64,000 nt of DNA, from NCBI GenBank assembly GCA_903929755.1, contig CAIYVZ010000082.1, forward strand, positions 1-64,000, in the 5' to 3' direction. Origin of the DNA: an uncultured Acidobacteriia bacterium. GTDB lineage: Bacteria > Acidobacteriota > Terriglobia > Bryobacterales > Bryobacteraceae. Every line of letters starts with the position of its first letter. The first letter of the stretch is position 1. This document shows, piece by piece, positions 1 to 64,000 of the stretch. The notes beneath the pieces were generated by a model that was given only the letters and a program-made list of their open reading frames with translations, made no database searches and was not told where the DNA came from. The translations under genes and the position numbers were made by a program.

Positions 1-99
1 CCAGCTTGCCAGGTCTTGTTCCAAAGCGCCAGGTCTAAAGTGAAGATTCTTAAAGATTTCTTCGAGTACCCTTTCGACGTGCCGGAAACCTTCAAGTAG
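1..99 (+). CDS. 3' end of an unrecognised gene entering from the left edge
   Basis: An open plus-strand frame enters from the window edge and ends at a TAG at 97-99. The last residues include FFEYPFDVPETFK, a composition that looks like real protein. I do not recognise the family. The stop lies about 20 bases before the point (near 118-120) where the opposite-strand CocE-type hydrolase stops resembling its family. One reading is that this is the tail of a transposase or other mobile gene whose element end interrupted the hydrolase. That is inference: no terminal inverted repeat or target duplication can be tested because the other end is outside the window. Confidence 0.35.
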   Translation, partial: PACQVLFQSARSKVKILKDFFEYPFDVPETFK

Positions 100-1955
100 G
101 GGGCTGAACTGTTACCAAATGTCTGCGGATTTCGGTCATACAGCGGGAACCAGCTGGACTGTACCTGCACCATCATCCGGTGTCCCGGCAGAAACACATG
201 ATTCGCCGTCGGCAGCGCAAACTTATACGCCAGCGCCTGCCCCGCCGCAATCGCCTTCGGCGTCTCCAGACTCTCTCGGTAACGTCCCCGGAAGATATCG
301 GCTGAAACCATCAGCTGATAGCCACCCATCGCCGGTTCCGCCGCCACCTGGTCGGGATACACGTCAATCACCTTCACCACCCAATCGGAATCCGTGCCCG
401 ACGTCGACGCCACCAGGTTCGCCACCGGCTGCCCGCTGATCTTCACGGGCTCTTTCAAAACCTCGGAAACGAATACCAAAACATCGGTCCGTCCCGAAGC
501 TTCCCGCTGGTCATCCACCAGCCACTTCGCCCACGTCAACTCCCCGTCGTAGCCAACCGGCTGACTGGGCCGCGCACGGAACGGGACAGGCTTGGCGGGA
601 TCGGAAATGTACTCGTCAAACGCAGCCTCACCGCGCGACGGACCGGCAAACCCTGCCTTGCCTCCAGCTCCCAGATAGAACGCCGTTGGCTTCACATTGC
701 AGCCCGCTGCGCAACCCGCCGGCCACGACGGTAATTGCAGCCACTTGTTCGTGCCCGTTTCAAACGCCGTTACCCGAGCCACCCCGCTCCTCTCCGAATC
801 CAGCGATGCCGCGTCGTCTTTCAGGTAATGATCCAGAAATGGCCGCAGCACATTCTGCCGGAAGTAAAGCCCCGTGTCCGCATGGAAATTCAGAGCTCCC
901 AGCGTACTGCCGTCCCCAATCTCTTGCCCGTGATGCCACGGCCCCATCACCAGAAATACCTTGTCGGACGCCCCCTCTTTCCCTTTCAGCGCGTTCCACA
1001 CCGCTATAGCGCCGTAGATATCTTCCTGGTCCCAAAGGCTGTGCACCAGCATTGTCGGCACCTTCACCGGCTGCGCGGCAAGCACCTTGTCCATCGCCTG
1101 CTCGCGCCAGAACGAGTCATACGCCGGATGCGCCAGAATCTTCCGCCAGAACCCAATCTGCTCCATCCCGTGCCGCTGCGCCAGTTCGCCCGCCGACCCC
1201 GCTTCCATGTACAAACTGTAGTCGTCCCGATGCCCGCTCCACCACTTCTCGTCGTTGCTCCGCGTCGCCTGCTGGTCGTAAATATAAGGCAGATTCTGCT
1301 GCCGGAAAGCCCCGTTGTGGAACCAGTCATCCCCCATCCAGCCATCCACCATCGGATTCATCGGCACCGATACCTTCAGCGCCGGATGCGGATTCACCAG
1401 CGCCATCAGCGGCAGAAAGCCGTCATACGAAATGCCCAGAATGCCGACTTTGCCGTTGCTCTCGGGAACGTTCTTCACCAGCCAGTCGATGGTGTCGTAT
1501 GTGTCGGTCGCGTGGTCCACCGGTGTCGGATTCATCCCGCCACTTAGAGGCCGGTTCATCACATAATCGCCCTCGGATCCGTACTTACCCCGGATGTCCT
1601 GCACCACGCGGATATAACCGCCGTCCACGATCACGTCCACCGCATTGTCGTACCCCTGCAGAATCGGCCCCAGGTGCGGACTCTGCGCGTGCCCGGTAAG
1701 TTCCTTCGCGCTGTACGGAGTGCGCGTCAGCAACATCGGTGCCCGCTTCGCGCCCTTCGGAATCAGGATAATCGTGTGCAGTTTCACGCCATCCCGCATC
1801 GCGAGCATCTCGTCCCGTTTCACGTAATCGAAGCTGTTCGTGGAAGGCTGAAACTTCGCCGGAGTCTCACTCGGATAATTCGGATACGCGGGCGTCTGCG
1901 CCGTCAATAAGGTCGCAAACGAAACCATGCCAGCCAGCAAATGTGCGGATTTCAT
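1..1955 (-). CDS. CocE/NonD family alpha/beta-hydrolase with abnormal C-terminus
   Basis: A secreted serine hydrolase of the CocE/NonD (X-Pro dipeptidyl-peptidase S15-like, glutaryl-7-ACA acylase-like) family, which cleaves esters or amides of small substrates. Residues 1-19 are a signal peptide ending in Ala-Gln. The nucleophile elbow GISYDG places Ser176, and RTPYSA, DIRGKYGSEG and GPWHHG are typical of the family. The C-terminal jelly-roll domain reaches the conserved YDRNPQTF, encoded near 120-143. Family members then continue for about 35 residues with an N-I-x-x-A-K segment, which is absent. The frame instead runs on into unrelated sequence to the window edge without a stop. The gene is probably truncated or fused by a rearrangement near position 120. 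The start at 1955 gives the signal peptide. Confidence 0.8.
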   Translation of the reverse strand, partial: MKSAHLLAGMVSFATLLTAQTPAYPNYPSETPAKFQPSTNSFDYVKRDEMLAMRDGVKLHTIILIPKGAKRAPMLLTRTPYSAKELTGHAQSPHLGPILQGYDNAVDVIVDGGYIRVVQDIRGKYGSEGDYVMNRPLSGGMNPTPVDHATDTYDTIDWLVKNVPESNGKVGILGISYDGFLPLMALVNPHPALKVSVPMNPMVDGWMGDDWFHNGAFRQQNLPYIYDQQATRSNDEKWWSGHRDDYSLYMEAGSAGELAQRHGMEQIGFWRKILAHPAYDSFWREQAMDKVLAAQPVKVPTMLVHSLWDQEDIYGAIAVWNALKGKEGASDKVFLVMGPWHHGQEIGDGSTLGALNFHADTGLYFRQNVLRPFLDHYLKDDAASLDSERSGVARVTAFETGTNKWLQLPSWPAGCAAGCNVKPTAFYLGAGGKAGFAGPSRGEAAFDEYISDPAKPVPFRARPSQPVGYDGELTWAKWLVDDQREASGRTDVLVFVSEVLKEPVKISGQPVANLVASTSGTDSDWVVKVIDVYPDQVAAEPAMGGYQLMVSADIFRGRYRESLETPKAIAAGQALAYKFALPTANHVFLPGHRMMVQVQSSWFPLYDRNPQTFGNSSAPYLKVSGTSKGYSKKSLRIFTLDLALWNKTWQA

Positions 1956-1981
1956 GTAGTCCAGTAAAGCACGCCGGCCCG

Positions 1982-2566
1982 TCAGGACTTCAGGACGTTG
2001 GCATACAACTCTGCCAGTTCAATCCGGATATTCATCCTGCCAATCTGCACCAAACCCTCCAGGCCTGAGGCCTCCCGAAGCAGCCAGCTGCCGTCCTCTT
2101 GTCTGGAGTAGTGCTCCACATGCGGTCGGTCTTGGTGTACAAGTAAATATTCCCGCAAGCTGGTCACGGTTCTGTACGCCTCGAACTTCTTCCCGCGATC
2201 ATACGCCTCGGTCGAAGGCGACAGAACTTCAACAATCAACCTTGGGTTGAGCACCACATCCCGCTGGTCGTCTGCGTACTCCAAATTCCCGCAAATGACC
2301 GTGCAATCGGCGTACGTGTACACACCTGCCCGCTTTACATCTGATGCCGCCACCTTTAGGCGCAGATCGGAGTTGAACGTGCGACACCCTTCCGGCGCCT
2401 GACGGTCGAGTAAGCTGCCAATGCGATTGGCCAGCCCGAATTGATTTGAGCAACGAGTGATTCGGTGAACCGCCCGCCATCGCGAACATCTCGCCGTCGC
2501 GGAACTCGCTGCGCGTCTCAGCCTGCCGCTCCAGCTCCAGATAGCGTTCTTCGGTTAGAGGATCTA
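1982..2566 (-). pseudogene. Uma2-family endonuclease (DUF820), frameshifted
   Basis: Two adjacent frames together make one Uma2/DUF820 protein, a PD-(D/E)XK-fold family of putative restriction-like endonucleases found in many copies in cyanobacteria and acidobacteria. The upstream frame encodes LTEERYLELERQAETRSEF and MFAMAGGSPNHSLLKS. The downstream frame, open from about 2435 to the stop at 1982, encodes LANRIGSLLDRQAPEG, then LRLKVAAS, VEVLSPSTEAYDRGKKFEAY and EYLLVHQD. The frame changes between about 2435 and 2450, where one or two bases appear lost. No start codon is visible in frame before the TPR gene ends at 2564, so the 5' end may be missing as well. An intact gene would have one frame of about 190 codons. 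Confidence 0.75.
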
Positions 2567-3478
2567 TCGCGCTGCCCCTTCCCCTTTCGTCTTCAGTTTC
2601 CGCAACGCAAATGGCTGAGCAAACGCGGCAGGCAAAGTATGCGAAGTCACCGAAGCCGCCTTGCGATAAAACACCGTCGCGTTCCCCTCATCCCCCAGCT
2701 TCTCAAAACACTGCGCCATCAAACTCAACACCATCACGTCATTCTGCAGCGCCTGCTTCAGTTGCGCCAAAGCCCCCGCGGAATCCCCCCCATAGAACGC
2801 CACATATCCCGCCAGATAAGGAAAATACGACTCCTGCTCTGGAATGCGCCGCTTCTCGAGAATCGCCTTCGCGCGAGCCACCTGCCGCTGCGCCTCATCC
2901 CGCTTCCCCTGCCGCGCCGCAATCCGAGCCTTCGCGTGAGCCCACCGGAAATCCCACAGATCCAGTTTCGCTGCCTTCAGGTCCTCTTCCTCAATCGGCG
3001 TATTATGTCCCCGCTCATACCAGTCGCTGGCGCGGTTGAGATCGCCCGATTCCAGACAGATCCGCCCGATCTCATTGGCTGCTTCCCCGGCGTTCGCCCG
3101 ATCCCCAATCGACAGGTAATAATCAAACGCCCGGCGCGAATACTTCTCGGCATTCTTGCCGTCGCTCACAAACGCGTAAGAGATCGTCATCGCCCTCTGC
3201 GCCAGAACATTGTCCGCAGGTGCTGCGGCCGCCCGAATCGCACCCTGAAAATACTTGTGCGCCTCCTCGTAGTTGCCCAGCAGATCGGACGCAGCCCCCG
3301 CCCCCAGATACCCTGCAAAGTATTTCGGAGACTTTCCGATGCTCTCGCGATAAGCCCCCAGCGCCGCCTCAAACTTCCCCGCGGCCATCAGTTCTTCGGG
3401 TGATGCCTCGGTTGCTGTCTGAGCCGTCGCCATCCCCGCCGCCAGCAACACCACCACGCTCTGTATCGTGTACGCCAT
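2564..3478 (-). CDS. Secreted TPR-repeat protein
   Basis: A protein of about 304 residues with a signal peptide (MAYTIQSVVVLLAAGMATAQ) followed by TPR-like helical repeats, including EELMAAGKFEAALGAYRESI, LLGNYEEAHKYFQGAI and AAKLDLWDFRWAHAKARIAA. TPR proteins serve as scaffolds, here probably in the periplasm. I chose the Met at 3478 because it begins the signal peptide. Upstream in-frame Met codons would add a basic tail and run into the divergent gene at 3567. The intergenic region between 3478 and 3567 is therefore a shared divergent promoter region of about 90 bases. The specific role is unknown. Confidence 0.75.
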   Translation of the reverse strand: MAYTIQSVVVLLAAGMATAQTATEASPEELMAAGKFEAALGAYRESIGKSPKYFAGYLGAGAASDLLGNYEEAHKYFQGAIRAAAAPADNVLAQRAMTISYAFVSDGKNAEKYSRRAFDYYLSIGDRANAGEAANEIGRICLESGDLNRASDWYERGHNTPIEEEDLKAAKLDLWDFRWAHAKARIAARQGKRDEAQRQVARAKAILEKRRIPEQESYFPYLAGYVAFYGGDSAGALAQLKQALQNDVMVLSLMAQCFEKLGDEGNATVFYRKAASVTSHTLPAAFAQPFALRKLKTKGEGAAR

Positions 3479-3566
3479 GCCGGAAAACCCCGATAGTAAC
3501 AGTTCCGGGAAGCACCTTGTGTTTCGCACCAGCCGCCACCATCCAATCAGCGATATGATGCACTTG

Positions 3567-4583
3567 ATGAACCTTCGAACCGCTCTCATCTCTGCTCTGA
3601 TCCCGGCCCTCTGCCTGCCCCTCCTGCTCTCCGCTGCCGAGCCCGACATGTCGATCAGCAACGGCCCCCTCCAGGCAAAAATCTACCTGCCTGACGCTAA
3701 GGACGGCTTCTACAAGGGCACGCGCTTCGATTGGTCCGGTGTCATCCACAGCCTTACCTTCAAGGGCCACGATTACTACGGCCCCTGGTTCCAGGAGCGC
3801 CGCGATTCAGTGAAGGACTTCATTTACGAGGGCGGCAAAGTCGTCACCGGCCCCGCAAGTTCCATCACCGGCCCCGCAGAGGAATACGCGCCTCTCGGCT
3901 TCGATGAAGCCGCCGCCGGTGGCGTCTTCGTCAAGCTGGGCATCGGAGCGCTCCGAAAACCCGACTCGGTCGCCTACGACCACTACAAGACCTACCAGTT
4001 CGTGGATGAGGGCAAGTGGACAGTCACTCATGGCCCCGACTGGGTCACCTTCCGGCACGATCTCACAGCCCCCAACGGCCTCGCCTATGTCTACACCAAG
4101 ACCGTTCGCCTCATCCCCGGCCAGCCGAAGATGATCCTCGAACATTCCCTGCGTAACACCGGCAAAGTGGCCATCAAGACCTCCGGCTACAACCACAACT
4201 TCGTCACCATTGATGGCAAGCCGGCCGGCCCCGGCTACACCATCGCCGCAGCCTTCAACATTAAGACCCCCAAGCCCCTCGAAGGCATCCTCGCCACCAT
4301 CAGCGGCAATCAGATCGCCTACCGGAAGAAACTCCAGGGCGAGGACCGCGTTACCACTCCTTTTCAGGGTTATGGAACCACCGCCGCCGACTATGATTTC
4401 CGCATCGAGAGCAAAGACGCCGGTGCCGGCATCCACTTTACCGGCGACAAGCCCCTCTCCCGCGCCATGATGTGGTCCATCCGCACCGTCGTCTCCGTAG
4501 AGCCTTTTATCGACCTCAACGTCGAACCCGGCAAAGAGATGACCTGGAACTATAACTATGAGTTCTACACGCTCAATAAATGA
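3567..4583 (+). CDS. Secreted protein, possibly galactose-mutarotase-like fold
   Basis: A protein of about 338 residues with a clear signal peptide (MNLRTALISALIPALCLPLL, cleaved near SAAEP). The body contains YYGPWFQERRDSVKDF, EYAPLGFDEA, a HDLTAPNGLAYVYTKTVRLI segment and MILEHSLRNTG. The alternation of long beta-strands with phrases such as LEHSLRNTG resembles proteins with the aldose-1-epimerase/galactose-mutarotase beta-sandwich, but no catalytic His pair was identified. The function is therefore open. The Met at 3567 best begins the signal peptide; 3555 and 3558 are alternatives. It lies 42 bases before the DUF1549 gene and may be co-transcribed with it. Confidence 0.65.
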   Translation: MNLRTALISALIPALCLPLLLSAAEPDMSISNGPLQAKIYLPDAKDGFYKGTRFDWSGVIHSLTFKGHDYYGPWFQERRDSVKDFIYEGGKVVTGPASSITGPAEEYAPLGFDEAAAGGVFVKLGIGALRKPDSVAYDHYKTYQFVDEGKWTVTHGPDWVTFRHDLTAPNGLAYVYTKTVRLIPGQPKMILEHSLRNTGKVAIKTSGYNHNFVTIDGKPAGPGYTIAAAFNIKTPKPLEGILATISGNQIAYRKKLQGEDRVTTPFQGYGTTAADYDFRIESKDAGAGIHFTGDKPLSRAMMWSIRTVVSVEPFIDLNVEPGKEMTWNYNYEFYTLNK

Positions 4584-4625
4584 CGCGTCGCACGCACCCT
4601 GAAACTCACATATACTGACAAAATC

Positions 4626-6791
4626 GTGAATCGCCCCGTAGCGCTCGCGCTCTGCCTCTCTGCCACGTTGCTTGCCCAGTCTGATGACCGGGCGAGGACC
4701 CTCCTTTCCGCAAACTGCGGCGGTTGCCATGGCACCTCCAAAATGTCCGGCCTCAGCCTGGAATCCCGCGAAGCCCTCCTTGCCGGAGGCTCCCGAGGCC
4801 CCGCCATTATCCCCGGCAAAGCCGCCGAAAGTCTGCTCTACAAGGCCGCTGCCCGTGAAGGCGAACTCAAAATGCCGCCCGGCAACAAGGCGCTCCCTGC
4901 CGCTGACCTCGCCATCATCCGAGACTGGATCAACTCGGGCGCGCCCTTCTCCTCACCGCAACAAACCGCCGCTGAACCCTCTTGGTGGTCCTTCCGTAAA
5001 CCCGTCAAACCCGCCGCAAAATCCCTCGACGAGATTCTCGGTAACTCCAAACCATCCGCCGACCGCCGCACCCTCATCCGCCGCGCCACCTACGATCTCA
5101 CCGGCCTCCCACCCACTCCCGAAGAGATCGAAGCCTTCCTCAACGACAAAGCCCCCAACGCCTGGCCCAAAGTCGTCGATCGTCTCCTCGCCTCGCCCCG
5201 CTACGGCGAACGCTGGGGCCGACTCTGGCTCGATGTCGCCCGCTATGCCGACACCGGAGGCTACGAAACCGACGTCCTCTTCCCCAACGCCTGGCGCTAT
5301 CGCGACTACGTCATCCGCGCCTTCAACGCCGACAAACCCTACGACACCTTCATCAAGGAACAAGTCGCCGCCGACGAAATCTGGCCCGATAACCTCGACC
5401 TCAACGGCACCTACGAACTCCCCGACGCCAAGCGCCAAAGCCTCGAACGCCGCCTCGGCACCGGTCTCTACACGCTCGGTGCCATGCCCGTCGAATACAC
5501 TTTCTTCGGCGACCAGTTCCGCGCCGAATGGCAGGCCGAAAACGCCGTCGTCACCGCCAACGCTTTCCTCGGCCTCACCTTCCAGTGCGCCCGCTGCCAC
5601 GACCATAAATTTGACCCCATCGCCCAAAAAGATTTCTACCGCCTCAGCGCCTTCTTCGCCGGCAGTGAGGACCGCGAAATCCCCATCGTCAGCCAGATGC
5701 GGATCTTCGAATACACCCGCTACCAGACCAAACAGGTCGCCGTCGACGAACTTCGCAAGAAGTACGCCGCCCTAAAACCGGGCGATAAAGACGGTCGCGA
5801 AACTCTCCTCCGCCAGATCGGCGAAGCTTACGTCAAAACGCCGCTTATGTACGACAAGGCCAATGTCCTCGTCCACACCGCGCCAGTTCCCGACACCTAC
5901 ATCCTGCCCCGCGGCGATTCCATGAAGAAGGGCGACAAAGTCACGCCTGGCATTCCCGCCGTCTTCGGCAAAGCCCCCGAACTGAACGAAGCCTCTGACG
6001 GCAATTTCATCCCCCGCCGCCGCAAAGCTCTCGCCGAATGGCTCGCCTCGCCAGACAACCCTCTCACCGCCCGTGTCATGGTCAACCGCGTTTGGCAGGG
6101 CCACTTCGGAGAAGGCATTGTAGGCTCCCCCAACGACTTCGGCCACCAGGGTGACAAGCCCACTAATCAGGACCTCCTCGACTTTCTCGCCACCGACTTC
6201 ACCGCCAAAGGCTGGAGCCTGAAAACCCTCCACCGCACCATCATGACCTCCGCCGCCTACACGGGCGAAGTGAAGCCCCGCCGCCTCGACGCCGAGCAGA
6301 TCCGCGACAGCATCCTCGCCGTCACTGGCGCTCTCAATACCAAAATGTTCGGCCCGCCCGTCGTCAGCCCCCTCGCCAAAGACGAGCGCGAAGCCATGCG
6401 CGACCTCAGCATGTGGCCCATCTCCAGCGACCCCGCCGACCATGACCGCCGCTCCGTCTACCTCTTCATCAAACGAGCCTTCCGCCTGCCCCTCCTCGAC
6501 ACCTTCGACGCCCCCGCCACCGACGAAAGTTGTCCCCGTCGTGAGACCTCAACCGTCGCCCCCCAGGCCCTCGCGCTCATGAACAGCGAATGGACCTCCG
6601 ACCAGGCCGCCCGCTTCGCCAAACGCCTCTCCACTTCAAAGGACCTGATCGGCGACGCCTGGACCCTCGCTCTCGGTCGCCAACCCGACCCCGAGGAACG
6701 CACCAAAGCCCAGCAATATCTCACCCGCAACAGCCCCGAACGTCTCTGCCTTCTCATCCTCAACATGAGCGAGTTCCTCTATGTCAATTAA
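4626..6791 (+). CDS. DUF1549/DUF1553 protein with planctomycete-type cytochrome c domain
   Basis: A 721-residue exported protein. A short signal peptide (MNRPVALALCLSATLLAQ) is followed by a PSCyt1-type cytochrome c region with the heme motif C31-G-G-C34-H35. DUF1549 follows, with TPEEIEAFL, a GERWGRLWLDVARYAD block and a second CARCHDHKFDPI motif typical of this family. DUF1553 makes up the C-terminal half, with NPLTARVMVNRVWQGHFG and ALALMNSEW. These genes are abundant in Planctomycetes and Solibacter and are almost always paired with a DUF1501 gene, as here. The cargo and electron partner are unknown. GTG at 4626 is the start that gives the signal peptide. The stop overlaps the DUF1501 start by 11 bases, suggesting translational coupling. 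Confidence 0.93.
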   Translation: MNRPVALALCLSATLLAQSDDRARTLLSANCGGCHGTSKMSGLSLESREALLAGGSRGPAIIPGKAAESLLYKAAAREGELKMPPGNKALPAADLAIIRDWINSGAPFSSPQQTAAEPSWWSFRKPVKPAAKSLDEILGNSKPSADRRTLIRRATYDLTGLPPTPEEIEAFLNDKAPNAWPKVVDRLLASPRYGERWGRLWLDVARYADTGGYETDVLFPNAWRYRDYVIRAFNADKPYDTFIKEQVAADEIWPDNLDLNGTYELPDAKRQSLERRLGTGLYTLGAMPVEYTFFGDQFRAEWQAENAVVTANAFLGLTFQCARCHDHKFDPIAQKDFYRLSAFFAGSEDREIPIVSQMRIFEYTRYQTKQVAVDELRKKYAALKPGDKDGRETLLRQIGEAYVKTPLMYDKANVLVHTAPVPDTYILPRGDSMKKGDKVTPGIPAVFGKAPELNEASDGNFIPRRRKALAEWLASPDNPLTARVMVNRVWQGHFGEGIVGSPNDFGHQGDKPTNQDLLDFLATDFTAKGWSLKTLHRTIMTSAAYTGEVKPRRLDAEQIRDSILAVTGALNTKMFGPPVVSPLAKDEREAMRDLSMWPISSDPADHDRRSVYLFIKRAFRLPLLDTFDAPATDESCPRRETSTVAPQALALMNSEWTSDQAARFAKRLSTSKDLIGDAWTLALGRQPDPEERTKAQQYLTRNSPERLCLLILNMSEFLYVN

Positions 6792-8208
6792 CCTCTCGCG
6801 ACGCCAGTTACTCCTCTCAGGTCTCGGCTTCCCGGCGCTCGCCGCTGCTGCGATTGATTCACAATCAGGCAGTGACAATCCGTTTGCGGCGAAAGCCCCA
6901 CAGTTCCCCGCCACCGCCAAAAACGTCATCTTTCTCTTCATGCACGGAGGCCCGTCCCACCTCGAAACCTTCGATCCCAAGCCCATCCTCAACACCCTCC
7001 ACGGCCAGCACGTCCCCGCCAGCTTTGGCTCGGTCCAGTTGCAGTTCTCCAAGTTCGAGCAATCCACCGTCCTCGGCGTCAAGCGTCAGTTCAAGAAATA
7101 CGGCCAGTCCGGCACCGAAGTCTCCGATCTCTTCCCCAACGTCGCGCAGCACATCGACGATATCGCCGTCATCCGCTCCATGTATCACGACGGCTTCACC
7201 CACACCGCCGCGCTCAACTGGCTCAACAACGGCTGGGCCCGGCTCGGACGCCCCAGCCTCGGCTCCTGGCTCGTCTACGGTCTCGGCAGCGAATCCAGTA
7301 ATCTTCCAGCCTTCGTTGTGATGCTGGATGGCGGCATCAAAAGCGGCCCGTCCGTTTACAGTTCCGGCTTCCTCCCCGCCATGTATCAGGGCACCCAGTT
7401 CCGCGAAGGCCCGCAGCCGATTCTCAACCTCACGCCTCCGCGCGGCATGAAGAGCAACGACCAGCGCGAGCTCCTCGACAACCTCCGCTGGTTCAACGAA
7501 CGGCACCTCACGAAGCACCCCGCTGAATCTTCTCTCGAAGCCCGTTTGAACTCCTACGAACTCGCCTTCAAAATGCAGGTGGCCGCGCCCGAACTCGCCG
7601 ACATCTCAAAGGAAACCGCCGCCACCCGCCAGATGTACGGTCTCGACCAGCCCGGTACCCAGTCCTTCGGAGGCAAATGCCTCATGGCTCGCCGTCTCGT
7701 CGAACGTGGGGTTCGCTTCGTGCAACTCTGGTCCGGCGGCACCAGCGGGGAAGGGGACTGGGACGGCCACAAGGAGTGCGACAAGAACCACGTCGATATG
7801 GCCGCCAAAACCGACAAGCCTATCGCCGGCCTACTGGCTGATCTGAAGTCCCGTGGTCTGCTCGACAGCACCCTCGTCGTCTGGGCCGGAGAGTTCGGAC
7901 GAACCCCCGTCTGCGACGGCAACATGAATGGCGGTGGCGGCCCCGATGGCCGCGACCACAATCCCTACGGCTTCTCCATCTGGATGGCTGGCGGAGGTAT
8001 CAAAGGCGGCAAGGTCATCGGCTCAACCGATGAAATTGGCCTCCGCGCCGTGAACGACCCCACCCATGTCCATGACCTCCACGCCTCCATGCTTCACCTC
8101 ATGGGTATTGACCACAAGAAGTTGACCTACCCCTTCGAAGGCCGCGACTTCCGCCTCACCGACGTGGCAGGCAAAACCGACCTCGTCGCCAAGCTAAAAA
8201 GCGCATAA
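6781..8208 (+). CDS. DUF1501 domain protein (sulfatase-like, Tat signal)
   Basis: A 475-residue DUF1501 protein, the standard partner of DUF1549/DUF1553 proteins. The N-terminus carries a twin-arginine type signal (LSRRQLLLSGLGFPALAAAA). The body has the family blocks FLFMHGGPSHLETFDPKP, FVQLWSGG, VVWAGEFGRTP and GRDHNPYGFSIWMAGGGIKG. The fold is related to alkaline phosphatase/sulfatase enzymes, but no activity is established. The start lies inside the end of the previous gene. The C-terminal segment PFEGRDFRLTDVAGKTDLVA recurs in two broken pieces about 1.6 kb downstream (9739-9852 and 9940-9978). Confidence 0.93.
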   Translation: MSINLSRRQLLLSGLGFPALAAAAIDSQSGSDNPFAAKAPQFPATAKNVIFLFMHGGPSHLETFDPKPILNTLHGQHVPASFGSVQLQFSKFEQSTVLGVKRQFKKYGQSGTEVSDLFPNVAQHIDDIAVIRSMYHDGFTHTAALNWLNNGWARLGRPSLGSWLVYGLGSESSNLPAFVVMLDGGIKSGPSVYSSGFLPAMYQGTQFREGPQPILNLTPPRGMKSNDQRELLDNLRWFNERHLTKHPAESSLEARLNSYELAFKMQVAAPELADISKETAATRQMYGLDQPGTQSFGGKCLMARRLVERGVRFVQLWSGGTSGEGDWDGHKECDKNHVDMAAKTDKPIAGLLADLKSRGLLDSTLVVWAGEFGRTPVCDGNMNGGGGPDGRDHNPYGFSIWMAGGGIKGGKVIGSTDEIGLRAVNDPTHVHDLHASMLHLMGIDHKKLTYPFEGRDFRLTDVAGKTDLVAKLKSA

Positions 8209-8461
8209 CCCCGAGTCGCGCTTGCGCCGCTGCCCGACGGTGGCCTTCAATTGCCTGTTTTCATGCAAATCGGGTTTTCGGATACTACGGGGGCAAGTCT
8301 TTTTGTTTTCAGACCGAACCGTCTCTGGTGTTGGAACTTTAAAAACTGGCCAAGGCTTCTTCAAAGCCGGATTACAGGTGAAGCTCGGCCCCGCGATAAC
8401 CACCTGCCACCCCAAGTGTGGAGTGCGGCCTCCCTACCGCAGTCATGAAGGCAGTGCAGAA
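8209..8461. other. Intergenic region, no gene seen
   Basis: This is the convergent spacer between the DUF1501 gene and the PEP-CTERM gene, before the terminator at 8462. Short frames are present on both strands, but none has recognisable protein content or a ribosome binding site. Confidence 0.5.
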
Positions 8462-8504
8462 AATGAAAAGAGCCTGCAGCGCGAGGCCGCAGGCTCTTTT
8501 CATT
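8462..8504. terminator. Strong bidirectional hairpin terminator
   Basis: A perfect 16-bp inverted repeat (8462-8477 with 8489-8504) encloses an 11-base loop. The GC-rich core AGAGCCTGC is flanked by A4 on one side and T4 on the other, so it can work as an intrinsic terminator in both directions. It sits between convergent genes, 18 bases past the stop of the PEP-CTERM gene. Confidence 0.85.
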
Positions 8505-8522
8505 ACTTTGACGGATGCGGCG

Positions 8523-9221
8523 TTAGGCGCGCTTGCGGCGGCGAACCACCATCACAAAACCGCCAAGCCCGAGGGCGAGGACACCGAAGTAGCTGGGTTC
8601 AGGCGTGGCTGCCGCGTCGACCACCACGGGCGCGTAACCAGTATAGTTCGCGGGGAAAGTGTCTGGATACCAGTGGACACCACCATTGTAGTTAATCCCG
8701 CCAACCACCCAGAGTGTATCGCCAGCATTCACTCCCAGGGAACTGACCGGAATCATCACCTCCCAGACGCGGTGACCCGTTGCGAACGAATCCATCGCCT
8801 CAAGGCTACCGGGAATTGCGCCCTGAAGAACGGTGTCGATCCGGAAAGCCGACTCCAACCCATTCATCGTCCCGGAGCTGCCATCATTTCCCCACCCTGC
8901 TGCGGTTGTCGACTGTTGGAACTCGACTCCGGTCCCGGTCGGGCCATAGCTATCATTCGCCTTCCAAACACCAAAACCCAGGAGGTCGCCCTGCGAGCCA
9001 GCCCCCATCCCCGCTGTCCAGCCAGTGATATCGAAAGCCCCATAGATGAAGTTCGTGTCCGCACTTAAGTAGGCCGTGCCTGCACCGTTACCGATCGTGT
9101 AGGTTGCTGCTCCAGCCCATTCGCCCGCCGAGATCGTCCCGTCGATCGCGAAGGTGTTTGCCATCGACGAGGCGGCCCCGATTATCGCGAGTGTCGTCGT
9201 CAGTAGTGCTCTTTTTATCAT
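8523..9221 (-). CDS. PEP-CTERM sorting domain protein
   Basis: A 232-residue exported protein. It starts with a signal peptide (MIKRALLTTTLAIIGAASSM) and ends with a PEP-CTERM anchor: the motif PEP in ATPEPS, a hydrophobic segment (YFGVLALGLGGFVMVV) and a basic RRRKRA tail. Proteins of this class are cleaved by an exosortase and released to or attached at the cell surface, often with exopolysaccharide. The central domain (DGTISAGEWAGAATYTIG, then FIYGAFDITGW) resembles the beta-sandwich found in DOMON/CBM9-like secreted domains; this is a resemblance only. A CPBP/CAAX-like protease gene of the type associated with PEP-CTERM systems lies at 46300, but no exosortase is in the window. Confidence 0.9.
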   Translation of the reverse strand: MIKRALLTTTLAIIGAASSMANTFAIDGTISAGEWAGAATYTIGNGAGTAYLSADTNFIYGAFDITGWTAGMGAGSQGDLLGFGVWKANDSYGPTGTGVEFQQSTTAAGWGNDGSSGTMNGLESAFRIDTVLQGAIPGSLEAMDSFATGHRVWEVMIPVSSLGVNAGDTLWVVGGINYNGGVHWYPDTFPANYTGYAPVVVDAAATPEPSYFGVLALGLGGFVMVVRRRKRA

Positions 9222-9738
9222 TTGATTGCTCTCCTAAACCGTTGCATTCAACATCTCCGTGCTGCATCAGGTGAAGCAGCACACGTTTATGTAAATGAAA
9301 CGTAAGGTTAACGTTAACTGTATGTAATGTCAACGGTTGCGGTTTCGGCAAAGATGTACAATATGTAACAAGGTACTACTATTACTGGTACTTTAAGTTG
9401 GGAAATCGTTTCTGTTTTAGGCACCCCTTCAGCTCAGCCATATCTCTTCCGCTCTCCGATTCTGATTAGTCTGGGCAACCTCGCAGTGCCAGTGTCGCTT
9501 CGCTCCGACGCCTGATCGGTTTGCCTCCGGAATTATTGATCGCGTTCAGTGGAATCTTCACCTGCAAGCGAAACTAGTACCGAAACCCTCCATTCCAAGG
9601 TGCTTTGTCCGTCCCCGTTGCTGGCATGGAAGGCGTTACTACTGGCAGTAAAAGGTTCGCGGAACCCTTCAGTTTGGCCCGCAAAACCCGGCTGCCGGCT
9701 GCGCCCCGGCAACCGCGCGGGCAAATACCCTCACCTGC
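9222..9738. other. Intergenic region upstream of the PEP-CTERM gene, no gene seen
   Basis: About 500 bases that are less GC-rich than their neighbours in the part nearest the PEP-CTERM gene (about 9290-9420). They hold the probable promoter and one 12-bp palindrome at 9307-9318. The rest has only short frames without recognisable content. Confidence 0.5.
9307..9318. promoter_or_regulatory. 12-bp palindrome upstream of the PEP-CTERM gene
   Basis: The perfect palindrome GTTAACGTTAAC lies 86 bases before the start codon of the PEP-CTERM gene in locally AT-richer DNA. It could be an operator half-site pair or a chance palindrome. No matching regulator gene is adjacent. Confidence 0.3.
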
Positions 9739-9852
9739 CCTTTCGAAGGCCGCGACTTCCGCTTCACTGACGTGGCAGGCAAAACCGCCCTGGTTGCGAT
9801 GTGGAAGTACTGGTACCCCAAGGCGATTTCGCTCGCCCGCGCCCTGGTATAA
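9739..9852 (+). pseudogene. Fragment of a DUF1501 gene 3' end, copy 1
   Basis: The plus frame encodes PFEGRDFRFTDVAGKTALVA. This differs at only two positions from the corresponding 20 residues at the C-terminus of the intact DUF1501 protein (PFEGRDFRLTDVAGKTDLVA, encoded before 8208). After MWKYWYPK the similarity stops, and the frame ends at a TAA at 9850-9852. There is no upstream DUF1501 body. It is a decayed fragment of a paralogue or of a partial duplication. Confidence 0.7.
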
Positions 9853-9939
9853 CCCTCGCCGATGCCGGAATCGAAGCTGTCGCCTCTCGTCGCATCGCCC
9901 CATCTGCCGCAGGTTGGATCTTTCGTCACACCCCGCGGC

Positions 9940-9978
9940 GAGCGAAAAACCGATCTCGTCGCCGCACTGAAAGCCTGA
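9940..9978 (+). pseudogene. Fragment of a DUF1501 gene 3' end, copy 2
   Basis: The frame encodes ERKTDLVAALKA followed by TGA at 9976-9978, matching the terminal GKTDLVAKLKSA of the intact DUF1501 protein at 8208. It is short, so chance cannot be excluded on its own. The presence of copy 1 ninety bases earlier makes common origin likely. Confidence 0.5.
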
Positions 9979-10002
9979 CTCAAGCCCGGAACTCCGTCTC
10001 GT

Positions 10003-11235
10003 TTACTTCAAGGCGAGCGACAATGGGTGGATTGTTGTGGTCATCTGGACGATGAAAATCGGGTCAAAATGGCCGTTCCGTTCGGAATGTGTTCCAATGA
10101 AGCCGGTCTTTATAATCTGATGGGCGTTGGGACGAAACCCCACCGATCCCGACCACTCTTCGCCTCCGGAAAGAAAGTTTGAATGCAGCTTTCCGGCCCG
10201 GACGGCCACAAACCACCGGGGATGCAAAACCCGTTGGACTTCCACGTATCCGGCTGTTTGCGTAAACGTCGGAATAGCGCGATACGGCAGCACAAAACGC
10301 TGCCATTCACCCCGAATATTCCAGTGCCCGATCGCCCAGTCCCCGTCGATTCCCATGCCATTCGCGGGCAGGTCCCGCGGCTTCGCTTCCCCCGGCAAAT
10401 AGTAGGGGAGATTCCGGGAAAGGTAGGGGCCGTGATAAGCCGAACCTCCAACCCGTAGTCCCTGCCGGATCGTGTAACCAGCTCCTCCCGCCCAGTTGGC
10501 GTATTGGTCGCTGGCGAACACGCTTCTGGGATTGACAGAAGACGACGTTGTGAACTGCAAACGCGCATCCACTCTTCCCACGGTGACATCTGCCTCGGCT
10601 CCCGTCATCCCGATTGTCGAAACCGGCTTGTAGTAGCCGTACGTCTGTGGCGCGTCCGTAAGCGGGTTGTCCGCATCGTCGTAACGAAGCAGGAAAGAGC
10701 CAAATGCCGACATTACCTGTCCCGCTCTCACCACCAGGGCACCGCGGTTCCAGACTCGCGTATAGCTAAGGTTCCCCTGGAGAATGCGAGCCCGTACTCC
10801 ATTTCCGGTCGACGTGAAATCCGCCTGGTAATAGGGCCTCGACACTGCCTGCACGGCACCGGAAACGCTCCAGTGTTCGCTCAGCTTGATTGTCGGGTAG
10901 AGGACCGCTCTCACCCCCGCCGCCATTCCGGAGCCCTGCCGGGGGGCGTCGCTCAATTGTCCCGCAAATGCGGCCTGCCCGGTTATGGTCGCGCGGACAT
11001 CAATGCCCCCGCCCCCTTCCTGGCCGAAGCTTCGAATCACCATGCCGAAAATAAGAAAGATGCTTCGCAGAAGCGCAGCGGCCCCAGGGGCGGCCTCAAA
11101 CAGGAGTGGCGCACCGTCCAAAGCGCCGCCCCGGCGAGCCCGACCGCGGGCGCAGACCACAGCAGTTCTTATCCTGGCTAAGCTGTACGAGAGTCTGCGC
11201 GTCTGGTCACGCGTGTTCCTAAAAAGCTGTTTCAT
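10003..11235 (-). CDS. Outer-membrane beta-barrel protein, third gene of cupredoxin/HD-GYP operon
   Basis: A 410-residue protein. Residues 1-71 are basic and then hydrophobic (LLRSIFLIFGMVIRSFGQ), consistent with a long signal region. The rest is a series of amphipathic beta-strands with aromatic ends, such as VWNRGALVVRAGQVMSAFGS, AGYTIRQGLRVGGSAYHGPY and WNIRGEWQRFVLPY. This is the pattern of an outer-membrane barrel or porin-like protein. Its start codon overlaps the stop of the HD-GYP gene by four bases (ATGA), so the two are translated together. The internal Met in GMVIRSFGQ is an alternative start giving a shorter signal peptide. The substrate is unknown. Confidence 0.75.
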   Translation of the reverse strand: MKQLFRNTRDQTRRLSYSLARIRTAVVCARGRARRGGALDGAPLLFEAAPGAAALLRSIFLIFGMVIRSFGQEGGGGIDVRATITGQAAFAGQLSDAPRQGSGMAAGVRAVLYPTIKLSEHWSVSGAVQAVSRPYYQADFTSTGNGVRARILQGNLSYTRVWNRGALVVRAGQVMSAFGSFLLRYDDADNPLTDAPQTYGYYKPVSTIGMTGAEADVTVGRVDARLQFTTSSSVNPRSVFASDQYANWAGGAGYTIRQGLRVGGSAYHGPYLSRNLPYYLPGEAKPRDLPANGMGIDGDWAIGHWNIRGEWQRFVLPYRAIPTFTQTAGYVEVQRVLHPRWFVAVRAGKLHSNFLSGGEEWSGSVGFRPNAHQIIKTGFIGTHSERNGHFDPIFIVQMTTTIHPLSLALK

Positions 11236-12950
11236 GCCACCTCCAGCAATTCGTATCTCGGCTCGCTCGAATTCTTCCAGTCCAGGCGGATACGGCAGAA
11301 TGCGTCCACAATAGTCGGGTCGAACTGCGACCCGGAACTCGCGCGCAGAATTCGGATCGCTTCATCGTGAGCCATCCCCCGCCGGTATGGCCGATCACTG
11401 GTCATTGCATCGTAGGCGTCTGCCACGTGAACTATGCGGGCAGCCCGTGGCACATCTTCGCCGCGCAATCCCAGCGGATAGCCCGAACCATCCCAGTTTT
11501 CATGATGAAAGCGAACCATGTCCAGATAGGGCGCAAATCCATGAACACTACGCAAGATCCCGTAACCGAAATCCGGGTGCTGTTTAATAGCGTCAAATTC
11601 CTCCGGGGTTAGCTTTCCTGGCTTGCGGAGAACCGCGTCTGGCACGCCGATCTTGCCGATGTCGTGCAGCAGGGCGCCAATGCCGATCTCCGCCACTTGT
11701 TCGTTCCCCAAACCGAGTTCCTGCCCAATCGATCGGGAGAATGCGCTCACCCGTTCGCTGTGACCTGCCGTGTATTTGTCGCGGGTGTCCAGAGCAATTG
11801 CCATCGCCCCCACAAATTCCACGTAGGCGTTTCGAAGGCTCTCCCGGCCCTCTCGGACTGCGGCTCCGGCCCTGTTCAGACTTGCTGCCAGTTCCCTTAC
11901 CTCGCGAACGCTGGAGAAATCTTCCCCGAATTCCGCCCACGGCTCTGCCTCTGTGCCGTTCCGCAGCCGGGCGGCTATCTTCACCACTGGCTCCGCGATA
12001 TTCCTGGCCGCCAGTACGCTGAAAAGGGCCGTTGCCAGCAATGAACCCATACCAGCCCAAAGAAACGTCCGATTCAAAACCTCATGGAGCGGGCGGCTTG
12101 CCTCGTCCAGGTTCTGCAGACTGCGAAGTTCCATCCCCCCAGGCCCTGGTCCTTCTTTACCGAACCTTGCCTCGGCGCGAACCACGCCAGTACCTGCGCC
12201 CCCAAGCCGGTACGAGACGTATTCCCGTCCGCCGATCTGAATCTGGCACTCCTCCAGGCCAATACAGGGCTGAACCGCCTGAGAGGCATCCTTATGGGAT
12301 ATCCCGCGCAGGTTCGAGCCCACTACCGCACCATCGTGCAGCAGAATCGTATCCGTATGGAAGGCACTGAAGTCCAGCGGCTCGCCAACCATAACGAAAC
12401 CGAGGTTTTCAACTCCCTGATTCACGGCCACTGCGGTGATCCGGTACACCGTCCCATCGAACAGGAATGGTTCCTTGGTGGTGGGATGAGGCAACTCACC
12501 CGAGAGGCTCCGTACGTTTGTCGGCGCGTTCCCGGCCGCGGCTTGCACGCCTCCTTCCCTGTTTTCAGGCCTGGCCACCACTCCCGCCAGGGGAGTCCCC
12601 GACTCGTCGGACACCATCAGCAGACCAAACCCCATCGACTCGCACAACTCAACCAACTGATCTTCGACCGTCTGTTTTGCCTCAACGCTGTTCGGATTGG
12701 AAACGATCAGCTGCAGTCCGGCCTTCAGTGCCGAGTTCTCCGCCGCCAATTGGAGAGAACGCTGATTCGCCCTCTCACCCGTCAGTCGCAGCCGATCTTC
12801 CGACACCTGATTCTCTCGCAACGTCGTCCGCAACTGCCCGCGTACCGTGCCCTCGATATGGTGCTGAATCGCAAGGAAGCTCCCTCCCAGCAGGAGTGCG
12901 AAATGCGCAAAAGAGAGCAAGAAGACCCGAGTCTGGAACCGTAGTGTCAT
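11232..12950 (-). CDS. Membrane-bound HD-GYP receptor (probable c-di-GMP phosphodiesterase)
   Basis: A 572-residue receptor. TM1 at about 8-28 is followed by a periplasmic sensor domain (about 30-295), TM2 (about 296-315), a HAMP-like linker and an HD-GYP domain (about 375-555). Catalytic signatures are complete: H397 in GHSER, H429-D430 in LLHDIGKIG, HHENWDGSGYP with the GYP at 490-492, and DAYDAMTSDRPYR. Intact HD-GYP domains hydrolyse cyclic di-GMP. The gene is the middle member of an operon with ATGA overlaps on both sides. The upstream cupredoxin lipoprotein and downstream barrel suggest that an envelope redox or copper signal is passed to c-di-GMP levels; this link is inference. Confidence 0.92.
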   Translation of the reverse strand: MTLRFQTRVFLLSFAHFALLLGGSFLAIQHHIEGTVRGQLRTTLRENQVSEDRLRLTGERANQRSLQLAAENSALKAGLQLIVSNPNSVEAKQTVEDQLVELCESMGFGLLMVSDESGTPLAGVVARPENREGGVQAAAGNAPTNVRSLSGELPHPTTKEPFLFDGTVYRITAVAVNQGVENLGFVMVGEPLDFSAFHTDTILLHDGAVVGSNLRGISHKDASQAVQPCIGLEECQIQIGGREYVSYRLGGAGTGVVRAEARFGKEGPGPGGMELRSLQNLDEASRPLHEVLNRTFLWAGMGSLLATALFSVLAARNIAEPVVKIAARLRNGTEAEPWAEFGEDFSSVREVRELAASLNRAGAAVREGRESLRNAYVEFVGAMAIALDTRDKYTAGHSERVSAFSRSIGQELGLGNEQVAEIGIGALLHDIGKIGVPDAVLRKPGKLTPEEFDAIKQHPDFGYGILRSVHGFAPYLDMVRFHHENWDGSGYPLGLRGEDVPRAARIVHVADAYDAMTSDRPYRRGMAHDEAIRILRASSGSQFDPTIVDAFCRIRLDWKNSSEPRYELLEVA

Positions 12951-13693
12951 CGCGCAGCCCGCATTCCAGGGGAAGCCCCGTGCTTTTCTTCGCTGGCCCC
13001 CTCTTCTGCAAAAGGAATCAGGATTTCGAGGTTCATGTCACGGCCCTCAACTACGTCAATCCTTCTCCGCACGGAGCCCGTTGCTTTGTGCCAGGCTACC
13101 AGCGTATAGCTTCCCGGAGGGACATCATGAAGCGCAAAGTGCCCGTCCCCGGCTGCCTTGGCATACCACTGGTTGGGTGCCACCACTACAGTGGCCACCA
13201 TGTTGGGGTGCAGGTGGCAATTCACAAACACTACCCCCGGCTCGTTGAAAACGACCGTACGGCTGCTTCCTTTTGGATAGTTCCCGAGATCAAAAGCTTT
13301 GGCCTTCGACAGCGAAAAGACGTTGTGGAATATCTTGTCCCGGTTCGGGAACTGCACGCTTGACCCAACCGGAATTACTATCGTTTCCTGCACGAAACGA
13401 CGGTTTTCCTGTTCGAGCACTGCTGTTACCGGAAGTACCGGCTCCTTTGCCCTGCCTTCCAGGTAGACCAGTACCCGGCTTCTTTCCAGCGAGAGCCGAT
13501 CCCCTGGCTCATCCGGCTTCACCGCTACAACGGTGCCCCTCTGGTACAGAGGCAGGGTCTCGGTAACCCGCATCCTCGTAAGCTGTCTCTTCACTACGAC
13601 GGTTCCTTCAATATTCGCCGCGCGGCAGCCTGCGCTGAACACGACGACCGCTGCAACGAAAGACAACACTCGGATTCCCCTCGCCTTGGCCAT
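12947..13693 (-). CDS. Cupredoxin-domain lipoprotein with regulatory beta-sandwich
   Basis: A protein of 248 residues. The N-terminus is a lipoprotein signal peptide with a lipobox ending at Cys23 (FSAGC). A cupredoxin domain follows at about 75-172, with likely copper ligands H123 (KIFHNVF), C159, H162 and M165 (NCHLHPNM), the arrangement seen in plastocyanin-like methylamine-utilisation-type proteins. A short carboxypeptidase-regulatory-like sandwich (DGHFALHDVPPGSYTLVAWH) ends the protein. It is the first gene of the operon that continues with the HD-GYP receptor, whose start overlaps its stop by four bases. Met at 13693 was chosen; a TTG at 13699 is possible. The promoter should lie in 13694-13954. 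Confidence 0.87.
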   Translation of the reverse strand: MAKARGIRVLSFVAAVVVFSAGCRAANIEGTVVVKRQLTRMRVTETLPLYQRGTVVAVKPDEPGDRLSLERSRVLVYLEGRAKEPVLPVTAVLEQENRRFVQETIVIPVGSSVQFPNRDKIFHNVFSLSKAKAFDLGNYPKGSSRTVVFNEPGVVFVNCHLHPNMVATVVVAPNQWYAKAAGDGHFALHDVPPGSYTLVAWHKATGSVRRRIDVVEGRDMNLEILIPFAEEGASEEKHGASPGMRAAR

Positions 13694-13954
13694 GTACAAC
13701 TCCTGCCGCGTATATCGGGGGAATCGAACATATTCTTTAGCCCTGGGGGCCTGTCTTTGCAGAGATTTTTTAGGCCGGCTCTTATGCCCCGGAGTCGAAT
13801 GCTCTCTCAGCGCGGCCGACGGGCTCGCAGCCCCAAAGCCCCGCTTCCACTCTGCTTGTCTGTGTCATCGCGCCCGGTCCTGCCGTGAAGTCTCGCCGCT
13901 CACTTCCATACGGGTACGCTGATGCCACGGCCCTTGGATTTCATTCAGCCACAC

Positions 13955-14665
13955 CTACTTCTTCCCGCAGACCCCGCCCGGACACCGGTTATTCTCCTCG
14001 CAAACATACTCGAAGATCCCCATCTGCTCCCAATCCGGCTTTAACTTCATCTCAAACTCCTGACTCCACGGAGCCGTGAAAATCTTCGGGTCGTCAATCG
14101 TCAGCGCATACTTCAGGGTCGTCGCATCTTTACGCGAAATCCGCTCCACCGTCCGCATCGCATCGCTGTGCATCCGGTACTCTTTCGGATCCGTGTAGAA
14201 GTAATCGTCCAGCGACCATCTCTTGAAGTTGGTCGTCTCAATCACCAAAACCTCGCCTTCCCAGTGCCCCACCGGGTCGCCATAAAACATCGGCTCCAGA
14301 CCCTCCCTGTGCGTGCGCCCGTCCAGCGGAATCAGCCTCGTCATCGCCTGAAACTCGTGCGCCATCACCAGGTAGTCTTTGTTCTGGATAAACCGCACCG
14401 CATTCGCCGACAACATCCCCGAAGGAAAGCCCGCCGGCAGACAGAAATCTCGGGGCTCGTCATGCCGCATATCGCCCGTGCGAGGCTCAATAAACAACTC
14501 GCCGCCCTGCTTCCGCGGAGCAAAGTTCTTTCGGTCAAAAATCGTCGCCGAGCCTTTTCCCTTAGCTGCATCCGGACTCTTCGGCCACTCATAAATCCCG
14601 CTGAAATCCGGCTTCTGGGCCCACGCCCCCAGCGCCAGCGCGAATAAACAAACGAACGCTCTCAT
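13955..14665 (-). CDS. Secreted acidobacterial protein of unknown function
   Basis: A 236-residue protein with a signal peptide (MRAFVCLFALALGAWAQ) and a body containing KPDFSGIYEWP, RDFCLPAGFPSG, MTRLIPLDGRTHREGLEPMF, GDPVGHWEGEVLVIETTNF and a C-terminal Cys-rich tail (CEENNRCPGGVC). The phrase GxSxGxWEGDxLVxET is recurrent in secreted proteins of Acidobacteria and some Proteobacteria found next to DUF6152 genes, but no activity is known to me. Its ATG overlaps the TGA of the upstream DUF6152 gene by four bases, so they form a coupled pair. Confidence 0.78.
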   Translation of the reverse strand: MRAFVCLFALALGAWAQKPDFSGIYEWPKSPDAAKGKGSATIFDRKNFAPRKQGGELFIEPRTGDMRHDEPRDFCLPAGFPSGMLSANAVRFIQNKDYLVMAHEFQAMTRLIPLDGRTHREGLEPMFYGDPVGHWEGEVLVIETTNFKRWSLDDYFYTDPKEYRMHSDAMRTVERISRKDATTLKYALTIDDPKIFTAPWSQEFEMKLKPDWEQMGIFEYVCEENNRCPGGVCGKK

Positions 14666-15078
14666 TTCTTATCCTGCCCCTGATTGGGAACCTTGTCTTC
14701 AGACCCCGCCGTAAACACCATGCGCCCGTCCGGGAACGTCACCCGGCCCCCGGAGGCATTATTTGACCCGTCCCGCGCCCGGTATCCGTCCACCTGAATC
14801 GTCATCCCCGGCTGAATCACGCTCTTGGTAATCCCGCGCCGCATCAGTTGCCCGGGCGCGCCCCCAGAAAAGCCCCAGTTCGTCACCTTCCCGCTTGCAT
14901 CCTTAATATCCGCGTAAAACCAGACGTGGGGATTCTGCCACTCCACCTTGGTCACCACGCCGGTCAGCCGGATCGGTTTTGACTCGTCAAACTCCGCAAC
15001 AAACGAATGGTGGGCCGTCAGTGCGCCGACAAACCCCAGGTAAATCACAACCGATGCGCAAAGCTCTCGCAGTTTCAT
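14662..15078 (-). CDS. DUF6152 family secreted protein
   Basis: A small exported protein of 138 residues with a signal peptide ending near ALTA-HHSF. The mature start HHSFVAEFD and the strand TGVVTKVEWQNPHVWFYADI are hallmarks of DUF6152, an OB-like small domain common in Acidobacteria and Proteobacteria whose function is not established. Met at 15078 starts the signal peptide. The gene heads a two-gene unit with 13955-14665 and is divergent from the M49 peptidase at 15165, sharing an 86-base intergenic region. Confidence 0.85.
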   Translation of the reverse strand: MKLRELCASVVIYLGFVGALTAHHSFVAEFDESKPIRLTGVVTKVEWQNPHVWFYADIKDASGKVTNWGFSGGAPGQLMRRGITKSVIQPGMTIQVDGYRARDGSNNASGGRVTFPDGRMVFTAGSEDKVPNQGQDKK

Positions 15079-15164
15079 AGCGTTCTCCGCCAAATCATAA
15101 CACCGTCGGCCCCCGTCATCCAGGCCCTTCAGCTACCCTAAAATCCAGAAGGTGATTTCACGCC

Positions 15165-16838
15165 GTGGACCGCCCATTCCTTACCTGTCTCGCCGCCGTC
15201 GCCCTCGCGGGCACCACCCAAATGCCAGCCGCTGACGCTACGCTCCCCCAACTCCAACAAATGACCGCGCGCTTCGCCCCTGTCGATCTCAAAGTCGATA
15301 CCTCGAAGCTCTCCCCGCAGGACCGCCTTGCCCTGCGCCCCCTCATCGAGGCCGCCCGCATCATTGACACTATTTTTCTCCGTCAGGTATGGGCCAGTAA
15401 TCCCGCCCTGCAGGACAGGCTCAAGCTCGACACCTCCCCCCTCGGACGCGCCCGCTACGACTACTTCTGGCTCAATAAAGGCCCCTGGTCCGACCTCGAC
15501 CAGCACCAGGCTTTCCTCCCCGGCGTGCCCCCCCGCAAACCCCTCGGAGCCGGCTTCTACCCCGAGAACATGACGAAGGCCGACTTCGAAAAATGGGTCG
15601 CCACCCTCTCCCCTAAAGATAAGGATGCCGCCGAAGGCTTCTTCACCGTCATCGGCCGCGACGGAGCCGGGGGCCTCCGCTCCATCCCCTACTCCGACGC
15701 TTACAAAGAACAGCTGCAAGCCTGCGCCCGCCTCCTCCGCGATGCCGCGAAGCTCACCTCCAACGCCACCCTGAAGCACTTCCTCGAAACCCGAGCCAAA
15801 GCCTTCCTCACCAACGACTATTACGAGTCCGACGTAGCCTGGATGGATCTCGATGCCCCCCTCGACATCACCATCGGGCCCTACGAAACCTATAACGACG
15901 AGATCTTCGGCTATAAGGCCGGTTTTGAAGCCTACGTCAACATTCGCGACGACGCCGAGACCGCAAAACTCCGCTTCTTCGGCGATCACATGCAGGAGGT
16001 GGAGAATATCCTCCCGCTCGATCCTAAGTACCGCAATCCCAAAATCGGAGCCCTCGCCCCCATCCGCGTCGTCAACCAGATCATCGCCACCGGCGATGGC
16101 GACCATGGCGTCAAAACCGCCGCCTACAACCTCCCGAATGACGAACGCGTGGTCCGTGAAAAGGGCACCAAGCGCGTCATGCTCCGCAACGTTCAGGAAG
16201 CCAAGTTCAAAGCCAACCTGGTGCCCATCACGAAACTGGTCCTCGCGCCCGAAGCCGTCCAAAACCTGAGTTTCGAAGCCTTCTTCACCCACATCCTCGC
16301 GCACGAAATGAGCCACGGCATCGGCCCGCACACCGTCATGGTGAATGGCCACGCCTCCAGCCCCCGCCAGGAACTGAAGGAACTCTACAGCGCCATTGAA
16401 GAAGCCAAAGCCGACACGCTCGGCCTCTTCATGCTCCAGCACTTCTACAACAAGGGCTACCTGGAGCACGATGAAGTCCGCCTCTACAACACCTTCCTTG
16501 CGTCCTCTTTCCGCACCCTCCGCTTCGGCATTCACGAAGCGCACGGCAAAGGCATGGCCATCCAGTTCAACTACCTCGTGGGAAAAGGTGCCTTCGTCTA
16601 TCGCAACGGAACCTGGTCTGTCGATCAATCCAAAATCCGCCAGGCCGTAGCCGATCTCGCTCATGACCTGCTCACCCTCGAAGCTACCGGCGACTATGCG
16701 GGCGCGAAGAAAATGCTCGACACCCTCGGCGTCATCAACCCCGACATCGCCGCCACCCTCGACAAAGTCAACGCCATTCCGGTCGATATTCTCCCCGCAT
16801 TCGTTACCGCCAGACAGCTGGCACCCGCCGATCAATAA
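15165..16838 (+). CDS. M49-family (dipeptidyl-peptidase III-like) zinc peptidase
   Basis: A 557-residue zinc-dependent peptidase of the DPP III/M49 type. The zinc site is H380-E-M-S-H384 followed by a second motif EEAKAD at about 412-417, supplying the third ligand as in M49 enzymes. Classical DPP III has a six-residue HExxGH; the pentapeptide HExxH form seen here is known in some bacterial members. The first 20-25 residues (FLTCLAAVALAGTTQMPAADA) look like a signal peptide, so the enzyme is probably periplasmic. GTG at 15165 is the start. It precedes the PAS protein by nine bases. Confidence 0.85.
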   Translation: MDRPFLTCLAAVALAGTTQMPAADATLPQLQQMTARFAPVDLKVDTSKLSPQDRLALRPLIEAARIIDTIFLRQVWASNPALQDRLKLDTSPLGRARYDYFWLNKGPWSDLDQHQAFLPGVPPRKPLGAGFYPENMTKADFEKWVATLSPKDKDAAEGFFTVIGRDGAGGLRSIPYSDAYKEQLQACARLLRDAAKLTSNATLKHFLETRAKAFLTNDYYESDVAWMDLDAPLDITIGPYETYNDEIFGYKAGFEAYVNIRDDAETAKLRFFGDHMQEVENILPLDPKYRNPKIGALAPIRVVNQIIATGDGDHGVKTAAYNLPNDERVVREKGTKRVMLRNVQEAKFKANLVPITKLVLAPEAVQNLSFEAFFTHILAHEMSHGIGPHTVMVNGHASSPRQELKELYSAIEEAKADTLGLFMLQHFYNKGYLEHDEVRLYNTFLASSFRTLRFGIHEAHGKGMAIQFNYLVGKGAFVYRNGTWSVDQSKIRQAVADLAHDLLTLEATGDYAGAKKMLDTLGVINPDIAATLDKVNAIPVDILPAFVTARQLAPADQ

Positions 16839-16847
16839 CCAACGGCT

Positions 16848-17984
16848 ATGCAGCGGATCCTCAATGATTCTCGGGTCGGGCGCTTCGCCGTAGCGGTCAT
16901 GGCCGCGCCTCTGGCCCTGCTGTGTCACCTCGCGCTTGAGCCGTTGGCCGGCCCTGCTTCACTCTGGCTCTGCTTCATCGCGGGCGTCATCTTCGGAGCC
17001 TGGTACGGAGGCCTGAAGCCGGGTCTCATCACCACCTTCCTCCTCGTCGTCAGTTCCCTCTACTTCAACGTCGCCGCAGTCCCGAATGATCCCGACCGCA
17101 GTCCCGAGTACTGGGCCATCGCCATCTTTGCGCTCCTCTCGCTCGCCGTCTGCATCGCCATGCAGCGCCTCCGCATGGAGCGCTTCCAAACCATCCGCGC
17201 CAAATCTCAACTTGCCGAAGCTCTCGAATCCACCCAGGACATCGTTCTCTCCGTCGATCCGGAACTCCGCTGCGTCTACGCCAACGCCCGCGCCGGGCAA
17301 CTCGCGAAAAAGCCCCCCGCACAGCTCCTCGGCCGCAGCCTCCGGACAATCTTCCCCGAGACTCCCGGCACTGTCATTTATCGCGAACTAAACCACGTCC
17401 TCCTCCACCACGCCCCGACTCGTTTTCAGGACCGCCTCGAAGCCGCCAAACGCTGGTTTGAATTCGAAGCGACTCCCGTTTCCTCCGGTATCAACCTCTT
17501 CATCCGCGATATCACGGATCGTAAGAAAGCCGAACTCGCCCAGATCGCCAAAGTCCGAGCCCGCGAAGCCCTCTACGGGCAACTCAATCTGGTGGTCCGG
17601 GAAGCTCCCGTCGGAGTCATTGTCGTCACGCTCGACCTGCGCGTCGAACTGGCCAACACGGCCGCGTGTGAAATCTTCGGCACCCTCATGGAACCCGGAG
17701 CCCACCTTCTCTCCCGTCAGGCGGGTACCATGCGAAAGACCGACGGGGCCGAACTCGCCCCCCATCACTGGCCTCTCCGAGGCACCGTCATTTCCGGTGA
17801 ACCCATCATTAACCTCGAAGTCGATTACCAGCGTCCCGATGGTGCCCGCCTTACCCTGATCGTAAATTCCCTGGCCCTCACCACCGAGACCGGAGCCCGT
17901 AGCGGAGCCGTCGCCACCTACTCCAATATCACCGCGATCCGCGATCTGCAACGCGCTCTCCGCGCCAGCGATACGGTCGCTTAA
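16848..17984 (+). CDS. Membrane PAS-domain sensor without output domain
   Basis: A 378-residue protein. The first 110 residues form four hydrophobic segments including LWLCFIAGVIFGAWYGGLKP, which resembles the DUF4118/KdpD-type membrane sensor domain. Two PAS domains follow. The first, near 125-230, has ALESTQDIVLSVDPELRCVY and ends with LFIRDITDRKKAE. The second, near 245-365, has EAPVGVIVVTLDLRVELANT and ATYSNITAIRDLQRAL. No histidine kinase, GGDEF or other output domain follows; the protein ends shortly after the second PAS. It could signal by interaction, or be a kinase that has lost its catalytic half. Confidence 0.8.
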   Translation: MQRILNDSRVGRFAVAVMAAPLALLCHLALEPLAGPASLWLCFIAGVIFGAWYGGLKPGLITTFLLVVSSLYFNVAAVPNDPDRSPEYWAIAIFALLSLAVCIAMQRLRMERFQTIRAKSQLAEALESTQDIVLSVDPELRCVYANARAGQLAKKPPAQLLGRSLRTIFPETPGTVIYRELNHVLLHHAPTRFQDRLEAAKRWFEFEATPVSSGINLFIRDITDRKKAELAQIAKVRAREALYGQLNLVVREAPVGVIVVTLDLRVELANTAACEIFGTLMEPGAHLLSRQAGTMRKTDGAELAPHHWPLRGTVISGEPIINLEVDYQRPDGARLTLIVNSLALTTETGARSGAVATYSNITAIRDLQRALRASDTVA

Positions 17985-17989
17985 GCCCC

Positions 17990-19702
17990 GTGTCGAAAAT
18001 CCTCCAGGCCCCGCGCCTTGCTTTCTTCACCGCCGCTGTCATCGTCTTCAGTTACTACCACTGGCAGGTTCGCGCCGCCGGCAACGATATTGCCTGGGGC
18101 CACGACCTCGCCGGTTACTACAACTTCCTCGCCCAGGGCCTCACCCAGGGTCATCTCTACCTTCCGGTCGATCCCTCCCCCCAGCTCCTCGCTCAGCCCA
18201 ATCCCTGGGATCCAAAAGTTGACGACAGTCTCAAACTCTTCGACGCCGTCCTGTTCAACCGCCGCTATTACCTCTATCACGGCATCGGACCAGCCCTCAT
18301 GGCCTTTGCGCCCTGGCGCCTGCTCACCCGCCACGACCTCCCCGAAAATGCCGCCATTCTCGGCTTCGGTTTCACCGGCTGGCTCTTCGCCGCAGGAGCT
18401 TTCCTCGGCTGCCTCAGGCTCCAGCGCCGCACCCCGCACCCCGTCCTGGTCTTCGTGGCGCTCCTCATGCTCGCTGTCTGCCAGGGCGTGCCGTTCCTGC
18501 TGAACCGCGTCTGGGTCTACGAAGTCGCCATTGCCGCAGGCTACTTCTGTATCTCCGCGGCGCTCTGCTTTCTGGTCCGCTACCTGAATACCCAGGTCAA
18601 CAGCTGGCTGCTGCCCGCCGGCTTCTTCTTCGGTATGGCCGTAGCCTGCAGACCCCACCTCGGCCTCGTCGGGGCGCTCGCGCTGCTGCTTCTCTTGAAG
18701 CACCGCCGGGCATTCTTACACGCAGCCTTGCCCTTCACCCTCGTCTGCGCCGCTGTTTGCTTCTACAACTACCAACGCTTCAACCAACCCCTGGAATTCG
18801 GAACCCGCTATCTCCTCAGTGGCGCCAACCAGGGGGAAGTTCATTGGCTGCTCTCCCATCTCGCCCGCGGCTTCCACTACCTGCTGCTGGCCCCTCCTGT
18901 CATCAGCCCCGTCTTTCCCTGGTTTCATGCCGCGCCGCGTCCCGCCACAGTACCTCTTTCGTACACGCTCGAACCCCTCATTGGCGCGCTCTGGCTTGCC
19001 CCCATTTTGGTCCTGCTTCCCTTCGCGTTGCGCAAGACTCCCGCCCGCCCCGTCCTGCTCATCCTTCTTTCCGGCGGCTTCGGCCTCCTGCTCTTCCTCG
19101 CCGGGACCGGCTGGAGTGTCCAGCGCTACCAGGTTGATTTCCTCCCCCTCCTCCTCCTCGCCGCCCTCGCTTCCGCGCCCCTTGTCATCCCGGCTTTGCT
19201 CGTCGTCCCCTGCCTCGCCGTCAGCCTCGCGCTCGGCATCACCGGCCCCTATGACGAAATGCTGCGCAACCGCCCGGCCCGTTACGTGAAAATCGCCCAG
19301 TGGTTTTCCCCTGTCGCAAACCTCCGGCCCCGGCTCAATCCGCCCATCAACGCCCTGTTCACCCGTCCGGCCACCCGCCCCGAAGGCACCACCGAAATTC
19401 TCCTCGCAGCCGGACCCACAGCAGCTCACTACGAGCTCCGTTTTATGCAAGCCCTCGGGAAACCCACCCTCGTCTCCGAATTCGGGCTTTTCGGAGCCTC
19501 AAAAGCAACGGCCGAACTGGCACCGACAACCAGTCCGCGCCACCTCGACGTCCGCTACAATCCAGCGGACATGACCCTTACGGTCACCGAGAATGGCGTT
19601 CCCGTTCTGCGCCACAAGTTCGGCCCGCTTGTTACTGCTCCCGCGGAAATTACTTCGGGTCCGGAGCAGACTTCGGATGCGCTTCTCCGCGATGGCAGGT
19701 AA
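17990..19702 (+). CDS. Polytopic membrane protein, glycosyltransferase-like
   Basis: A 570-residue integral membrane protein with about ten hydrophobic segments and a periplasmic C-terminal domain. The first loop contains DLAGYYNFLAQGLTQGHLYL, DPSPQLLAQPNPWDP and RYYLYHGIGPAL. This resembles the acidic first loop of GT-C fold lipid-linked sugar transferases (PMT/ArnT type), in bacterial homologues usually annotated as hypothetical. The acceptor and donor are unknown. It starts with GTG five bases after the PAS gene, so the M49, PAS and this gene may form one operon. Its last 53 bases overlap the convergent cytochrome c gene. Confidence 0.72.
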   Translation: MSKILQAPRLAFFTAAVIVFSYYHWQVRAAGNDIAWGHDLAGYYNFLAQGLTQGHLYLPVDPSPQLLAQPNPWDPKVDDSLKLFDAVLFNRRYYLYHGIGPALMAFAPWRLLTRHDLPENAAILGFGFTGWLFAAGAFLGCLRLQRRTPHPVLVFVALLMLAVCQGVPFLLNRVWVYEVAIAAGYFCISAALCFLVRYLNTQVNSWLLPAGFFFGMAVACRPHLGLVGALALLLLLKHRRAFLHAALPFTLVCAAVCFYNYQRFNQPLEFGTRYLLSGANQGEVHWLLSHLARGFHYLLLAPPVISPVFPWFHAAPRPATVPLSYTLEPLIGALWLAPILVLLPFALRKTPARPVLLILLSGGFGLLLFLAGTGWSVQRYQVDFLPLLLLAALASAPLVIPALLVVPCLAVSLALGITGPYDEMLRNRPARYVKIAQWFSPVANLRPRLNPPINALFTRPATRPEGTTEILLAAGPTAAHYELRFMQALGKPTLVSEFGLFGASKATAELAPTTSPRHLDVRYNPADMTLTVTENGVPVLRHKFGPLVTAPAEITSGPEQTSDALLRDGR

Positions 19703-20012
19703 AGCAAGTCACCTTCGCCGTGCCGCCAAACATCTTCGCGTTTACATCGTTCACCATTTCCAGCATCTTCCGCGCCACTACCTTTTCGTTCTTGTCATCG
19801 CTCGCGAAATCGCCCTGTACGTGGCAACCCATGCAGGTCAGGCCCGTCCCGGCCACAAACGCCCCCATCACCGTCCGGATCTCTTCGGCCCGAATGATTT
19901 TCAGATTCCTGGGGGCAGGTCTCACCGCCCCCCCACCCGCCGGAGCCGGAGGTTGCTGCGCGATCATCGAAAATGTGCAAACTGTTACGAGTAGGAGGAA
20001 TGCTTTGCGCAT
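19650..20012 (-). CDS. Small c-type cytochrome
   Basis: A 120-residue exported protein with a signal peptide (MRKAFLLLVTVCTFSMIAQ) and two heme-attachment motifs, CMGCH and CFTCH, about 40 residues apart. The pattern is like the short cytochrome c domain of photosynthetic reaction-centre cytochrome subunits that is widespread in secreted acidobacterial proteins. It probably carries electrons in the periplasm. The stop lies 53 bases inside the 3' end of the convergent membrane protein gene, an unusually long tail-to-tail overlap. The start is 44 bases from the divergent gene at 20057. Confidence 0.87.
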   Translation of the reverse strand: MRKAFLLLVTVCTFSMIAQQPPAPAGGGAVRPAPRNLKIIRAEEIRTVMGAFVAGTGLTCMGCHVQGDFASDDKNEKVVARKMLEMVNDVNAKMFGGTAKVTCFTCHRGEAHPKSAPDPK

Positions 20013-20056
20013 AGCAAAAGTGTACCGAAAGCCGGTACCGCGCTAGACTTCTTCCA

Positions 20057-21358
20057 ATGCGCAAAACCGTCGCCGTCACGTTCCTGTTACTCGCGGCCTC
20101 CGTTTGCGCCTTCACCCAAATACCCTTCGCGCAAACCCTCTTCAACCAGGTCCGGCAGAAGGTCCTCAACGACGTTACCCGAGCCCCCCGCTACACCTGC
20201 GTCCAGACCATCACCCGAGTCCAGTACCGCCCCCATTACCCCGGTGGCCGCCCCAACGCCTGCTCGGCGCTCATTCAGGCACGAAAGGAACTCGCCTCTC
20301 CCGGCACCATCATCTGGCGCGACCGTCTCCGCTTCGACGTTGCCATCAGCAACAAAGGTGAAATGTTCTCCTGGGCCGGAGCCACCGAATTCGAAAGCGG
20401 CGAGCTCTCTGACCTCGCCCTCAGCGGTTCCACCGGAAGCGGCGATTTCGCCTCCTTCCTATCCGCCGTCTTCGGCCCCGACGCCGAACAGTTCCACTAC
20501 CTCGGTCCCCAGGACACGCCCTTCGGTCTCCTCTCCGCCTTCGACTTCAAAGTCCCCATCCACAAGAGCCACTACAGCTACAAGAGCGAAGGCCACCCCG
20601 CCCGCACCATCGGCTATGGCGGGACTTTCTACGCCCAGCCCGACTCCGGCGATCTCAAGCGCCTCGTTATCGATACCGAACAGTTCCCCCAGGGCGACAG
20701 CTTCTGCCATGTCGTCGATACCATGGACTACGGCCATCTCAAAGTCGGCTCCGGCGATTTCCTCCTGCCCACCGTCGCCCGCATGGACATTCTCTACTCG
20801 AACGGTGAGGAGTCGCAGAACGAAAAACGCTACTCCAACTGCCGCGAGTTCACCGGAACCTCCACTCTTCGTTTCGATGACAACGATGAGGTCCAGTCGT
20901 CCTCGGCCCAAACCAAACAGGACCTCCAGTCTCTTCCCCAGAAGACTCACATTAAGGTCCGCATCGACCCGCCCATCAGCAGCACAACTGCAGCCGCCGG
21001 CGATGCCGTCATCGGAATCGTCGAGAAGGAAGTCAGAAACAAAGGTCAGGTTCTGGTCCGAGCCACCGACCGTCTCCACGGCCGCATCCTCCGCTTCGAA
21101 CAGTTCCAGCTCCCCGACCCTCACTGGCTCATCGCCATCCGCTTCGACGCCATCGAGCGCGACGGAGTGGAACAGCGCATGACCTTCGCGCCCGTCGACG
21201 ACGGAGAACGGGGTCTGGTACCCCGCCGCGGCATCCGCCCCCTCACCCCCGCCCAGATAGCCGCGGATCGCCCCAAAGGCGGAGGCGTCTTCCTCTTCGC
21301 CACCCCCGCCCGAGTCACCCTCGACAAAAACTTCCACACCGAGTGGGAAACCCGGTAG
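20057..21358 (+). CDS. Secreted protein of unknown function
   Basis: A 433-residue exported protein (signal peptide MRKTVAVTFLLLAASVCAFT). It has an N-terminal region with YTCVQTITRVQY, a central beta-rich part (GEMFSWAGATEFESGELSDL, RTIGYGGTFYAQPDSG, DFLLPTVARMDILYSNGEE) and a C-terminal part that includes THIKVRIDPPISSTTAAAGD. The last segment resembles a domain seen in secreted acidobacterial proteins that contain TrbI/conjugal-like beta-barrels. I do not recognise the whole. The order of blocks is typical of hypothetical proteins abundant in Solibacter. No enzyme motif is visible. Confidence 0.72.
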   Translation: MRKTVAVTFLLLAASVCAFTQIPFAQTLFNQVRQKVLNDVTRAPRYTCVQTITRVQYRPHYPGGRPNACSALIQARKELASPGTIIWRDRLRFDVAISNKGEMFSWAGATEFESGELSDLALSGSTGSGDFASFLSAVFGPDAEQFHYLGPQDTPFGLLSAFDFKVPIHKSHYSYKSEGHPARTIGYGGTFYAQPDSGDLKRLVIDTEQFPQGDSFCHVVDTMDYGHLKVGSGDFLLPTVARMDILYSNGEESQNEKRYSNCREFTGTSTLRFDDNDEVQSSSAQTKQDLQSLPQKTHIKVRIDPPISSTTAAAGDAVIGIVEKEVRNKGQVLVRATDRLHGRILRFEQFQLPDPHWLIAIRFDAIERDGVEQRMTFAPVDDGERGLVPRRGIRPLTPAQIAADRPKGGGVFLFATPARVTLDKNFHTEWETR

Positions 21359-21491
21359 AGCTGCCTGTCGTCTGTGTTTATAGCCTCGGCCACTTCGCCC
21401 AGCCCGCTTGACCCGCCTCGAAGGGCTCCGGTCGTCTCGCCAGAACGCTCCGCAGCTACCACCCCGAAATTCAGATTTTGGAACTGATCGC

Positions 21492-21855
21492 TTATCCGGG
21501 TACGACGGTTGAGTTTGTGGACAGATTTCTGCGCACGGCCGATATTGCGGTTGCGCTGTTAAACGAGATCAGGCCATTGGTTCGGCTCGCCGCGTGGGCG
21601 CCGATCACGAAGTCTGCCAGGATGCGGCGAGGGGTATCGCCTCCCGATTCGCGCCGGCGGACCGCATACTCGGCGAATCCCTTCCCTGCGTCCCGCCACA
21701 GGTCCCGATCCAGCTCGATATCCAGCATAACGGGCCCGCAAACCACCAGGTTCCCCGCCTGTCGCGCCACGTACAGCAATTTCTGAGCACGATTCGCTCC
21801 GCCTTCCCTCGCGCCAGAGCGCCCACATCACATTGGTATCGACCGCGAATTGCAT
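21492..21855 (-). pseudogene. vapC: VapC-type PIN toxin, frameshifted
   Basis: The gene starts with MQFAVDTNVMWALWRE, the N-terminal strand and first acidic residue of a PIN ribonuclease toxin. About 17 codons later (near 21800-21805) the coding switches frame. It continues as GANRAQKLLYVARQAGNLVV, then MLDIELDRDLW and ADFVIGAHAASRTNGLISFN, which holds the later PIN acidic residues. Intact VapC toxins are one frame of about 130 codons, so this one is inactivated by a one- or two-base indel unless the base call is wrong. The AbrB-type antitoxin lies six bases upstream in the same direction. Confidence 0.8.
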
Positions 21856-21861
21856 CGCGCG

Positions 21862-22104
21862 CTACTCGTGGCTCCGGTTCCGTCTTTCCAGTGCGACAAT
21901 CTGTTCGATGCTGGGCGGGTTTTCACCAGACAGGCACCCGGCGAACGCAGCGAAAGGATCCGCAACCCGAATCGGGCGCAACACCGCTCCCTGTTCGCCG
22001 CATTCAAACTCAACGCGATCCCCGGCACACAGCCCCAAGTGTCTCCGGACAGAGGCCGGAATCGTGATCTGCCCCTTAGACGTCACCGTACCTTCTTGAG
22101 TCAT
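21862..22104 (-). CDS. AbrB/MazE-type antitoxin (VapB-like)
   Basis: An 80-residue swapped-hairpin antitoxin. The N-terminus TVTSKGQITIPASVRRHLG is the classical AbrB/SpoVT DNA-binding signature. The C-terminal tail (PFAAFAGCLSGENPPSIEQI, then ERR) is the toxin-binding region. Such antitoxins neutralise a PIN toxin and repress their own operon. The partner toxin gene directly downstream is frameshifted, so the antitoxin is probably orphaned. Confidence 0.87.
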   Translation of the reverse strand: MTQEGTVTSKGQITIPASVRRHLGLCAGDRVEFECGEQGAVLRPIRVADPFAAFAGCLSGENPPSIEQIVALERRNRSHE

Positions 22105-22262
22105 TCCTTACCTTCTTCCCTCTCTGTAAGGCTCTCAGAATTGGGCGGGTGGTGAAAATGTCGTCGCTCGGCAGTGACACGCTGGACACTCAGCTCGACC
22201 GCAACTGCTCCACTTCCTAACGGGGATGCGGGCGTGGCGCTCGGGGAGGGAGAGGTGGGGGC
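22105..22262. other. Intergenic region upstream of the antitoxin, no gene seen
   Basis: The spacer holds the presumed promoter of the AbrB antitoxin on the minus strand. The sequence just before the STAS remnant is Gly/Arg-rich low-complexity when translated and has an in-frame stop at 22218-22220. Confidence 0.45.
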
Positions 22263-22481
22263 CTCAAGAAGATCCTGCTCGCTTTTTCAAAAGTACCGTA
22301 TCTGAATTCGAGAGGCATCTCACTGGTGATTCAGTTGCTGATGGCGGCCAGCAAGGTGCCGCAGAAGGTGGTGTGTTTCGGCCTTTCGGCGCACTTTGTG
22401 AAGGTATTCACGATGCTGGGCCTTGCCAAATACACGACGATGCATGCGGACGAGGCGGCGGCGCGCGCGGCGGTTGCCTGA
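22263..22481 (+). pseudogene. STAS-domain anti-sigma factor antagonist, 5'-truncated
   Basis: The frame encodes LKKILLAFSKVPYLNSRGIS, LVIQLLMAASKVPQKVVCFG and LSAHFVKVFTMLGLAKYTTM, ending in an Ala-rich tail and TGA. This is the second half of a SpoIIAA-like STAS domain, including the strand with the phosphorylatable Ser (in the NSRG segment, S before RG) and the last helix. The first half is missing: a stop precedes it at 22218, with unrelated Gly/Arg-rich sequence between. STAS antagonists work with PP2C phosphatases, and one is encoded 700 bases downstream (23196), so the two probably once formed one partner-switching locus. Confidence 0.75.
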
Positions 22482-22611
22482 CGCGCAGCCGCGCATCTTA
22501 CTGAGGCACGGGGGGACTGGCATGCGGCTGAGCGTGATCGCATTATTGCTTGCGTCGCCGTTGCAGGCACCTGTTGACGGTCGGGAGGCTCAGTTGAAAC
22601 GCCAGACCAGG

Positions 22612-22956
22612 TTACTGGGGACTTACCGTCGCGGAAATCAGTTCTTCCCAGCAGAGAGCGTACCCCACCGCCCTTTTCACCTCCCGGATACGCCCGGGTG
22701 CGAGCCTGGACACTCTCTCCACCAGATGCACCTTCGAAATTGTACGCAGGTTGTCACAATTGACTACGCAGGGCTTCGTCATACCCTCCGCCTTACCCAG
22801 CGTTACCTCTACCGGAATATGCCGGATGGTACCGGTGATCTCGGCCGCAAGGACCCTGTTCAGGACTTCGTAAGCGTCATCGCGGCTCAGCAACAGAACG
22901 GGGCGGCGGCCGGCGGGTTGCGGCAGTTCTGCCCACCAGATTTCGTACTGCTTCAT
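22612..22956 (-). CDS. MazF/PemK-type toxin
   Basis: A 114-residue toxin of the type II MazF/PemK/CcdB fold. The N-terminus EIWWAELPQPAGRRPVLLLS is the family signature with the R-R-P-V strand. TIRHIPVEVTLGKAEGMTKP followed by CVVNCDNLRTI matches the conserved core in which the second Pro/Cys strand precedes the helix. MazF toxins are mRNA interferases. The ATG overlaps the stop of the upstream antitoxin by four bases, so this module appears intact and translationally coupled. It is the only one of three neighbouring modules without a visible break. Confidence 0.9.
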   Translation of the reverse strand: MKQYEIWWAELPQPAGRRPVLLLSRDDAYEVLNRVLAAEITGTIRHIPVEVTLGKAEGMTKPCVVNCDNLRTISKVHLVERVSRLAPGRIREVKRAVGYALCWEELISATVSPQ

Positions 22957-23186
22957 GGCCTGGCGTCACCCGGTTCCCAGGCTTCCGCATTTGCCCAGTC
23001 ATCGGCGACTTCCGCAGAATCAGGCTGGCGCAGATACGCTTCTCGCATGGCGGCATATTCACGAGCCCGCACCGCGTCGCGTACCGCCTGCCGGATGAAT
23101 TCGGCACGCTGCCGTTTGGCTGCCGGAGCAACTTTATTCAGCGACTGCAATAACGGCTCATCGAGCTGGATCAATATGGAGGGCAT
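22953..23186 (-). CDS. Ribbon-helix-helix antitoxin
   Basis: A 77-residue protein. The N-terminal strand MPSILIQLDEPLLQSLNKVA and helix RQRAEFIRQAVRDAVRARE form a CopG-like ribbon-helix-helix domain. The acidic C-terminus (DSAEVADDWANAEAWEPGD) is the expected toxin-binding tail. It precedes the MazF-like toxin with an ATGA overlap. It is divergent from the PP2C phosphatase gene, whose start lies only 10 bases away at 23196. Confidence 0.87.
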   Translation of the reverse strand: MPSILIQLDEPLLQSLNKVAPAAKRQRAEFIRQAVRDAVRAREYAAMREAYLRQPDSAEVADDWANAEAWEPGDARP

Positions 23187-23195
23187 GAATATCTA

Positions 23196-23921
23196 ATGAT
23201 ATCAAAACAAGATATAGTGGCATCGCTTCTCCTGCTCGCGCAGCAGAGGGAAGCGTCCGAATTACTTGGTATCGACGCCGTCTATCAGCCAGCCAATGAA
23301 GTGGGCGGAGATTTCTACCGGGTGCTGCACGGGGACGTCGGTGTTGATCAGAGAGACGCACGCATTCTGCTGGTGGGCGATGTATCCGGCAAAGGTCTGA
23401 AAGCGGCCATGCTGGTTTCGCTGGTCCTGGGTGCATTGCGCAATACAAAAGAACGGCGCCCCGGCCGAATTTTGGCGGAACTGAACCACGTAGCCATGGG
23501 CCAGACCGGCGGCGGCTTCGTCACCTGTTGCTGCGCCCGGTTTGATGCGGACGGCACCGTCACCCTGGCCAACGCGGGCCACCTGTCTCCCTATTTGAAC
23601 GGGGTTGAGATCGCGCAGTCTGACGGCCTGCCACTGGGCATCGCCGACGGTCTCAGCTATGAAGAGAAATACCTCAAACTGCCTTGCGGTGAAAGCATGA
23701 TGTTTCTGTCGGATGGCGTCCCGGAGGCAGCGAATGTGTCCGGTGAGTTATTCGGCTTCGACCGCACCCGCGAAATCAGCGGCAAATCTGCCCGTGAAAT
23801 CGCCGAAGCTGCCAAAGCCTGGGGCCAGAACGACGACATTACCGTGGTAACGGTCCAAAGGGCCGCATCCACCCACGCGCCGCGCTCTATTGGAGCCAGT
23901 CCCTGTGAGGTAAGAGCATGA
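23196..23921 (+). CDS. PP2C-type (SpoIIE) phosphatase domain, N-terminally shortened
   Basis: A 241-residue protein consisting of little more than a SpoIIE/PP2C phosphatase domain. Metal and catalytic motifs are visible in order: [41 protein letters not shown] and NDDITVVTV. These enzymes dephosphorylate STAS antagonists in partner switching. Relatives usually carry an upstream sensor or at least a longer N-terminal helix; here the domain begins with [20 protein letters not shown], directly beside the antitoxin gene. The last 30 residues after VVTVQ are atypical, and a diverged copy of the domain end occurs at 24511. The 5' and 3' ends may both have been altered by the neighbouring toxin-antitoxin genes. 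Confidence 0.83.
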
Positions 23922-24272
23922 GATCCAGTTCAAGAGCCACAGCCAGGGCGCGATCCACCTCTTCGATTTTTGCGGCCTTCAATTGGTCCACGAAGCGGGT
24001 CAGCATGGCCTTCGGCAGGCTAACCAACTCGTCGCAATGGATGCTGCTCGGGTGCTTCAACCCTTCGTCGATTCCAACCGGAACCTGTGTTCGTAAGCCG
24101 TCGTGTCGCGAGTACACAGCCGCACAGATTACCGTGGAAAACTTTGAATCGAGCAGGACCTGTCGGCTAACCACCACAAAAACACGCTGCCTGCGGGGAT
24201 CTGTGCCCGGGGGGCTTTGCCTCCTTCAGGCGTTGTGCCCTTGCTGACCAGGAACAAGTCTCCGCGCTGCAC
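23887..24272 (-). pseudogene. PemK/MazF-type toxin with frameshift at a C6 run
   Basis: The toxin would start with GTG at 24272, directly after the antitoxin stop, as [20 protein letters not shown]. At a run of six C residues (on the minus strand, about 24219-24224) the frame must change to continue as [20 protein letters not shown], then [22 protein letters not shown] and [14 protein letters not shown]. This is a good PemK/MazF protein in two frames. A one-base slip in a homopolymer can be a true mutation, phase variation or a base-calling error. Its 3' end overlaps the 3' end of the convergent PP2C gene by 35 bases. Confidence 0.78.
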
Positions 24273-24494
24273 TTATTTCGGTAAACCCTGGAATTCCAGC
24301 GCGTCGGACTCCTCGTTGAGTTCCTCCGCGACGCGGTCGAGAATGGCGGCATCCCGTGCGTCAAGCTCCGATTTGACATGCTTGCCAATATACGCGAGAG
24401 CGGCACGCTGGAGGAATGCGGACCGATTTCCATCGAGATGATCTGTCTCCTTCAGCAGCGTGCTGGGCAGTGTCACAGATGTCTTGACTCTCAT
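24273..24494 (-). CDS. Ribbon-helix-helix antitoxin of the frameshifted MazF-type toxin
   Basis: A 73-residue protein starting MRVKTSVTLPSTLLKETDHL, a ribbon-helix-helix strand and helix, followed by NRSAFLQRAALAYIG and an acidic C-terminus (LDRVAEELNEESDALEF). Its stop at 24273-24275 is directly adjacent to the GTG of the toxin. I chose the start at 24494 because it begins the DNA-binding strand; a longer form to 24542 would overlap the PP2C-tail remnant. Autoregulation of the operon is expected for the family. Confidence 0.82.
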   Translation of the reverse strand: MRVKTSVTLPSTLLKETDHLDGNRSAFLQRAALAYIGKHVKSELDARDAAILDRVAEELNEESDALEFQGLPK

Positions 24495-24510
24495 ACCACG
24501 ATCATACTCA

Positions 24511-24597
24511 CGGGCAATCGAAGAAACCCCTGAAGCCGCCAAAGCCTGGGGTCAGAACGACGACATCACCGTGGTCACGGAACGGACGAACGGATGA
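24511..24597 (+). pseudogene. Remnant of a second PP2C (SpoIIE) phosphatase 3' end
   Basis: The frame encodes [20 protein letters not shown], then VVTERTNG and TGA. The stretch 24532-24580 matches 23805-23853 of the intact PP2C gene over 49 bases with four differences, all at synonymous third positions. An ATGA at the stop opens a further frame (MKLARLLALTLF), like the start of a signal-peptide gene coupled to it, which quickly breaks down. This is what remains of a paralogue, or of the original 3' end of the phosphatase gene. Confidence 0.75.
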
Positions 24598-24662
24598 AAC
24601 TCGCCAGGCTTTTGGCCTTGACGTTGTTTTGCCGCCGCCGAGGCACAGCTCCCATCCCTGGT

Positions 24663-25367
24663 TCACCTTGGCCGCAATTCCTCCACTTCCTGCCCCGCCA
24701 GCCACCGCCATTTCCCCGCCTCCAGCGCCCCGATCCCCACCCCGCCAATCCGAATCCGCGTCAGCGTCCCCACCTGGTTCCCAATCGCCTCAATCATCCG
24801 CCGGACCTGCCGATTCCGGCCCTCCGTCAGCACAATCTCCAGCGTCTGCGCGTCAATCCGCTTCACCACCGCCGGCCGCGTCGGGCCATCGCTCAGTTCA
24901 ACGCCCCGCCGCAGCGCCTGAACCGCATCGTCCGCCACCGCACCCTCACACCCCACCCGATACGTCTTCGGCACGTGATACTCCGGATTCGTCATCCGCT
25001 CCGCAAACTGGTTATCGTTCGTCAGAATCAGCAACCCGCTCGTATCCAGATCCAGCCTGCCCACCGGCGAAACAAATGTCTCCACCCCCTGCAGCAGGTC
25101 GTAAACCGTAGGCCTGCCCTCCGGATCTTTGAACGTCGTAATGTACCCGGCCGGCTTATGCAGCAGAAGATAAATCTTCTCGCTCACCTCCAGCGGCTTC
25201 CCGTCGAACGCCACCTTGTCCCGGTCAAAATCAATCCAGTGATCCGGGTTCTCAACCACCTTCCCGTTCACCGTCACCCGCCGCGCATGAATCCACGTCC
25301 GAGCCTGCGTCCGCGACCCCAGGCCAGCCTTCGAAATTACCCGTTCCAATGTTTTTTGAGCAGCCAC
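24663..25367 (-). CDS. RsuA/RluB-family pseudouridine synthase
   Basis: A 234-residue enzyme that isomerises uridine to pseudouridine in rRNA. An S4 RNA-binding domain comes first (ERVISKAGLGSRTQARTWIH, RRVTVNGKVV). The catalytic domain carries the Asp motif GRLDLDTSGLLILTND and the family block VLTEGRNRQVRRMIEAIG. This is closest to the RsuA/RluB/RluE/RluF group; which of these cannot be told without alignment. GTG at 25367 was chosen because it starts just after the upstream stop at 25369 and gives the usual short N-terminus (VAAQKTLERV). Confidence 0.9.
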   Translation of the reverse strand: MAAQKTLERVISKAGLGSRTQARTWIHARRVTVNGKVVENPDHWIDFDRDKVAFDGKPLEVSEKIYLLLHKPAGYITTFKDPEGRPTVYDLLQGVETFVSPVGRLDLDTSGLLILTNDNQFAERMTNPEYHVPKTYRVGCEGAVADDAVQALRRGVELSDGPTRPAVVKRIDAQTLEIVLTEGRNRQVRRMIEAIGNQVGTLTRIRIGGVGIGALEAGKWRWLAGQEVEELRPR

Positions 25368-25368
25368 T

Positions 25369-27609
25369 TTAAGGAAGAACCACCTTCGCCAGACCCGCAT
25401 TCCCGCCGCTGTCTGCCACCCGAATCACCAACACATGCTCGCCACTCGCCAAATCGCCGACATGCAGCCGGAACTGCTCCGTCTCCGAGTCCAAAATCCC
25501 GTCCACCGGTGTCACCGCCGTCCAGGGCCCCGCATCAACGGACCATTCCGCACGACGCAGCGCCGAGGCCGAATCTGTCGCCGAAAACTCAATGTCCGCC
25601 GCATTCCCCGTCCGCTTGGACGCCGAAACCCGCACCACCGGAGCCGTATTATCAATCAATACCGGCGAACTCACCAGCTCCGCCTCTCGCGCCGTACTCC
25701 CCGCATTGGCTTCCTTATCCGAAGCCTGCACCCGGAACAGATACTTCCCGTCCGCCAGCGCATCCCCGTCCAGCAGCAACGTGTTTTCATGCAGATTCCG
25801 CCGCAGATTCTTCCACTCCCGCTCGCCTTCACCCTTGAAATCCACCTGATACGCCAACCGATCCCCGTCCGGATCATCCGCCTGCCAGGAAAGCATCAGT
25901 TGCTGACCCTGCGCCCGCGAAAGCGTCTGCGTCGCAGTCCCCGTCGAAGTAGCCGCCGCCGGGTCGCCCGTATCCGTCACTGTCACGCTGAACGAAGCTG
26001 TCGAACCTGCCGAATTCCCCTTGGATCCCGAACCCTGGCTTGTGCCGCCTCCCGCCTGCGTCAGCACCGTAATCGATCGAATCACAGGCGGGTTATTCTG
26101 CGGCAGATACGCCGCCACCACCCCGCTCACCGCCGCCCCGCTTCCCGTAAACTCAGCCCGGAACTGCAAATACCGCGCGTTCGGACTCGCAATCTGACTC
26201 CCCGCCGCTGCTCGCATAGCCTCCGACCATTCACTCCACGTCCCGTCCGGACGCCCCGAGTTACCCGCCCGCGTTCGCACCGCCACCGTACCCTCGCCCT
26301 GCCACTTCAGCTTGCCCCACTTCGCCACCGAACCCGCGTCATAAACCGGAGACTCATACGTCCCCAAACTCCCCGCCGGGCCCATCCGGTACACCCGCCC
26401 CATATTGGCTGAAGCCGCCAGCATCGCCCCGTTCCACTGCAGCAACCGCACCACTTCCTGCTCATTCGTCTGCGCCGTCAGCGTCAGCTTCCGGTCCCCC
26501 GTCATTCGGTAAACCCGCCCATACTGGTCCGTCGAAAACGAAAACGCCCCTTCGGCCCCGGTCAGAATGTCGTAAACGTTCTCTTCCTTCGAACTGAACA
26601 GCGTATCCACCGTGTTATCCACATGGATCCGATAGATTGCACTCCGTTCCACGCCCGAAACATCCTGCACCGCCGTCGTGGTCTGCGTCGTCGGCTGAGG
26701 CGCAGCCGCCGGAGCCGTTGCCACCGGAGGAGCTTTCACCTCGGGAGGCTTTATATCCGACTCCGCCGCCGTCACCGTCACACTGTAAGCCGCCGGAGCT
26801 CCATCCTGCTGCTGACTCTGGTTCCCCGTCTGCGCCCCCTGGATCTTCTTCGCCACCGCCCCACCCAGACCAGCCGCCAGAATGCTGCCATCCGCATTCA
26901 CCGCCACCGCCCGAATTTCCGGCAAGCTCGAATCGTACAGAACAAACGCCTTGCCCTTCGCCGAGATCCGGTACAGAATGCCATTCGGCTCCGTCCCCGC
27001 CAGCAAGCGACCCTCGCCATCAGCCACCAGACTCGTCACATTCGCCTGGCCCGTCGCGTAATACTCTTCGCCCTGGCCCGCGCCCGTAATCCGATACACC
27101 TTACCTTGCGCCCCAGTCCCGGCGTAAAGCGCCCCGTCCTTGCCAAACGTCAAAGCCCAGACGTACTTCGCCTTCGGATCAAAATACTCCGTCGCCTTCC
27201 CGCCCTCAAGCCGGTAAATCTTCCCATCGGGCGAAACCGCCGCATACAAAGCCCCGCCGCGGTCCACCGCTATCGAAAAAACCTCCGGCCCCGGAGCCGC
27301 CCAAAGCAGCGAAGACTTTCCGTCACGATCAACTTTAAAGACCCGCCCGCGATGCCCCGTCGCCACATACAGACCGCCATCGGTGGAAGGTGCCACAGCC
27401 CAAACCACCGGCTGCCCCGAGTCGAACAGTGTCTCCAGCTTCGCCGCCACAGCCAACCGCCCGTCCCGACCCAGCGAAACCCCTTCGAACTTCCCCTTTA
27501 CGAAGTCGGCGAACGTCGACATCTCCCAGGTCGATGGACTGGACGCCCCCGCAAACACAGCTCCACAAAAAAACAGCAACCATCCTCGAATGAGTAGCTT
27601 ACATATCAT
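25369..27609 (-). CDS. Secreted beta-propeller protein with Ig-like C-terminus
   Basis: A 746-residue exported protein (signal peptide MICKLLIRGWLLFFCGAVFA). Residues about 60-270 are repeated blades such as GGLYVATGHRGRVFKVDRDG, GALYAAVSPDGKIYRLEGGK and GALYAGTGAQGKVYRITGAG, a sugar-binding or scaffold-like propeller. A Pro/Ala/Thr linker is followed by further blades, then beta-sandwich domains with DDPDGDRLAYQVDFKGE and VSASKRTGNAADIEFSATDS, resembling fibronectin III/cadherin-like folds. It lies downstream of the S55 gene, separated by about 600 bases of decayed duplicates of the S55-end/propeller-start junction. The function is unknown; surface binding is plausible. Confidence 0.8.
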   Translation of the reverse strand: MICKLLIRGWLLFFCGAVFAGASSPSTWEMSTFADFVKGKFEGVSLGRDGRLAVAAKLETLFDSGQPVVWAVAPSTDGGLYVATGHRGRVFKVDRDGKSSLLWAAPGPEVFSIAVDRGGALYAAVSPDGKIYRLEGGKATEYFDPKAKYVWALTFGKDGALYAGTGAQGKVYRITGAGQGEEYYATGQANVTSLVADGEGRLLAGTEPNGILYRISAKGKAFVLYDSSLPEIRAVAVNADGSILAAGLGGAVAKKIQGAQTGNQSQQQDGAPAAYSVTVTAAESDIKPPEVKAPPVATAPAAAPQPTTQTTTAVQDVSGVERSAIYRIHVDNTVDTLFSSKEENVYDILTGAEGAFSFSTDQYGRVYRMTGDRKLTLTAQTNEQEVVRLLQWNGAMLAASANMGRVYRMGPAGSLGTYESPVYDAGSVAKWGKLKWQGEGTVAVRTRAGNSGRPDGTWSEWSEAMRAAAGSQIASPNARYLQFRAEFTGSGAAVSGVVAAYLPQNNPPVIRSITVLTQAGGGTSQGSGSKGNSAGSTASFSVTVTDTGDPAAATSTGTATQTLSRAQGQQLMLSWQADDPDGDRLAYQVDFKGEGEREWKNLRRNLHENTLLLDGDALADGKYLFRVQASDKEANAGSTAREAELVSSPVLIDNTAPVVRVSASKRTGNAADIEFSATDSASALRRAEWSVDAGPWTAVTPVDGILDSETEQFRLHVGDLASGEHVLVIRVADSGGNAGLAKVVLP

Positions 27610-28206
27610 TACTTCACCTCAACTTGCACTATGTTCGCGCCCCCGCCATCTTTTCCCCCAGCATCATTCCGCATCTCCGGCAACCGCTCGCCCCCTGCCA
27701 CCTGCGCCGGGAGCCTGCCGCCCCAGTCGCCATCTTCCCTCCGGCATCATTCGAAAGCGCACCGTACTTCTGGCCTGCTAAAAAAAACAGCAACAGCTTC
27801 AGAATGAACAGCTTACAGGGCATTCCCTTACCTAAAACCGCACTGTCCTCGCCCCGCCCCTCGTACCAGTTCCGTCGCAGGCGCCGTCCGCCCATCCAAC
27901 AGTCATCTAAAACGAGTAATAGTCATATAATGAATGACTTACAGCTTATTCCTTCACCTCAAGCTACACCGTCTTCGCGCCCGTCACCATGTTCCCATCG
28001 GCATCAATCCGCATCTCCGCCAGCTTCGAGTTCAGAAACTTCGGAATCCCCGCCCCGGCCCGACGGCCAAGCCCCCAGATAACCCGCATCCGCCAACTGC
28101 AGCCGGTTCACATTCGAAATCATCTGCCAGCCAGAATGCCTCGCCGACCCGGTACCCGCGGCCCAATCCAGAACAGGCAACCAATTCCGAATGAATGACT
28201 TACATG
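27610..28206 (-). repeat. Three decayed tandem copies of the S55-end/propeller-start gene junction
   Basis: Read on the minus strand, the end of the S55 gene and the start of the propeller gene recur in degraded form. Copy C (about 28130-27935) repeats the coding for ISNVNRL and, after an internal deletion, GIPKFLNSKLAEMRIDADGN, with an internal stop. Copy B (about 27880-27780) has the tail and a start MPCKLFILKLLLFFLAG. Copy A (about 27690-27605) has the tail directly before the real propeller ATG. Each ends in a stop/start unit like GTGAAGGAATGACATGTAAG. Between the real S55 stop and copy C a propeller-like start MTCKSFIRNW is also visible. No intact gene lies here. Confidence 0.8.
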
Positions 28207-29985
28207 TCATTCCTTCACCTCAAGCTGCACCGTCTTCGCGCCCGTCACCATGTTCCCATCGGCATCAATCCGCATCTCCGCCAGCTTTGAGTTCAAAAAC
28301 TTCGGAATCCCCGCCGCACCCGACAACACCATGGCCACCGAAGGCGGCGGATCCGGTAACTCCTCGCCCTGCACCTCGTAAGCCGCTTCCGCTCTCCAAA
28401 CCCGCAGGTAAGCTGCATCCGCCGACCGCAGCCGGTTCACATTCGAAATCATCTGTTCCGGCGTCCGCGGCATCACCGAAAGTACCTGCCGCAAATCCGC
28501 CACACTCGTCTGCGACCCGTCCGCCACCGTGAAATTCAGCGTGCCGGCCGCCGTCCCCTGCGGAATCGTGTACTTCAAACTTCGCGTCAGCTGCCGCCCG
28601 TTCTCGCCATCCAGAACCGCCATCACGTCCACCGTCTCACCCGCCTTCGCTTCCTTCCGCGAAAGATAAACCTGGCCCACGTTCATCCCCTGCTTCGCAT
28701 TCGAAGTCTCCAGCCGAAACGCAACCCGCGCTACTTTCAGCGAATCAAACCCACCCTGCATCAGATACGAAAGCGAAACCGCCGTCGTCGTGGCCGCCAT
28801 CATGTTTGAGCCACCATCCGCCGCATAAATACTGTTCACCAGCGCAGTTTCCTGTCGCCCCTCAAACTGAATAGACCCCTTCACCGTCACTGACGAAGCG
28901 CCCGTTGCCCGCTGCGTCGCATCAATCGCCGAAAACAGCGCCATCTGCAGCAAATAGGGAGAAAGGTACCGGTCCCGCACCATCTGCATATGGTATTCGC
29001 CCGCCGGCTTCGTCTCTTCCACCACGCTGATGTCCAAAGGCAGCATTGCCGCCCGCCGCCCCACCGTGCCAGCCACCGCCGTATTGCGGTCCTGCGAAAT
29101 AATCCCCATCAGCTCCCGTGCCGTCGAGATCTTGAACGAAGTATTCACGTTCGCCAGCAGCGTAATCACTTCCGCCCGCGTAAACGGCAACTCCGTCGGT
29201 CCCAATGACAAAAACCGATGCCCGAACGCGTACACCCTGTCCCCGTCTATCGCGGTGACGGTCCCGTCCGCCCCCACACTCATGTCGCCCGTCATCAACT
29301 GCACCGAAATCATCGACCCCGGCCGCAGCTTCTTCGGGTCGCCCATCCGCATATCCGGAGCCCCGCCCAGGGACAAGCCTTGCCGCGGTTCCAGCCCCAG
29401 CCCCCGCATTGCCGGCCCAAAACTCTCAATCGCCGAACTCGTGAACCCGGAAAATGACATCGGCGTCGCCACCTCCGTCAACCGGCTCTCTACGTTCTCG
29501 CGCCGTGCCGGAACCGGCAGCAGGGCCCCCGCGCCCAGTTCCAAACCCAGCCCCGTCCCCTTCTTGTACAGCGCAATTGCCGGAGCCTCCGCCCGCCGCC
29601 CCGGCATCGCGTCCACCCGCAGCATTTCCTCAATCGGACGAATCCCCGCAATCGGGTCTTTCGCATACGGGAACGCCATCGCCACCGCACCAATCAGCTT
29701 CCCGCCAATATAGACCGGGCTGCCGCTCATCCCCTGCATCACGCCCGTATGCTCCAGTTGCCCCCCGGACAAGCGCCCCAGAATCAGAGCCTCCTTCGGT
29801 CCCGTATTGCTCAGAACCCCCAGAATCTCCACCTGAAACTCTTCCACGTTGTCGCCGCTGAATACCGTCCGGCCCACACCCCGCTGCCCGGCGCGCACTT
29901 CGCTCAACGGCATAATGTCCAGCGCAGCCGAGGCAAACGCGGCGGTGCACAAGAAGCACGACGCCAGACGAAGGAAGGGGTTCAC
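28207..29985 (-). CDS. S55 (SpoIVB-like) peptidase-domain protein
   Basis: A 592-residue exported protein. Signal peptide: VNPFLRLASCFLCTAAFASA. The N-terminal third is an S55-type domain with MPLSEVRAGQRGVGRTVFSG, EILGVLSNTGPKEALILGRL and the nucleophile motif GMSGSPVYIGGKLIGAV (Ser89 by comparison with SpoIVB). Further family blocks include GDRVYAFGHRFLSLGPTELP, and the C-terminal half is beta-rich. In Bacillus SpoIVB is a signalling protease, whereas in Acidobacteria these large secreted versions have unknown targets. GTG at 29985 has a good Shine-Dalgarno (GGGAGG) just upstream and was chosen over a start at 30030. The C-terminus (LAEMRIDADGNMVTG) is the segment duplicated in 27610-28206. 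Confidence 0.85.
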   Translation of the reverse strand: MNPFLRLASCFLCTAAFASAALDIMPLSEVRAGQRGVGRTVFSGDNVEEFQVEILGVLSNTGPKEALILGRLSGGQLEHTGVMQGMSGSPVYIGGKLIGAVAMAFPYAKDPIAGIRPIEEMLRVDAMPGRRAEAPAIALYKKGTGLGLELGAGALLPVPARRENVESRLTEVATPMSFSGFTSSAIESFGPAMRGLGLEPRQGLSLGGAPDMRMGDPKKLRPGSMISVQLMTGDMSVGADGTVTAIDGDRVYAFGHRFLSLGPTELPFTRAEVITLLANVNTSFKISTARELMGIISQDRNTAVAGTVGRRAAMLPLDISVVEETKPAGEYHMQMVRDRYLSPYLLQMALFSAIDATQRATGASSVTVKGSIQFEGRQETALVNSIYAADGGSNMMAATTTAVSLSYLMQGGFDSLKVARVAFRLETSNAKQGMNVGQVYLSRKEAKAGETVDVMAVLDGENGRQLTRSLKYTIPQGTAAGTLNFTVADGSQTSVADLRQVLSVMPRTPEQMISNVNRLRSADAAYLRVWRAEAAYEVQGEELPDPPPSVAMVLSGAAGIPKFLNSKLAEMRIDADGNMVTGAKTVQLEVKE

Positions 29986-29998
29986 CCTCCCAGTGTAA

Positions 29999-31381
29999 TC
30001 ATTTCTTCTTCGAAGGACGCTGCGTCTCACCTGTCACCGCCGCCGCCGGCAACCCAACCTGCTCCGGATACGCGTGCATCAGTACCGACCACAGGAAATC
30101 CGCCCCCAACCGCGCCCGGTTATGGCAGTTCATACACCCCTGCGCCGGCCGCGCCTGGTGGAAAGTCTCCAGCGTCAGGTTCGAATATGCCGACGTCGCA
30201 CCCTCGCCCGGGAACGTCTGGAAAATATCCCCCGCCTGATTCGCCTTCACCGGAATCGACTGGTCCCCCGGAGCCAGCGGCCACTGCGTCACCACCAATT
30301 GATAGTTCTGCCAGACCGACCCCGCCACCAGTTTCCTGTACTTCGCGTTCGTCTCCACCGTCTGCGGATGAATCGGAGCGTTCGCCGCCCGCTCCACATT
30401 GAACGGTTCCGCCGGAGTCTTCGCCAAAGGAATCAGCGCACGCGGATTCGCCCGCGGCATCGGAGCCCCGCTCCCGTCGTTCAGCAAATACTTCCCCGGT
30501 CCATCCGGCTCAGCCGGAGGCACCAAATCCACCTGCTCAAACGAACTCCAGATCCACTGCGGCCGGCTCGGCGTCTTCTGCACAATATGGATACCGATCA
30601 GCCCCACCGCCACCTTCTTGCACTTGCCCGTCCCTACATCCTTCACCGTGGCCATCCGGACATAAATCCGCTTCCGCTGTGCCTCCGTCAGACCCTCCGT
30701 CTCCATCCACGCCGACTTCACCACTATCGAACCGTCCGGAAACTGCACCAGCGGCGTCAACGGCCGAGGGACCGGCACCACCGGCAGCGCCTTCCGTAAA
30801 TACCACCTGTTGCTCTCGATATGCCGGAAAGCAATCTCGTTGTAGCTCGTCAGATACCGGACATAAGTCCCGTTCTGCGCCACCAGCGGTCCCAGCAGCC
30901 CCCCGTCCCCAGACTGCCCAATGTCGTGAAACCCCGCATCCGACCCCAGCACCATGTCGCCAAACCCCGCCCGCGCCTGGCAAGCGTTCTGCAAGGGAAC
31001 CTCATATTCCCGATAATCAGAACTCGTCGGCGGACTGCCGTCCCGGTGAAAGATCTCCCACAGCGGCTTGAACGTCTCAAATACCCTCGGCCCCGACCCC
31101 GTATGCGTTCGCTCCGCGTCCGCCACCCCGCGCCCGCCATAAACGGACGGCCAAATCATCGCCATAAAGGCCTTCCACGAGTAGTCGTCGAAGTATTCAA
31201 TCGTCAGCCCCGTAAACCCCGCCGGTATGCAGACATCTTTCGGCGTCGCAGCCCCTGCCACCGACGTTACGGGTGTGGCGGGACACACTTGCGCCATCGC
31301 CAGCGTCACGCCCACTACCGTATTGGCGACTCCCGCAAGCACCAAACGCGCACACACCGAACTGTTCCGCCGTTTCTTCAT
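29999..31381 (-). CDS. Exported cytochrome c family protein
   Basis: A 460-residue protein with a signal peptide (RLVLAGVANTVVGVTLAMAQ) and one heme-binding motif CMNCH near the C-terminus (HQARPAQGCMNCHNRARLGA). The middle contains YSWKAFMAMIWPSVYGGRGV and YLTSYNEIAFRHIESNRWYL, typical of a family of large secreted bacterial proteins often annotated only as cytochrome c family. Met at 31381 gives a short basic N-terminus and was preferred over 31429. It is separated by 14 bases from the S55 gene downstream and may be co-transcribed with it. It diverges from the TIM-barrel gene at 31433. Confidence 0.8.
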   Translation of the reverse strand: MKKRRNSSVCARLVLAGVANTVVGVTLAMAQVCPATPVTSVAGAATPKDVCIPAGFTGLTIEYFDDYSWKAFMAMIWPSVYGGRGVADAERTHTGSGPRVFETFKPLWEIFHRDGSPPTSSDYREYEVPLQNACQARAGFGDMVLGSDAGFHDIGQSGDGGLLGPLVAQNGTYVRYLTSYNEIAFRHIESNRWYLRKALPVVPVPRPLTPLVQFPDGSIVVKSAWMETEGLTEAQRKRIYVRMATVKDVGTGKCKKVAVGLIGIHIVQKTPSRPQWIWSSFEQVDLVPPAEPDGPGKYLLNDGSGAPMPRANPRALIPLAKTPAEPFNVERAANAPIHPQTVETNAKYRKLVAGSVWQNYQLVVTQWPLAPGDQSIPVKANQAGDIFQTFPGEGATSAYSNLTLETFHQARPAQGCMNCHNRARLGADFLWSVLMHAYPEQVGLPAAAVTGETQRPSKKK

Positions 31382-31432
31382 TCTCAGTACGAAGGGTTTC
31401 TTTTCAAGGTAGACTATCGTAGGTACCAAATC

Positions 31433-32401
31433 ATGCCCTCACGTCGCCAATTCGGAAAAACAGTCTTGATGGGTCTCCCTCTCGCCGCTTACGCAGCCAG
31501 ACTCGACTCCACCGTCGCCGGTGTCCACCTCGGCACCATCACCTACAGCTTCCGTGACCTTCCCCGAATTCCAGGGAAGGACAACGTTGACGACCTCATC
31601 AAAGCCATCACCGCCTGCGGCATCGGCGAAATCGAACTCTACAATCTCAACATCGAGCCCGCTCCCGCCAGCGCCGCCAAGCCAGCCTCTTCCGGCCCGG
31701 CCTATGGCGTAGCCCGCACCGCGCCCGCTGGCCCCACCCCCGAACAACTCGCCATCCGCAAGGCCGAACGCGAAGCCCTCCGCAAGTGGCGTCTCGAAAC
31801 CCCGGCTTCGTACTACCAGGGCATCCGCAAGAAGCTCGACGCCGCCGGCATCTCCCTCTTCGCCTACACGCTCGGTTTCAACGATCAGTTCACTGACGAT
31901 GAAATTGACGCGGGTTTCGCACAAGCCAAGGCCCTCGGCGTGGACCTCATCGCCAGTTCCACCAGCCTGAGCGTGGCCCAGCGAGTCGCGCCCTTTGCCG
32001 ATAAACACAAGATCCGCGTCGCCGTCCACGGTTACGCCAACGTGAAGGACCCCAACCAGTTCGGCTCCCCCGAAAGCTTCGCCAAAGCTCTGGCCATGGG
32101 CAAGTACATGAGGATCAACCTCGACATCGGCCACTTCACCGCCGCCAACTACGATGCAGTGCCCTTCATCAAAGCCAACCACGAGAACATCACCCACCTC
32201 CACATCAAGGATCGCCACCGCAACGACGGCGTCAACGAACCCTTCGGCGACGGCGACTCCCCCATCAAGCCCGTCCTCCAGCTCCTTCGCGACAGCAAAT
32301 GGCCCATCCGAGCCTTCGTCGAATACGAATACCCCGGCATGGGCACCTCCGTCGAAGAAGTCACCAAGTGCATCAGCTACCTCCGCACCTGCCTCGCCTA
32401 A
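31433..32401 (+). CDS. Sugar phosphate isomerase/epimerase family TIM-barrel protein
   Basis: A 322-residue protein starting with a twin-arginine type signal (MPSRRQFGKTVLMGLPLAAY). It has the AP endonuclease 2/xylose isomerase-like barrel: GVHLGTITYSFRDL, IGEIELYNLNIEP, GVDLIASSTSLSVAQRVAPF, KIRVAVHGYANV, MRINLDIGHFTAANYDAVPF, ITHLHIKDRHRNDG and FVEYEYPG. The conserved acidic and His residues of strand ends (D-I-G-H, H-I-K-D, E-Y) are present, so a metal-dependent isomerase or epimerase acting on a sugar derivative in the periplasm is likely. The reading frame is open much further upstream, but the Met at 31433 is where homology starts. Confidence 0.87.
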   Translation: MPSRRQFGKTVLMGLPLAAYAARLDSTVAGVHLGTITYSFRDLPRIPGKDNVDDLIKAITACGIGEIELYNLNIEPAPASAAKPASSGPAYGVARTAPAGPTPEQLAIRKAEREALRKWRLETPASYYQGIRKKLDAAGISLFAYTLGFNDQFTDDEIDAGFAQAKALGVDLIASSTSLSVAQRVAPFADKHKIRVAVHGYANVKDPNQFGSPESFAKALAMGKYMRINLDIGHFTAANYDAVPFIKANHENITHLHIKDRHRNDGVNEPFGDGDSPIKPVLQLLRDSKWPIRAFVEYEYPGMGTSVEEVTKCISYLRTCLA

Positions 32402-32462
32402 GCGGACACAGACATCAACCGTTCCGGTTGACTTAGCTATATGACTAAGGCAATATCCAGTC

Positions 32463-32690
32463 ATGGAAGTGAACGTCCGTGAAGCGAAGACCCACCTCTC
32501 CAGGCTCCTCGAAAGCGTCGAGCGAGGTGAGGAGGTTACCATCATGCGCTCCAACGTCCCCATCGCGAAGCTGGTCGCTGTAGCGCCTCCGATACGCCGC
32601 GAACTCGGCTGGGCGCGCGGTGAATTCACCGTCCCGGACGACTTCAACGAGCCCCTCCCCCCAGAGCTGGAAGCTGCCTTCTACCGCTAA
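32463..32690 (+). CDS. Phd/YefM-type antitoxin
   Basis: A 75-residue antitoxin. MEVNVREAKTHLSRLLESVE followed by RGEEVTIMRSNVPIAKLVAV is the complete Phd/YefM N-terminal DNA-binding fold. The C-terminus (GWARGEFTVPDDFNEPLPPE) is the standard VapC-binding tail of the VapB/Phd type. The toxin frame that should follow is reduced to a stub (32686-32754), so it is an orphan antitoxin. The protein could still act as a repressor. Confidence 0.87.
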   Translation: MEVNVREAKTHLSRLLESVERGEEVTIMRSNVPIAKLVAVAPPIRRELGWARGEFTVPDDFNEPLPPELEAAFYR

Positions 32691-32754
32691 GGCCCTCATT
32701 GACACGATCTTCCTCTGGATGGCGACCCCTCCCGAACGCCTCTCCCAACCGCCC
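32686..32754 (+). pseudogene. vapC: Stub of a VapC PIN toxin
   Basis: The frame overlapping the antitoxin stop encodes KALIDTIFLWMATPPERLSQ. VapC toxins of this subgroup begin with L-L-D-T-H-x-F-L-W, so the first catalytic Asp is present, but the following His and the start codon are missing. The similarity ends after about 20 residues. The remaining 110 codons of the toxin are absent. Confidence 0.7.
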
Positions 32755-32884
32755 GCACCTGCCTCACCTAACCGGACAAAGAATCGGACTTTTAACCGGC
32801 CATCAATCGTCCCATGCTTGCTATATCTGATGTTGTTACAATTAGATACAGAGTGAGCGAGTCAGAAAAAAATCGGACATTAAG

Positions 32885-34090
32885 GTGGCCATAGATCGGG
32901 ACGAACTCCCCTCCATGATCGAGCCTCTCCTGTTCAACGAAAACTCCAGGTTCCGGCGAGGCTTGAATGAACGCGTCGTCGAACTTGTCCAGCGCTCAAC
33001 ATCTTTGAGATACGGCCTGCCCCAGGCTATCCTCGCCCCACTTGCCGATCTCGTGCGGTCGATGAACTGTTACTACTCCAACCTCATCGAAGGCCACAGC
33101 ACTCATCCCCTCGACATTGAGCGGGCACTCCACCACGATTTCAGCGACGACGCCAGGCAACGCGATCTGCAGCGTGAAGCCGTCGCGCATATTGCCGTCC
33201 AGCAGTGGCTCGACACCGGCGGTCTGGTCAAGGGCGGTGCTCTCACCTTGCGGGGAATTTGCGAGATCCACCGTCGTTTCTTCGCGGAACTGCCCCACGA
33301 TATGCTGGCGGTGACCAATCCCGACACACACGAAACCCTTGCGGTCGTACCCGGAGCACTTCGTCAGGCCGACGTAGCGGTCGGCAGGCACGTACCGGTC
33401 AGTCCCGGAGCCCTGCCTCGTTTCCTCGCACGCTTCGAAACGGTCTACAGCCGTCTCGGCAAGGCGGAAATGATTCTGCACGCAGCCGCCATTCACCACC
33501 GCTTTACATGGATTCATCCGTTCCTCGACGGCAACGGTCGTGTCGCCCGCCTCGTCACGGACGCCGTCCTCCAGCAGTCTCTGGAGTCGGGTTCGGTATG
33601 GTCGGTCTCCCGAGGCCTGGCCCGCCAGGCTGGCGAATATAAACAACTGCTGGCTATGTGTGACTGGCAGCGCAGAAATGACCTGGACGGTCGGGGGAAC
33701 TTTAGCGAAGAGGCCCTCAACGAGTTCACCCTGTTCTTCCTCGATACCTGTCTTGATCAGGTGAACTTTATGTGGGACCTGCTCCAGCCCCGCCAGCTCA
33801 CCGCCCGCATTCTTGTCTGGGCGGAGGAAGAAATGAAAACAGGAAACCTGCCGCCCCGCTCCGCCACCCTGCTCCAGGCGATCCTCTACCGAGGCGAGCT
33901 ACAAAGAGGTGAAGTCGCTGACATCGTAGGTACCGGTGACCGGCAAGCCCGTCGCGTAGTGGAAGCGCTCACCAAAGCCGGAGCCCTCGCCGAAGCCACG
34001 CCCCGAGCCCCTCTCCGCCTGGCCCTCCCCATAAAGCTCGCCTCGCGCTGGTTGCCCGGGCTAATTCCCCCGCGCGCCGACCACGCGTAA
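32885..34090 (+). CDS. Fic-domain AMP-transferase
   Basis: A 401-residue Fic protein that would transfer AMP (or another nucleotide part) to a target hydroxyl. The catalytic motif HPFLDGNGR is complete at 211-219. The autoinhibitory motif S65-N-L-I-E69-G70 lies N-terminal to the Fic core, which makes it a class II Fic enzyme controlled by its own inhibitory helix. A winged-helix-like C-terminal domain (about 325-400: RSATLLQAILYRGELQRGEV, VVEALTKAGALAEA) follows. GTG at 32885 is the start. The last 30 bases overlap the convergent transporter gene. It sits next to toxin-antitoxin debris, so an accessory or defence role is possible. Confidence 0.9.
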   Translation: MAIDRDELPSMIEPLLFNENSRFRRGLNERVVELVQRSTSLRYGLPQAILAPLADLVRSMNCYYSNLIEGHSTHPLDIERALHHDFSDDARQRDLQREAVAHIAVQQWLDTGGLVKGGALTLRGICEIHRRFFAELPHDMLAVTNPDTHETLAVVPGALRQADVAVGRHVPVSPGALPRFLARFETVYSRLGKAEMILHAAAIHHRFTWIHPFLDGNGRVARLVTDAVLQQSLESGSVWSVSRGLARQAGEYKQLLAMCDWQRRNDLDGRGNFSEEALNEFTLFFLDTCLDQVNFMWDLLQPRQLTARILVWAEEEMKTGNLPPRSATLLQAILYRGELQRGEVADIVGTGDRQARRVVEALTKAGALAEATPRAPLRLALPIKLASRWLPGLIPPRADHA

Positions 34091-35350
34091 CGGCCTCACC
34101 AGCACCGTCAGCACAAAACCAGCCACCAGCAACCAAGCCAACACCGCCAGCGGTTCATCATAAATATGAACCTTCGCCGCCCCCGGCGCCAGACTGGCCC
34201 GCGCCCGCGCCGATAGTTCCGTAATAATCACGGGCCCCACCACCGCCGCCGCACTCCACGCCGTCAAAACCGCGCCGTGTATGGCCCCCACATTATCCGG
34301 CCCAAATAAATCCGCCAGAAATGCCGGAATCGTCGCAAATCCCCCGCCATACATCGTCAGCACCGCGCAAAGCGCCACTTCGAACACAAACCACTCCCCG
34401 CGCGCCCCGAACCCCGGAATCATTCGGAACAACGCCACCTGCGCCGCAAAAAACACCAGATACGTCGCCCGCCGCCCAATGTAGTCCGACAGCGAGGCCC
34501 AAAAGAACCGCCCCCCCGCATTGAATAAACTAATCAGCGACACCAGCCCCGCCGCCTGCGCCGGTGTTCTCCCGAACATATCCTGCACCATCGGGCTTGC
34601 CTGCGCCAGAATCCCAATCCCCGCTGTCACATTAATAAACAACATCCCCCACAGCAAATAGAACTGCGGAGTCCGAATCGCCTGATTCCGCGTCACGCTC
34701 GTCCGCGCGATCATCGCGTTATTGTGCTCCTCCGGTACCCAGCCCTCCGGCTGCCAGCCCGGTGGCGGTCGCCGGATAATCCGCGACCCCGCCAGCATAA
34801 TGCAGAAGTACCCCACGCCCAGCACCGCAATCGTCCGCGGAACCCCCAACTCGCCCATCAGCCACGTGTTCAGATACCCCGCGATAAACGCGCCGCCGCC
34901 AAACCCCATCACCGCCATACCGGTAGCCATCCCCCGCCGGTCTGGAAACCACTTCACCAGCGTGCTCACCGGCGAAATATACCCCAGCCCGCACCCGATG
35001 CCACCCACCAACCCCATGCCAATAAACACCAGTACCGATTGCTTCAGCCAAAGCCCCAGCCCCCCAATCAGCAGCCCGCTCCCAAAGAAGCAGGCGGCAG
35101 CCGTGGCGGCCACACGCGGACCGTTCTTCTCCACCCACGGTCCCCCAAACGCGGCACTCAAACCCAGTAGCGCCAAAGCCGTCGTGAACGTCGTATAAGG
35201 AGGACTAAACCAGCTCGGATCGTTCGGGAACAGCGCCTTGATCGGCCTGTTAAAAGTGCTCCACGAATACACGGAACCGATGCAAAGATGCACCATGATG
35301 GCGGCCAGAGGAATCAGCCAGCGATTAAAGCTTTTTTGAGGCACCCGCAA
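34061..35350 (-). CDS. OFA-family major facilitator transporter
   Basis: A 429-residue inner-membrane transporter with 12 hydrophobic segments. The N-terminal RWLIPLAAIMVHLCIGSVYS followed by WSTFNRPI is the signature of the oxalate/formate antiporter group of MFS proteins. Further matches are GGIGCGLGYISPVSTLVKWF and PDRRGMATGMAVMGFGGGA. The OFA family carries small carboxylates, but most members have no assigned substrate. The gene ends inside the convergent Fic gene (30-base overlap). Confidence 0.88.
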   Translation of the reverse strand: MRVPQKSFNRWLIPLAAIMVHLCIGSVYSWSTFNRPIKALFPNDPSWFSPPYTTFTTALALLGLSAAFGGPWVEKNGPRVAATAAACFFGSGLLIGGLGLWLKQSVLVFIGMGLVGGIGCGLGYISPVSTLVKWFPDRRGMATGMAVMGFGGGAFIAGYLNTWLMGELGVPRTIAVLGVGYFCIMLAGSRIIRRPPPGWQPEGWVPEEHNNAMIARTSVTRNQAIRTPQFYLLWGMLFINVTAGIGILAQASPMVQDMFGRTPAQAAGLVSLISLFNAGGRFFWASLSDYIGRRATYLVFFAAQVALFRMIPGFGARGEWFVFEVALCAVLTMYGGGFATIPAFLADLFGPDNVGAIHGAVLTAWSAAAVVGPVIITELSARARASLAPGAAKVHIYDEPLAVLAWLLVAGFVLTVLVRPLRVVGARGN

Positions 35351-35396
35351 AGTCTAACAGAACTGGGCCCACCCCGTTTCAATCTGTTGCTGAATC

Positions 35397-36755
35397 CTAC
35401 AAGCTGCTCAAATGCTGCAGCTTACCCGTGCTGTCGCCAATCGTCTCCGGCCGCACGTCCATATGATCCAGCAGCGACATATACAAATTCGTCATCGGCG
35501 TCCCCGCCGGATAAACCACATGCCGCCCCGGCTTCAATTTCCCGTTGCCACGTCCCACCAGCACCGTCGGCAGATTCTCATGCTCATGCCGGTTTCCATC
35601 GTTCAGCCCGCCGCCATAAATCACCATCGAGTGATCCAGCAGACTCCCGTCGCCATCCTGCGTCGCCTTCATCTTCTCCACATAATAGCTAAACAGCTCC
35701 ACATGGAACAGGTTAATCTTCGCCACTTTCGCCAGGAATTCCGCCTTGTTCTGGTGGTGCGTAATCGGGTGATGCGGATCCGCCACCCCAATCTCCGAAT
35801 ACGTCCGCACTGACCCTTCGCGGCCAATCATAAAGGTCGAAACCCTCGTCAGATCCGCCTGGAACGCCAGAATCTGCAGATCAAACATCAGCTTCGCGTA
35901 CTCCGCGAACTCCACCGGAACGCCCGAAGGCGCGTCCATCTGCGGTTTGAACTGATTCGGCGTGCTCTCCGCCATCTGGATGCGCCGCTCCACCTCGCGA
36001 ATCCCCGTCATATACTCATCCAGCTTGCGACGGTCCGCCGGCCCCACCTCACCCATCAACTGCTTGCTGCGCTCCCCCACCACGTCCAGAATACTGGTCC
36101 GCAACAGGTTCCGGCGGGCCTTCGTAGCTTCATCCACCTTCAGATTATCCGAACCAAACAGCCGCTCAAACACCACCCGCGGATTCGTCTCCGGAGGCAT
36201 CGGCATCGTCGGATTTCGCCACGAAATGCTGTTCGTATACGCGCAGCTGAAACCACTGTCGCAGTTCCCCACTGTCCGCGAATCCTCGCACCCCAGCTCC
36301 AGCGAAGTCAGCCGCGTCTTCATCTGCTGCGCCGCAATCTGGTCCGCCGAAACCCCGCCCTTGATATCCGCGCCCGTGGTCTTCTTACAGTGCACGCCCG
36401 TCAGATACGAAGCGCCCGCGCGGGCATGGTCCCCGCCGCCATCTCCCAGGGCATTCCCGTTATGCAGGTCCAGCCCCGTCAGGACCATCAGATCCTCCCG
36501 GTACTTCTCCAAAGGCTTCAGCGTCGGGCTAAACGCATACCCCACGCCTTCACCCACCGGTTTCCACGCCGCATAATTCACGCCGTTCGGGATATAGGTG
36601 AACGCCAGTCGCAGAGGAGCCTGCTTCGCGCCATCGGTCGCAGTTGCCGCAACGCCAAGCGCCGGGACCATCGAATCCAGCATCGGCAGCGCCAGCGAAG
36701 TCCCCAGACCCCGCAGCAAAGTCCGTCGAGAAAGGTGCTTTCCGGTCACGATCAT
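35397..36755 (-). CDS. DUF1552 domain protein (Tat-like signal)
   Basis: A 452-residue DUF1552 protein. The N-terminus (LSRRTLLRGLGTSLALPMLD) is a twin-arginine type export signal. The core includes RLAFTYIPNGVNYAAWKPVG, HARAGASYLTGV, YTNSISWRNPTMPMPPETNP, LDEYMTGIREVERRIQ and VIYGGGLNDGNRHEHENLPT, all family blocks. DUF1552 proteins are fixed partners of DUF1592 proteins in Planctomycetes, Verrucomicrobia and Acidobacteria. They resemble DUF1501 in being sulfatase-like in part. The ATG overlaps the stop of the upstream DUF1592 gene by four bases. Confidence 0.93.
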   Translation of the reverse strand: MIVTGKHLSRRTLLRGLGTSLALPMLDSMVPALGVAATATDGAKQAPLRLAFTYIPNGVNYAAWKPVGEGVGYAFSPTLKPLEKYREDLMVLTGLDLHNGNALGDGGGDHARAGASYLTGVHCKKTTGADIKGGVSADQIAAQQMKTRLTSLELGCEDSRTVGNCDSGFSCAYTNSISWRNPTMPMPPETNPRVVFERLFGSDNLKVDEATKARRNLLRTSILDVVGERSKQLMGEVGPADRRKLDEYMTGIREVERRIQMAESTPNQFKPQMDAPSGVPVEFAEYAKLMFDLQILAFQADLTRVSTFMIGREGSVRTYSEIGVADPHHPITHHQNKAEFLAKVAKINLFHVELFSYYVEKMKATQDGDGSLLDHSMVIYGGGLNDGNRHEHENLPTVLVGRGNGKLKPGRHVVYPAGTPMTNLYMSLLDHMDVRPETIGDSTGKLQHLSSL

Positions 36756-39229
36756 TTCTTGCTGTCTCCCTTTTTATCGCTGCGCCGCATTTGGAACGGC
36801 ATGCTTTCCGCAATGCCAGTTACCAGTGTAGAGAATTTGTATTCGCCCGCCGCCAGCTTCGCCATTACGTCCTTCATGGCAGCTTTGTCGTAGCGTTCCA
36901 GCCCTCGCCCCAGCGCGTACGTCATCATCTTGGTCGTAATCGCCGCCGCAAACGCATCCTTGTTCCCCAGCAGAATCGCCTTCAGTTCATTCGGGCCCTG
37001 GAACGTCCGCCCGTCCGGCAACACGCCCGAGGAATCAATCGGGAATGCCCCGTCCTTATCCCGCCACTCCCCAATCGCATTGAAGTTCTCCAGCCCAAAT
37101 CCCAGCGGATCCATCTTCGAATGGCACGAAGCGCACACCGCGTTCGCCCGATGCGCTTCCATCACCTGCCGCAAGGAAGCCGCCGTCCCCGCTTTCTGCT
37201 CTTCCAGCGGAGGAACATTTGGCGGAGGTGGAGGTGGCGGAGCATTCAACAAATTCTCCAAAACCCACTTCCCCCGCAGCACCGGCGACGTCCGTGTCGC
37301 ATAGCTCGAAACCGTCAGCACCGAAGCCTGCGTCAGAATCCCGCCCCGCCGCGTTCCGGTCAAATCCACCCTCCGGAACTCATGCCCCTTCACGTTCGGG
37401 ATGCCATAAAACTCGGCCAGCCGCTCGTTCAGGAACGTATACTTCGCGTCCAGCAGGTCCAGCACGCTCCGGTCTTCCCGCATCATGTTTTGGAAGAAAA
37501 GCTCCGTCTCCTGCCGCATCGAAATCCGCAGATACTCCTCAAACTGAGGGAACTTATCCCTGTCCGGTACCGCCGATTCCAGCCGCCGCAACTCCAGCCA
37601 CTGCCCCGCGAAGTTGTCAATCATCGCGTTCGCTTTTGGGTCCTGCAGCATCCGCCGAACCTGCGCTGCCAGCACTCTCGCCTTGTGCAGCGTCCCCTGC
37701 TCCGCGGCCCGCATCAAAGGCGCATCCGGCATGCTCGACCACAGAAAATAGGAAAGCCGAGTCGCCAGCTCATATTCATTCACGGCCGCCGCACCAGCGC
37801 TCCTGTCTTTCTCAATTCGGAACAGGAAATCAGGTGACACCAGCAGAGCCTGAATCGCCGTGCCAATGCCCTCGGTAAACGTGCCGCCCTGCTTCTGCGT
37901 CAACGCCACCAGCTGCAAATACGGCTCCACTTCTTTGTCCGTCACCGGACGCCGAAACGCCTGCCGCGCCAAATGCGAAACAATCTTGCGGTCGCAGCCC
38001 ACCGTATGGTGGCCATCCAAATGCCCGCAAGCATAAACCCGCTTCAAACTCTCCGCCGCCGGACCCTTCTTCTGGTCATACGGCCCCATCACTTCCATGT
38101 AGTGGATATAAGCCCGGTTCGCCGGAGCCTTCAGCGTCGCAATCCGCAGTATCGCTTCCTTGCGCAGCTTGGCCGCTTCTTCCGGAGTCGCCCCGGCAGG
38201 AATCTTCAGGAAGCGCGAAACATCCGGCTGCGGCGGTTCCGGGCGTGCCGATGGCTTCGGCCCCTCATAGCTCTTCGGCAGACCCTCATAGATATGCAGA
38301 ACGCTCCCGGCAAGCCAGTGCTCCCCGGCCGGAATCCGCATCCGGAACTCCCGCGCCATGCCAAACAGATCCAGCGTGTTGCCCTCCACCGGAGCCTCCA
38401 CGTCCAGCGTCTGCACCAGTTTGCCGTCCAGCCAAACGCCCATCTCAACCGGCTCAGAACCAGTCGGACGCCGCCCCTCCGGCACAATCCGAATCAAATA
38501 CTCCGCATCCACCGGGAACCGGTGCATCCAGTGCAATGCCTGCGGCATGCTCAAACCCGTCTTGTCGTACTCAAACTCCGGCTTCTGCGTCAGTTCATAC
38601 TCGCGATAAGGCGGCTGATACCGTTCCACCAGCGGCTTCGAAACCGGAGCCCCAAACAGGGCCATCTGCGACACTCTCTCCGCCGCCACCATGTACTTTT
38701 CCATCAACACTGGCGACAGCGACAACGTGTCCGCAATATTGTCGAACCCAAAGCTCGAATCGTCCTGCGGGAAATCGGCGGCAGGTTGAAAATCCACGCC
38801 CAGCAGATCCCGAATCGTGTTGTTGTACTCTGCCCGATTCAGCCGCCGCGCCGTAATCCGGCCCGGATCGGGCTTGATCAGCTTCTCTTCCCGAACGAAC
38901 TCATCTTCAATCCACTTCGCGACCGCCACCACCTGCCCAGCCTCGGGGCGGGGAAGTCCCTTCGGCGGCATCTCCCCGCTGCGAATCTTCTGCAGGATCT
39001 TCGCCCACTCCGCATTCGCCTGCGCCACCGCGTCAACCGTCTTGTATGCCTCTAAATCCAGCCCCCCCACCTTAGCTTTGGCCGAATGGCACGAGACGCA
39101 GTTCTTCGCAAGAAACGGCTGCACCGTCTGTGCAAACTCGGTCTGGGGTTTGGTGGAAGCGGAACGTACGGCGGTCGCGCCGCTAAGAACCAGCGACACG
39201 AAGACCAGGGAAGACAACAAAGGGCGCAT
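36752..39229 (-). CDS. DUF1592 multidomain planctomycete-type cytochrome protein
   Basis: An 825-residue exported protein. A signal peptide is followed by a cytochrome c domain with heme motif C44-V-S-C47-H48 and a distal MPPKGLP. The order then is DUF1587 (RLNRAEYNNTIRDLLGVD), a carbohydrate-binding-like region, DUF1595 and DUF1592 (ATRLSYFLWSSMPDAPL), DUF1588 (SSYATRTSPVLRGKWVLENL, CASCHSKMDPLGF) and DUF1585 (MMTYALGRGLERYD). The second CxxCH suggests two hemes. The start at 39229 gives the signal peptide; the long upstream extension is not coding. The substrate is unknown, but the architecture suggests surface polymer oxidation. Confidence 0.93.
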   Translation of the reverse strand: MRPLLSSLVFVSLVLSGATAVRSASTKPQTEFAQTVQPFLAKNCVSCHSAKAKVGGLDLEAYKTVDAVAQANAEWAKILQKIRSGEMPPKGLPRPEAGQVVAVAKWIEDEFVREEKLIKPDPGRITARRLNRAEYNNTIRDLLGVDFQPAADFPQDDSSFGFDNIADTLSLSPVLMEKYMVAAERVSQMALFGAPVSKPLVERYQPPYREYELTQKPEFEYDKTGLSMPQALHWMHRFPVDAEYLIRIVPEGRRPTGSEPVEMGVWLDGKLVQTLDVEAPVEGNTLDLFGMAREFRMRIPAGEHWLAGSVLHIYEGLPKSYEGPKPSARPEPPQPDVSRFLKIPAGATPEEAAKLRKEAILRIATLKAPANRAYIHYMEVMGPYDQKKGPAAESLKRVYACGHLDGHHTVGCDRKIVSHLARQAFRRPVTDKEVEPYLQLVALTQKQGGTFTEGIGTAIQALLVSPDFLFRIEKDRSAGAAAVNEYELATRLSYFLWSSMPDAPLMRAAEQGTLHKARVLAAQVRRMLQDPKANAMIDNFAGQWLELRRLESAVPDRDKFPQFEEYLRISMRQETELFFQNMMREDRSVLDLLDAKYTFLNERLAEFYGIPNVKGHEFRRVDLTGTRRGGILTQASVLTVSSYATRTSPVLRGKWVLENLLNAPPPPPPPNVPPLEEQKAGTAASLRQVMEAHRANAVCASCHSKMDPLGFGLENFNAIGEWRDKDGAFPIDSSGVLPDGRTFQGPNELKAILLGNKDAFAAAITTKMMTYALGRGLERYDKAAMKDVMAKLAAGEYKFSTLVTGIAESMPFQMRRSDKKGDSKK

Positions 39230-39395
39230 GGAGATGATTCTCCGATTATAGGTCGTACTCTGCCGCAGAAACACAAGCCCGTCCGGCAACTTCCCCCCGC
39301 GGAAAATTCTTCGAAACGTTATTGCTGCCGTCCGCACTACTCCCAACAGCGGTCGTAAGGCCCAAAGAAAAAACCAACAAAAGGATTGAAACACC

Positions 39396-42275
39396 ATGCC
39401 ACTTGGAGACGGAATCCGTAGAAATATTGCTCACGTAGAGCCCTCGGAGCGCGCTGCCCTGCGGGACGCCATACTCGAACTGCACCAGCGCTTCTACCCC
39501 GGAACCAAAACCGACACGCCCCCGGGCGGCGTCAGCTTATGGTTCAAACAGGATGAGATTCACCAGGCGACCCACGTCCATCGCGGGCCCGAATTCGTCC
39601 CCTGGCACCGCGAGGTCGTCAACCACTTCGAGGAACTGATCCGCCAGGTCAACCCTCAACTTTCCATGCACTACTGGGACTTCAAAGAAGACCCTCGCAA
39701 CATCCCCAACGGCAACGTCGGTGGCGGCGCGGCGGGCATGGTGCGTCTCTTCGACGACCCGGCCCATCCCTTCATGGGCTCCTCCTCCGGTTCTGCCGGG
39801 GACCCCCTCCTTGCAGCCGGTTTTTACGACCCCCTCGCCGGAACCGGCGGCCATCCCCCTGACCGCGACGTCACGCTGAACCCGGTCGATCCTCCGAACG
39901 ACATCCCCAGGACACGCGCACCCCTCGCGCCCGGTGAACTGCCCGCCCCATTTACCAATGCGGCCCAGGAAACTGCCCTCCTCGCCATCACCGACTTTCC
40001 CACTTTCCGAGTGGCCCTGGAAAATATGCATAACCAGGCCCACCCTTATTTCGCCAATGTGAGTCCCCACGACGCTTTTCGCGACCCCTTCGTCTACCTG
40101 CTCCACTCCAACATGGATCGCCTCTTCGCCCTGTGGCAACTCAACCCCGCTCATCCCGAGCGCCTCGATCCCAACACCGTCTACGGCTCGGATTCCAATC
40201 ACGACGTTACCGTTACCGAGTTCGGCGAGCTCCACGTCCAGAACCTCACCCACCAGGTGGAGCCGTGGAGTACCGGCGTCGGCGAATTCCACAACATTCG
40301 CCCCTGGGAACCGGTGCACGAAAATCAGGGCTTTCTCCACACTTACCACGATATTTCCGTCGTCACGCCACCCTGCTACGACACGAATCCAGCCAACTTC
40401 CAGATCGATCAGGTGCAGAACCCTCTGAATGGCATCACCAACCGTTTCCAGGTGGTCTTCAATCAGGTGCCTGAAGAAGAGACCCGCGAAGTTGCCGCCA
40501 CCATCCGCGTCTATACCTGTCCCGACACCACCTTCCGTGTGAAACCCGGTACCGAGCCCGGAGCCCCCTTCGGCGTCTCCGTCGGTCAGGTGACGGCCTT
40601 CGGTGGCGCACACCCCCATCTCTTCCAGGACGTCAGAATCTGGTTCCGCTTCACCGCTGGCCCCCTCGGCTCCGCCCCGCAGTCACTCGGGCCCGTCAAT
40701 ACCACTATTCGTTGCGATGAAACCGGCCAGGAGTTCCCCTTCGAACTCGTCGCCAACACCCTTCACCGGCCCACCGTCGCCGTGCAGATGGTCCTTGATC
40801 AGTCCGGCAGCATGGCGGACCCCGCCGGAACCAGCGGCCTCACCCGTCTCGAAGTTCTCAAAGGCGCGGCCAACCTCTTCGCCACCCTCATCCAGAACCA
40901 CAACGGCCTCGGCATCATCCGTTTCGATCAGAACGCCTATCCTCCCCTCGATCCCACCTTCCCCGGCATGCCCATCACCACCATCACGGGCGACCCGGAC
41001 CGCAACACCGCCATCGCGGCTATCAACGCGCACGGAGCCCACGGTGCCACTTCGGTCGGCGATGGTCTCGTCATGGGCCATAACCAGCTCGTCGCCATCC
41101 CTCCCGGCACCTATGACGACACCGCGATGCTCCTTCTCACCGACGGCATCGAAAACCAGCCCGTCTCCATCCTCGACGCCATCGGCGCCGGCGCTGTTGA
41201 CAGCAAGGTCTTCGCCATCGGCCTCGGCAACGAATTTCAGGTGAATACCGGAGCTCTCAACTCCATCACCGGCTCCACGGGCGGCAACCTGCTGCTCTCC
41301 GGCATCCTCACGCCGGGTACGGACGACTTCTTCCGCGTGAAAAAGTTCTTCCTCCAGATCCTTGCCGCCGTTTCAAAGACCAGCATTGTCCGCGACCCCA
41401 TCGGCAACATCACGTCCGGCCAGAAGATCCGGATCCCCTTCTCTCTCACCGAGGCCGACATCGATTGCCGCGTCATCCTGCTTACCGACTACCCCGTCGT
41501 GAACCTGGCGCTCGAAACTCCTGACGGCAATGTTATTAATCCGGCCAATGCCGCCGCCTTCGGAGTCTCCTTCAGCCCCAACGGGATCACCAGGACGGCC
41601 AGCTTCCACCTCCCCGTCTCGCACGGAGCCCGCGTACCTGCCGGCCAGTGGTACGCCATTCTGGACGTGGATCCCGTGCTCCTGAAACGGCAACTCGTTG
41701 TTCTCGGCGATGGCCACCAGAGCGCCGCCGTCGCCCTTCGGAACCAGGGGGCGAAGTACTGCGTCAGCGTGCACTCCTTCTCGAATCTAAGGATGACCGC
41801 CGCCGTCACCCAGACCTCGCACGATCCCGGCTCCGTCATCACGCTGCGCGCCAGCCTGACAGAGTACAGTCGTCCCGTGGAACAACGCGCCGCCGTCACC
41901 GTCCGCGTCGATTATCCCGACCATACCCAAGGTTCACTGAAGTTGGCCGAAATCCAGCCCGGGGTCTTCGAAGGAACACTGCCCGGCACCATCCCCGGAA
42001 TCTACCGGTTCCTGGTGGAGGCCAAAGGTGGTACCTCCAGGGGTGTCCCGTTCACCAGGGAGCAACTCCTCAACGCCGCCATCTTCCGCGAAGTCACCTC
42101 AGGCCCCGGGACATCGCCACCCGACCGCTGCATCAAAAAGTCCGACCTCTGCCGCCTCCTCACCTGCCTGCTGAACAGCCAGAACCTGACGCCGGTCTAC
42201 GAGGAAACCCTGAAGAAAGAGGGCATCAACCTTGCGGGTATCCGCAAGTGCATCGAATCTTTCTGTAAGGGCTAA
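39396..42275 (+). CDS. Tyrosinase - von Willebrand factor A fusion protein
   Basis: A 959-residue protein joining two families. Residues about 20-255 form a type-3 copper tyrosinase. CuA has H62-x8-H71 (HRGPEFVPWH) with H56 or H60 as the third ligand, and CuB has H212, H216 and H237 in the HNQAH and DPFVYLLHSNMDRLFALW blocks. Residues about 460-655 form a VWA domain with an intact MIDAS: D468-Q-S-G-S, T552 and D583. A beta-rich region and a C-terminus with five Cys in RCIKKSDLCRLLTCLL and CIESFCKG follow. No signal peptide is visible. Tyrosinases hydroxylate and oxidise phenols; the VWA part may bind a partner or matrix. A good AAGGA precedes the ATG. A strong hairpin follows at 42294. Confidence 0.9.
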   Translation: MPLGDGIRRNIAHVEPSERAALRDAILELHQRFYPGTKTDTPPGGVSLWFKQDEIHQATHVHRGPEFVPWHREVVNHFEELIRQVNPQLSMHYWDFKEDPRNIPNGNVGGGAAGMVRLFDDPAHPFMGSSSGSAGDPLLAAGFYDPLAGTGGHPPDRDVTLNPVDPPNDIPRTRAPLAPGELPAPFTNAAQETALLAITDFPTFRVALENMHNQAHPYFANVSPHDAFRDPFVYLLHSNMDRLFALWQLNPAHPERLDPNTVYGSDSNHDVTVTEFGELHVQNLTHQVEPWSTGVGEFHNIRPWEPVHENQGFLHTYHDISVVTPPCYDTNPANFQIDQVQNPLNGITNRFQVVFNQVPEEETREVAATIRVYTCPDTTFRVKPGTEPGAPFGVSVGQVTAFGGAHPHLFQDVRIWFRFTAGPLGSAPQSLGPVNTTIRCDETGQEFPFELVANTLHRPTVAVQMVLDQSGSMADPAGTSGLTRLEVLKGAANLFATLIQNHNGLGIIRFDQNAYPPLDPTFPGMPITTITGDPDRNTAIAAINAHGAHGATSVGDGLVMGHNQLVAIPPGTYDDTAMLLLTDGIENQPVSILDAIGAGAVDSKVFAIGLGNEFQVNTGALNSITGSTGGNLLLSGILTPGTDDFFRVKKFFLQILAAVSKTSIVRDPIGNITSGQKIRIPFSLTEADIDCRVILLTDYPVVNLALETPDGNVINPANAAAFGVSFSPNGITRTASFHLPVSHGARVPAGQWYAILDVDPVLLKRQLVVLGDGHQSAAVALRNQGAKYCVSVHSFSNLRMTAAVTQTSHDPGSVITLRASLTEYSRPVEQRAAVTVRVDYPDHTQGSLKLAEIQPGVFEGTLPGTIPGIYRFLVEAKGGTSRGVPFTREQLLNAAIFREVTSGPGTSPPDRCIKKSDLCRLLTCLLNSQNLTPVYEETLKKEGINLAGIRKCIESFCKG

Positions 42276-42293
42276 CCGGCCAGGGGACGGAGT

Positions 42294-42336
42294 CCGCGGC
42301 TGCGGGGTGTCAAACTGACGCCAACCGCAGCCGCGG
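42294..42336 (+). terminator. Long hairpin after the tyrosinase-VWA gene
   Basis: A perfect 12-bp stem (42294-42305 with 42325-42336) of CCGCGGCTGCGG and its complement. It continues inward through a further seven-pair stem GGTGTCA/TGACGCC with one G-T wobble and a two-base bulge. It has no U tract, so it is either a Rho-aided terminator or an mRNA stabiliser. Confidence 0.6.
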
Positions 42337-42435
42337 CCTCGCCCCATCCAGCACCGCCGCAACAAAGTTCTCAATCCCGCGGAAGTCGAGTATCATTCTT
42401 TACCTGCTAAACGCAGCCTGACTCTGCCACACCCG

Positions 42436-42492
42436 CCCGGGGTGTGACATATTACCCGGGGTGTGACATATTACCCGGGGTGTGACATATTA
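42436..42492 (+). repeat. Three perfect 19-bp direct repeats before the small zinc-ribbon gene
   Basis: The 19-bp unit CCCGGGGTGTGACATATTA occurs three times head to tail with no spacer and no mismatch (42436-42454, 42455-42473, 42474-42492). The last unit ends 11 bases before the ATG at 42504, with the ribosome site AAGGA between. Each unit carries TGTGACATATTA, which could be part of an operator or a promoter -10. The array may regulate the small gene or be a simple tandem expansion. Confidence 0.9.
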
Positions 42493-42503
42493 AAGGAAAG
42501 CAC

Positions 42504-42737
42504 ATGCGGCGCAAACTTCCTACCCCCGACCTGACCCCGGAACTCACGGTAGATCCGGAGATTCTCGAAAACGCGAAACGGTCGCTCGAAGCGGAGCAGC
42601 CCAAAGTGATGGCGAAATGCTCCGTCTGTGGTTCCGAAGCCACTCCCAACCCCACCGAACAGCTCTGCTGGGTCTGCCGCCGGCTCAAAATCAGCGCCTG
42701 GCGCGACATCGAAACCCAAAGCCCTGCTCAGGAATAA
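42504..42737 (+). CDS. Small zinc-ribbon protein
   Basis: A 77-residue protein of unknown function. The N-terminal half is charged (PDLTPELTVDPEILENAKRS). The second half holds two CxxC pairs, CSVCG and CWVCRR, 16 residues apart, that would form a zinc ribbon. It is preceded by AAGGA and by three perfect 19-bp repeats. Its stop overlaps the convergent ornithine cyclodeaminase-like gene by ten bases. The short size and charged tail suggest a nucleic-acid or protein adaptor, but this is not established. Confidence 0.75.
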   Translation: MRRKLPTPDLTPELTVDPEILENAKRSLEAEQPKVMAKCSVCGSEATPNPTEQLCWVCRRLKISAWRDIETQSPAQE

Positions 42738-43636
42738 GCTTCGAATAAGTACCCGGCCGATACAACATCCTGTATCGCCAACCCATTGGACTTGAAGATC
42801 GTAATCTGTGAAGACGAAGTGCGCGTCACCGCTGGCGAGAAATCAATAGCCGGAACCTGACTCAGCCCTCGCTCCTTCATCGGAGTCACCAGGTCTCCCG
42901 ATTCCAGCAGAGCGTCTTCCACCGAATCCACCGTTACCAAAGCCCCCCGGTCCAGCACCAGTTCCGTCGGCAACTCCCGCTTGATCAGCCAGTTCGACCC
43001 CATCGCGTTCACATGCGTGCCCGGTGAAATCCAGGCCGCTTCCAGCACCGGTACCTTTGAACTCGTCGCCGTCACCACAATGTCCGAGCCTTCCACCGCT
43101 TCCCGTGCCGTTTCCACGGCCCGCACATGCAGCCCGAACCTGGCCGCGCACTTGGCCGCAAAAGCCTCCCGCCGCACCCGATCCCGGCTCCAAACCCGCA
43201 CTTCCCGCAGCTTCCGCACCACAGACATCGCTTCAATCTGCGTCTCCGCCTGAAAGCCCGTCCCAATCACGCCCAGCGTGGACGCATCTTCCCTGGCCAG
43301 AAACTTCGTCGCCACGCCACTCGCCGCGCCCGTCCGAATCTGCCCCATATGGTTCGCCTCCACCTGCGCCAGCGGCAACCCATCGTCTGACCGGTACAGC
43401 AGAAACGTGAAATGCGCCCCCGTCTTCAGGTTCGTCGAATACACCTTCGTCCCGAAATACTGCCCGTTTCCCGCCGCCATGTAATGCAGCATCGACCCTG
43501 TGGGCAGTATCACCCGCCGCCGTGGATGGTTCACCGCACTCCCGTCCGCCAGTTGCCGGAATGACGTTTCCACCAACTCCACAGCCTTCGCCATCGTTAG
43601 CTTCGCAAGCACCTGCGCTTCGGTAATCTGCAGCAT
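42728..43636 (-). CDS. Ornithine cyclodeaminase/mu-crystallin family protein
   Basis: A 302-residue NAD(P)-binding enzyme. The N-terminal region (VETSFRQLADGSAVNHPRRR and GTKVYSTNL) and QIRTGAASGVATKFLARED precede the Rossmann motif LGVIGTGFQAETQIEAM. EGSDIVVTATSSKVPVLEAA and GTHVNAMGSN follow. The family includes ornithine cyclodeaminase, alanine dehydrogenase and ketimine reductases, so the exact substrate is not assignable. The stop of the upstream ABC-F gene lies directly before its start (43637/43636), so they form an operon. Confidence 0.9.
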   Translation of the reverse strand: MLQITEAQVLAKLTMAKAVELVETSFRQLADGSAVNHPRRRVILPTGSMLHYMAAGNGQYFGTKVYSTNLKTGAHFTFLLYRSDDGLPLAQVEANHMGQIRTGAASGVATKFLAREDASTLGVIGTGFQAETQIEAMSVVRKLREVRVWSRDRVRREAFAAKCAARFGLHVRAVETAREAVEGSDIVVTATSSKVPVLEAAWISPGTHVNAMGSNWLIKRELPTELVLDRGALVTVDSVEDALLESGDLVTPMKERGLSQVPAIDFSPAVTRTSSSQITIFKSNGLAIQDVVSAGYLFEAYS

Positions 43637-45619
43637 TTAGCGGTTCGCCTCCAGCATCTGGGAAACCTCTTCCCACTCGTTCATCAAATTCTGCAAGTCG
43701 GTCTGCCGGGCTCCCAGAATCTCTGCAATCTCAATACTCTGCTGTGCACTCTGGAAGTCTGAAAGCGCCATCTCAAAATCAGCAATCTCAATTTCCAGAC
43801 GAGTAATCTCGTCCTCAATCGACCTCTGCCGCTCTTTCGTCTGCCGTAGCTTAATCGGATTCAGCCGCCGACTCTTATCGTCCGCCGCCCCCCCTGGCGA
43901 CGCACTCACTACCCCGGCCTGCTTATTCTGCTGCGGCGCCTGGCCCTGTTGCTGCTTCGCTTGCGCCTGCTGCTTCTGCTTCTCCGCCGTCACCTGCGCC
44001 GCCGCAACTTCCGCCGCGCCACTCTTCCGGAACAGGTAATCCTCGTAGTTGCCGTTGTAGAGCGTCACCGCGCCATCGGAAACCTCAAACACCCGCGTCG
44101 CCAGCTTGTCAATGAAGTAGCGGTCGTGCGAAACAAACACCACCGTCCCATTGAACTCCTCAATCGCCCGCAGCAGCACATCCTTCGCCCGCATATCCAG
44201 GTGGTTCGTCGGTTCATCCAGCAGCAGGAAGTTGCTCGGATTCATCAGCATCCGCGCCAGCGCATACCGGTTCCGTTCCCCGCCCGAAAGCACGCCAATT
44301 TTCTTGAAAACATCGTCTTCCGAGAACAGGAAACACCCCAGCACGCTCCGCAGTTCCGTATTCGAAGCCCGCGTCGCCACCGTCCCCAAATCAGCCAGAA
44401 TACTCGCCTCCGGATCCAGTACCTTATATTGATCCTGCGCAAAGTAATCCGGCTCCGCGTTGTGCCCCAGAATGTACTCACCCGTGCTCACCGGCTCTTC
44501 ACCCGAAAGCAGCTTAATCAGCGTCGATTTGCCCGCGCCATTGATGCCCACCAGCGCAATCCGGTCTCCCCGCTCAATATTGAAGTTCGCGCCCCCGAAC
44601 ACAGTCTTCGTCCCGTAGCTCTTCGAAACATTCCGGAACTCCGCCACAATCCGCCCACTCGGCTTCGGCTGCGGGAACCGGAAGTGTATCGTCTTCTCAT
44701 CCGGCGGAATCTCGATCCGCTCAATCTTTTCCAGTTCCTTTATCCGGCTCTGCACCTGCTTCGCCTTCGTCGCCTGCGCCCGGAACCGGTTGATGAACGC
44801 TTCCAATGCCTCAATCCGGTCCCGCTGATTCCGGTACGCCGCTTCAATCTGCAGCCGACGCTCCGCCTTCTGGCTTTCGTACTTCGAATACCCGCCCGTG
44901 TAGAACCAGACCTTCTTGTTCCAGATCTCTACAATCTTCGTTACCGTCACATCCAGAAAATACCGGTCATGCGAGATCAGCACGAACGCGTTCGGGTAGT
45001 TCGCCAGATAATTCTCCAGCCAGTTCCGCGCTTCCAGATCCAGGTGGTTCGTCGGTTCGTCCAGCAGCAACAGATTCGGCTCTTCCAGCAACAGCTTCGC
45101 CAGCGCAATCCGCATCTGCCAGCCGCCCGAAAACTGCTCCACGCGCTTCTGCCAGTCTTCCTTGCTGAACCCCAGCCCGGTAAGCACTCCGCCTACCTTT
45201 GACTCAATGTTGTACCCGTCCCGGGCCGTAAACTCCGCCTGCAGGTGGTTGTAGCGCTCCGAAATCTGCTGGTATTCGAAGGATTCATGATCTAAATCCC
45301 CCATCCGGTGCTCCAGTTCTTTCTGCTCCGCCTCCATCGCGCGGATGTACTCGAACACAGACATGCATTCATCGAACACACTCCGCCCCGTCAGGTTGAT
45401 GCCATCCTGCGGCAAATAGCCCGCCCGGATACCTTTCATCCCGTTGATGGTGCCGTAGTCCAGGCCTTCAATCCCGGCCATTACCTTCAGCAAAGTCGAT
45501 TTGCCGGTGCCATTGCCACCGACGATGCCAACTCGCTCCTTCGGCGTAACTAGCCAGTTCAGGTCTTCAAACAGTATTTTGGGGCCGAAGCGTTTTCCGG
45601 CTTCGGTTAGCTGGATCAT
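43637..45619 (-). CDS. ABC-F family ATPase
   Basis: A 660-residue soluble protein with two ABC ATPase domains and no membrane segments. First Walker A: GGNGTGKST (34-42); signature FSGGWQMRIALAK; Walker B LLLLDEPTNHLD. An ABC-F linker lies between the domains. Second Walker A: GINGAGKST; signature LSGGERNRYALARML; Walker B FLLLDEPTNHLD. A charged coiled-coil C-terminus (KLRQTKERQRSIEDEITRLE) follows a Gln-rich stretch. ABC-F proteins act on the ribosome as translation factors or antibiotic-protection proteins; this one is closest to the Uup/YdiF group by its long coiled tail. Confidence 0.93.
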   Translation of the reverse strand: MIQLTEAGKRFGPKILFEDLNWLVTPKERVGIVGGNGTGKSTLLKVMAGIEGLDYGTINGMKGIRAGYLPQDGINLTGRSVFDECMSVFEYIRAMEAEQKELEHRMGDLDHESFEYQQISERYNHLQAEFTARDGYNIESKVGGVLTGLGFSKEDWQKRVEQFSGGWQMRIALAKLLLEEPNLLLLDEPTNHLDLEARNWLENYLANYPNAFVLISHDRYFLDVTVTKIVEIWNKKVWFYTGGYSKYESQKAERRLQIEAAYRNQRDRIEALEAFINRFRAQATKAKQVQSRIKELEKIERIEIPPDEKTIHFRFPQPKPSGRIVAEFRNVSKSYGTKTVFGGANFNIERGDRIALVGINGAGKSTLIKLLSGEEPVSTGEYILGHNAEPDYFAQDQYKVLDPEASILADLGTVATRASNTELRSVLGCFLFSEDDVFKKIGVLSGGERNRYALARMLMNPSNFLLLDEPTNHLDMRAKDVLLRAIEEFNGTVVFVSHDRYFIDKLATRVFEVSDGAVTLYNGNYEDYLFRKSGAAEVAAAQVTAEKQKQQAQAKQQQGQAPQQNKQAGVVSASPGGAADDKSRRLNPIKLRQTKERQRSIEDEITRLEIEIADFEMALSDFQSAQQSIEIAEILGARQTDLQNLMNEWEEVSQMLEANR

Positions 45620-45806
45620 GATGTTATGTGGGCTTTACCGGCGGGTTGCGCCGATACTCCCATTGTCCCGCAACCCCTGCCCGCGCCGCCACCGGGGCCC
45701 TCGAACTCGCCCCCCGCCACTCTCGCCCTCGCCCGCCACCCCCTCGGTCTCAATGGCAGCGGAGGCTTTGCAATTTAGGCCTCATTTACTGCTATGATTC
45801 CAGGAA

Positions 45807-46295
45807 ATGCAGGCCAACCCGTTCAAATTCAGACTCGCTGCCAGTCACCCGCAGGTAGACGTCCTGGGCGGCACCATCCGCGAAGCCAAAAAACTCACCT
45901 TCCCGGCCCTCAGCGGTCTCGCCATCTTCCTGCTCGACATCAAGAAAGGTGCCGTCCGCATCCCCCACTGGCACCCCGACGCCAATGAACTCGACTACAT
46001 CCTCCACGGCCGCGCCCGCATCGCCATGGTCGGCCCCGATGGCATTCAGGAGAGTTTCGAAGTCGATGCCGGCGACATCTCCTTCATCCCCCAGGGCTGG
46101 TTTCACTCCATCCAGAACGTCGGTGACGGCGACCTGAAAATGCTGGTGATCTTCAATAACGATTCCCCCAACGACATCGGTATCTCCGCCGCCTTCGCTG
46201 GCCTCGATCCCGCCGTCCTCGCCGAAACTCTCGGAGCCACGCCCGAAATCTTCGCCAGCCTCCGCAAAGACGTCAAATTCCTCGCGCCCCAGTAA
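45807..46295 (+). CDS. Cupin-domain protein
   Basis: A 162-residue single-domain cupin. The first metal motif is in IPHWHPDANELDYILHGRAR (two His and a Glu). The second is in DAGDISFIPQGWFHSIQNVG (a His). The arrangement matches monocupin halves of oxalate-decarboxylase-like proteins. It lacks a signal peptide (MQANPFKFRLAASHPQVDVL). The reaction is unknown. It is convergent with the CPBP protease gene, which ends four bases after its stop. Confidence 0.85.
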   Translation: MQANPFKFRLAASHPQVDVLGGTIREAKKLTFPALSGLAIFLLDIKKGAVRIPHWHPDANELDYILHGRARIAMVGPDGIQESFEVDAGDISFIPQGWFHSIQNVGDGDLKMLVIFNNDSPNDIGISAAFAGLDPAVLAETLGATPEIFASLRKDVKFLAPQ

Positions 46296-46299
46296 AGCT

Positions 46300-46956
46300 T
46301 TACAGCCAGTACTGCCACTGTCCGGCCAGCACCACGTAAGCCCCCAGCGCCCCGTTCGTCACCGCATGCGCCAGAATGCAGTCCCACAGGTTCCGCGTCC
46401 GCAGCATCCACCAGTTGTAGATCACGCCCGTCACCAGGCCCACATCCCAGAACGGACCGTGCTCGGACGCGAACAGCGCCGCCGTCGCCCAAAACGCCAG
46501 TGGAGTAAACGCCCCCAGAGCCACCTTCTCGAAATCATTCGAATCAATCAGCCACCGCATCAGCCACCCGCGCCAGAACAACTCCTCCAGAATCGGCACC
46601 GCAATCACGCTCACCGCAATCCGCAGGAACAGGAACATCGGGTCGCCCTTCGAAGCCGGTGGCGTATTCCCCGCCGGATGCCCCACCAGCGAGTTATCAA
46701 ACAGGATGAAATGCCGCCACGCCGGTGAAATCACGTCCGGCCCCACCCAAATCACGAACACAGCCAGCCCCAACAGGATGCTCAAAACCGGCTTCGACGG
46801 CCCCCCCCGCAGCACCGGCCGCGAAACCAGCAGAATCGCCGCTAGTGACAGCACCAGCCGCACCCATACCGGAACCGGCATGGCCGACTGCAGCGCCAGC
46901 AGTCCAACGAAGACGCCAAATGGCAGAACCCACGGTACGGCGGGATGTTTAAGCAT
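46300..46956 (-). CDS. CPBP/CAAX-type intramembrane metalloprotease
   Basis: A 218-residue protein with six to seven membrane segments and the Abi/CPBP motif EELFWRGWLMRWL (EExxxR), plus a downstream FASEHG and CILAHAVTNG His motifs. Family members are membrane proteases related to eukaryotic Rce1. One subgroup, the CAAX prenyl protease-related proteins, co-occurs with PEP-CTERM/exosortase systems; a PEP-CTERM protein is encoded at 8523. That this protein belongs to that subgroup is likely from its length and the EELFWRGWLMRWL wording, but needs a profile match. Confidence 0.85.
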   Translation of the reverse strand: MLKHPAVPWVLPFGVFVGLLALQSAMPVPVWVRLVLSLAAILLVSRPVLRGGPSKPVLSILLGLAVFVIWVGPDVISPAWRHFILFDNSLVGHPAGNTPPASKGDPMFLFLRIAVSVIAVPILEELFWRGWLMRWLIDSNDFEKVALGAFTPLAFWATAALFASEHGPFWDVGLVTGVIYNWWMLRTRNLWDCILAHAVTNGALGAYVVLAGQWQYWL

Positions 46957-47070
46957 GCTTTGCGGATTTTAGCAGTACCCTGTTCCATTTCGTGCCCCCG
47001 CCTGTCTCACTCCCCGCAAGCGTTTCTCCCCGGGGAACTCGGCATGTTTCGCCAACAGGAGCTAATAAGA

Positions 47071-49632
47071 ATGATTCGGCAGTCCACACACAGCAGGGCA
47101 ACGTCACTGGCGTCCCTCATTACCGGCAGGCAATCACTGCCGGGAGCCATCTGTCTCCTGGCCTTCGGAGCCTCCAGCGTCTTCGCGCAGCAGACCTTCC
47201 ACCTCAACGACCTCACCCCACCCGCCGCCGCCGTCGGTAAACTCAATGCCGCCGCAGGTGGCAAACAGACAGGCAGTGGCCGGGATAACACCTCCTTCCA
47301 AAGCCACGCTTATCTCTTCACCGGCAATTCCCTTACCGGCATCGATCTGAATCCCCTCGGCTTCGGGTATTCTCAGGCCACTTCCATCTCCGACGATGGC
47401 AGCCAGCAGTGCGGTTACGGTTGGGGCAACGCCACCGGCGTTCGGCCTCTGCTCTGGTCCGGTTCCGCCGCCTCGTTTGTGAATCTCGGCCCCCTCAGCG
47501 GCTATTCTCTCGGTTACTGCCACGGGGTGAACGATGGCCAGCAGGTCGGTGAGTCCCAGAACCTCAGCTACTTCATCGCTTCGTCCCACGCCACCCTCTG
47601 GAACGGTGCTGCCTCGTCCATCGACCTCCACCCAGGCAATCCGCTCTTTACCTACTCTTATGCGACTGCCGTCAAGGGCGGCGAACAGGTCGGCTTCCAG
47701 ACCCAGGCCGGTCTCCCCAGCACCAGTGAGGCCAACTGGCAGATGCCCAGCCATGCCGTCCGCTGGACCGGCACCGCCGCCAGCGCCGTCGATCTTCACC
47801 CCGCTGCTTTCGATACCTCCCGAGCCCTTGCCACCAACGGTGTCCAGCAGGGCGGCTGGGGCTACATTGCCGTCAGCCTCGCCCAGCACGCCCTTCTCTG
47901 GACCGGCGACGCCGCCAGTGTTGTCGACCTCCACCCCGCCGGTTACAGCTTCAGCCGCGTCAACGCTCTCAGCGCCACCACCCAGGCGGGCGACGGTTGG
48001 GTCGGCACGCCGTATGGCCTCGGGGCCGTTCGCCATGCCCTCGCCTGGACTGGCAGCGCCGCCAGCGTCGTCGATCTGAACCAGTACCTGCCCGTCGGCT
48101 ACACCCACGCAGTCGCTACCGGCATCGACAGCACCGGAAACATCGTCGGCTATGCCTACAACACCGTCTCCGCCGGCATCGATACGGTTGAACCGCCTCC
48201 CGGTGCCATCGCTGTCGTCTTCGCCCCCGGCCCGGCCCCGGCCGCCCAACTGCTCTCCATCACGGTAGATGCCGCCAACGTTGCCCCCGGCGCACTCGTC
48301 ACCGGCACTGCCGCGCTCGCCAGCGCCGCGCCCGCCGGTGGCGCGTCCATCAACTTTCTCAGCACGAACCTGGCAATCGCCGCCACCCCGGCGGCTATCG
48401 TCATCCCCGAAGGCGCCACCAGCACCAGCTTTAGCCTTCCCGTTACCGGCGCCACCCTCACGGTTCCTGCCAGCTTCCGGATCTACGGAACGGACGGTGC
48501 TGTCGCGAAATTCGCCAGCATCACCGTTACCCCGATCGTGAATCTTTCGTCCGTAACCGTGAATCCCGTGGAAGGTGGCTTTGCCACCGGAGGTACCGTT
48601 ACGCTCAGCATTCCAGCCCAGGGCGCCGGAGCCAGCGTCTCCCTCACCAGCAGCAACCCGGCGCTCCTCTCGGTTCCTGCCACCCTTCTCATCCCGGCAG
48701 GCTACACTTCCTGGGGCTTCTCGGCCACCACTACCGCAGTTCCGGTCGCCACCAGCGTCACCGTCACGGCCAGCTTCAACGGCATGGTCCTCTCTTCAAC
48801 GGTCGCCCTCAGCACCGCGCCGGTCGTCGCCGTCTCTGCCATCAGCATGCCCTCCATCGTCGGTGGCCAGAGCTTCACTGGCACCGTCACCGTCAATAAC
48901 TTCCCCCGCAATCCCGAAGGCGCAACCATCGTCCTCGCCAGCGGCGATACGGGCACCGTCCAGGTCCCCGCCACCGTCGTGATTCCGCAGTACGCATATT
49001 CCGCCGCCTTTGCCGGAACCAGTAACGTGGTCAATGGCCTGAAGAACGTCTCCGTCAAGGCCACTTACAACGGTTCCAATGTGACCGGTCTCATCGGCGT
49101 CAATCCAGTTCCCACCGTCACCATCAGCTCCGCCGATTACGTCGTCGATCTCCAGATGCTCAAAATCAAGGCCAACACCACCTACGCCAACAGCATCCTC
49201 ACCTACGGGATCAACGGCGGCCAGGCCATCGGCACCATGCAGTTCGAACTCGGCATCTGGAACGGTCAGACCATTCTGGCCACCGCGCCAACCACCGTAA
49301 CTGTCTGGAACTCCAACGGAGGCCAGGCCAGCTTCCCCGTCACCGTCAAGACCACCACATCCGGTGGCACTTCGACCGGCGGCGGTGGCGGAGGCGGAGG
49401 TGGAGGCGGTGCCTCATCCACCTACAAAATCAGCATCGCCACACTAGGGAAGGGAACCGTCACCACCAACCCCGCCGGCGCCTCATTCCCAGCCGGCAGC
49501 ACCGTCACCCTCACCGCAACCCCCGCAGCGGGTTCCCCGTGGATCGGTTGGACCGGAGCCTGCACCGGCACCGCCACCACCTGCACCCTCACCATGAACG
49601 CTAACTACTCGGTCTCAGCTCTCTTCAAGTAG
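47071..49632 (+). CDS. Large secreted protein with HAF-type repeats, Ig-like region and InlB-type repeat
   Basis: A protein of about 853 residues. After a signal region (TGRQSLPGAICLLAFGASSV) come seven or more repeats like HALLWTGDAASVVDLHPAGY and HAVRWTGTAASAVDLHPAAF, the HAF extracellular repeat. Ig-like segments rich in Ala/Thr/Val follow, then a stretch with 11 consecutive Gly residues. The last 70 residues are a divergent InlB-type repeat (GKGTVTTNPAGASFPAGSTV, GWTGACTGTATTCTLTMNAN). The Met at 47071 has AGGAG nine bases upstream and was preferred over 47044. The protein is a surface or secreted adhesin-like molecule; the ligand is unknown. A strong terminator follows at 49657. Confidence 0.83.
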   Translation: MIRQSTHSRATSLASLITGRQSLPGAICLLAFGASSVFAQQTFHLNDLTPPAAAVGKLNAAAGGKQTGSGRDNTSFQSHAYLFTGNSLTGIDLNPLGFGYSQATSISDDGSQQCGYGWGNATGVRPLLWSGSAASFVNLGPLSGYSLGYCHGVNDGQQVGESQNLSYFIASSHATLWNGAASSIDLHPGNPLFTYSYATAVKGGEQVGFQTQAGLPSTSEANWQMPSHAVRWTGTAASAVDLHPAAFDTSRALATNGVQQGGWGYIAVSLAQHALLWTGDAASVVDLHPAGYSFSRVNALSATTQAGDGWVGTPYGLGAVRHALAWTGSAASVVDLNQYLPVGYTHAVATGIDSTGNIVGYAYNTVSAGIDTVEPPPGAIAVVFAPGPAPAAQLLSITVDAANVAPGALVTGTAALASAAPAGGASINFLSTNLAIAATPAAIVIPEGATSTSFSLPVTGATLTVPASFRIYGTDGAVAKFASITVTPIVNLSSVTVNPVEGGFATGGTVTLSIPAQGAGASVSLTSSNPALLSVPATLLIPAGYTSWGFSATTTAVPVATSVTVTASFNGMVLSSTVALSTAPVVAVSAISMPSIVGGQSFTGTVTVNNFPRNPEGATIVLASGDTGTVQVPATVVIPQYAYSAAFAGTSNVVNGLKNVSVKATYNGSNVTGLIGVNPVPTVTISSADYVVDLQMLKIKANTTYANSILTYGINGGQAIGTMQFELGIWNGQTILATAPTTVTVWNSNGGQASFPVTVKTTTSGGTSTGGGGGGGGGGGASSTYKISIATLGKGTVTTNPAGASFPAGSTVTLTATPAAGSPWIGWTGACTGTATTCTLTMNANYSVSALFK

Positions 49633-49656
49633 CGCTGAATCCGACGCAACAAACCG

Positions 49657-49688
49657 GGGGCATGGGCAAAAGCTCATGCCCCTTTTTT
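49657..49688 (+). terminator. Intrinsic terminator of the HAF-repeat gene
   Basis: An 11-pair stem (GGGGCATGGGC with GCTCATGCCCC, one G-T wobble) around an AAAA loop is followed by six T residues. It lies 25 bases after the stop. Confidence 0.9.
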
Positions 49689-49960
49689 CTTGCCACCACC
49701 TGCATCCCCTCTTTTCTTATGTGGGGCAGGATGGCATCCTGTGCACCTGTCGCCGCCAGGTGCCCGCGCCGCCAGGGCGCGTTGCCAGCAGGTGCTGGCG
49801 TTCCCTGCAAATCGTACCCTCCAAAATGGGTCCCCGACCCGGTCTGAACTACGACAATACAGAGTCTCTTCTGGAATACGCACAAAGGGAATGCCACCGC
49901 TGATCATCCTCGACGCCAACCTTCCGAATCCCCGAAGAACTCGTCACCCTCTACGTCGCG

Positions 49961-50548
49961 TCAGGTTCGCTGGTGACTGCTGCTGTCCTCGCCGATCAGG
50001 ACTTCCGCCGTAAGCCGCAAAGCAAACTCCCGGATATCCCCTGGCCATTCCCGCATCCCAGCCGCAAACCGTTCCCCGTCCCCCGCAAACAAAGCCCGCG
50101 TCGCCTCTTCATAACCCGGCAAATTCCCCGCCATCGCCGTCAAAAACCGGCTCGCCGCCTCCCGCGCCGCCCGAGCCCGCCCCGCCCCTTCATCTTTACT
50201 CCGCGCCTCATCCACCAGCTTCCGAATTGCCGCCGAAGCTCCGCTCGGCTGCCCCTCCAGCCACTCCCAATGCCTCGGCAACAGCGATATCTCCCGAGCC
50301 ACCACCCCCAGCTTCGGACGCCCAGGCCCTGTCCGGGGCGTGGCTGGCAAGGCCCGCGCCAAAACCTCCGCCACCGAGCCCCGCAGATCAAAATCCACTT
50401 GCCGCCCCGTCCGATCCTCAAAGATCAGCAACGAAGCCCCCGCATCCCGATCGAAAAACGGCTTCACGCCGGAAAGCAAAGCCGCCAAATCACCCGAAGC
50501 GATCTTCTCTGTGCCCAAAAACGCTGTAAAACTGAGAGACGAGTCCAT
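49961..50548 (-). CDS. DUF2239 family protein
   Basis: A 195-residue soluble protein of DUF2239. Family blocks: SFTAFLGTEKIASGDLAALL, ASLLIFEDRTGRQVDFDLRG, TPRTGPGRPKLGVVAREISL, LLPRHWEWLEGQPSGASAAI and RFLTAMAGNLPGYEEATRAL. No function is known; the central GRPKLGVVAREISLLPRHW part resembles a small helix-turn-helix. The roughly 270 bases downstream (to 49689) hold no recognisable gene. Confidence 0.88.
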   Translation of the reverse strand: MDSSLSFTAFLGTEKIASGDLAALLSGVKPFFDRDAGASLLIFEDRTGRQVDFDLRGSVAEVLARALPATPRTGPGRPKLGVVAREISLLPRHWEWLEGQPSGASAAIRKLVDEARSKDEGAGRARAAREAASRFLTAMAGNLPGYEEATRALFAGDGERFAAGMREWPGDIREFALRLTAEVLIGEDSSSHQRT

Positions 50549-50647
50549 AACCGTAATTCTACCCGGATAAAATGGCGACTGTCAATAACGCCCGGGTAAA
50601 ATTCCACAATATGACCTCCATCGTCCTTAAGAGACAATAGAGGGAGT

Positions 50648-51436
50648 TTGCCACCTCCGCATCGCAACCGGGACACCCGCGCCGCCCAGCCAATCAAGAT
50701 CCTGGACGTCACCCCGCACGAGATCGTCGCGCTCAAGCCTGCCGGTCTGGCCTGCGAGCTCCCCCGCGACCCATCAGCCGATTCGTTCGTGCGTCGCCTC
50801 GAGGCCCAGGGCTTCTCCGGCCTCCGCCTCGTTCACCGGCTGGACGCGCCGACCTGTGGCTTGATGCTCGTGGCCCGTACCGCTCAGGCCGCCGCCCACT
50901 ATGGGCAGGAGATTACCGCGCGCAACTGGCACAAGTGGTATGTCGCGCAAGTCGCACTCCCCAGCGTAAAGGCCAACCACCTCGTGGGGCCTCACAAATC
51001 CTACCTCAAGATCGAAGGCTCTTCCGCGCGCGTTGTCCGTGCGGGAGGCAAGCCATCGTTTCTGGACGTGACCCTCGTCACGCCCGTGCCGAATGTCCCC
51101 GGCGAGAGCCACTTCCTCGTCCAGCTTCACACCGGACGTCTCCACCAGATTCGCGTCATGCTGGCACACCGCGGAGCGCCCCTCTCCGGCGACATTCGCT
51201 ACGGAGGCCCCCCCGACCGCACCATCTATCTGGAGCACGCCATTCTCGCAGCGAGGCCGTTCGAGTCCTCCGAATGGCGGGTCTGGCAGGCACCACCCCA
51301 CCCCGACCGGACCCAGTGGGCCCCCGCTCTGTCCGACGCGGTGGACGCCCAAGTGCGCGCCCTTTCCACCCAGCTCGCACAGGAACCGATTCCAATCCTG
51401 AACGCCACCGAGCCCGCAGTTCCCCAGCCTCGCTGA
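50648..51436 (+). CDS. RluA-family pseudouridine synthase
   Basis: A 262-residue enzyme of the RluA/RluC/RluD/TruC group. The catalytic Asp is in LRLVHRLDAPTCGLMLVAR, which matches the H-R-L-D-x-x-T-S-G motif with Cys in place of Ser. HTGRLHQIRVMLAHRGAPLS followed by GDIRYGG is the second family block. It lacks an S4 domain. It modifies uridine in rRNA or tRNA. The start is uncertain: TTG at 50648 opens the frame, but homology begins only about 20 codons later (DVTPHEIVALKPAGLACELP). Confidence 0.87.
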   Translation: MPPPHRNRDTRAAQPIKILDVTPHEIVALKPAGLACELPRDPSADSFVRRLEAQGFSGLRLVHRLDAPTCGLMLVARTAQAAAHYGQEITARNWHKWYVAQVALPSVKANHLVGPHKSYLKIEGSSARVVRAGGKPSFLDVTLVTPVPNVPGESHFLVQLHTGRLHQIRVMLAHRGAPLSGDIRYGGPPDRTIYLEHAILAARPFESSEWRVWQAPPHPDRTQWAPALSDAVDAQVRALSTQLAQEPIPILNATEPAVPQPR

Positions 51437-51597
51437 CATTACCGGGGGCGCGAAAACGGCTGCCACCATTTCGAGGGTCACACCCTTGGTGCTCTGTCCA
51501 CGCTTAAAAAAAAAATGTGTAACGCTCTTACTCCGTTCCGCACTTATTCCGGTGTAAAGGAAGCAACGCCTTTCAGCTTCAGGTCAGGAAGATTGAG

Positions 51598-52671
51598 ATG
51601 ATCATCACTCCAAGGTTCACCCCCGGGTTCGACGCGAATTTCGGCGTCAACGCAGCCGCCGCCAGGGCAGCATGGATAACGGCCGCGAAAGTCTTCACCG
51701 ACGCATTCTCAGACCCCATTCACATCAATATCACGGTCGATGCGCTAACCAATCCAAAGGTTTTCGGACGGAGCTTCCCGAACTTCCTGTCAATTACTTA
51801 TGCCGACTTGCATAACAGGGTCAGCGCATACGCATCCACACAAAACGATGCCGTAGCCATCAGTCCCGGGGGCTCCATGAGCGCCGCCGATCCCACCAAT
51901 GGCCAGGGGACGTGGCAGTTGACTCGACCTCAGGCTAAAGCGCTCGGCTTTATTCCGGATGATCTGTCCGATGATGGCGGTACCACTTTCGGCGTCAATA
52001 ACCCCTTCACCTTCTCCGGCGCGATCGCCCCGAAAACCTTCGATTTTCAGGGTATCGCCGCACACGAGATCGCCGAAGTGTTGGGCCGCCTCGGCCTTTC
52101 CGGTGGAAACAACAGGTTCAGCTTGATCGATAATTTTTCCTACACAGGCCCCGGAATGAAAGCGCTTAGCGGCGGCGCGGGGAATTTTTTCTCCATAGAC
52201 AACGGCGTTACCCTGCTCAAAGCGTTTAACAATTCCTCCGCAAACCATTTGGATACCCGCGACTGGGCGGACGGCTCCAATGACTCGTTCAATCAGTTTT
52301 CCAACCCAGGCGTCGTGAATGCCGTCACCGCCGTGGACTTGCAGCTTATGGATGTAATCGGGTACGGCCGTGTCAATCCCATCGGGAGCCTGATCGAAAC
52401 AGTAGGCCACGTCGCTTTCCTGCGGGCTCACGAACTCGGCGGCGGCTTCGGCCTCGCTCCCAATTTTCTTGACTGCGAGGTGATCGTGCAACTCGCGGAG
52501 GAACCTCTCCGCTCCTTCGGCTTTAAACTGCGGGCCGACGCCAACCAACCCGCGCGCACGGAGATGTTTGACCTGCTCCGGTCCTCCTTTGTCGCGCATC
52601 GCCCCGTCCGTCTCGACTACCAGACCACCGGCCCCCGCGCCGGTGAAATCATTCGCATCGCAAATCCATAG
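51598..52671 (+). CDS. HExxE metalloprotease with C-terminal domain shared with next gene
   Basis: A 357-residue protein resembling the NF038122 family of secreted-type metalloproteases. The active site is H156-E157-I-A-E160 in FQGIAAHEIAEVLGRLGLSG. The usual third-position His of HExxH is Glu, as in relatives with HExxEVxGR. No signal peptide is visible (MIITPRFTPGFDANFGVNAA). Residues about 262-357 form a separate domain homologous to the whole of the protein encoded at 52692 (shared FLRAH, FGFKLR and PARTEMFDLLRSSFV). The two genes are 20 bases apart. A run of at least nine A residues and promoter-like sequence precede the gene near 51507. Confidence 0.8.
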   Translation: MIITPRFTPGFDANFGVNAAAARAAWITAAKVFTDAFSDPIHINITVDALTNPKVFGRSFPNFLSITYADLHNRVSAYASTQNDAVAISPGGSMSAADPTNGQGTWQLTRPQAKALGFIPDDLSDDGGTTFGVNNPFTFSGAIAPKTFDFQGIAAHEIAEVLGRLGLSGGNNRFSLIDNFSYTGPGMKALSGGAGNFFSIDNGVTLLKAFNNSSANHLDTRDWADGSNDSFNQFSNPGVVNAVTAVDLQLMDVIGYGRVNPIGSLIETVGHVAFLRAHELGGGFGLAPNFLDCEVIVQLAEEPLRSFGFKLRADANQPARTEMFDLLRSSFVAHRPVRLDYQTTGPRAGEIIRIANP

Positions 52672-52691
52672 GAACTTAAAGGAGAATCACC

Positions 52692-53069
52692 ATGTCCAAC
52701 TTACTTGAAAAAACCGGAAAGATCGTTTTTCTCAGAGCTCATGACCCAGGCACAAAGTTCGGTCCTCCCAACGATCAACTGGACGTTGAAGCCGTCTTCA
52801 GCCTCAACGCCATCAGCGATGGGGCCTACGGCTTTCAACTCCGAAATGACGGCAACCTTCCAGCGCGTCAGGCAATGTTCAGCCTGCTGCGCGATGCCTT
52901 CGTGAACAATCTGGCTGTTACCGCCGACTACCTGATTGATCCGGGCAAGAAGAACGGCGTAGCGATTCGCATCGCGCTTACCCGCAACCAACCAGCCCTG
53001 GCAACTCCCGGAACATCACGTGCGGAATCATCCGGCGGCCAGGCGCTCCCGAACTCCAGCGCCACCTGA
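52692..53069 (+). CDS. Small partner protein sharing the metalloprotease C-terminal domain
   Basis: A 125-residue protein. Residues 5-96 align with residues 264-357 of the upstream metalloprotease: IVFLRAHDPGTKFGPPNDQL against VAFLRAHELGGGFGLAPNFL, and YGFQLRNDGNLPARQAMFSL against FGFKLRADANQPARTEMFDL. The last 30 residues are Ser/Ala-rich and disordered. No enzyme motif, signal peptide or membrane segment is present. AAGGAG seven bases before the ATG gives strong translation. It could be a substrate, inhibitor or binding partner of the protease; I do not recognise the family. Confidence 0.8.
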   Translation: MSNLLEKTGKIVFLRAHDPGTKFGPPNDQLDVEAVFSLNAISDGAYGFQLRNDGNLPARQAMFSLLRDAFVNNLAVTADYLIDPGKKNGVAIRIALTRNQPALATPGTSRAESSGGQALPNSSAT

Positions 53070-53134
53070 CACCGCATTCGGCCTGGCGTTCCATCCAGCA
53101 GCCAGTCGACCGGTTCATTCACTGGGGGTCCCGC

Positions 53135-53300
53135 ATGAATTGTTAGTATTTGAAGCTTTACAGAAGCCGACGGCGGCTATTCTGCGGAATGCCTGACGGA
53201 GAATATTTTCACGCAGGGCGATACCTGGGATGAACTGCGCAACAATGTCATCGACGCCACCGCTGCCTTCTTCTTCGACCAGCCCCGTCCCCTCCAATAG
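53135..53300 (+). pseudogene. hicB: HicB-type antitoxin, multiply frameshifted
   Basis: The region encodes ADGGYSAECLTENIFTQGDT, then WDELRNNVIDATAAFFFDQP, the conserved partial RNase-H fold of the HicB-like antitoxins that carry the GDTWDELR block. The first codons (ATG AAT TGT TAG) only make sense after two indels, giving M-x-L-L-V-F-E-A before the conserved part. A TAG at 53298-53300 cuts off the C-terminus. This is a decayed gene. Confidence 0.72.
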
Positions 53301-53306
53301 CAGTCT

Positions 53307-53345
53307 CGGCGGGTTCATCAATCTGGCAGCCACATCCACCCACGG
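53307..53345 (+). pseudogene. hicA: Possible hicA fragment
   Basis: One frame gives RRVHQSGSHIH, resembling the catalytic core of HicA toxins (Q-x-G-S-H with the catalytic His). The fragment is only 13 codons, directly after the hicB remnant where hicA would be expected. It stops where the convergent kinase gene ends, so it may be the last trace of a hicBA pair or a coincidence. Confidence 0.35.
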
Positions 53346-53351
53346 GTCAGC

Positions 53352-56132
53352 TCACTTCAGATCCCGAATCAGCACCACATCACTGCTGCTGGAGCCACGG
53401 GCCAATGCGAGTCTGCTTCCGCCACGGGACACGGCGAAACTGCTGATCCGCAGACTCGTAAAGGCGGTCAGCTGTTTCGGCTCGCCGCCCTTCAGGGGGC
53501 GCTGCCACACGTTTGAGACACCGCCGATGGTTTTTACGTACAAGATCGCCGAGCCGTCCACAGACCAGTGCACGAGTGTTTCCGAACTGTTCAACTCCGA
53601 GACGGGATCGAAGCTTTGGTTGGGTGCTCCCCCGTTGGCAGGGATGATCGTGATCTTATCGTCGGCGTTCATGCCGCCTGTCATCACCCACGTCCCATCC
53701 GGCGAGATCTGCGACCAGCCGGGCCGATCCGAGAGCCTGGTTGGGGTGCCGCCTTCAATCGGCATTCTCCAGATGCCGCCACGCTTCTCGTCCACGGCGC
53801 GATAAGTGATCCAGGCACCATCCGGGGAACACGACGGCGCCCATTCGCCTGCGCCATTCGTCAACTGCCGCAGCTTGCCTCCATCCGGATCCGAGCGCCA
53901 AATATGCGGAGTCCCCGCGCGGAAGGACAAGAATGCCATATGTCCGTCGGCGCCGCAGGGTGCAGGTTTCCCATTGAGGTGCTCGCTGGTGATCTGCCGC
54001 CGACCTGTGCCGTCCGCCGCGGTGATCCAGATCTGTGTGTCCTGCGTGCTGTTGTCAGGAGCCTCGAAATAGATGTTGCCGTTACTGGCCCAGGCCATGC
54101 CGTTATACCCGTCCAGACGGCCCGTGCTGATCTCTCTGGCGCTTTCGGGGTCGCTGGGCGCAGTCACCCAGATATGAAAGTTTGTTTCATACTGGACGGT
54201 CACCAGAGCAGTGGCATCCCCGTTGAGGCTCACATTTCCGTAACTGTTCAGGTCATTCGTGATGCGTCGTGTCTGGCCTTCAGGGTAGGAGACGTACCAG
54301 AGCTGGGACACAGGGAATTGCGCGTTGGCCACTGCGACCAGCCCGCTACCGTCCGGCAGCCAGCGCAGCGCTAATAACTGATACCACGTACGGGACCCGA
54401 TGCGCTGTTCGGGCCCGCCTTCTGCCGGCATGGTAGCCAGGCCGCTGTGTACTCCGCCATCGAATGAGAAAAGTGCATACGCCAGCGTCTTGCCGTCGGG
54501 GGACCAGGCCGGAGCGTGAAAGAAATCGGCCGGTTTACGGGCTGCGAGTTGCCGCTCGCCGCTGCCGTCAAGGTTGGCCACGAACAAACCATTGTTCTCT
54601 CCTGCCTCCCTGGTGAACGCAACACGATTCTCCTCCGGCGAGAGGGATGCGGTCCACAGGCTGGGGTTGGCGCTGACGTAGAATGTAGATCCGGCAATCG
54701 CGGACAGCGCTCTGGCATTGCCTCCCAGAACCGGCATTGTGTACATTATCGGCTGGGACTTTCCTCTGTTGAATACATAAAACAGGGAATTGCCGTCGCG
54801 TGAGAACCTCAGATTCGTCACGTTACCCTGGGCCGGCGCGAGAATCTGCACATTACTCCCGGTGGCCGCGTGGAGCATCCAGAGACTGCTTTTCCCTTCG
54901 TCCGTGACGACATGGACCACGTACTTGCCATCCGGCGAGATGGCTGCGGCGCTGGCTTTCCCCGAGTCCGTCAGTTTGGTGAGCTGGATGTGCTGGAAGG
55001 GACCAGCGTGACGCTCCCCCGGCCACCGGTACCACGCGAGAACCGTCAATATCGCAAGCGCGGCGGCACCAACCGCCCACGGCCAGCGACGGGCGTTTGC
55101 CTTTGGAGCGTGCGCTTCGAATTCCGCTTCATCCAGCCGGATACGTGCATCGCCGATCGACTGAAGCCGCAGTTTAGGGTCTTTGCGCAGACAGAGATCC
55201 AGCAGGCGGCGCACTCGCGGAGGTGTGCCCTTGGGCAGGGTCGAAAAATCGGGCTCGCGTGTCAGGACAGCCGCCAGCACGTCGGATACGTTCCTGCTCC
55301 CGCCGAACAGCATCTTGCCGGTGAGCAGTTCGTACAGGATCACGCCGAACGCCCAGATGTCAGCGCGCTTATCGGCCACCTCGCCGCGCGCTTGTTCGGG
55401 GGACATGTAAGCCGCCGTTCCGAGGATCAGGCCCTTCTCCGTGACGGTGACTGTGCTCGCGTCGCATTCGAGCGATTCGGTTTTTTTGGCTAGCCCGAAA
55501 TCGAGGATCTTCAACGCGCCGGTCGGCGTGACCCTGATGTTCGCCGGCTTGAGATCGCGATGGACGATGCCTTTCTCATGCGCTGCTTCAAGGCCAGCAA
55601 CGATCTGCCGGGCGTATCCGATTGCCGTTTCCACCGGGACAGGGCCAGCGAGATTCGCGCCTTCCACCAGTTCCATCACCAGGTAATTGGGGCCGACATC
55701 GTACAGCGTGCAGATATTCGGATGATTAAGTGCTGAAATGGACCGCGCTTCGCGCAGAAAGCGCCCGCTGAACTCCTCGTGTGCCACTTTGATGGCGACT
55801 TCTCGTCCAAGCCGTGTGTCGCGGGCTCTGAAGACCTCGCCCATGCCGCCCTCGCCCAGCCGGCTCATAATCTCGTAGGGTCCGATCTGCGTCCCGGCAG
55901 TCCAGCGTTTGGACGGGGAATCGTTCAGCAGACTCGCGGCGTTTTGCACAGCAGGCGTTTCCAGGAGCCCGCCATCCGGGTCCTGGGCCAGCAGCGCCCA
56001 TACATTCCGAAACAGTTCGTCATCGTTCCCGCACGCGTCCCGCAGGAACGCCTCCCGGCGATCCGACATGAGTTCGGAGGCCGCATGGTACAACTCTTCG
56101 ATTTGACAAAGACGCCCGGAATCCATCGGCAT
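53352..56132 (-). CDS. Serine/threonine protein kinase with PD40/TolB-like propeller
   Basis: A 926-residue Hanks-type kinase. The catalytic domain lies at about 80-345. The glycine loop is RLGEGGMGEVF and the ATP Lys is in VAIKVA. Catalytic Asp: HRDLKPANIR. Mg site: DFGLAKK. Activation segment: GTAAYMSPEQARGE. A single TM near 360-380 (ALAILTVLAWYRW) leads to a periplasmic propeller made of PD40 repeats such as AAAISPDGKYVVHVVTDEGK and PAWSPDGKTLAYALFSFDGG. Kinases of this layout are very numerous in Solibacter. It is transcribed away from the ECF sigma factor at 56804, with one small metallopeptidase gene between. Confidence 0.93.
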   Translation of the reverse strand: MPMDSGRLCQIEELYHAASELMSDRREAFLRDACGNDDELFRNVWALLAQDPDGGLLETPAVQNAASLLNDSPSKRWTAGTQIGPYEIMSRLGEGGMGEVFRARDTRLGREVAIKVAHEEFSGRFLREARSISALNHPNICTLYDVGPNYLVMELVEGANLAGPVPVETAIGYARQIVAGLEAAHEKGIVHRDLKPANIRVTPTGALKILDFGLAKKTESLECDASTVTVTEKGLILGTAAYMSPEQARGEVADKRADIWAFGVILYELLTGKMLFGGSRNVSDVLAAVLTREPDFSTLPKGTPPRVRRLLDLCLRKDPKLRLQSIGDARIRLDEAEFEAHAPKANARRWPWAVGAAALAILTVLAWYRWPGERHAGPFQHIQLTKLTDSGKASAAAISPDGKYVVHVVTDEGKSSLWMLHAATGSNVQILAPAQGNVTNLRFSRDGNSLFYVFNRGKSQPIMYTMPVLGGNARALSAIAGSTFYVSANPSLWTASLSPEENRVAFTREAGENNGLFVANLDGSGERQLAARKPADFFHAPAWSPDGKTLAYALFSFDGGVHSGLATMPAEGGPEQRIGSRTWYQLLALRWLPDGSGLVAVANAQFPVSQLWYVSYPEGQTRRITNDLNSYGNVSLNGDATALVTVQYETNFHIWVTAPSDPESAREISTGRLDGYNGMAWASNGNIYFEAPDNSTQDTQIWITAADGTGRRQITSEHLNGKPAPCGADGHMAFLSFRAGTPHIWRSDPDGGKLRQLTNGAGEWAPSCSPDGAWITYRAVDEKRGGIWRMPIEGGTPTRLSDRPGWSQISPDGTWVMTGGMNADDKITIIPANGGAPNQSFDPVSELNSSETLVHWSVDGSAILYVKTIGGVSNVWQRPLKGGEPKQLTAFTSLRISSFAVSRGGSRLALARGSSSSDVVLIRDLK

Positions 56133-56164
56133 GCCAATACGATGATAATCGCAAAACACTTCGC

Positions 56165-56719
56165 TTATTTCGTGGCGCGAGCGACGAGGCCGTTTTCAAT
56201 CATACCGACGTCTCCCTGCGTGAGTTTGAGCCCTCGCTGCATGTCGGCGAAGTCACTGGCCGTCCAGCGTGCCTTCATGACCCCGCTTTCGGAATGCTGA
56301 TCCACACCCTGCAGGATGTGGACGATCTCGTGCGCCAAAACGTGTCCCGCGATGTAGGGTACCTGGCCGGACCTGGCCGTTGTCATCATTCGGTCGTAGA
56401 AAAGCACCACGTGCGTACCTTCGAAAGGCAGCGCATAGGCCAGCGCACCCGGATGTACGTTGGCCGGGGTCTCCTGGGAAAATGTGAAAACGATTCCGCC
56501 ACCGTCTTTGGTACAGCGGCTCAAGCTGTCCCGCCACTCCAGCCGAACGTTAGCTTGCGCGAGTATCTGCGTCGCCGTCGCCTCTGCCCGGCCTAACGCG
56601 GCCGCATTCGCGCCGGGATTCAAACAAACGGTCACAACACTTTTCGCTGCCTGGCCCTTTTCCCCGGCCCACCCGACCGTCCCCATCGCCAGCACCGCCA
56701 CCACACCCGCCAGTTTCAT
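56165..56719 (-). CDS. Small secreted metzincin-like metallopeptidase
   Basis: A 184-residue exported protein (signal peptide MKLAGVVAVLAMGTVGWAGE). It contains HEIVHILQGVDQHSESGVMK, that is HExxHxxxGxxxH with a following Gly-x-Met, the arrangement of metzincin peptidases including the Met-turn. It is short, but compact single-domain peptidases of this size exist. The gene lies between the ECF sigma factor and the kinase and is transcribed like the kinase, six bases before the longest possible start of the kinase gene. The role is unknown. Confidence 0.82.
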   Translation of the reverse strand: MKLAGVVAVLAMGTVGWAGEKGQAAKSVVTVCLNPGANAAALGRAEATATQILAQANVRLEWRDSLSRCTKDGGGIVFTFSQETPANVHPGALAYALPFEGTHVVLFYDRMMTTARSGQVPYIAGHVLAHEIVHILQGVDQHSESGVMKARWTASDFADMQRGLKLTQGDVGMIENGLVARATK

Positions 56720-56803
56720 TGCTTTTCTTCCTCCGCAGGTGCAGGCGGAAAACGAAAGTTAAAACCGGCCAAAGCATGTTAGGCTCGTTTCGGACGCAGA
56801 ATC

Positions 56804-57373
56804 ATGCAGACATCTCTGTCAGTGGAAGTCACCGGTTTGCTGAAGGCCTGGAGCAGCGGCGATCAAATAGCGCTGGCCCGGTTGACATCAGTGGTGAACG
56901 GCGAACTACACCGCATCGCGCGGCGTTACATGCGCAATGAGCGAGCGGGGAATACGCTCCAGGCCACCGCCCTGGTCAACGAGGTTTATCTTCGGCTGGT
57001 GGACCTAAACAATGTCGACTGGCAGCATCGGGCGCAGTTCTTCTCCATCTCTGCTCAGATCATGCGGAATATTCTGGTGGATGCGGCTCGCGCCCGGGGC
57101 GCGAATAAGCGGGGAGGGAAAATCGTCAAAGTCGCACTGGACGCTGCGCCCGTGATATCTCCCGAGCCAGATGATTTTATTCTGTCGCTGGATGAGGCGC
57201 TGACGGCTTTCGCGAAGCTCGCGCCCCGTCAGGCTCGGGTAGTGGAATTACGCTATTTCGGTGGGATGAACGAAGAGGAAACCGCCGAGGTCATGAAGAC
57301 TTCCGAACGGACCGTCAGGAGGGACTGGCAGTTCGCCAAGGCATGGCTTCGGCAGGCGTTAAGTGGCGGTTAG
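56804..57373 (+). CDS. ECF-type RNA polymerase sigma factor (acidobacterial/planctomycete group)
   Basis: A 189-residue sigma-70 family factor. Region 2 includes NGELHRIARRYMRNERAGNT and the family block LQATALVNEVYLRLVD. Region 4 is the helix-turn-helix LDEALTAFAKLAPRQARVVE with RYFGGMNEEETAEVMKTSER and TVRRDWQFAKAWLRQAL. This wording matches the ECF group common in Acidobacteria and Planctomycetes (TIGR02999-like), whose genes often lie beside Ser/Thr kinase genes, as here. No anti-sigma factor gene is adjacent, so control by phosphorylation is plausible. A perfect long hairpin begins at its last codons. Confidence 0.92.
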   Translation: MQTSLSVEVTGLLKAWSSGDQIALARLTSVVNGELHRIARRYMRNERAGNTLQATALVNEVYLRLVDLNNVDWQHRAQFFSISAQIMRNILVDAARARGANKRGGKIVKVALDAAPVISPEPDDFILSLDEALTAFAKLAPRQARVVELRYFGGMNEEETAEVMKTSERTVRRDWQFAKAWLRQALSGG

Positions 57374-57414
57374 CGTTGCCTGGCGTTCGTCCTGCCAGGC
57401 AACGCTAACCGCCA
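57364..57414. terminator. Perfect 21-bp stem-loop spanning the ECF stop codon
   Basis: The arms 57364-57384 and 57394-57414 are perfectly complementary over 21 bases with a 9-base loop (GTTCGTCCT). The left arm contains the last codons and the TAG of the sigma factor gene. It lies between convergent genes and could terminate both transcripts. No T tract follows, so it may instead protect the mRNA end. Confidence 0.75.
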
Positions 57415-57420
57415 TTGTGG

Positions 57421-58764
57421 CTACGTCTTACTAAAAATCGACCCGCTCAAAGTCCCCGTGGAATCCGAGAACCCATCCACCCCAATCCCCATCGAATGCA
57501 GAATACTCAGATAAACATTCGACATCTGGTACTCCTTCTCCGCCTTCCAGTAACTCCCGTGCTTCAACCCCATACCCGCCCCGCCCGCAATCATCGTCGG
57601 CAGATTATGCGAATTATGCGTCGTGCTCGCCCCGCTGCCATACAACACAATCGTGTTATCCAGTACAGTGCCCGATTTATCTTTATAGCTGTTCATCCGC
57701 TCCAGGAAGTGCGCCAGCTGCGTCGCCAGGAACCGGTCATACATCGCAAACTGCAGCTGACCTTCCTTATCCGTCGCATGCGACAGATTATGGTGCGTCT
57801 TCGAAAGCCCCAGCTTCAGCGGGAACGTATCGCTGATCCCCATCCCGTCCTCGCGGTTCAGCATGAACGTGATCGTCCGCGTAATATCCGCATCGAACGC
57901 CAGCGCCATCAAATCGAACATGTTCCGGTAATACTCAGCCGGCTCAGCCTCGTTCGTAGCATCCAGATTCAGATGCGAATACTCCTGCTTCTTCAGCGGA
58001 ATATCAATCCACTTCTCCGAAGCAATCAGCTGCTGTTCCACTTCGTTCAACGCCGTCAGATACTGATCCATCCGCTCCCGGTCGCTCTTCCCCAACTGAG
58101 CGTCCAGAACCTTCGCATTCCCCGCCACCGCGTCCACCAGCTTGATCCGCCGCTGCAGCTTCTCATGCTCCGCCGTCAATGACGACCGGTCCGCCCGGAA
58201 CAACTTGTCGAATACCCGCCGCGGACTATTCTCCGCCGGAATCGGTCGCCCGTCCAGCCCATACGAAATCGTGCCCGTGCGCGACAAATACCCAGTTCCC
58301 GCATCAATCGACAGCACCAGCGACGGTCGCCGCGTGTACTGCTTCGTATGCTGGGCCACAATCTGATCCAGACCCACCGTGTTGTACGTCCCCGGCTTCG
58401 GGTTATACAGCGGCGCGCCTGTCAGCCACATATCCGAACACGTGTGCGGATCAGACTTCGGCCCGCTCGGGTGATACAAATTCCCCAGGAAGCTCATCTG
58501 CTTCCGGAACGGCTTCAGCGGCTCCGTCGACTTCCCAAACTGGAACTCGCCGCCCTCTTCCTTCTGCGGAAACCAGCTCCAGTCCGGTAGCTCATTTTCC
58601 TTCTTCGGCAGCGCCATGCCATTCGCCGTGTAGATGGCGCAGAACCGGCGCGGAATCTGTTCCGCCACCTCCGCGCCCATGGCGTTGAGTACGGGCAGCG
58701 CCAGTGTGGCGCCCCCAATTCCTTTTAGGAAGGCGCGGCGGTCAAGTCGAAGGGATGTCGTCAT
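57421..58764 (-). CDS. DUF1552 domain protein (second copy)
   Basis: A 447-residue DUF1552 protein with a Tat-like signal ([20 protein letters not shown]). Family blocks: [100 protein letters not shown] and [20 protein letters not shown]. It follows the DUF1592 gene after 21 bases, the usual pair order. It is a paralogue of 35397-36755, clearly diverged from it. Confidence 0.93.
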
Positions 58765-58785
58765 ATCGCTGTTCTCTGAATTCTA

Positions 58786-61700
58786 CTATTTTTCAAGGAA
58801 GATTTTACTGTTCACTACGTACCGGACCATATCTTTCATCCGGTACCCGTCCGCTTTCAGCTTCAACCCATCCCGTTTCAGGAAATCCACCTCGTTGTAG
58901 CTGAGGTTCCGTCCCGCCCCGTAAATCGTCAAATGCCGCATGAAACTGAAAGCCAGCTGATCCAGCCTGTCCTGGCTCAGATACTTCTTCAACTCGTTTG
59001 CGCCCGAAACTTCCGTCCGGTCCGGCAAAGTTGAATGCGCGTCCACTGTCTGCGCCTTCAGCCGCCCGCCGGCGTCGAACTCTTCCAACGCCACGCCCCA
59101 CGGGTCAATCTTCAGGTGGCACTGGTTGCAGCCCGGCTGCGTCCGATGCTGCTCCAGCCGCTGCCGCAGCGTCAGGTTCTCATTCTCTTTCAGCGTCGGA
59201 ACATTGGGTGGCGGATCAGCTGGCGGCTCCGAAATAATCCGCCGCGCCAGCCACGCCCCGCGCTTCACCGGATTCGACTCGCGCCCGTCCGATAACCCCG
59301 CCATCAGCGCCGCCTCGGTCAGCACGCCGCCCAGCTCTTTGCGTCCGTGCGGAATCGCCAGGAACTCGAACCCGTTCTCCGTCTTGTCCCCCAGACCGTA
59401 GTAATTCGCCACGGTCTCGTTCGCCATAATGAAATCCGCCTGCACCAGCTGGCTCACCGGCAGGTTCTTGCGCAGCAGATAATCCACGAACTGAATCGGC
59501 TCTTCCCGCAACTGTGCCCGCGTATCGCGAGTCAACTGCGGGAACTTCTTTCTGTCCGGTTCCAGCACCGTGAACTTGTCCAGATTCAGCCACTGCTGCG
59601 TAAAGTCGCGCGTAAACCGGGAGAACCTCGAGTCCTCCGTCATCCGCGTCACTTCCGCATCCAGATTCTTCCGCAACGTCCCCGCAGCCGCCAGCCGCAG
59701 TGTCGTCTGGTCCGGCGGACCATTCCACAAAAAGTACGAAAGCTTCGAAGCCAGCTCATACGTGTCCAGCGGCTCCGCGTCCGGAGTCTTGCTGTTCTCC
59801 GTAATAAACAGGAACTGCGGTGACGTCAGCGCCACCTGCAAAGCCTCTTTCACCGAATCCTGGAAACCCCGCCCCGCCGCAGCCGCCTTCGCATAAACGC
59901 CCACCAGTTGCGTCACTTCCGCCGCAGTCGCCGGACGCCGGTACGCCTTCGTCGCAAAACTGCGCAGCACATCCCGCGCATAGGCCGCCGTCTCGCCCTT
60001 ATTCGGCGAGTCGATAAAGATGTTCTTGTGCGACACAGGAGGCCACTGCTCATAGAACGGCCCTTCAAACTCCACTGACCGAACCACCATCCGCGGCATA
60101 TCCCGGCCGTCCGTAAACTCACTCCGGACCGCGATCTCTCGCACGCCCGCCAGGTAATTCACGTTGCCTTTCTCAACTTCCGGATTCGGATAATTCTTGA
60201 TCGTCCCTGTAAACACGAACTTCGTCAGCTTGCCGCTCGACACCGTCTGCGGCGCTCCCACCGGAGCAAACGTACTCCCGCAATCCCGCCGGAAACCCAG
60301 ATGCACGCCCAGCCGCGGCGTCCGCTTTTCAAACGCCACAAACTTCTTCGCCAAATCCTGCGTCGCCGCCAGAGGCGTAAATACCACCCGGTCCAGATCG
60401 CCCATCCCCGTGTTCTGCACATCCACCGGCAAAACACCCGCCTCCAGCCGCGCCACCAGATACGCTGGCTGCTGCAGTGCCCCGGTAAACGAACGGTCGC
60501 CCAGCGTTACCGTAATGTCCTGCGTCTTCTCCGCCGTCGGAGCCTTCACAAACTGCTTGCCCGGCTCCACCAGGGCCTGAATCTCGGCCTCACCCAGCGC
60601 CCGCTTATAAATCCGGATCTCATCCAGTTCGCCCTGATAAGGTTGGCCGTCCTGCAGCCGCCCCAGCAGCAAATTCATCTTCAGATTGTCCAGATTCGCC
60701 GGGCCAATATCGCCCTTCGCCACCTGGTAGCCATTAATGTACAGCCGCGCCGCATTCTTCCCGCCATGCCGTACCACCGCCGCCACATGCTGCCACGCGT
60801 CCGCTTTCAACGCCCCGCGCGGTGACGAAATCATCCCGTTCGCCGTGTTATCCGGCCCCGTCGTCTCCAGCCGCAATATGCCCCGCGCATCCGGCATCAT
60901 CAGATTCCAGCCATGCATCGGAGGTGCAGACTGCTGCCCGCCCTCGCCCAGACTCACCAGCCCGGCCTTCCTCAACTGCTTCGGATGAATCCACGCCGCC
61001 ACCGTAAAGTCGCCCGACCCCACATTCACGCCCTCGGGGCGGGGAATCGAGACCTGCGACTTCTCAGCGGACGTCTTCTCCCCGGGCGCCTTTTCACCAG
61101 GAAACGACACAGCCTTGCCGAACGGCGAATCCACAAATGTCGCCCCGCCCTCCAGCTTGCCCGCCATCTCCACCGCGCCATTCAGGTGCCACGCCCCACC
61201 CAGGCCTTCACTGAGCCTCGAAGCGTCCGGCGCGATCGGCCCCCGCGGAGCCGCCGCATGTACATCTACCTGATACATCCCGGCCTTCGCCACCGTCATC
61301 GTCTGCGGCGCACTCGGATTCTTCACCGTGATCGCCTCTGCAGAAGCCGCCGCCGTAGCCGTATTCGTATCCACCAGCAGCCCGTCGTTGTACCGCGCCG
61401 CCATCACCGTAATCCGGAATGGCCCGGAATCCGGCAGCTCCCGCGTCGAAATCTTGAAATTCGCCTTCGGTCCATACGTCCCGTCCGCTTCAAACATCTC
61501 ATCGTTCGGAATCGCCGGACGCAGCAGCAGACCCTCCGGCACCGTGCCGTAAGCCTTGCCCTTCGGATACCCCGCACTGCCCCGCATATCCGCATAAACC
61601 ACGTGATAGATGCTGTCGTACTCGCGCCACCCGCGGATCGTATCGTTCCCCTGGTATCCCTCAATAAACCGATACTTCGTCTGCATCGGGTGCGGCTCAA

Positions 61701-62472
61701 ACGCAAACAGCTTTGTCGGTACCTGCTGCGTCACCAGCACATCGCTGTTGTCCAGCAACTGACTCCCCGCGCCCAGAATCAGCGGTTCCGGGAACGGCTT
61801 CGGATTTACCTTCAACCCCAGTTCTACCTTGAAATCCTGAATCGCAGGCTTCGTCTTCGGGTCAACCACCGCTCGTGTCAGGGCCGCGTCCGCGATCTCC
61901 AGATACGCTTCCAGCAGCAGCGACGAAAGGTTCAAAGTCTCCTGGTTGTTCACGAACCCGTCTTTCGAGATCGCATCCGGAGGCAGCCCCGTCGTCATAT
62001 CATCGTCCAGCTTCAGTAATTCCCGCAGCGTGTTCCGGTATTGCGCCACCGTCAGCCGCCGCACCAGACCATTCTTGGGCGATACCCGCACCCGAGCCAT
62101 TTCAATGCCCTGTGTGATCCAGTCCACAACCTCTTTGTTCTCACCGGCTGCGGGCTGCTTCATGCCCTTCGGCGGCATCGTCCCTTCTTCCAGACGTTTC
62201 TTAACGCCTTCCCAGACCCGAATATGCCGGTCTTCGAAGCTCGCATCCATCTGGTCCAGCCGGACCCCGGCCACCGCATGATCCGTGTCATGGCAAGGCA
62301 TGCAGTTCTTCTTCAGGAACGGCTGAATCTTCTGCTCAAACACAGCTTTGTTCGGAGCCACAGCCCCAGGCTGAGCCCCCAGGTGGCGAGTCGTCCACAC
62401 CACTCCCGTCGTGCCCATCAAGGCGATAACGCTAACAGTCTGTAGAAAACGGCGGAGGTTCAATGAGGTCAT
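58786..62472 (-). CDS. Giant DUF1592-type cytochrome protein with LamG domain
   Basis: A 1228-residue exported protein. A signal anchor ([19 protein letters not shown]) is followed by a cytochrome c motif C57-M-P-C60-H61 with GTMPPKGM as the distal region. DUF1587 follows ([20 protein letters not shown]). Residues about 425-640 form an inserted LamG/concanavalin-like domain with [30 protein letters not shown] and [18 protein letters not shown]1592 ([20 protein letters not shown]), DUF1588 ([32 protein letters not shown]) and DUF1585 ([20 protein letters not shown]) complete it. LamG domains usually bind sugars or proteins outside the cell, so this version may grip a polymer. Confidence 0.93.
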
Positions 62473-62776
62473 AGCGTTCGGAGGGCGGCAGTCCAGTTAT
62501 CGGTTACTTTAAGGGCAAACACCCTCAACATTAAGATATCACCAGTTTCGCATCCCCAGGACGCCACTTCCTCCTGGCCACCCCAGCGCCAAATTCCCCT
62601 GCTCTTTCTCCGCTGCTTTTTATCTTGACCATTTCCCGTTTGCGGTGATATGCTGCAACAACTAATCCGTAAACGCAAGAGATATTAGCCGGGGGAATAG
62701 TCCTCAATATCCGGTCAAATGTCCTTGCCTGCGCATCGGTCCACGCGTAGCCAGTTACGGTGAGCGGGAGGTCCAT
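62473..62776. other. Divergent intergenic region, no gene seen
   Basis: About 300 bases between the DUF1592 gene (minus) and the FAD oxidoreductase (plus), holding both promoters. Short minus-strand frames exist but have no recognisable content. The ribosome site GGGAGG of the oxidoreductase ends six bases before its ATG. Confidence 0.5.
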
Positions 62777-63991
62777 ATGGACAGCATTTCAGGCAACTAC
62801 GACGTCATCGTGATCGGCGGAGGTTCCATGGGGCTGTCTGCCGCGTATCACCTCGGCAAACGCAACGCCCGCACCCTCGTGCTGGAGCAGTTCACTTTCT
62901 TCAACCAGCTCGGCAGCTCCGCCGGCGTATCCCGCCAGTTCCGTTACCCCTATACCGAAAAATATCTGGTCAAAATGGTGAAAGAGTCCGTACCTTTCTG
63001 GGACGAACTCCAGTCCCACACCTCCCAGCCCCTCCTCGACAAAGTCGGCACCCTCTGGTTCGGTGACCCCACCGTCCACACCTCGGAAGGCAATATCGGC
63101 GAGGCTGAAAAGGCCCTCACCGCCGAAAACGTCCCCTACACCAAGCTCACCGCCGCCCAGATCGAAAAGCAGTACCTCTTCAAGAACCTCCCCGCCAACT
63201 ACACCGGCCTCTTCCAGCCCGATGGCGCCAGCATCAACCTCAAAGCCACCCTCCAAACCCTCTTCCACCAGAACCAGAAATCCGGCTTCGTCACCCTCCT
63301 CGAGGAAGCCCCCGTCAGCAACATCGCCCAGCACCACAAACGGTTCGAAGTCACCACCCCCCAGGGCAAATTCACCGCCGACAAGCTCGTCCTCGTCCCC
63401 GGCCCGTATATCGACAACGTCATCAATCTCCTCGGCTTCAATATCGCCGCCACTTACTGGAATATGACGTCCGCCTATTACCGCAAAACCCGCCTCGATA
63501 TTCAGTACCCCACCTGGTTCGTCTTCCAGCAGCCCGTCGGCGATAATGGCAATGAGGTTTACGGCTTTCCCGAAGTCGGCTGGGACCATCCCGGCTATAT
63601 CCGCGTCGCCTCCGACTTCGTCCTCAACCCCCTCACCTCTCCCGAACAGCGCACCTCCATCCCCAACCCCCAGGAACTCGCCTACACCGCCGCCTGGGTC
63701 CGCCAGCACATGCCCGGCCTCCACCCCGAGCCCGAGTTCACCTCCACCTGTATGGTCGCGCTCAGCAAAATCTCCAACAAAGAGCTCATCATCGACTTCG
63801 CGCCCCCCTCCGTCCCCAATCACGAAAACATCGTGATCTACGCCACCGGCTGGGCCGCCAAGTTCGTGCCCCTTCTCGGCAAGATCCTCTCCGATCTCGC
63901 CCTCGACGGCAGCACCCCCTTCGATATCAGCCACTTCAAAACCGGCAGCACTTACTTCCGCACCGCCGCCCGAGCCGAACCCACCCGCTAA
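62777..63991 (+). CDS. FAD-dependent oxidoreductase (sarcosine/N-methyltryptophan oxidase-like)
   Basis: A 404-residue flavoenzyme of the DAO fold. The N-terminal dinucleotide motif is VIVIGGGSMGLSAAYHLGKR, followed by the Glu strand TLVLEQF and the family block SSAGVSRQFRYPYTEKYLVK. It resembles monomeric sarcosine oxidase and MTOX, including GLFQPDGASINLKATLQTLF and a Cys in STCMVALS at the place where the flavin is covalently bound in that family. It oxidises a secondary amine or amino acid with O2 as acceptor; the substrate is not assignable. GGGAGG precedes the ATG. Confidence 0.88.
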   Translation: MDSISGNYDVIVIGGGSMGLSAAYHLGKRNARTLVLEQFTFFNQLGSSAGVSRQFRYPYTEKYLVKMVKESVPFWDELQSHTSQPLLDKVGTLWFGDPTVHTSEGNIGEAEKALTAENVPYTKLTAAQIEKQYLFKNLPANYTGLFQPDGASINLKATLQTLFHQNQKSGFVTLLEEAPVSNIAQHHKRFEVTTPQGKFTADKLVLVPGPYIDNVINLLGFNIAATYWNMTSAYYRKTRLDIQYPTWFVFQQPVGDNGNEVYGFPEVGWDHPGYIRVASDFVLNPLTSPEQRTSIPNPQELAYTAAWVRQHMPGLHPEPEFTSTCMVALSKISNKELIIDFAPPSVPNHENIVIYATGWAAKFVPLLGKILSDLALDGSTPFDISHFKTGSTYFRTAARAEPTR

Positions 63992-64000
63992 AGGAAAACC

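What the first reader, a model, noticed from the sequence alone, without database searches (positions are those of the whole stretch)
51598..53069. Metalloprotease and a small protein sharing the same extra domain
The last 95 residues of the HExxE protease are homologous to nearly the whole of the next gene product, 20 bases downstream with a perfect AAGGAG. Shared FLRAH, LR-D-N-PAR and MF-LLR---V blocks show common descent. A domain present both on an enzyme and as a free partner suggests docking, inhibition or substrate recognition. Neither protein has a signal peptide. This is the best candidate here for an undescribed two-gene system.
Basis: partly seen in the sequence, partly recalled or inferred. 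Interest (0 to 1): 0.7.

Follow-up and report, generated by a model that had tools for sequence, protein, structure and literature searches.

The report
Protease and free partner share OB domain
A soil bacterium carries a compact two-gene cassette in which a putative metal-dependent protease ends in a small unnamed barrel domain and the next gene makes that domain on its own; the same "fused copy plus free copy" pairing turns up with a different carrier protein, which suggests a swappable assembly module.

Summary
The last ~90 residues of a 357-aa NF038122-type metalloprotease (HEIAE motif) and most of the next gene product are 43% identical (E 1.3e-14). The genes are 20 bp apart, with AAGGAG before the second.

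The domain matches no Pfam, NCBIfam, PHROG, PADLOC or PDB sequence family above threshold. AlphaFold2 predicts an OB-type barrel (pLDDT 88.5 for the Bacillus copy). Its nearest solved folds are AB5-toxin B subunits, with crystal-forming CipA also listed: similar fold, no demonstrable homology.

The domain is very rare and not protease-specific. In five distinct loci a "fused-type" copy at a carrier's C-terminus is followed within 10-21 bp by a "free-type" copy. The carrier is the protease in three and a BNR/sortilin-like propeller in two. Fused copies form one side of the tree (88/98), so the two lineages probably split before carriers were exchanged. Partners agree in having or lacking a signal peptide (5 of 5).

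Best reading: the free subunit co-assembles with the fused copy and arrays or targets the carrier. No contact between them has been shown. "Undescribed two-gene system" holds; "protease system" is too narrow.

The parts
51598..52377 (+). NF038122 (metallo_LGF) catalytic domain, residues 1-260; starts where relatives' mature domain starts, no signal peptide
   Evidence: NCBIfam 148.5 bits against a cut-off of 80, residues 21-256; alignment with relatives
52063..52077 (+). HEIAE putative zinc-site motif
   Evidence: among 22 other members read HExxE in 17, HExxH in 4, QQxxE in 1
52399..52668 (+). fused-type (F) OB-like domain, protease residues 268-357, in the place where relatives carry PEP-CTERM
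52679..52684 (+). AAGGAG ribosome-binding site of the free gene
52692..53069 (+). free-type (S) OB-like domain protein, 125 aa; domain 52713-52979, C-terminal tail low-confidence in the model

Best explanation
The window holds a small, apparently transferable two-gene cassette. Gene 1 is a carrier, here a putative NF038122 metalloprotease, ending in a fused-type OB domain. Gene 2 is the free-type OB subunit. The free subunits form, or complete, an oligomer (ring, tetramer or lattice, as OB-fold B subunits and CipA do), and the fused-type copy docks the carrier into it. The carrier is thereby multimerised, positioned or brought to a ligand of the domain. Shown here: the pair, its conservation, two carrier types, matched signal-peptide status, and an OB fold at model level. 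Inferred: physical contact between fused and free copies, oligomer size, any ligand, and protease activity.
For: All 5 distinct fused-type copies found are followed directly by a free-type copy, gaps 20, 10, 10, 21 and 21 bp (G526 not counted apart, being 99.9% identical in DNA to the L006 genome here). Carriers are the protease in 3 and BNR/Sortilin-Vps10 propellers in 2; the two propellers are only about 32% identical over their best 193 alignment columns. The tree puts the 5 fused copies on one side of a branch (88/98), and all 5 share a one-residue deletion found in none of the 8 others, so the pairing looks older than the present carriers; holding the two L066 copies together, as a local duplication would, is rejected (p 0.016). 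Partners agree in signal-peptide status 5 of 5: both present in L066, both absent in the other four (by hydrophobicity and position). DNA similarity of L005 to L006 is confined to the pair (L005 3896-5433 of 10369), and window 46000-60000 matches the seven loci compared only within the pair. AF2 models give b-b-b-alpha-b-b. AB5-toxin chains make up 33 of the 50 PDB rows shown for the window model and 40 of 50 for the Bacillus model (many are entries of the same few proteins); CipA is listed in both, which PMC9530169 reports as an OB fold forming tetramers in a crystal lattice (passages read).
Against: No complex was modelled or measured. Foldseek E-values are weak (best 4.3e-3 and 3.6e-2; none at or below 0.001), and OB folds are common. 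The fused clade is not fully supported, and local duplication is not rejected for L009 (p 0.18) or the protease loci (p 0.21). The three protease pairs are one related group, and 5 loci is a small number. In G129 (L069) a copy at the C-terminus of a PKD-like protein has no second copy in that genome, so fusion does not always come with a free partner, although that copy is of free type by sequence. Free-type copies lack a fused-type partner in 3 of 8 cases, so the free type must do something on its own.
Confidence: 0.45

Rival explanations
1. The free protein is an inhibitor, immunity protein or chaperone of the carrier: it mimics the fused domain and occupies its docking or active-site face until release.
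For: Adjacent gene, matched signal-peptide status, a diverged copy of the carrier's own domain; the carrier is a putative protease that would need control if it stays in the cell.
Against: The same pairing occurs on propeller carriers with no enzyme recognised by Pfam. Free-type copies exist with no fused partner in the Bacillus and Calditrichia genomes.
Confidence: 0.2
2. Both copies independently bind the same ligand (glycan, polymer or cell-surface component), the fused copy as a targeting domain and the free copy as a stand-alone lectin-like protein, without touching each other.
For: The nearest folds are glycan-binding B subunits. Conserved polar residues in loops of the model: H12, E28, R46, D48, N50. 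Signal peptides on L008 and on both L066 partners.
Against: Conservation is not enriched in loops: 9 of 23 conserved columns are in loops, against 32 of 93 residues of the model (counted from its output); I lowered this reading slightly for that. It does not by itself explain why every fused-type copy has an adjacent free-type copy. Four of five pairs have no signal peptide.
Confidence: 0.18
3. An AB-type delivery system of environmental bacteria: an enzyme delivered by an OB-fold B-like ring, parallel to the metzincin AB5 toxins EcxAB/CfxAB, but with one B-like copy fused to the enzyme.
For: Metalloprotease plus B-subunit-like fold in one gene pair; EcxAB is a known metalloprotease AB5 family (PMC9120245, PMC8779504, passages). 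A free-type copy lies next to a kumamolisin-like protease in G129.
Against: No sequence similarity to B subunits of solved structure. No signal peptide in 4 of 5 pairs. A propeller carrier in 2 of 5. No host or target known.
Confidence: 0.1
4. A recent tandem duplication without a joint function.
For: Local duplication is not rejected statistically for two of the three locus groups tested.
Against: Copies are only 43% identical within the window, while over the domain each is 76-89% identical to its own counterpart in L005/L006 with dN well below dS.
Confidence: 0.03

Closest known systems
NF038122 family metalloprotease (NCBIfam metallo_LGF)
   Same: Catalytic domain matches well above cut-off (148.5 against 80 bits); HExxE is common among relatives read.
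   Different: All 22 other members read carry a PEP motif followed by a hydrophobic stretch and basic residues (by eye; one of them confirmed by Pfam); the window member has neither signal peptide nor PEP-CTERM, and ends in the OB-like domain.
AB5 toxin B subunits, and the metzincin AB5 toxins EcxAB/CfxAB
   Same: Predicted b-b-b-alpha-b-b OB fold; TM up to 0.70 (by query) to LT-IIb B; a metalloprotease gene beside a B-like gene.
   Different: No sequence similarity found, weak Foldseek E-values, one B-like copy fused to the enzyme, no signal peptides in the window, pentamer not shown.
CipA crystalline inclusion protein (PDB 7xhs)
   Same: OB fold in the Foldseek lists (E 0.18 and 0.39); self-assembly inside cells would suit proteins without signal peptides.
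   Different: No sequence match. Crystal formation is unknown for this domain; CipA has no fused-carrier partner that I know of (recalled).
PEP-CTERM/exosortase sorting
   Same: Relatives of the protease appear to use it by sequence, including the genome's own second member (L020, by eye) and the closest domain-free relative found, in G024 (60% identical; Pfam PEP-CTERM 20.9 bits, cut-off 20.7).
   Different: The window protease lacks both the signal peptide and the tail; the OB domain stands in the tail's place.

Membership tests
NF038122 metalloprotease | Match above the curated score | tested here: met
   148.5 bits against a cut-off of 80
NF038122 metalloprotease | HExxH zinc motif followed by LGF (as the family name suggests) | tested here: not met
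   HEIAEVLGR; but HExxE in 17, HExxH in 4 and QQxxE in 1 of 22 other members read, so the motif does not exclude membership
NF038122 metalloprotease | Proteolytic activity | not testable with these tools
   sequence only
PEP-CTERM/exosortase substrate | Signal peptide and C-terminal PEP motif, hydrophobic stretch and basic end | tested here: not met
   absent in the window, L005 and L006 proteases; PEP tail present in 22 of 22 others read
AB5 toxin B subunit | OB fold with a helix between strands 3 and 4 | tested here: met
   model level only, pLDDT 88.5, TM by query up to 0.70
AB5 toxin B subunit | Detectable homology to a known B subunit | tested here: not met
   profile search of PDB sequences: best E 1.5, a glucarate dehydratase-related protein; no Pfam family named for B subunits among the hits of 11 members
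AB5 toxin B subunit | Pentamer formation and receptor glycan binding | not testable with these tools
   no complex prediction or assay available
AB5 toxin | Separate A chain held by the B ring; both chains Sec-exported (definition partly recalled) | tested here: not met
   the carrier contains its own B-like copy; no signal peptide in window, L005, L006 or L009 proteins, present in both L066 proteins
CipA-type crystalline inclusion protein | OB fold that self-assembles into a lattice | tested here: inconclusive
   fold listed; assembly not testable

The most novel reading that the evidence does not exclude
A modular soil-bacterial AB-like machine: a free OB subunit forms a ring-like platform in which one position is taken by a dedicated fused-type OB copy carrying an exchangeable cargo (metalloprotease or propeller). 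This would be a B-subunit-type delivery or display platform, unrelated in sequence to known toxins and passed between Acidobacteria as a 1.5-kb cassette.
Probability: 0.15. Interest if true: 0.8.

Novelty: new variant of a known kind. Interest (0 to 1): 0.5.

Why it matters
If the fused and free copies co-assemble, this is an unnamed, swappable two-part scaffold that places different carriers on an OB-fold oligomer. It would show how B-subunit-like platforms might arise outside pathogens and give a compact tag-and-scaffold pair. It also shows a protease lineage whose relatives carry secretion and PEP-CTERM sorting signals, but which carries a small binding or assembly domain in their place.

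Tried and rejected
Searches that led nowhere: plasmids and phages (tblastn with the L007 domain only, no match); viral contigs (21 pattern hits, none confirmed); PDB sequences; PHROGs (best E 0.21, in 2 of 10 members), NCBIfam (0.15, in 1 of 10) and PADLOC (window proteins only, none). Weak Pfam hits to Tad5 (E 0.0076, 1 of 11 members) and HIRAN (0.17, 1 of 11) were set aside; where one search gave the Tad5 score for L003 it was 13.1 bits against a cut-off of 27. The G176 hit (E 0.003, 38% over 67 residues) was dropped: the profile search of the 237 family genomes reports only the window genome and G129. BFVD Foldseek gave uncharacterised phage proteins, LEF-3 and other OB folds, none at E 0.001. 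Papers: NF038122 in no paper of the library; PEP-CTERM with metalloprotease and Acidobacteria, none; AB5 with B subunit, OB-fold and environmental bacteria, none; one search listed 10 of 41 AB5 papers and, 75 further listings, of which I read only passages of PMC9120245, PMC8779504 and PMC9530169.

Considered and rejected: a domain restricted to proteases (propeller carriers); a genus-wide feature (2 of 237 family genomes). An in-frame read-through of the L009 pair as a one-chain test of contact was considered and not done, since the tool returns no coordinates. The second structure job went to the L007 domain instead.

Counting against the model (9 of 23 columns, 32 of 93 residues) does not bear that out, so the claim is withdrawn and the ligand rival lowered from 0.20 to 0.18.

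My first scan of NF038122 loci missed members on the minus strand of their loci; one search added them. Both picked ORFs by a loose pattern around the active-site motif. All 20 non-window loci of L016-L032 and L042-L045 were covered, plus L061 and L062. Weaker loci L033-L041 and L064, and matches without a locus, were not read; L060, L063 and L065 repeat genes already read.

Full report
What is there. The two ORFs, the 20-bp gap, the AAGGAG and the shared domain are all as described. The only match to the small protein elsewhere in the 6.86-Mb genome is the tail of the protease (43% over residues 3-96, E 1.3e-14).

The protease. Residues 21-256 match NCBIfam NF038122 (148.5 bits against a cut-off of 80); Pfam has nothing. 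NF038122 is common in relatives: 26 of 61 genomes at E 1e-5, 16 of 61 over the cut-off. I read 22 other members: 13, 8, 1. All 22 have, near the C-terminus, a PEP motif followed by a hydrophobic stretch and basic residues (by eye). HExxE occurs in 17, HExxH in 4 and QQxxE in 1, so the HExxE motif is ordinary. The closest domain-free relative found (250 class genomes searched) is in G024 (60% identity). It has a signal peptide that ends just before 'GMIITP' and a Pfam PEP-CTERM match (20.9 bits, cut-off 20.7). The window protein begins at 'MIITP', so it corresponds to this family's mature domain without signal peptide or sorting tail, with the OB-like domain where the tail was. The starts are supported by ribosome-binding sites in L005 and L006 (GGAGG before TTG).

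The domain and its reach. A profile of 11 copies hit 3 of 396 genomes of the phylum, 2 of 237 of the family, 1 of 299 of the Bacillus relative's class, 1 of 40 of the Calditrichia relative's phylum and 2 of 193 of the L009 genome's class; a 10-row profile (A3) hit 1 of 151 of the Bacillus relative's family. These counts include the centre genomes, which were known to have it. A single-sequence search of 200 genomes of the order gave 3 hits, one of them dropped. The pattern-based scan of genome contigs gave 5 loci. Known holders are therefore the window genome, L005, L006 (the same genome as G431 by coordinates and size), G526 (99.9% identical DNA to G431 at this place), L007, L008, L009, G1113 and G129.

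Architecture. Protease with fused copy followed by a free copy: window, L005, L006. BNR/Sortilin-Vps10-like propeller with fused copy followed by a free copy: L009 (900 aa, Pfam E 4e-12) and L066 from G1113 (786 aa from its Met, E 6.8e-10). Single copies: L007 (Bacillus), L008 (Calditrichia, with signal peptide) and L069 in G129, a PKD-like protein (Pfam PKD E 0.19, below cut-off) whose copy is of free type. In G129 the next gene, 75 bp on, is a pro-kumamolisin-like protease (Pro-kuma_activ E 1.4e-14). Gaps in the five pairs are 20, 10, 10, 21 and 21 bp. Partners agree in signal-peptide status in 5 of 5 by a hydrophobicity measure. In that measure S_L006 and S_L009 reach 1.99 and 2.10, nearer the signal peptides, but these stretches lie inside the domain, not at the N-terminus; the verdict for them rests on position.

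History. In a 13-row tree the five fused copies lie on one side of a branch (88/98; not starred). All five have a one-residue deletion absent from the other eight. Holding the two L066 copies together is rejected (p 0.016), but not the two L009 copies (p 0.18) or the six protease-locus copies (p 0.21). So an old fused/free split, older than the present carriers, is favoured but not proved. Over the domain, window copies are 76-77% (fused) and 87-89% (free) identical to their counterparts in L005 and L006, with dN well below dS. The similarity of L005 to L006 is confined to 3896-5433 of 10369 bases, and window 46000-60000 matches the seven loci compared only within the pair. This looks like a cassette that moves on its own; I did not search for mobility genes.

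Fold. AF2 of the window free protein with 10 rows: pLDDT 74.8, pTM 0.63. AF2 of the Bacillus domain: pLDDT 88.5, pTM 0.79, strands 2-11, 29-33, 36-43, helix 51-67, strands 70-77, 84-92. Foldseek against PDB gives no match at E 0.001 or below for either. Of the 50 rows shown, AB5-toxin chains (pertussis, LT-II, cholera-type, Shiga, Plt, Art) are 33 for the window model (of 362 matches at E 10) and 40 for the Bacillus model (of 237); the rest are other OB folds such as LEF-3 (rank 9), RMI, RPA, SilF and CipA. For the better model TM to LT-IIb B is 0.70 by query and to Shiga B up to 0.73 by target. This supports an OB fold of the B-subunit type, not homology. Sequence searches find nothing above threshold. 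PMC9530169 (passages) reports the same situation for CipA: OB fold, LT-IIb B as a close structural match at under 10% sequence identity, tetramers in a lattice.

How it may work. Of 23 columns conserved in at least 12 of 13 rows, 9 fall in loops of the model, no more than expected from its 32 loop residues of 93; among these, H12, E28, R46, D48 and N50 are polar and could be a ligand or contact site, but this is no more than a lead. The constant adjacency, matched signal-peptide status and separate lineages are best explained by two subunits that work together, the free one building or completing an oligomer and the fused one docking the carrier (0.45). Inhibition, independent ligand binding and an AB-like delivery system are rivals. 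The metalloprotease-plus-B-like-gene layout has a known parallel in EcxAB/CfxAB (PMC9120245 and PMC8779504, passages), but sequence similarity, export signals and chain layout differ, so it is not filed there.

Novelty. Neither the domain nor the pair is named in Pfam, NCBIfam, PHROGs or PADLOC as searched here, and the paper searches done (and the 10 of 41 papers listed) show no description; that is a limited search of open-access papers. I rate it a new variant of a known kind: a known fold and a known protease family in an undescribed modular pairing.

Noticed in passing
L005 5001-5423, L006 5001-5417, L009 3057-3506: Free copies at these three loci end in lysine/arginine-rich tails; the window free copy and those of L007, L008 and L066 do not.
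   Followed up: partly
L069 4661-5341 and 5417-6973: PKD-like protein with a free-type copy directly upstream of a pro-kumamolisin-like protease that shows no obvious signal peptide by eye.
   Followed up: partly
L007 3118-5291 and 7519-7857: In Bacillus sp. V3B the domain has a tyrosine-rich leader resembling those of small cysteine-containing neighbours on the other strand (three ORFs), and a bulb-lectin-like ORF lies about 2 kb away (read by eye).
   Followed up: no
L008 766-4422: A CHAT-domain/TPR protein (Pfam CHAT E 8e-23) lies two genes upstream of the single copy with a signal peptide; it may be chance.
   Followed up: partly
L062 1711-2616: An exosortase-like membrane protein (by eye) lies beside a PEP-CTERM NF038122 protease in G1210.
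   Followed up: no
window 56165-56719 (-): Small protein with an HExxH-like stretch (AHEIVHIL) and only a weak Pfam M13 hit (E 0.096), between a kinase with beta-propeller repeats and an ECF sigma factor.
   Followed up: no
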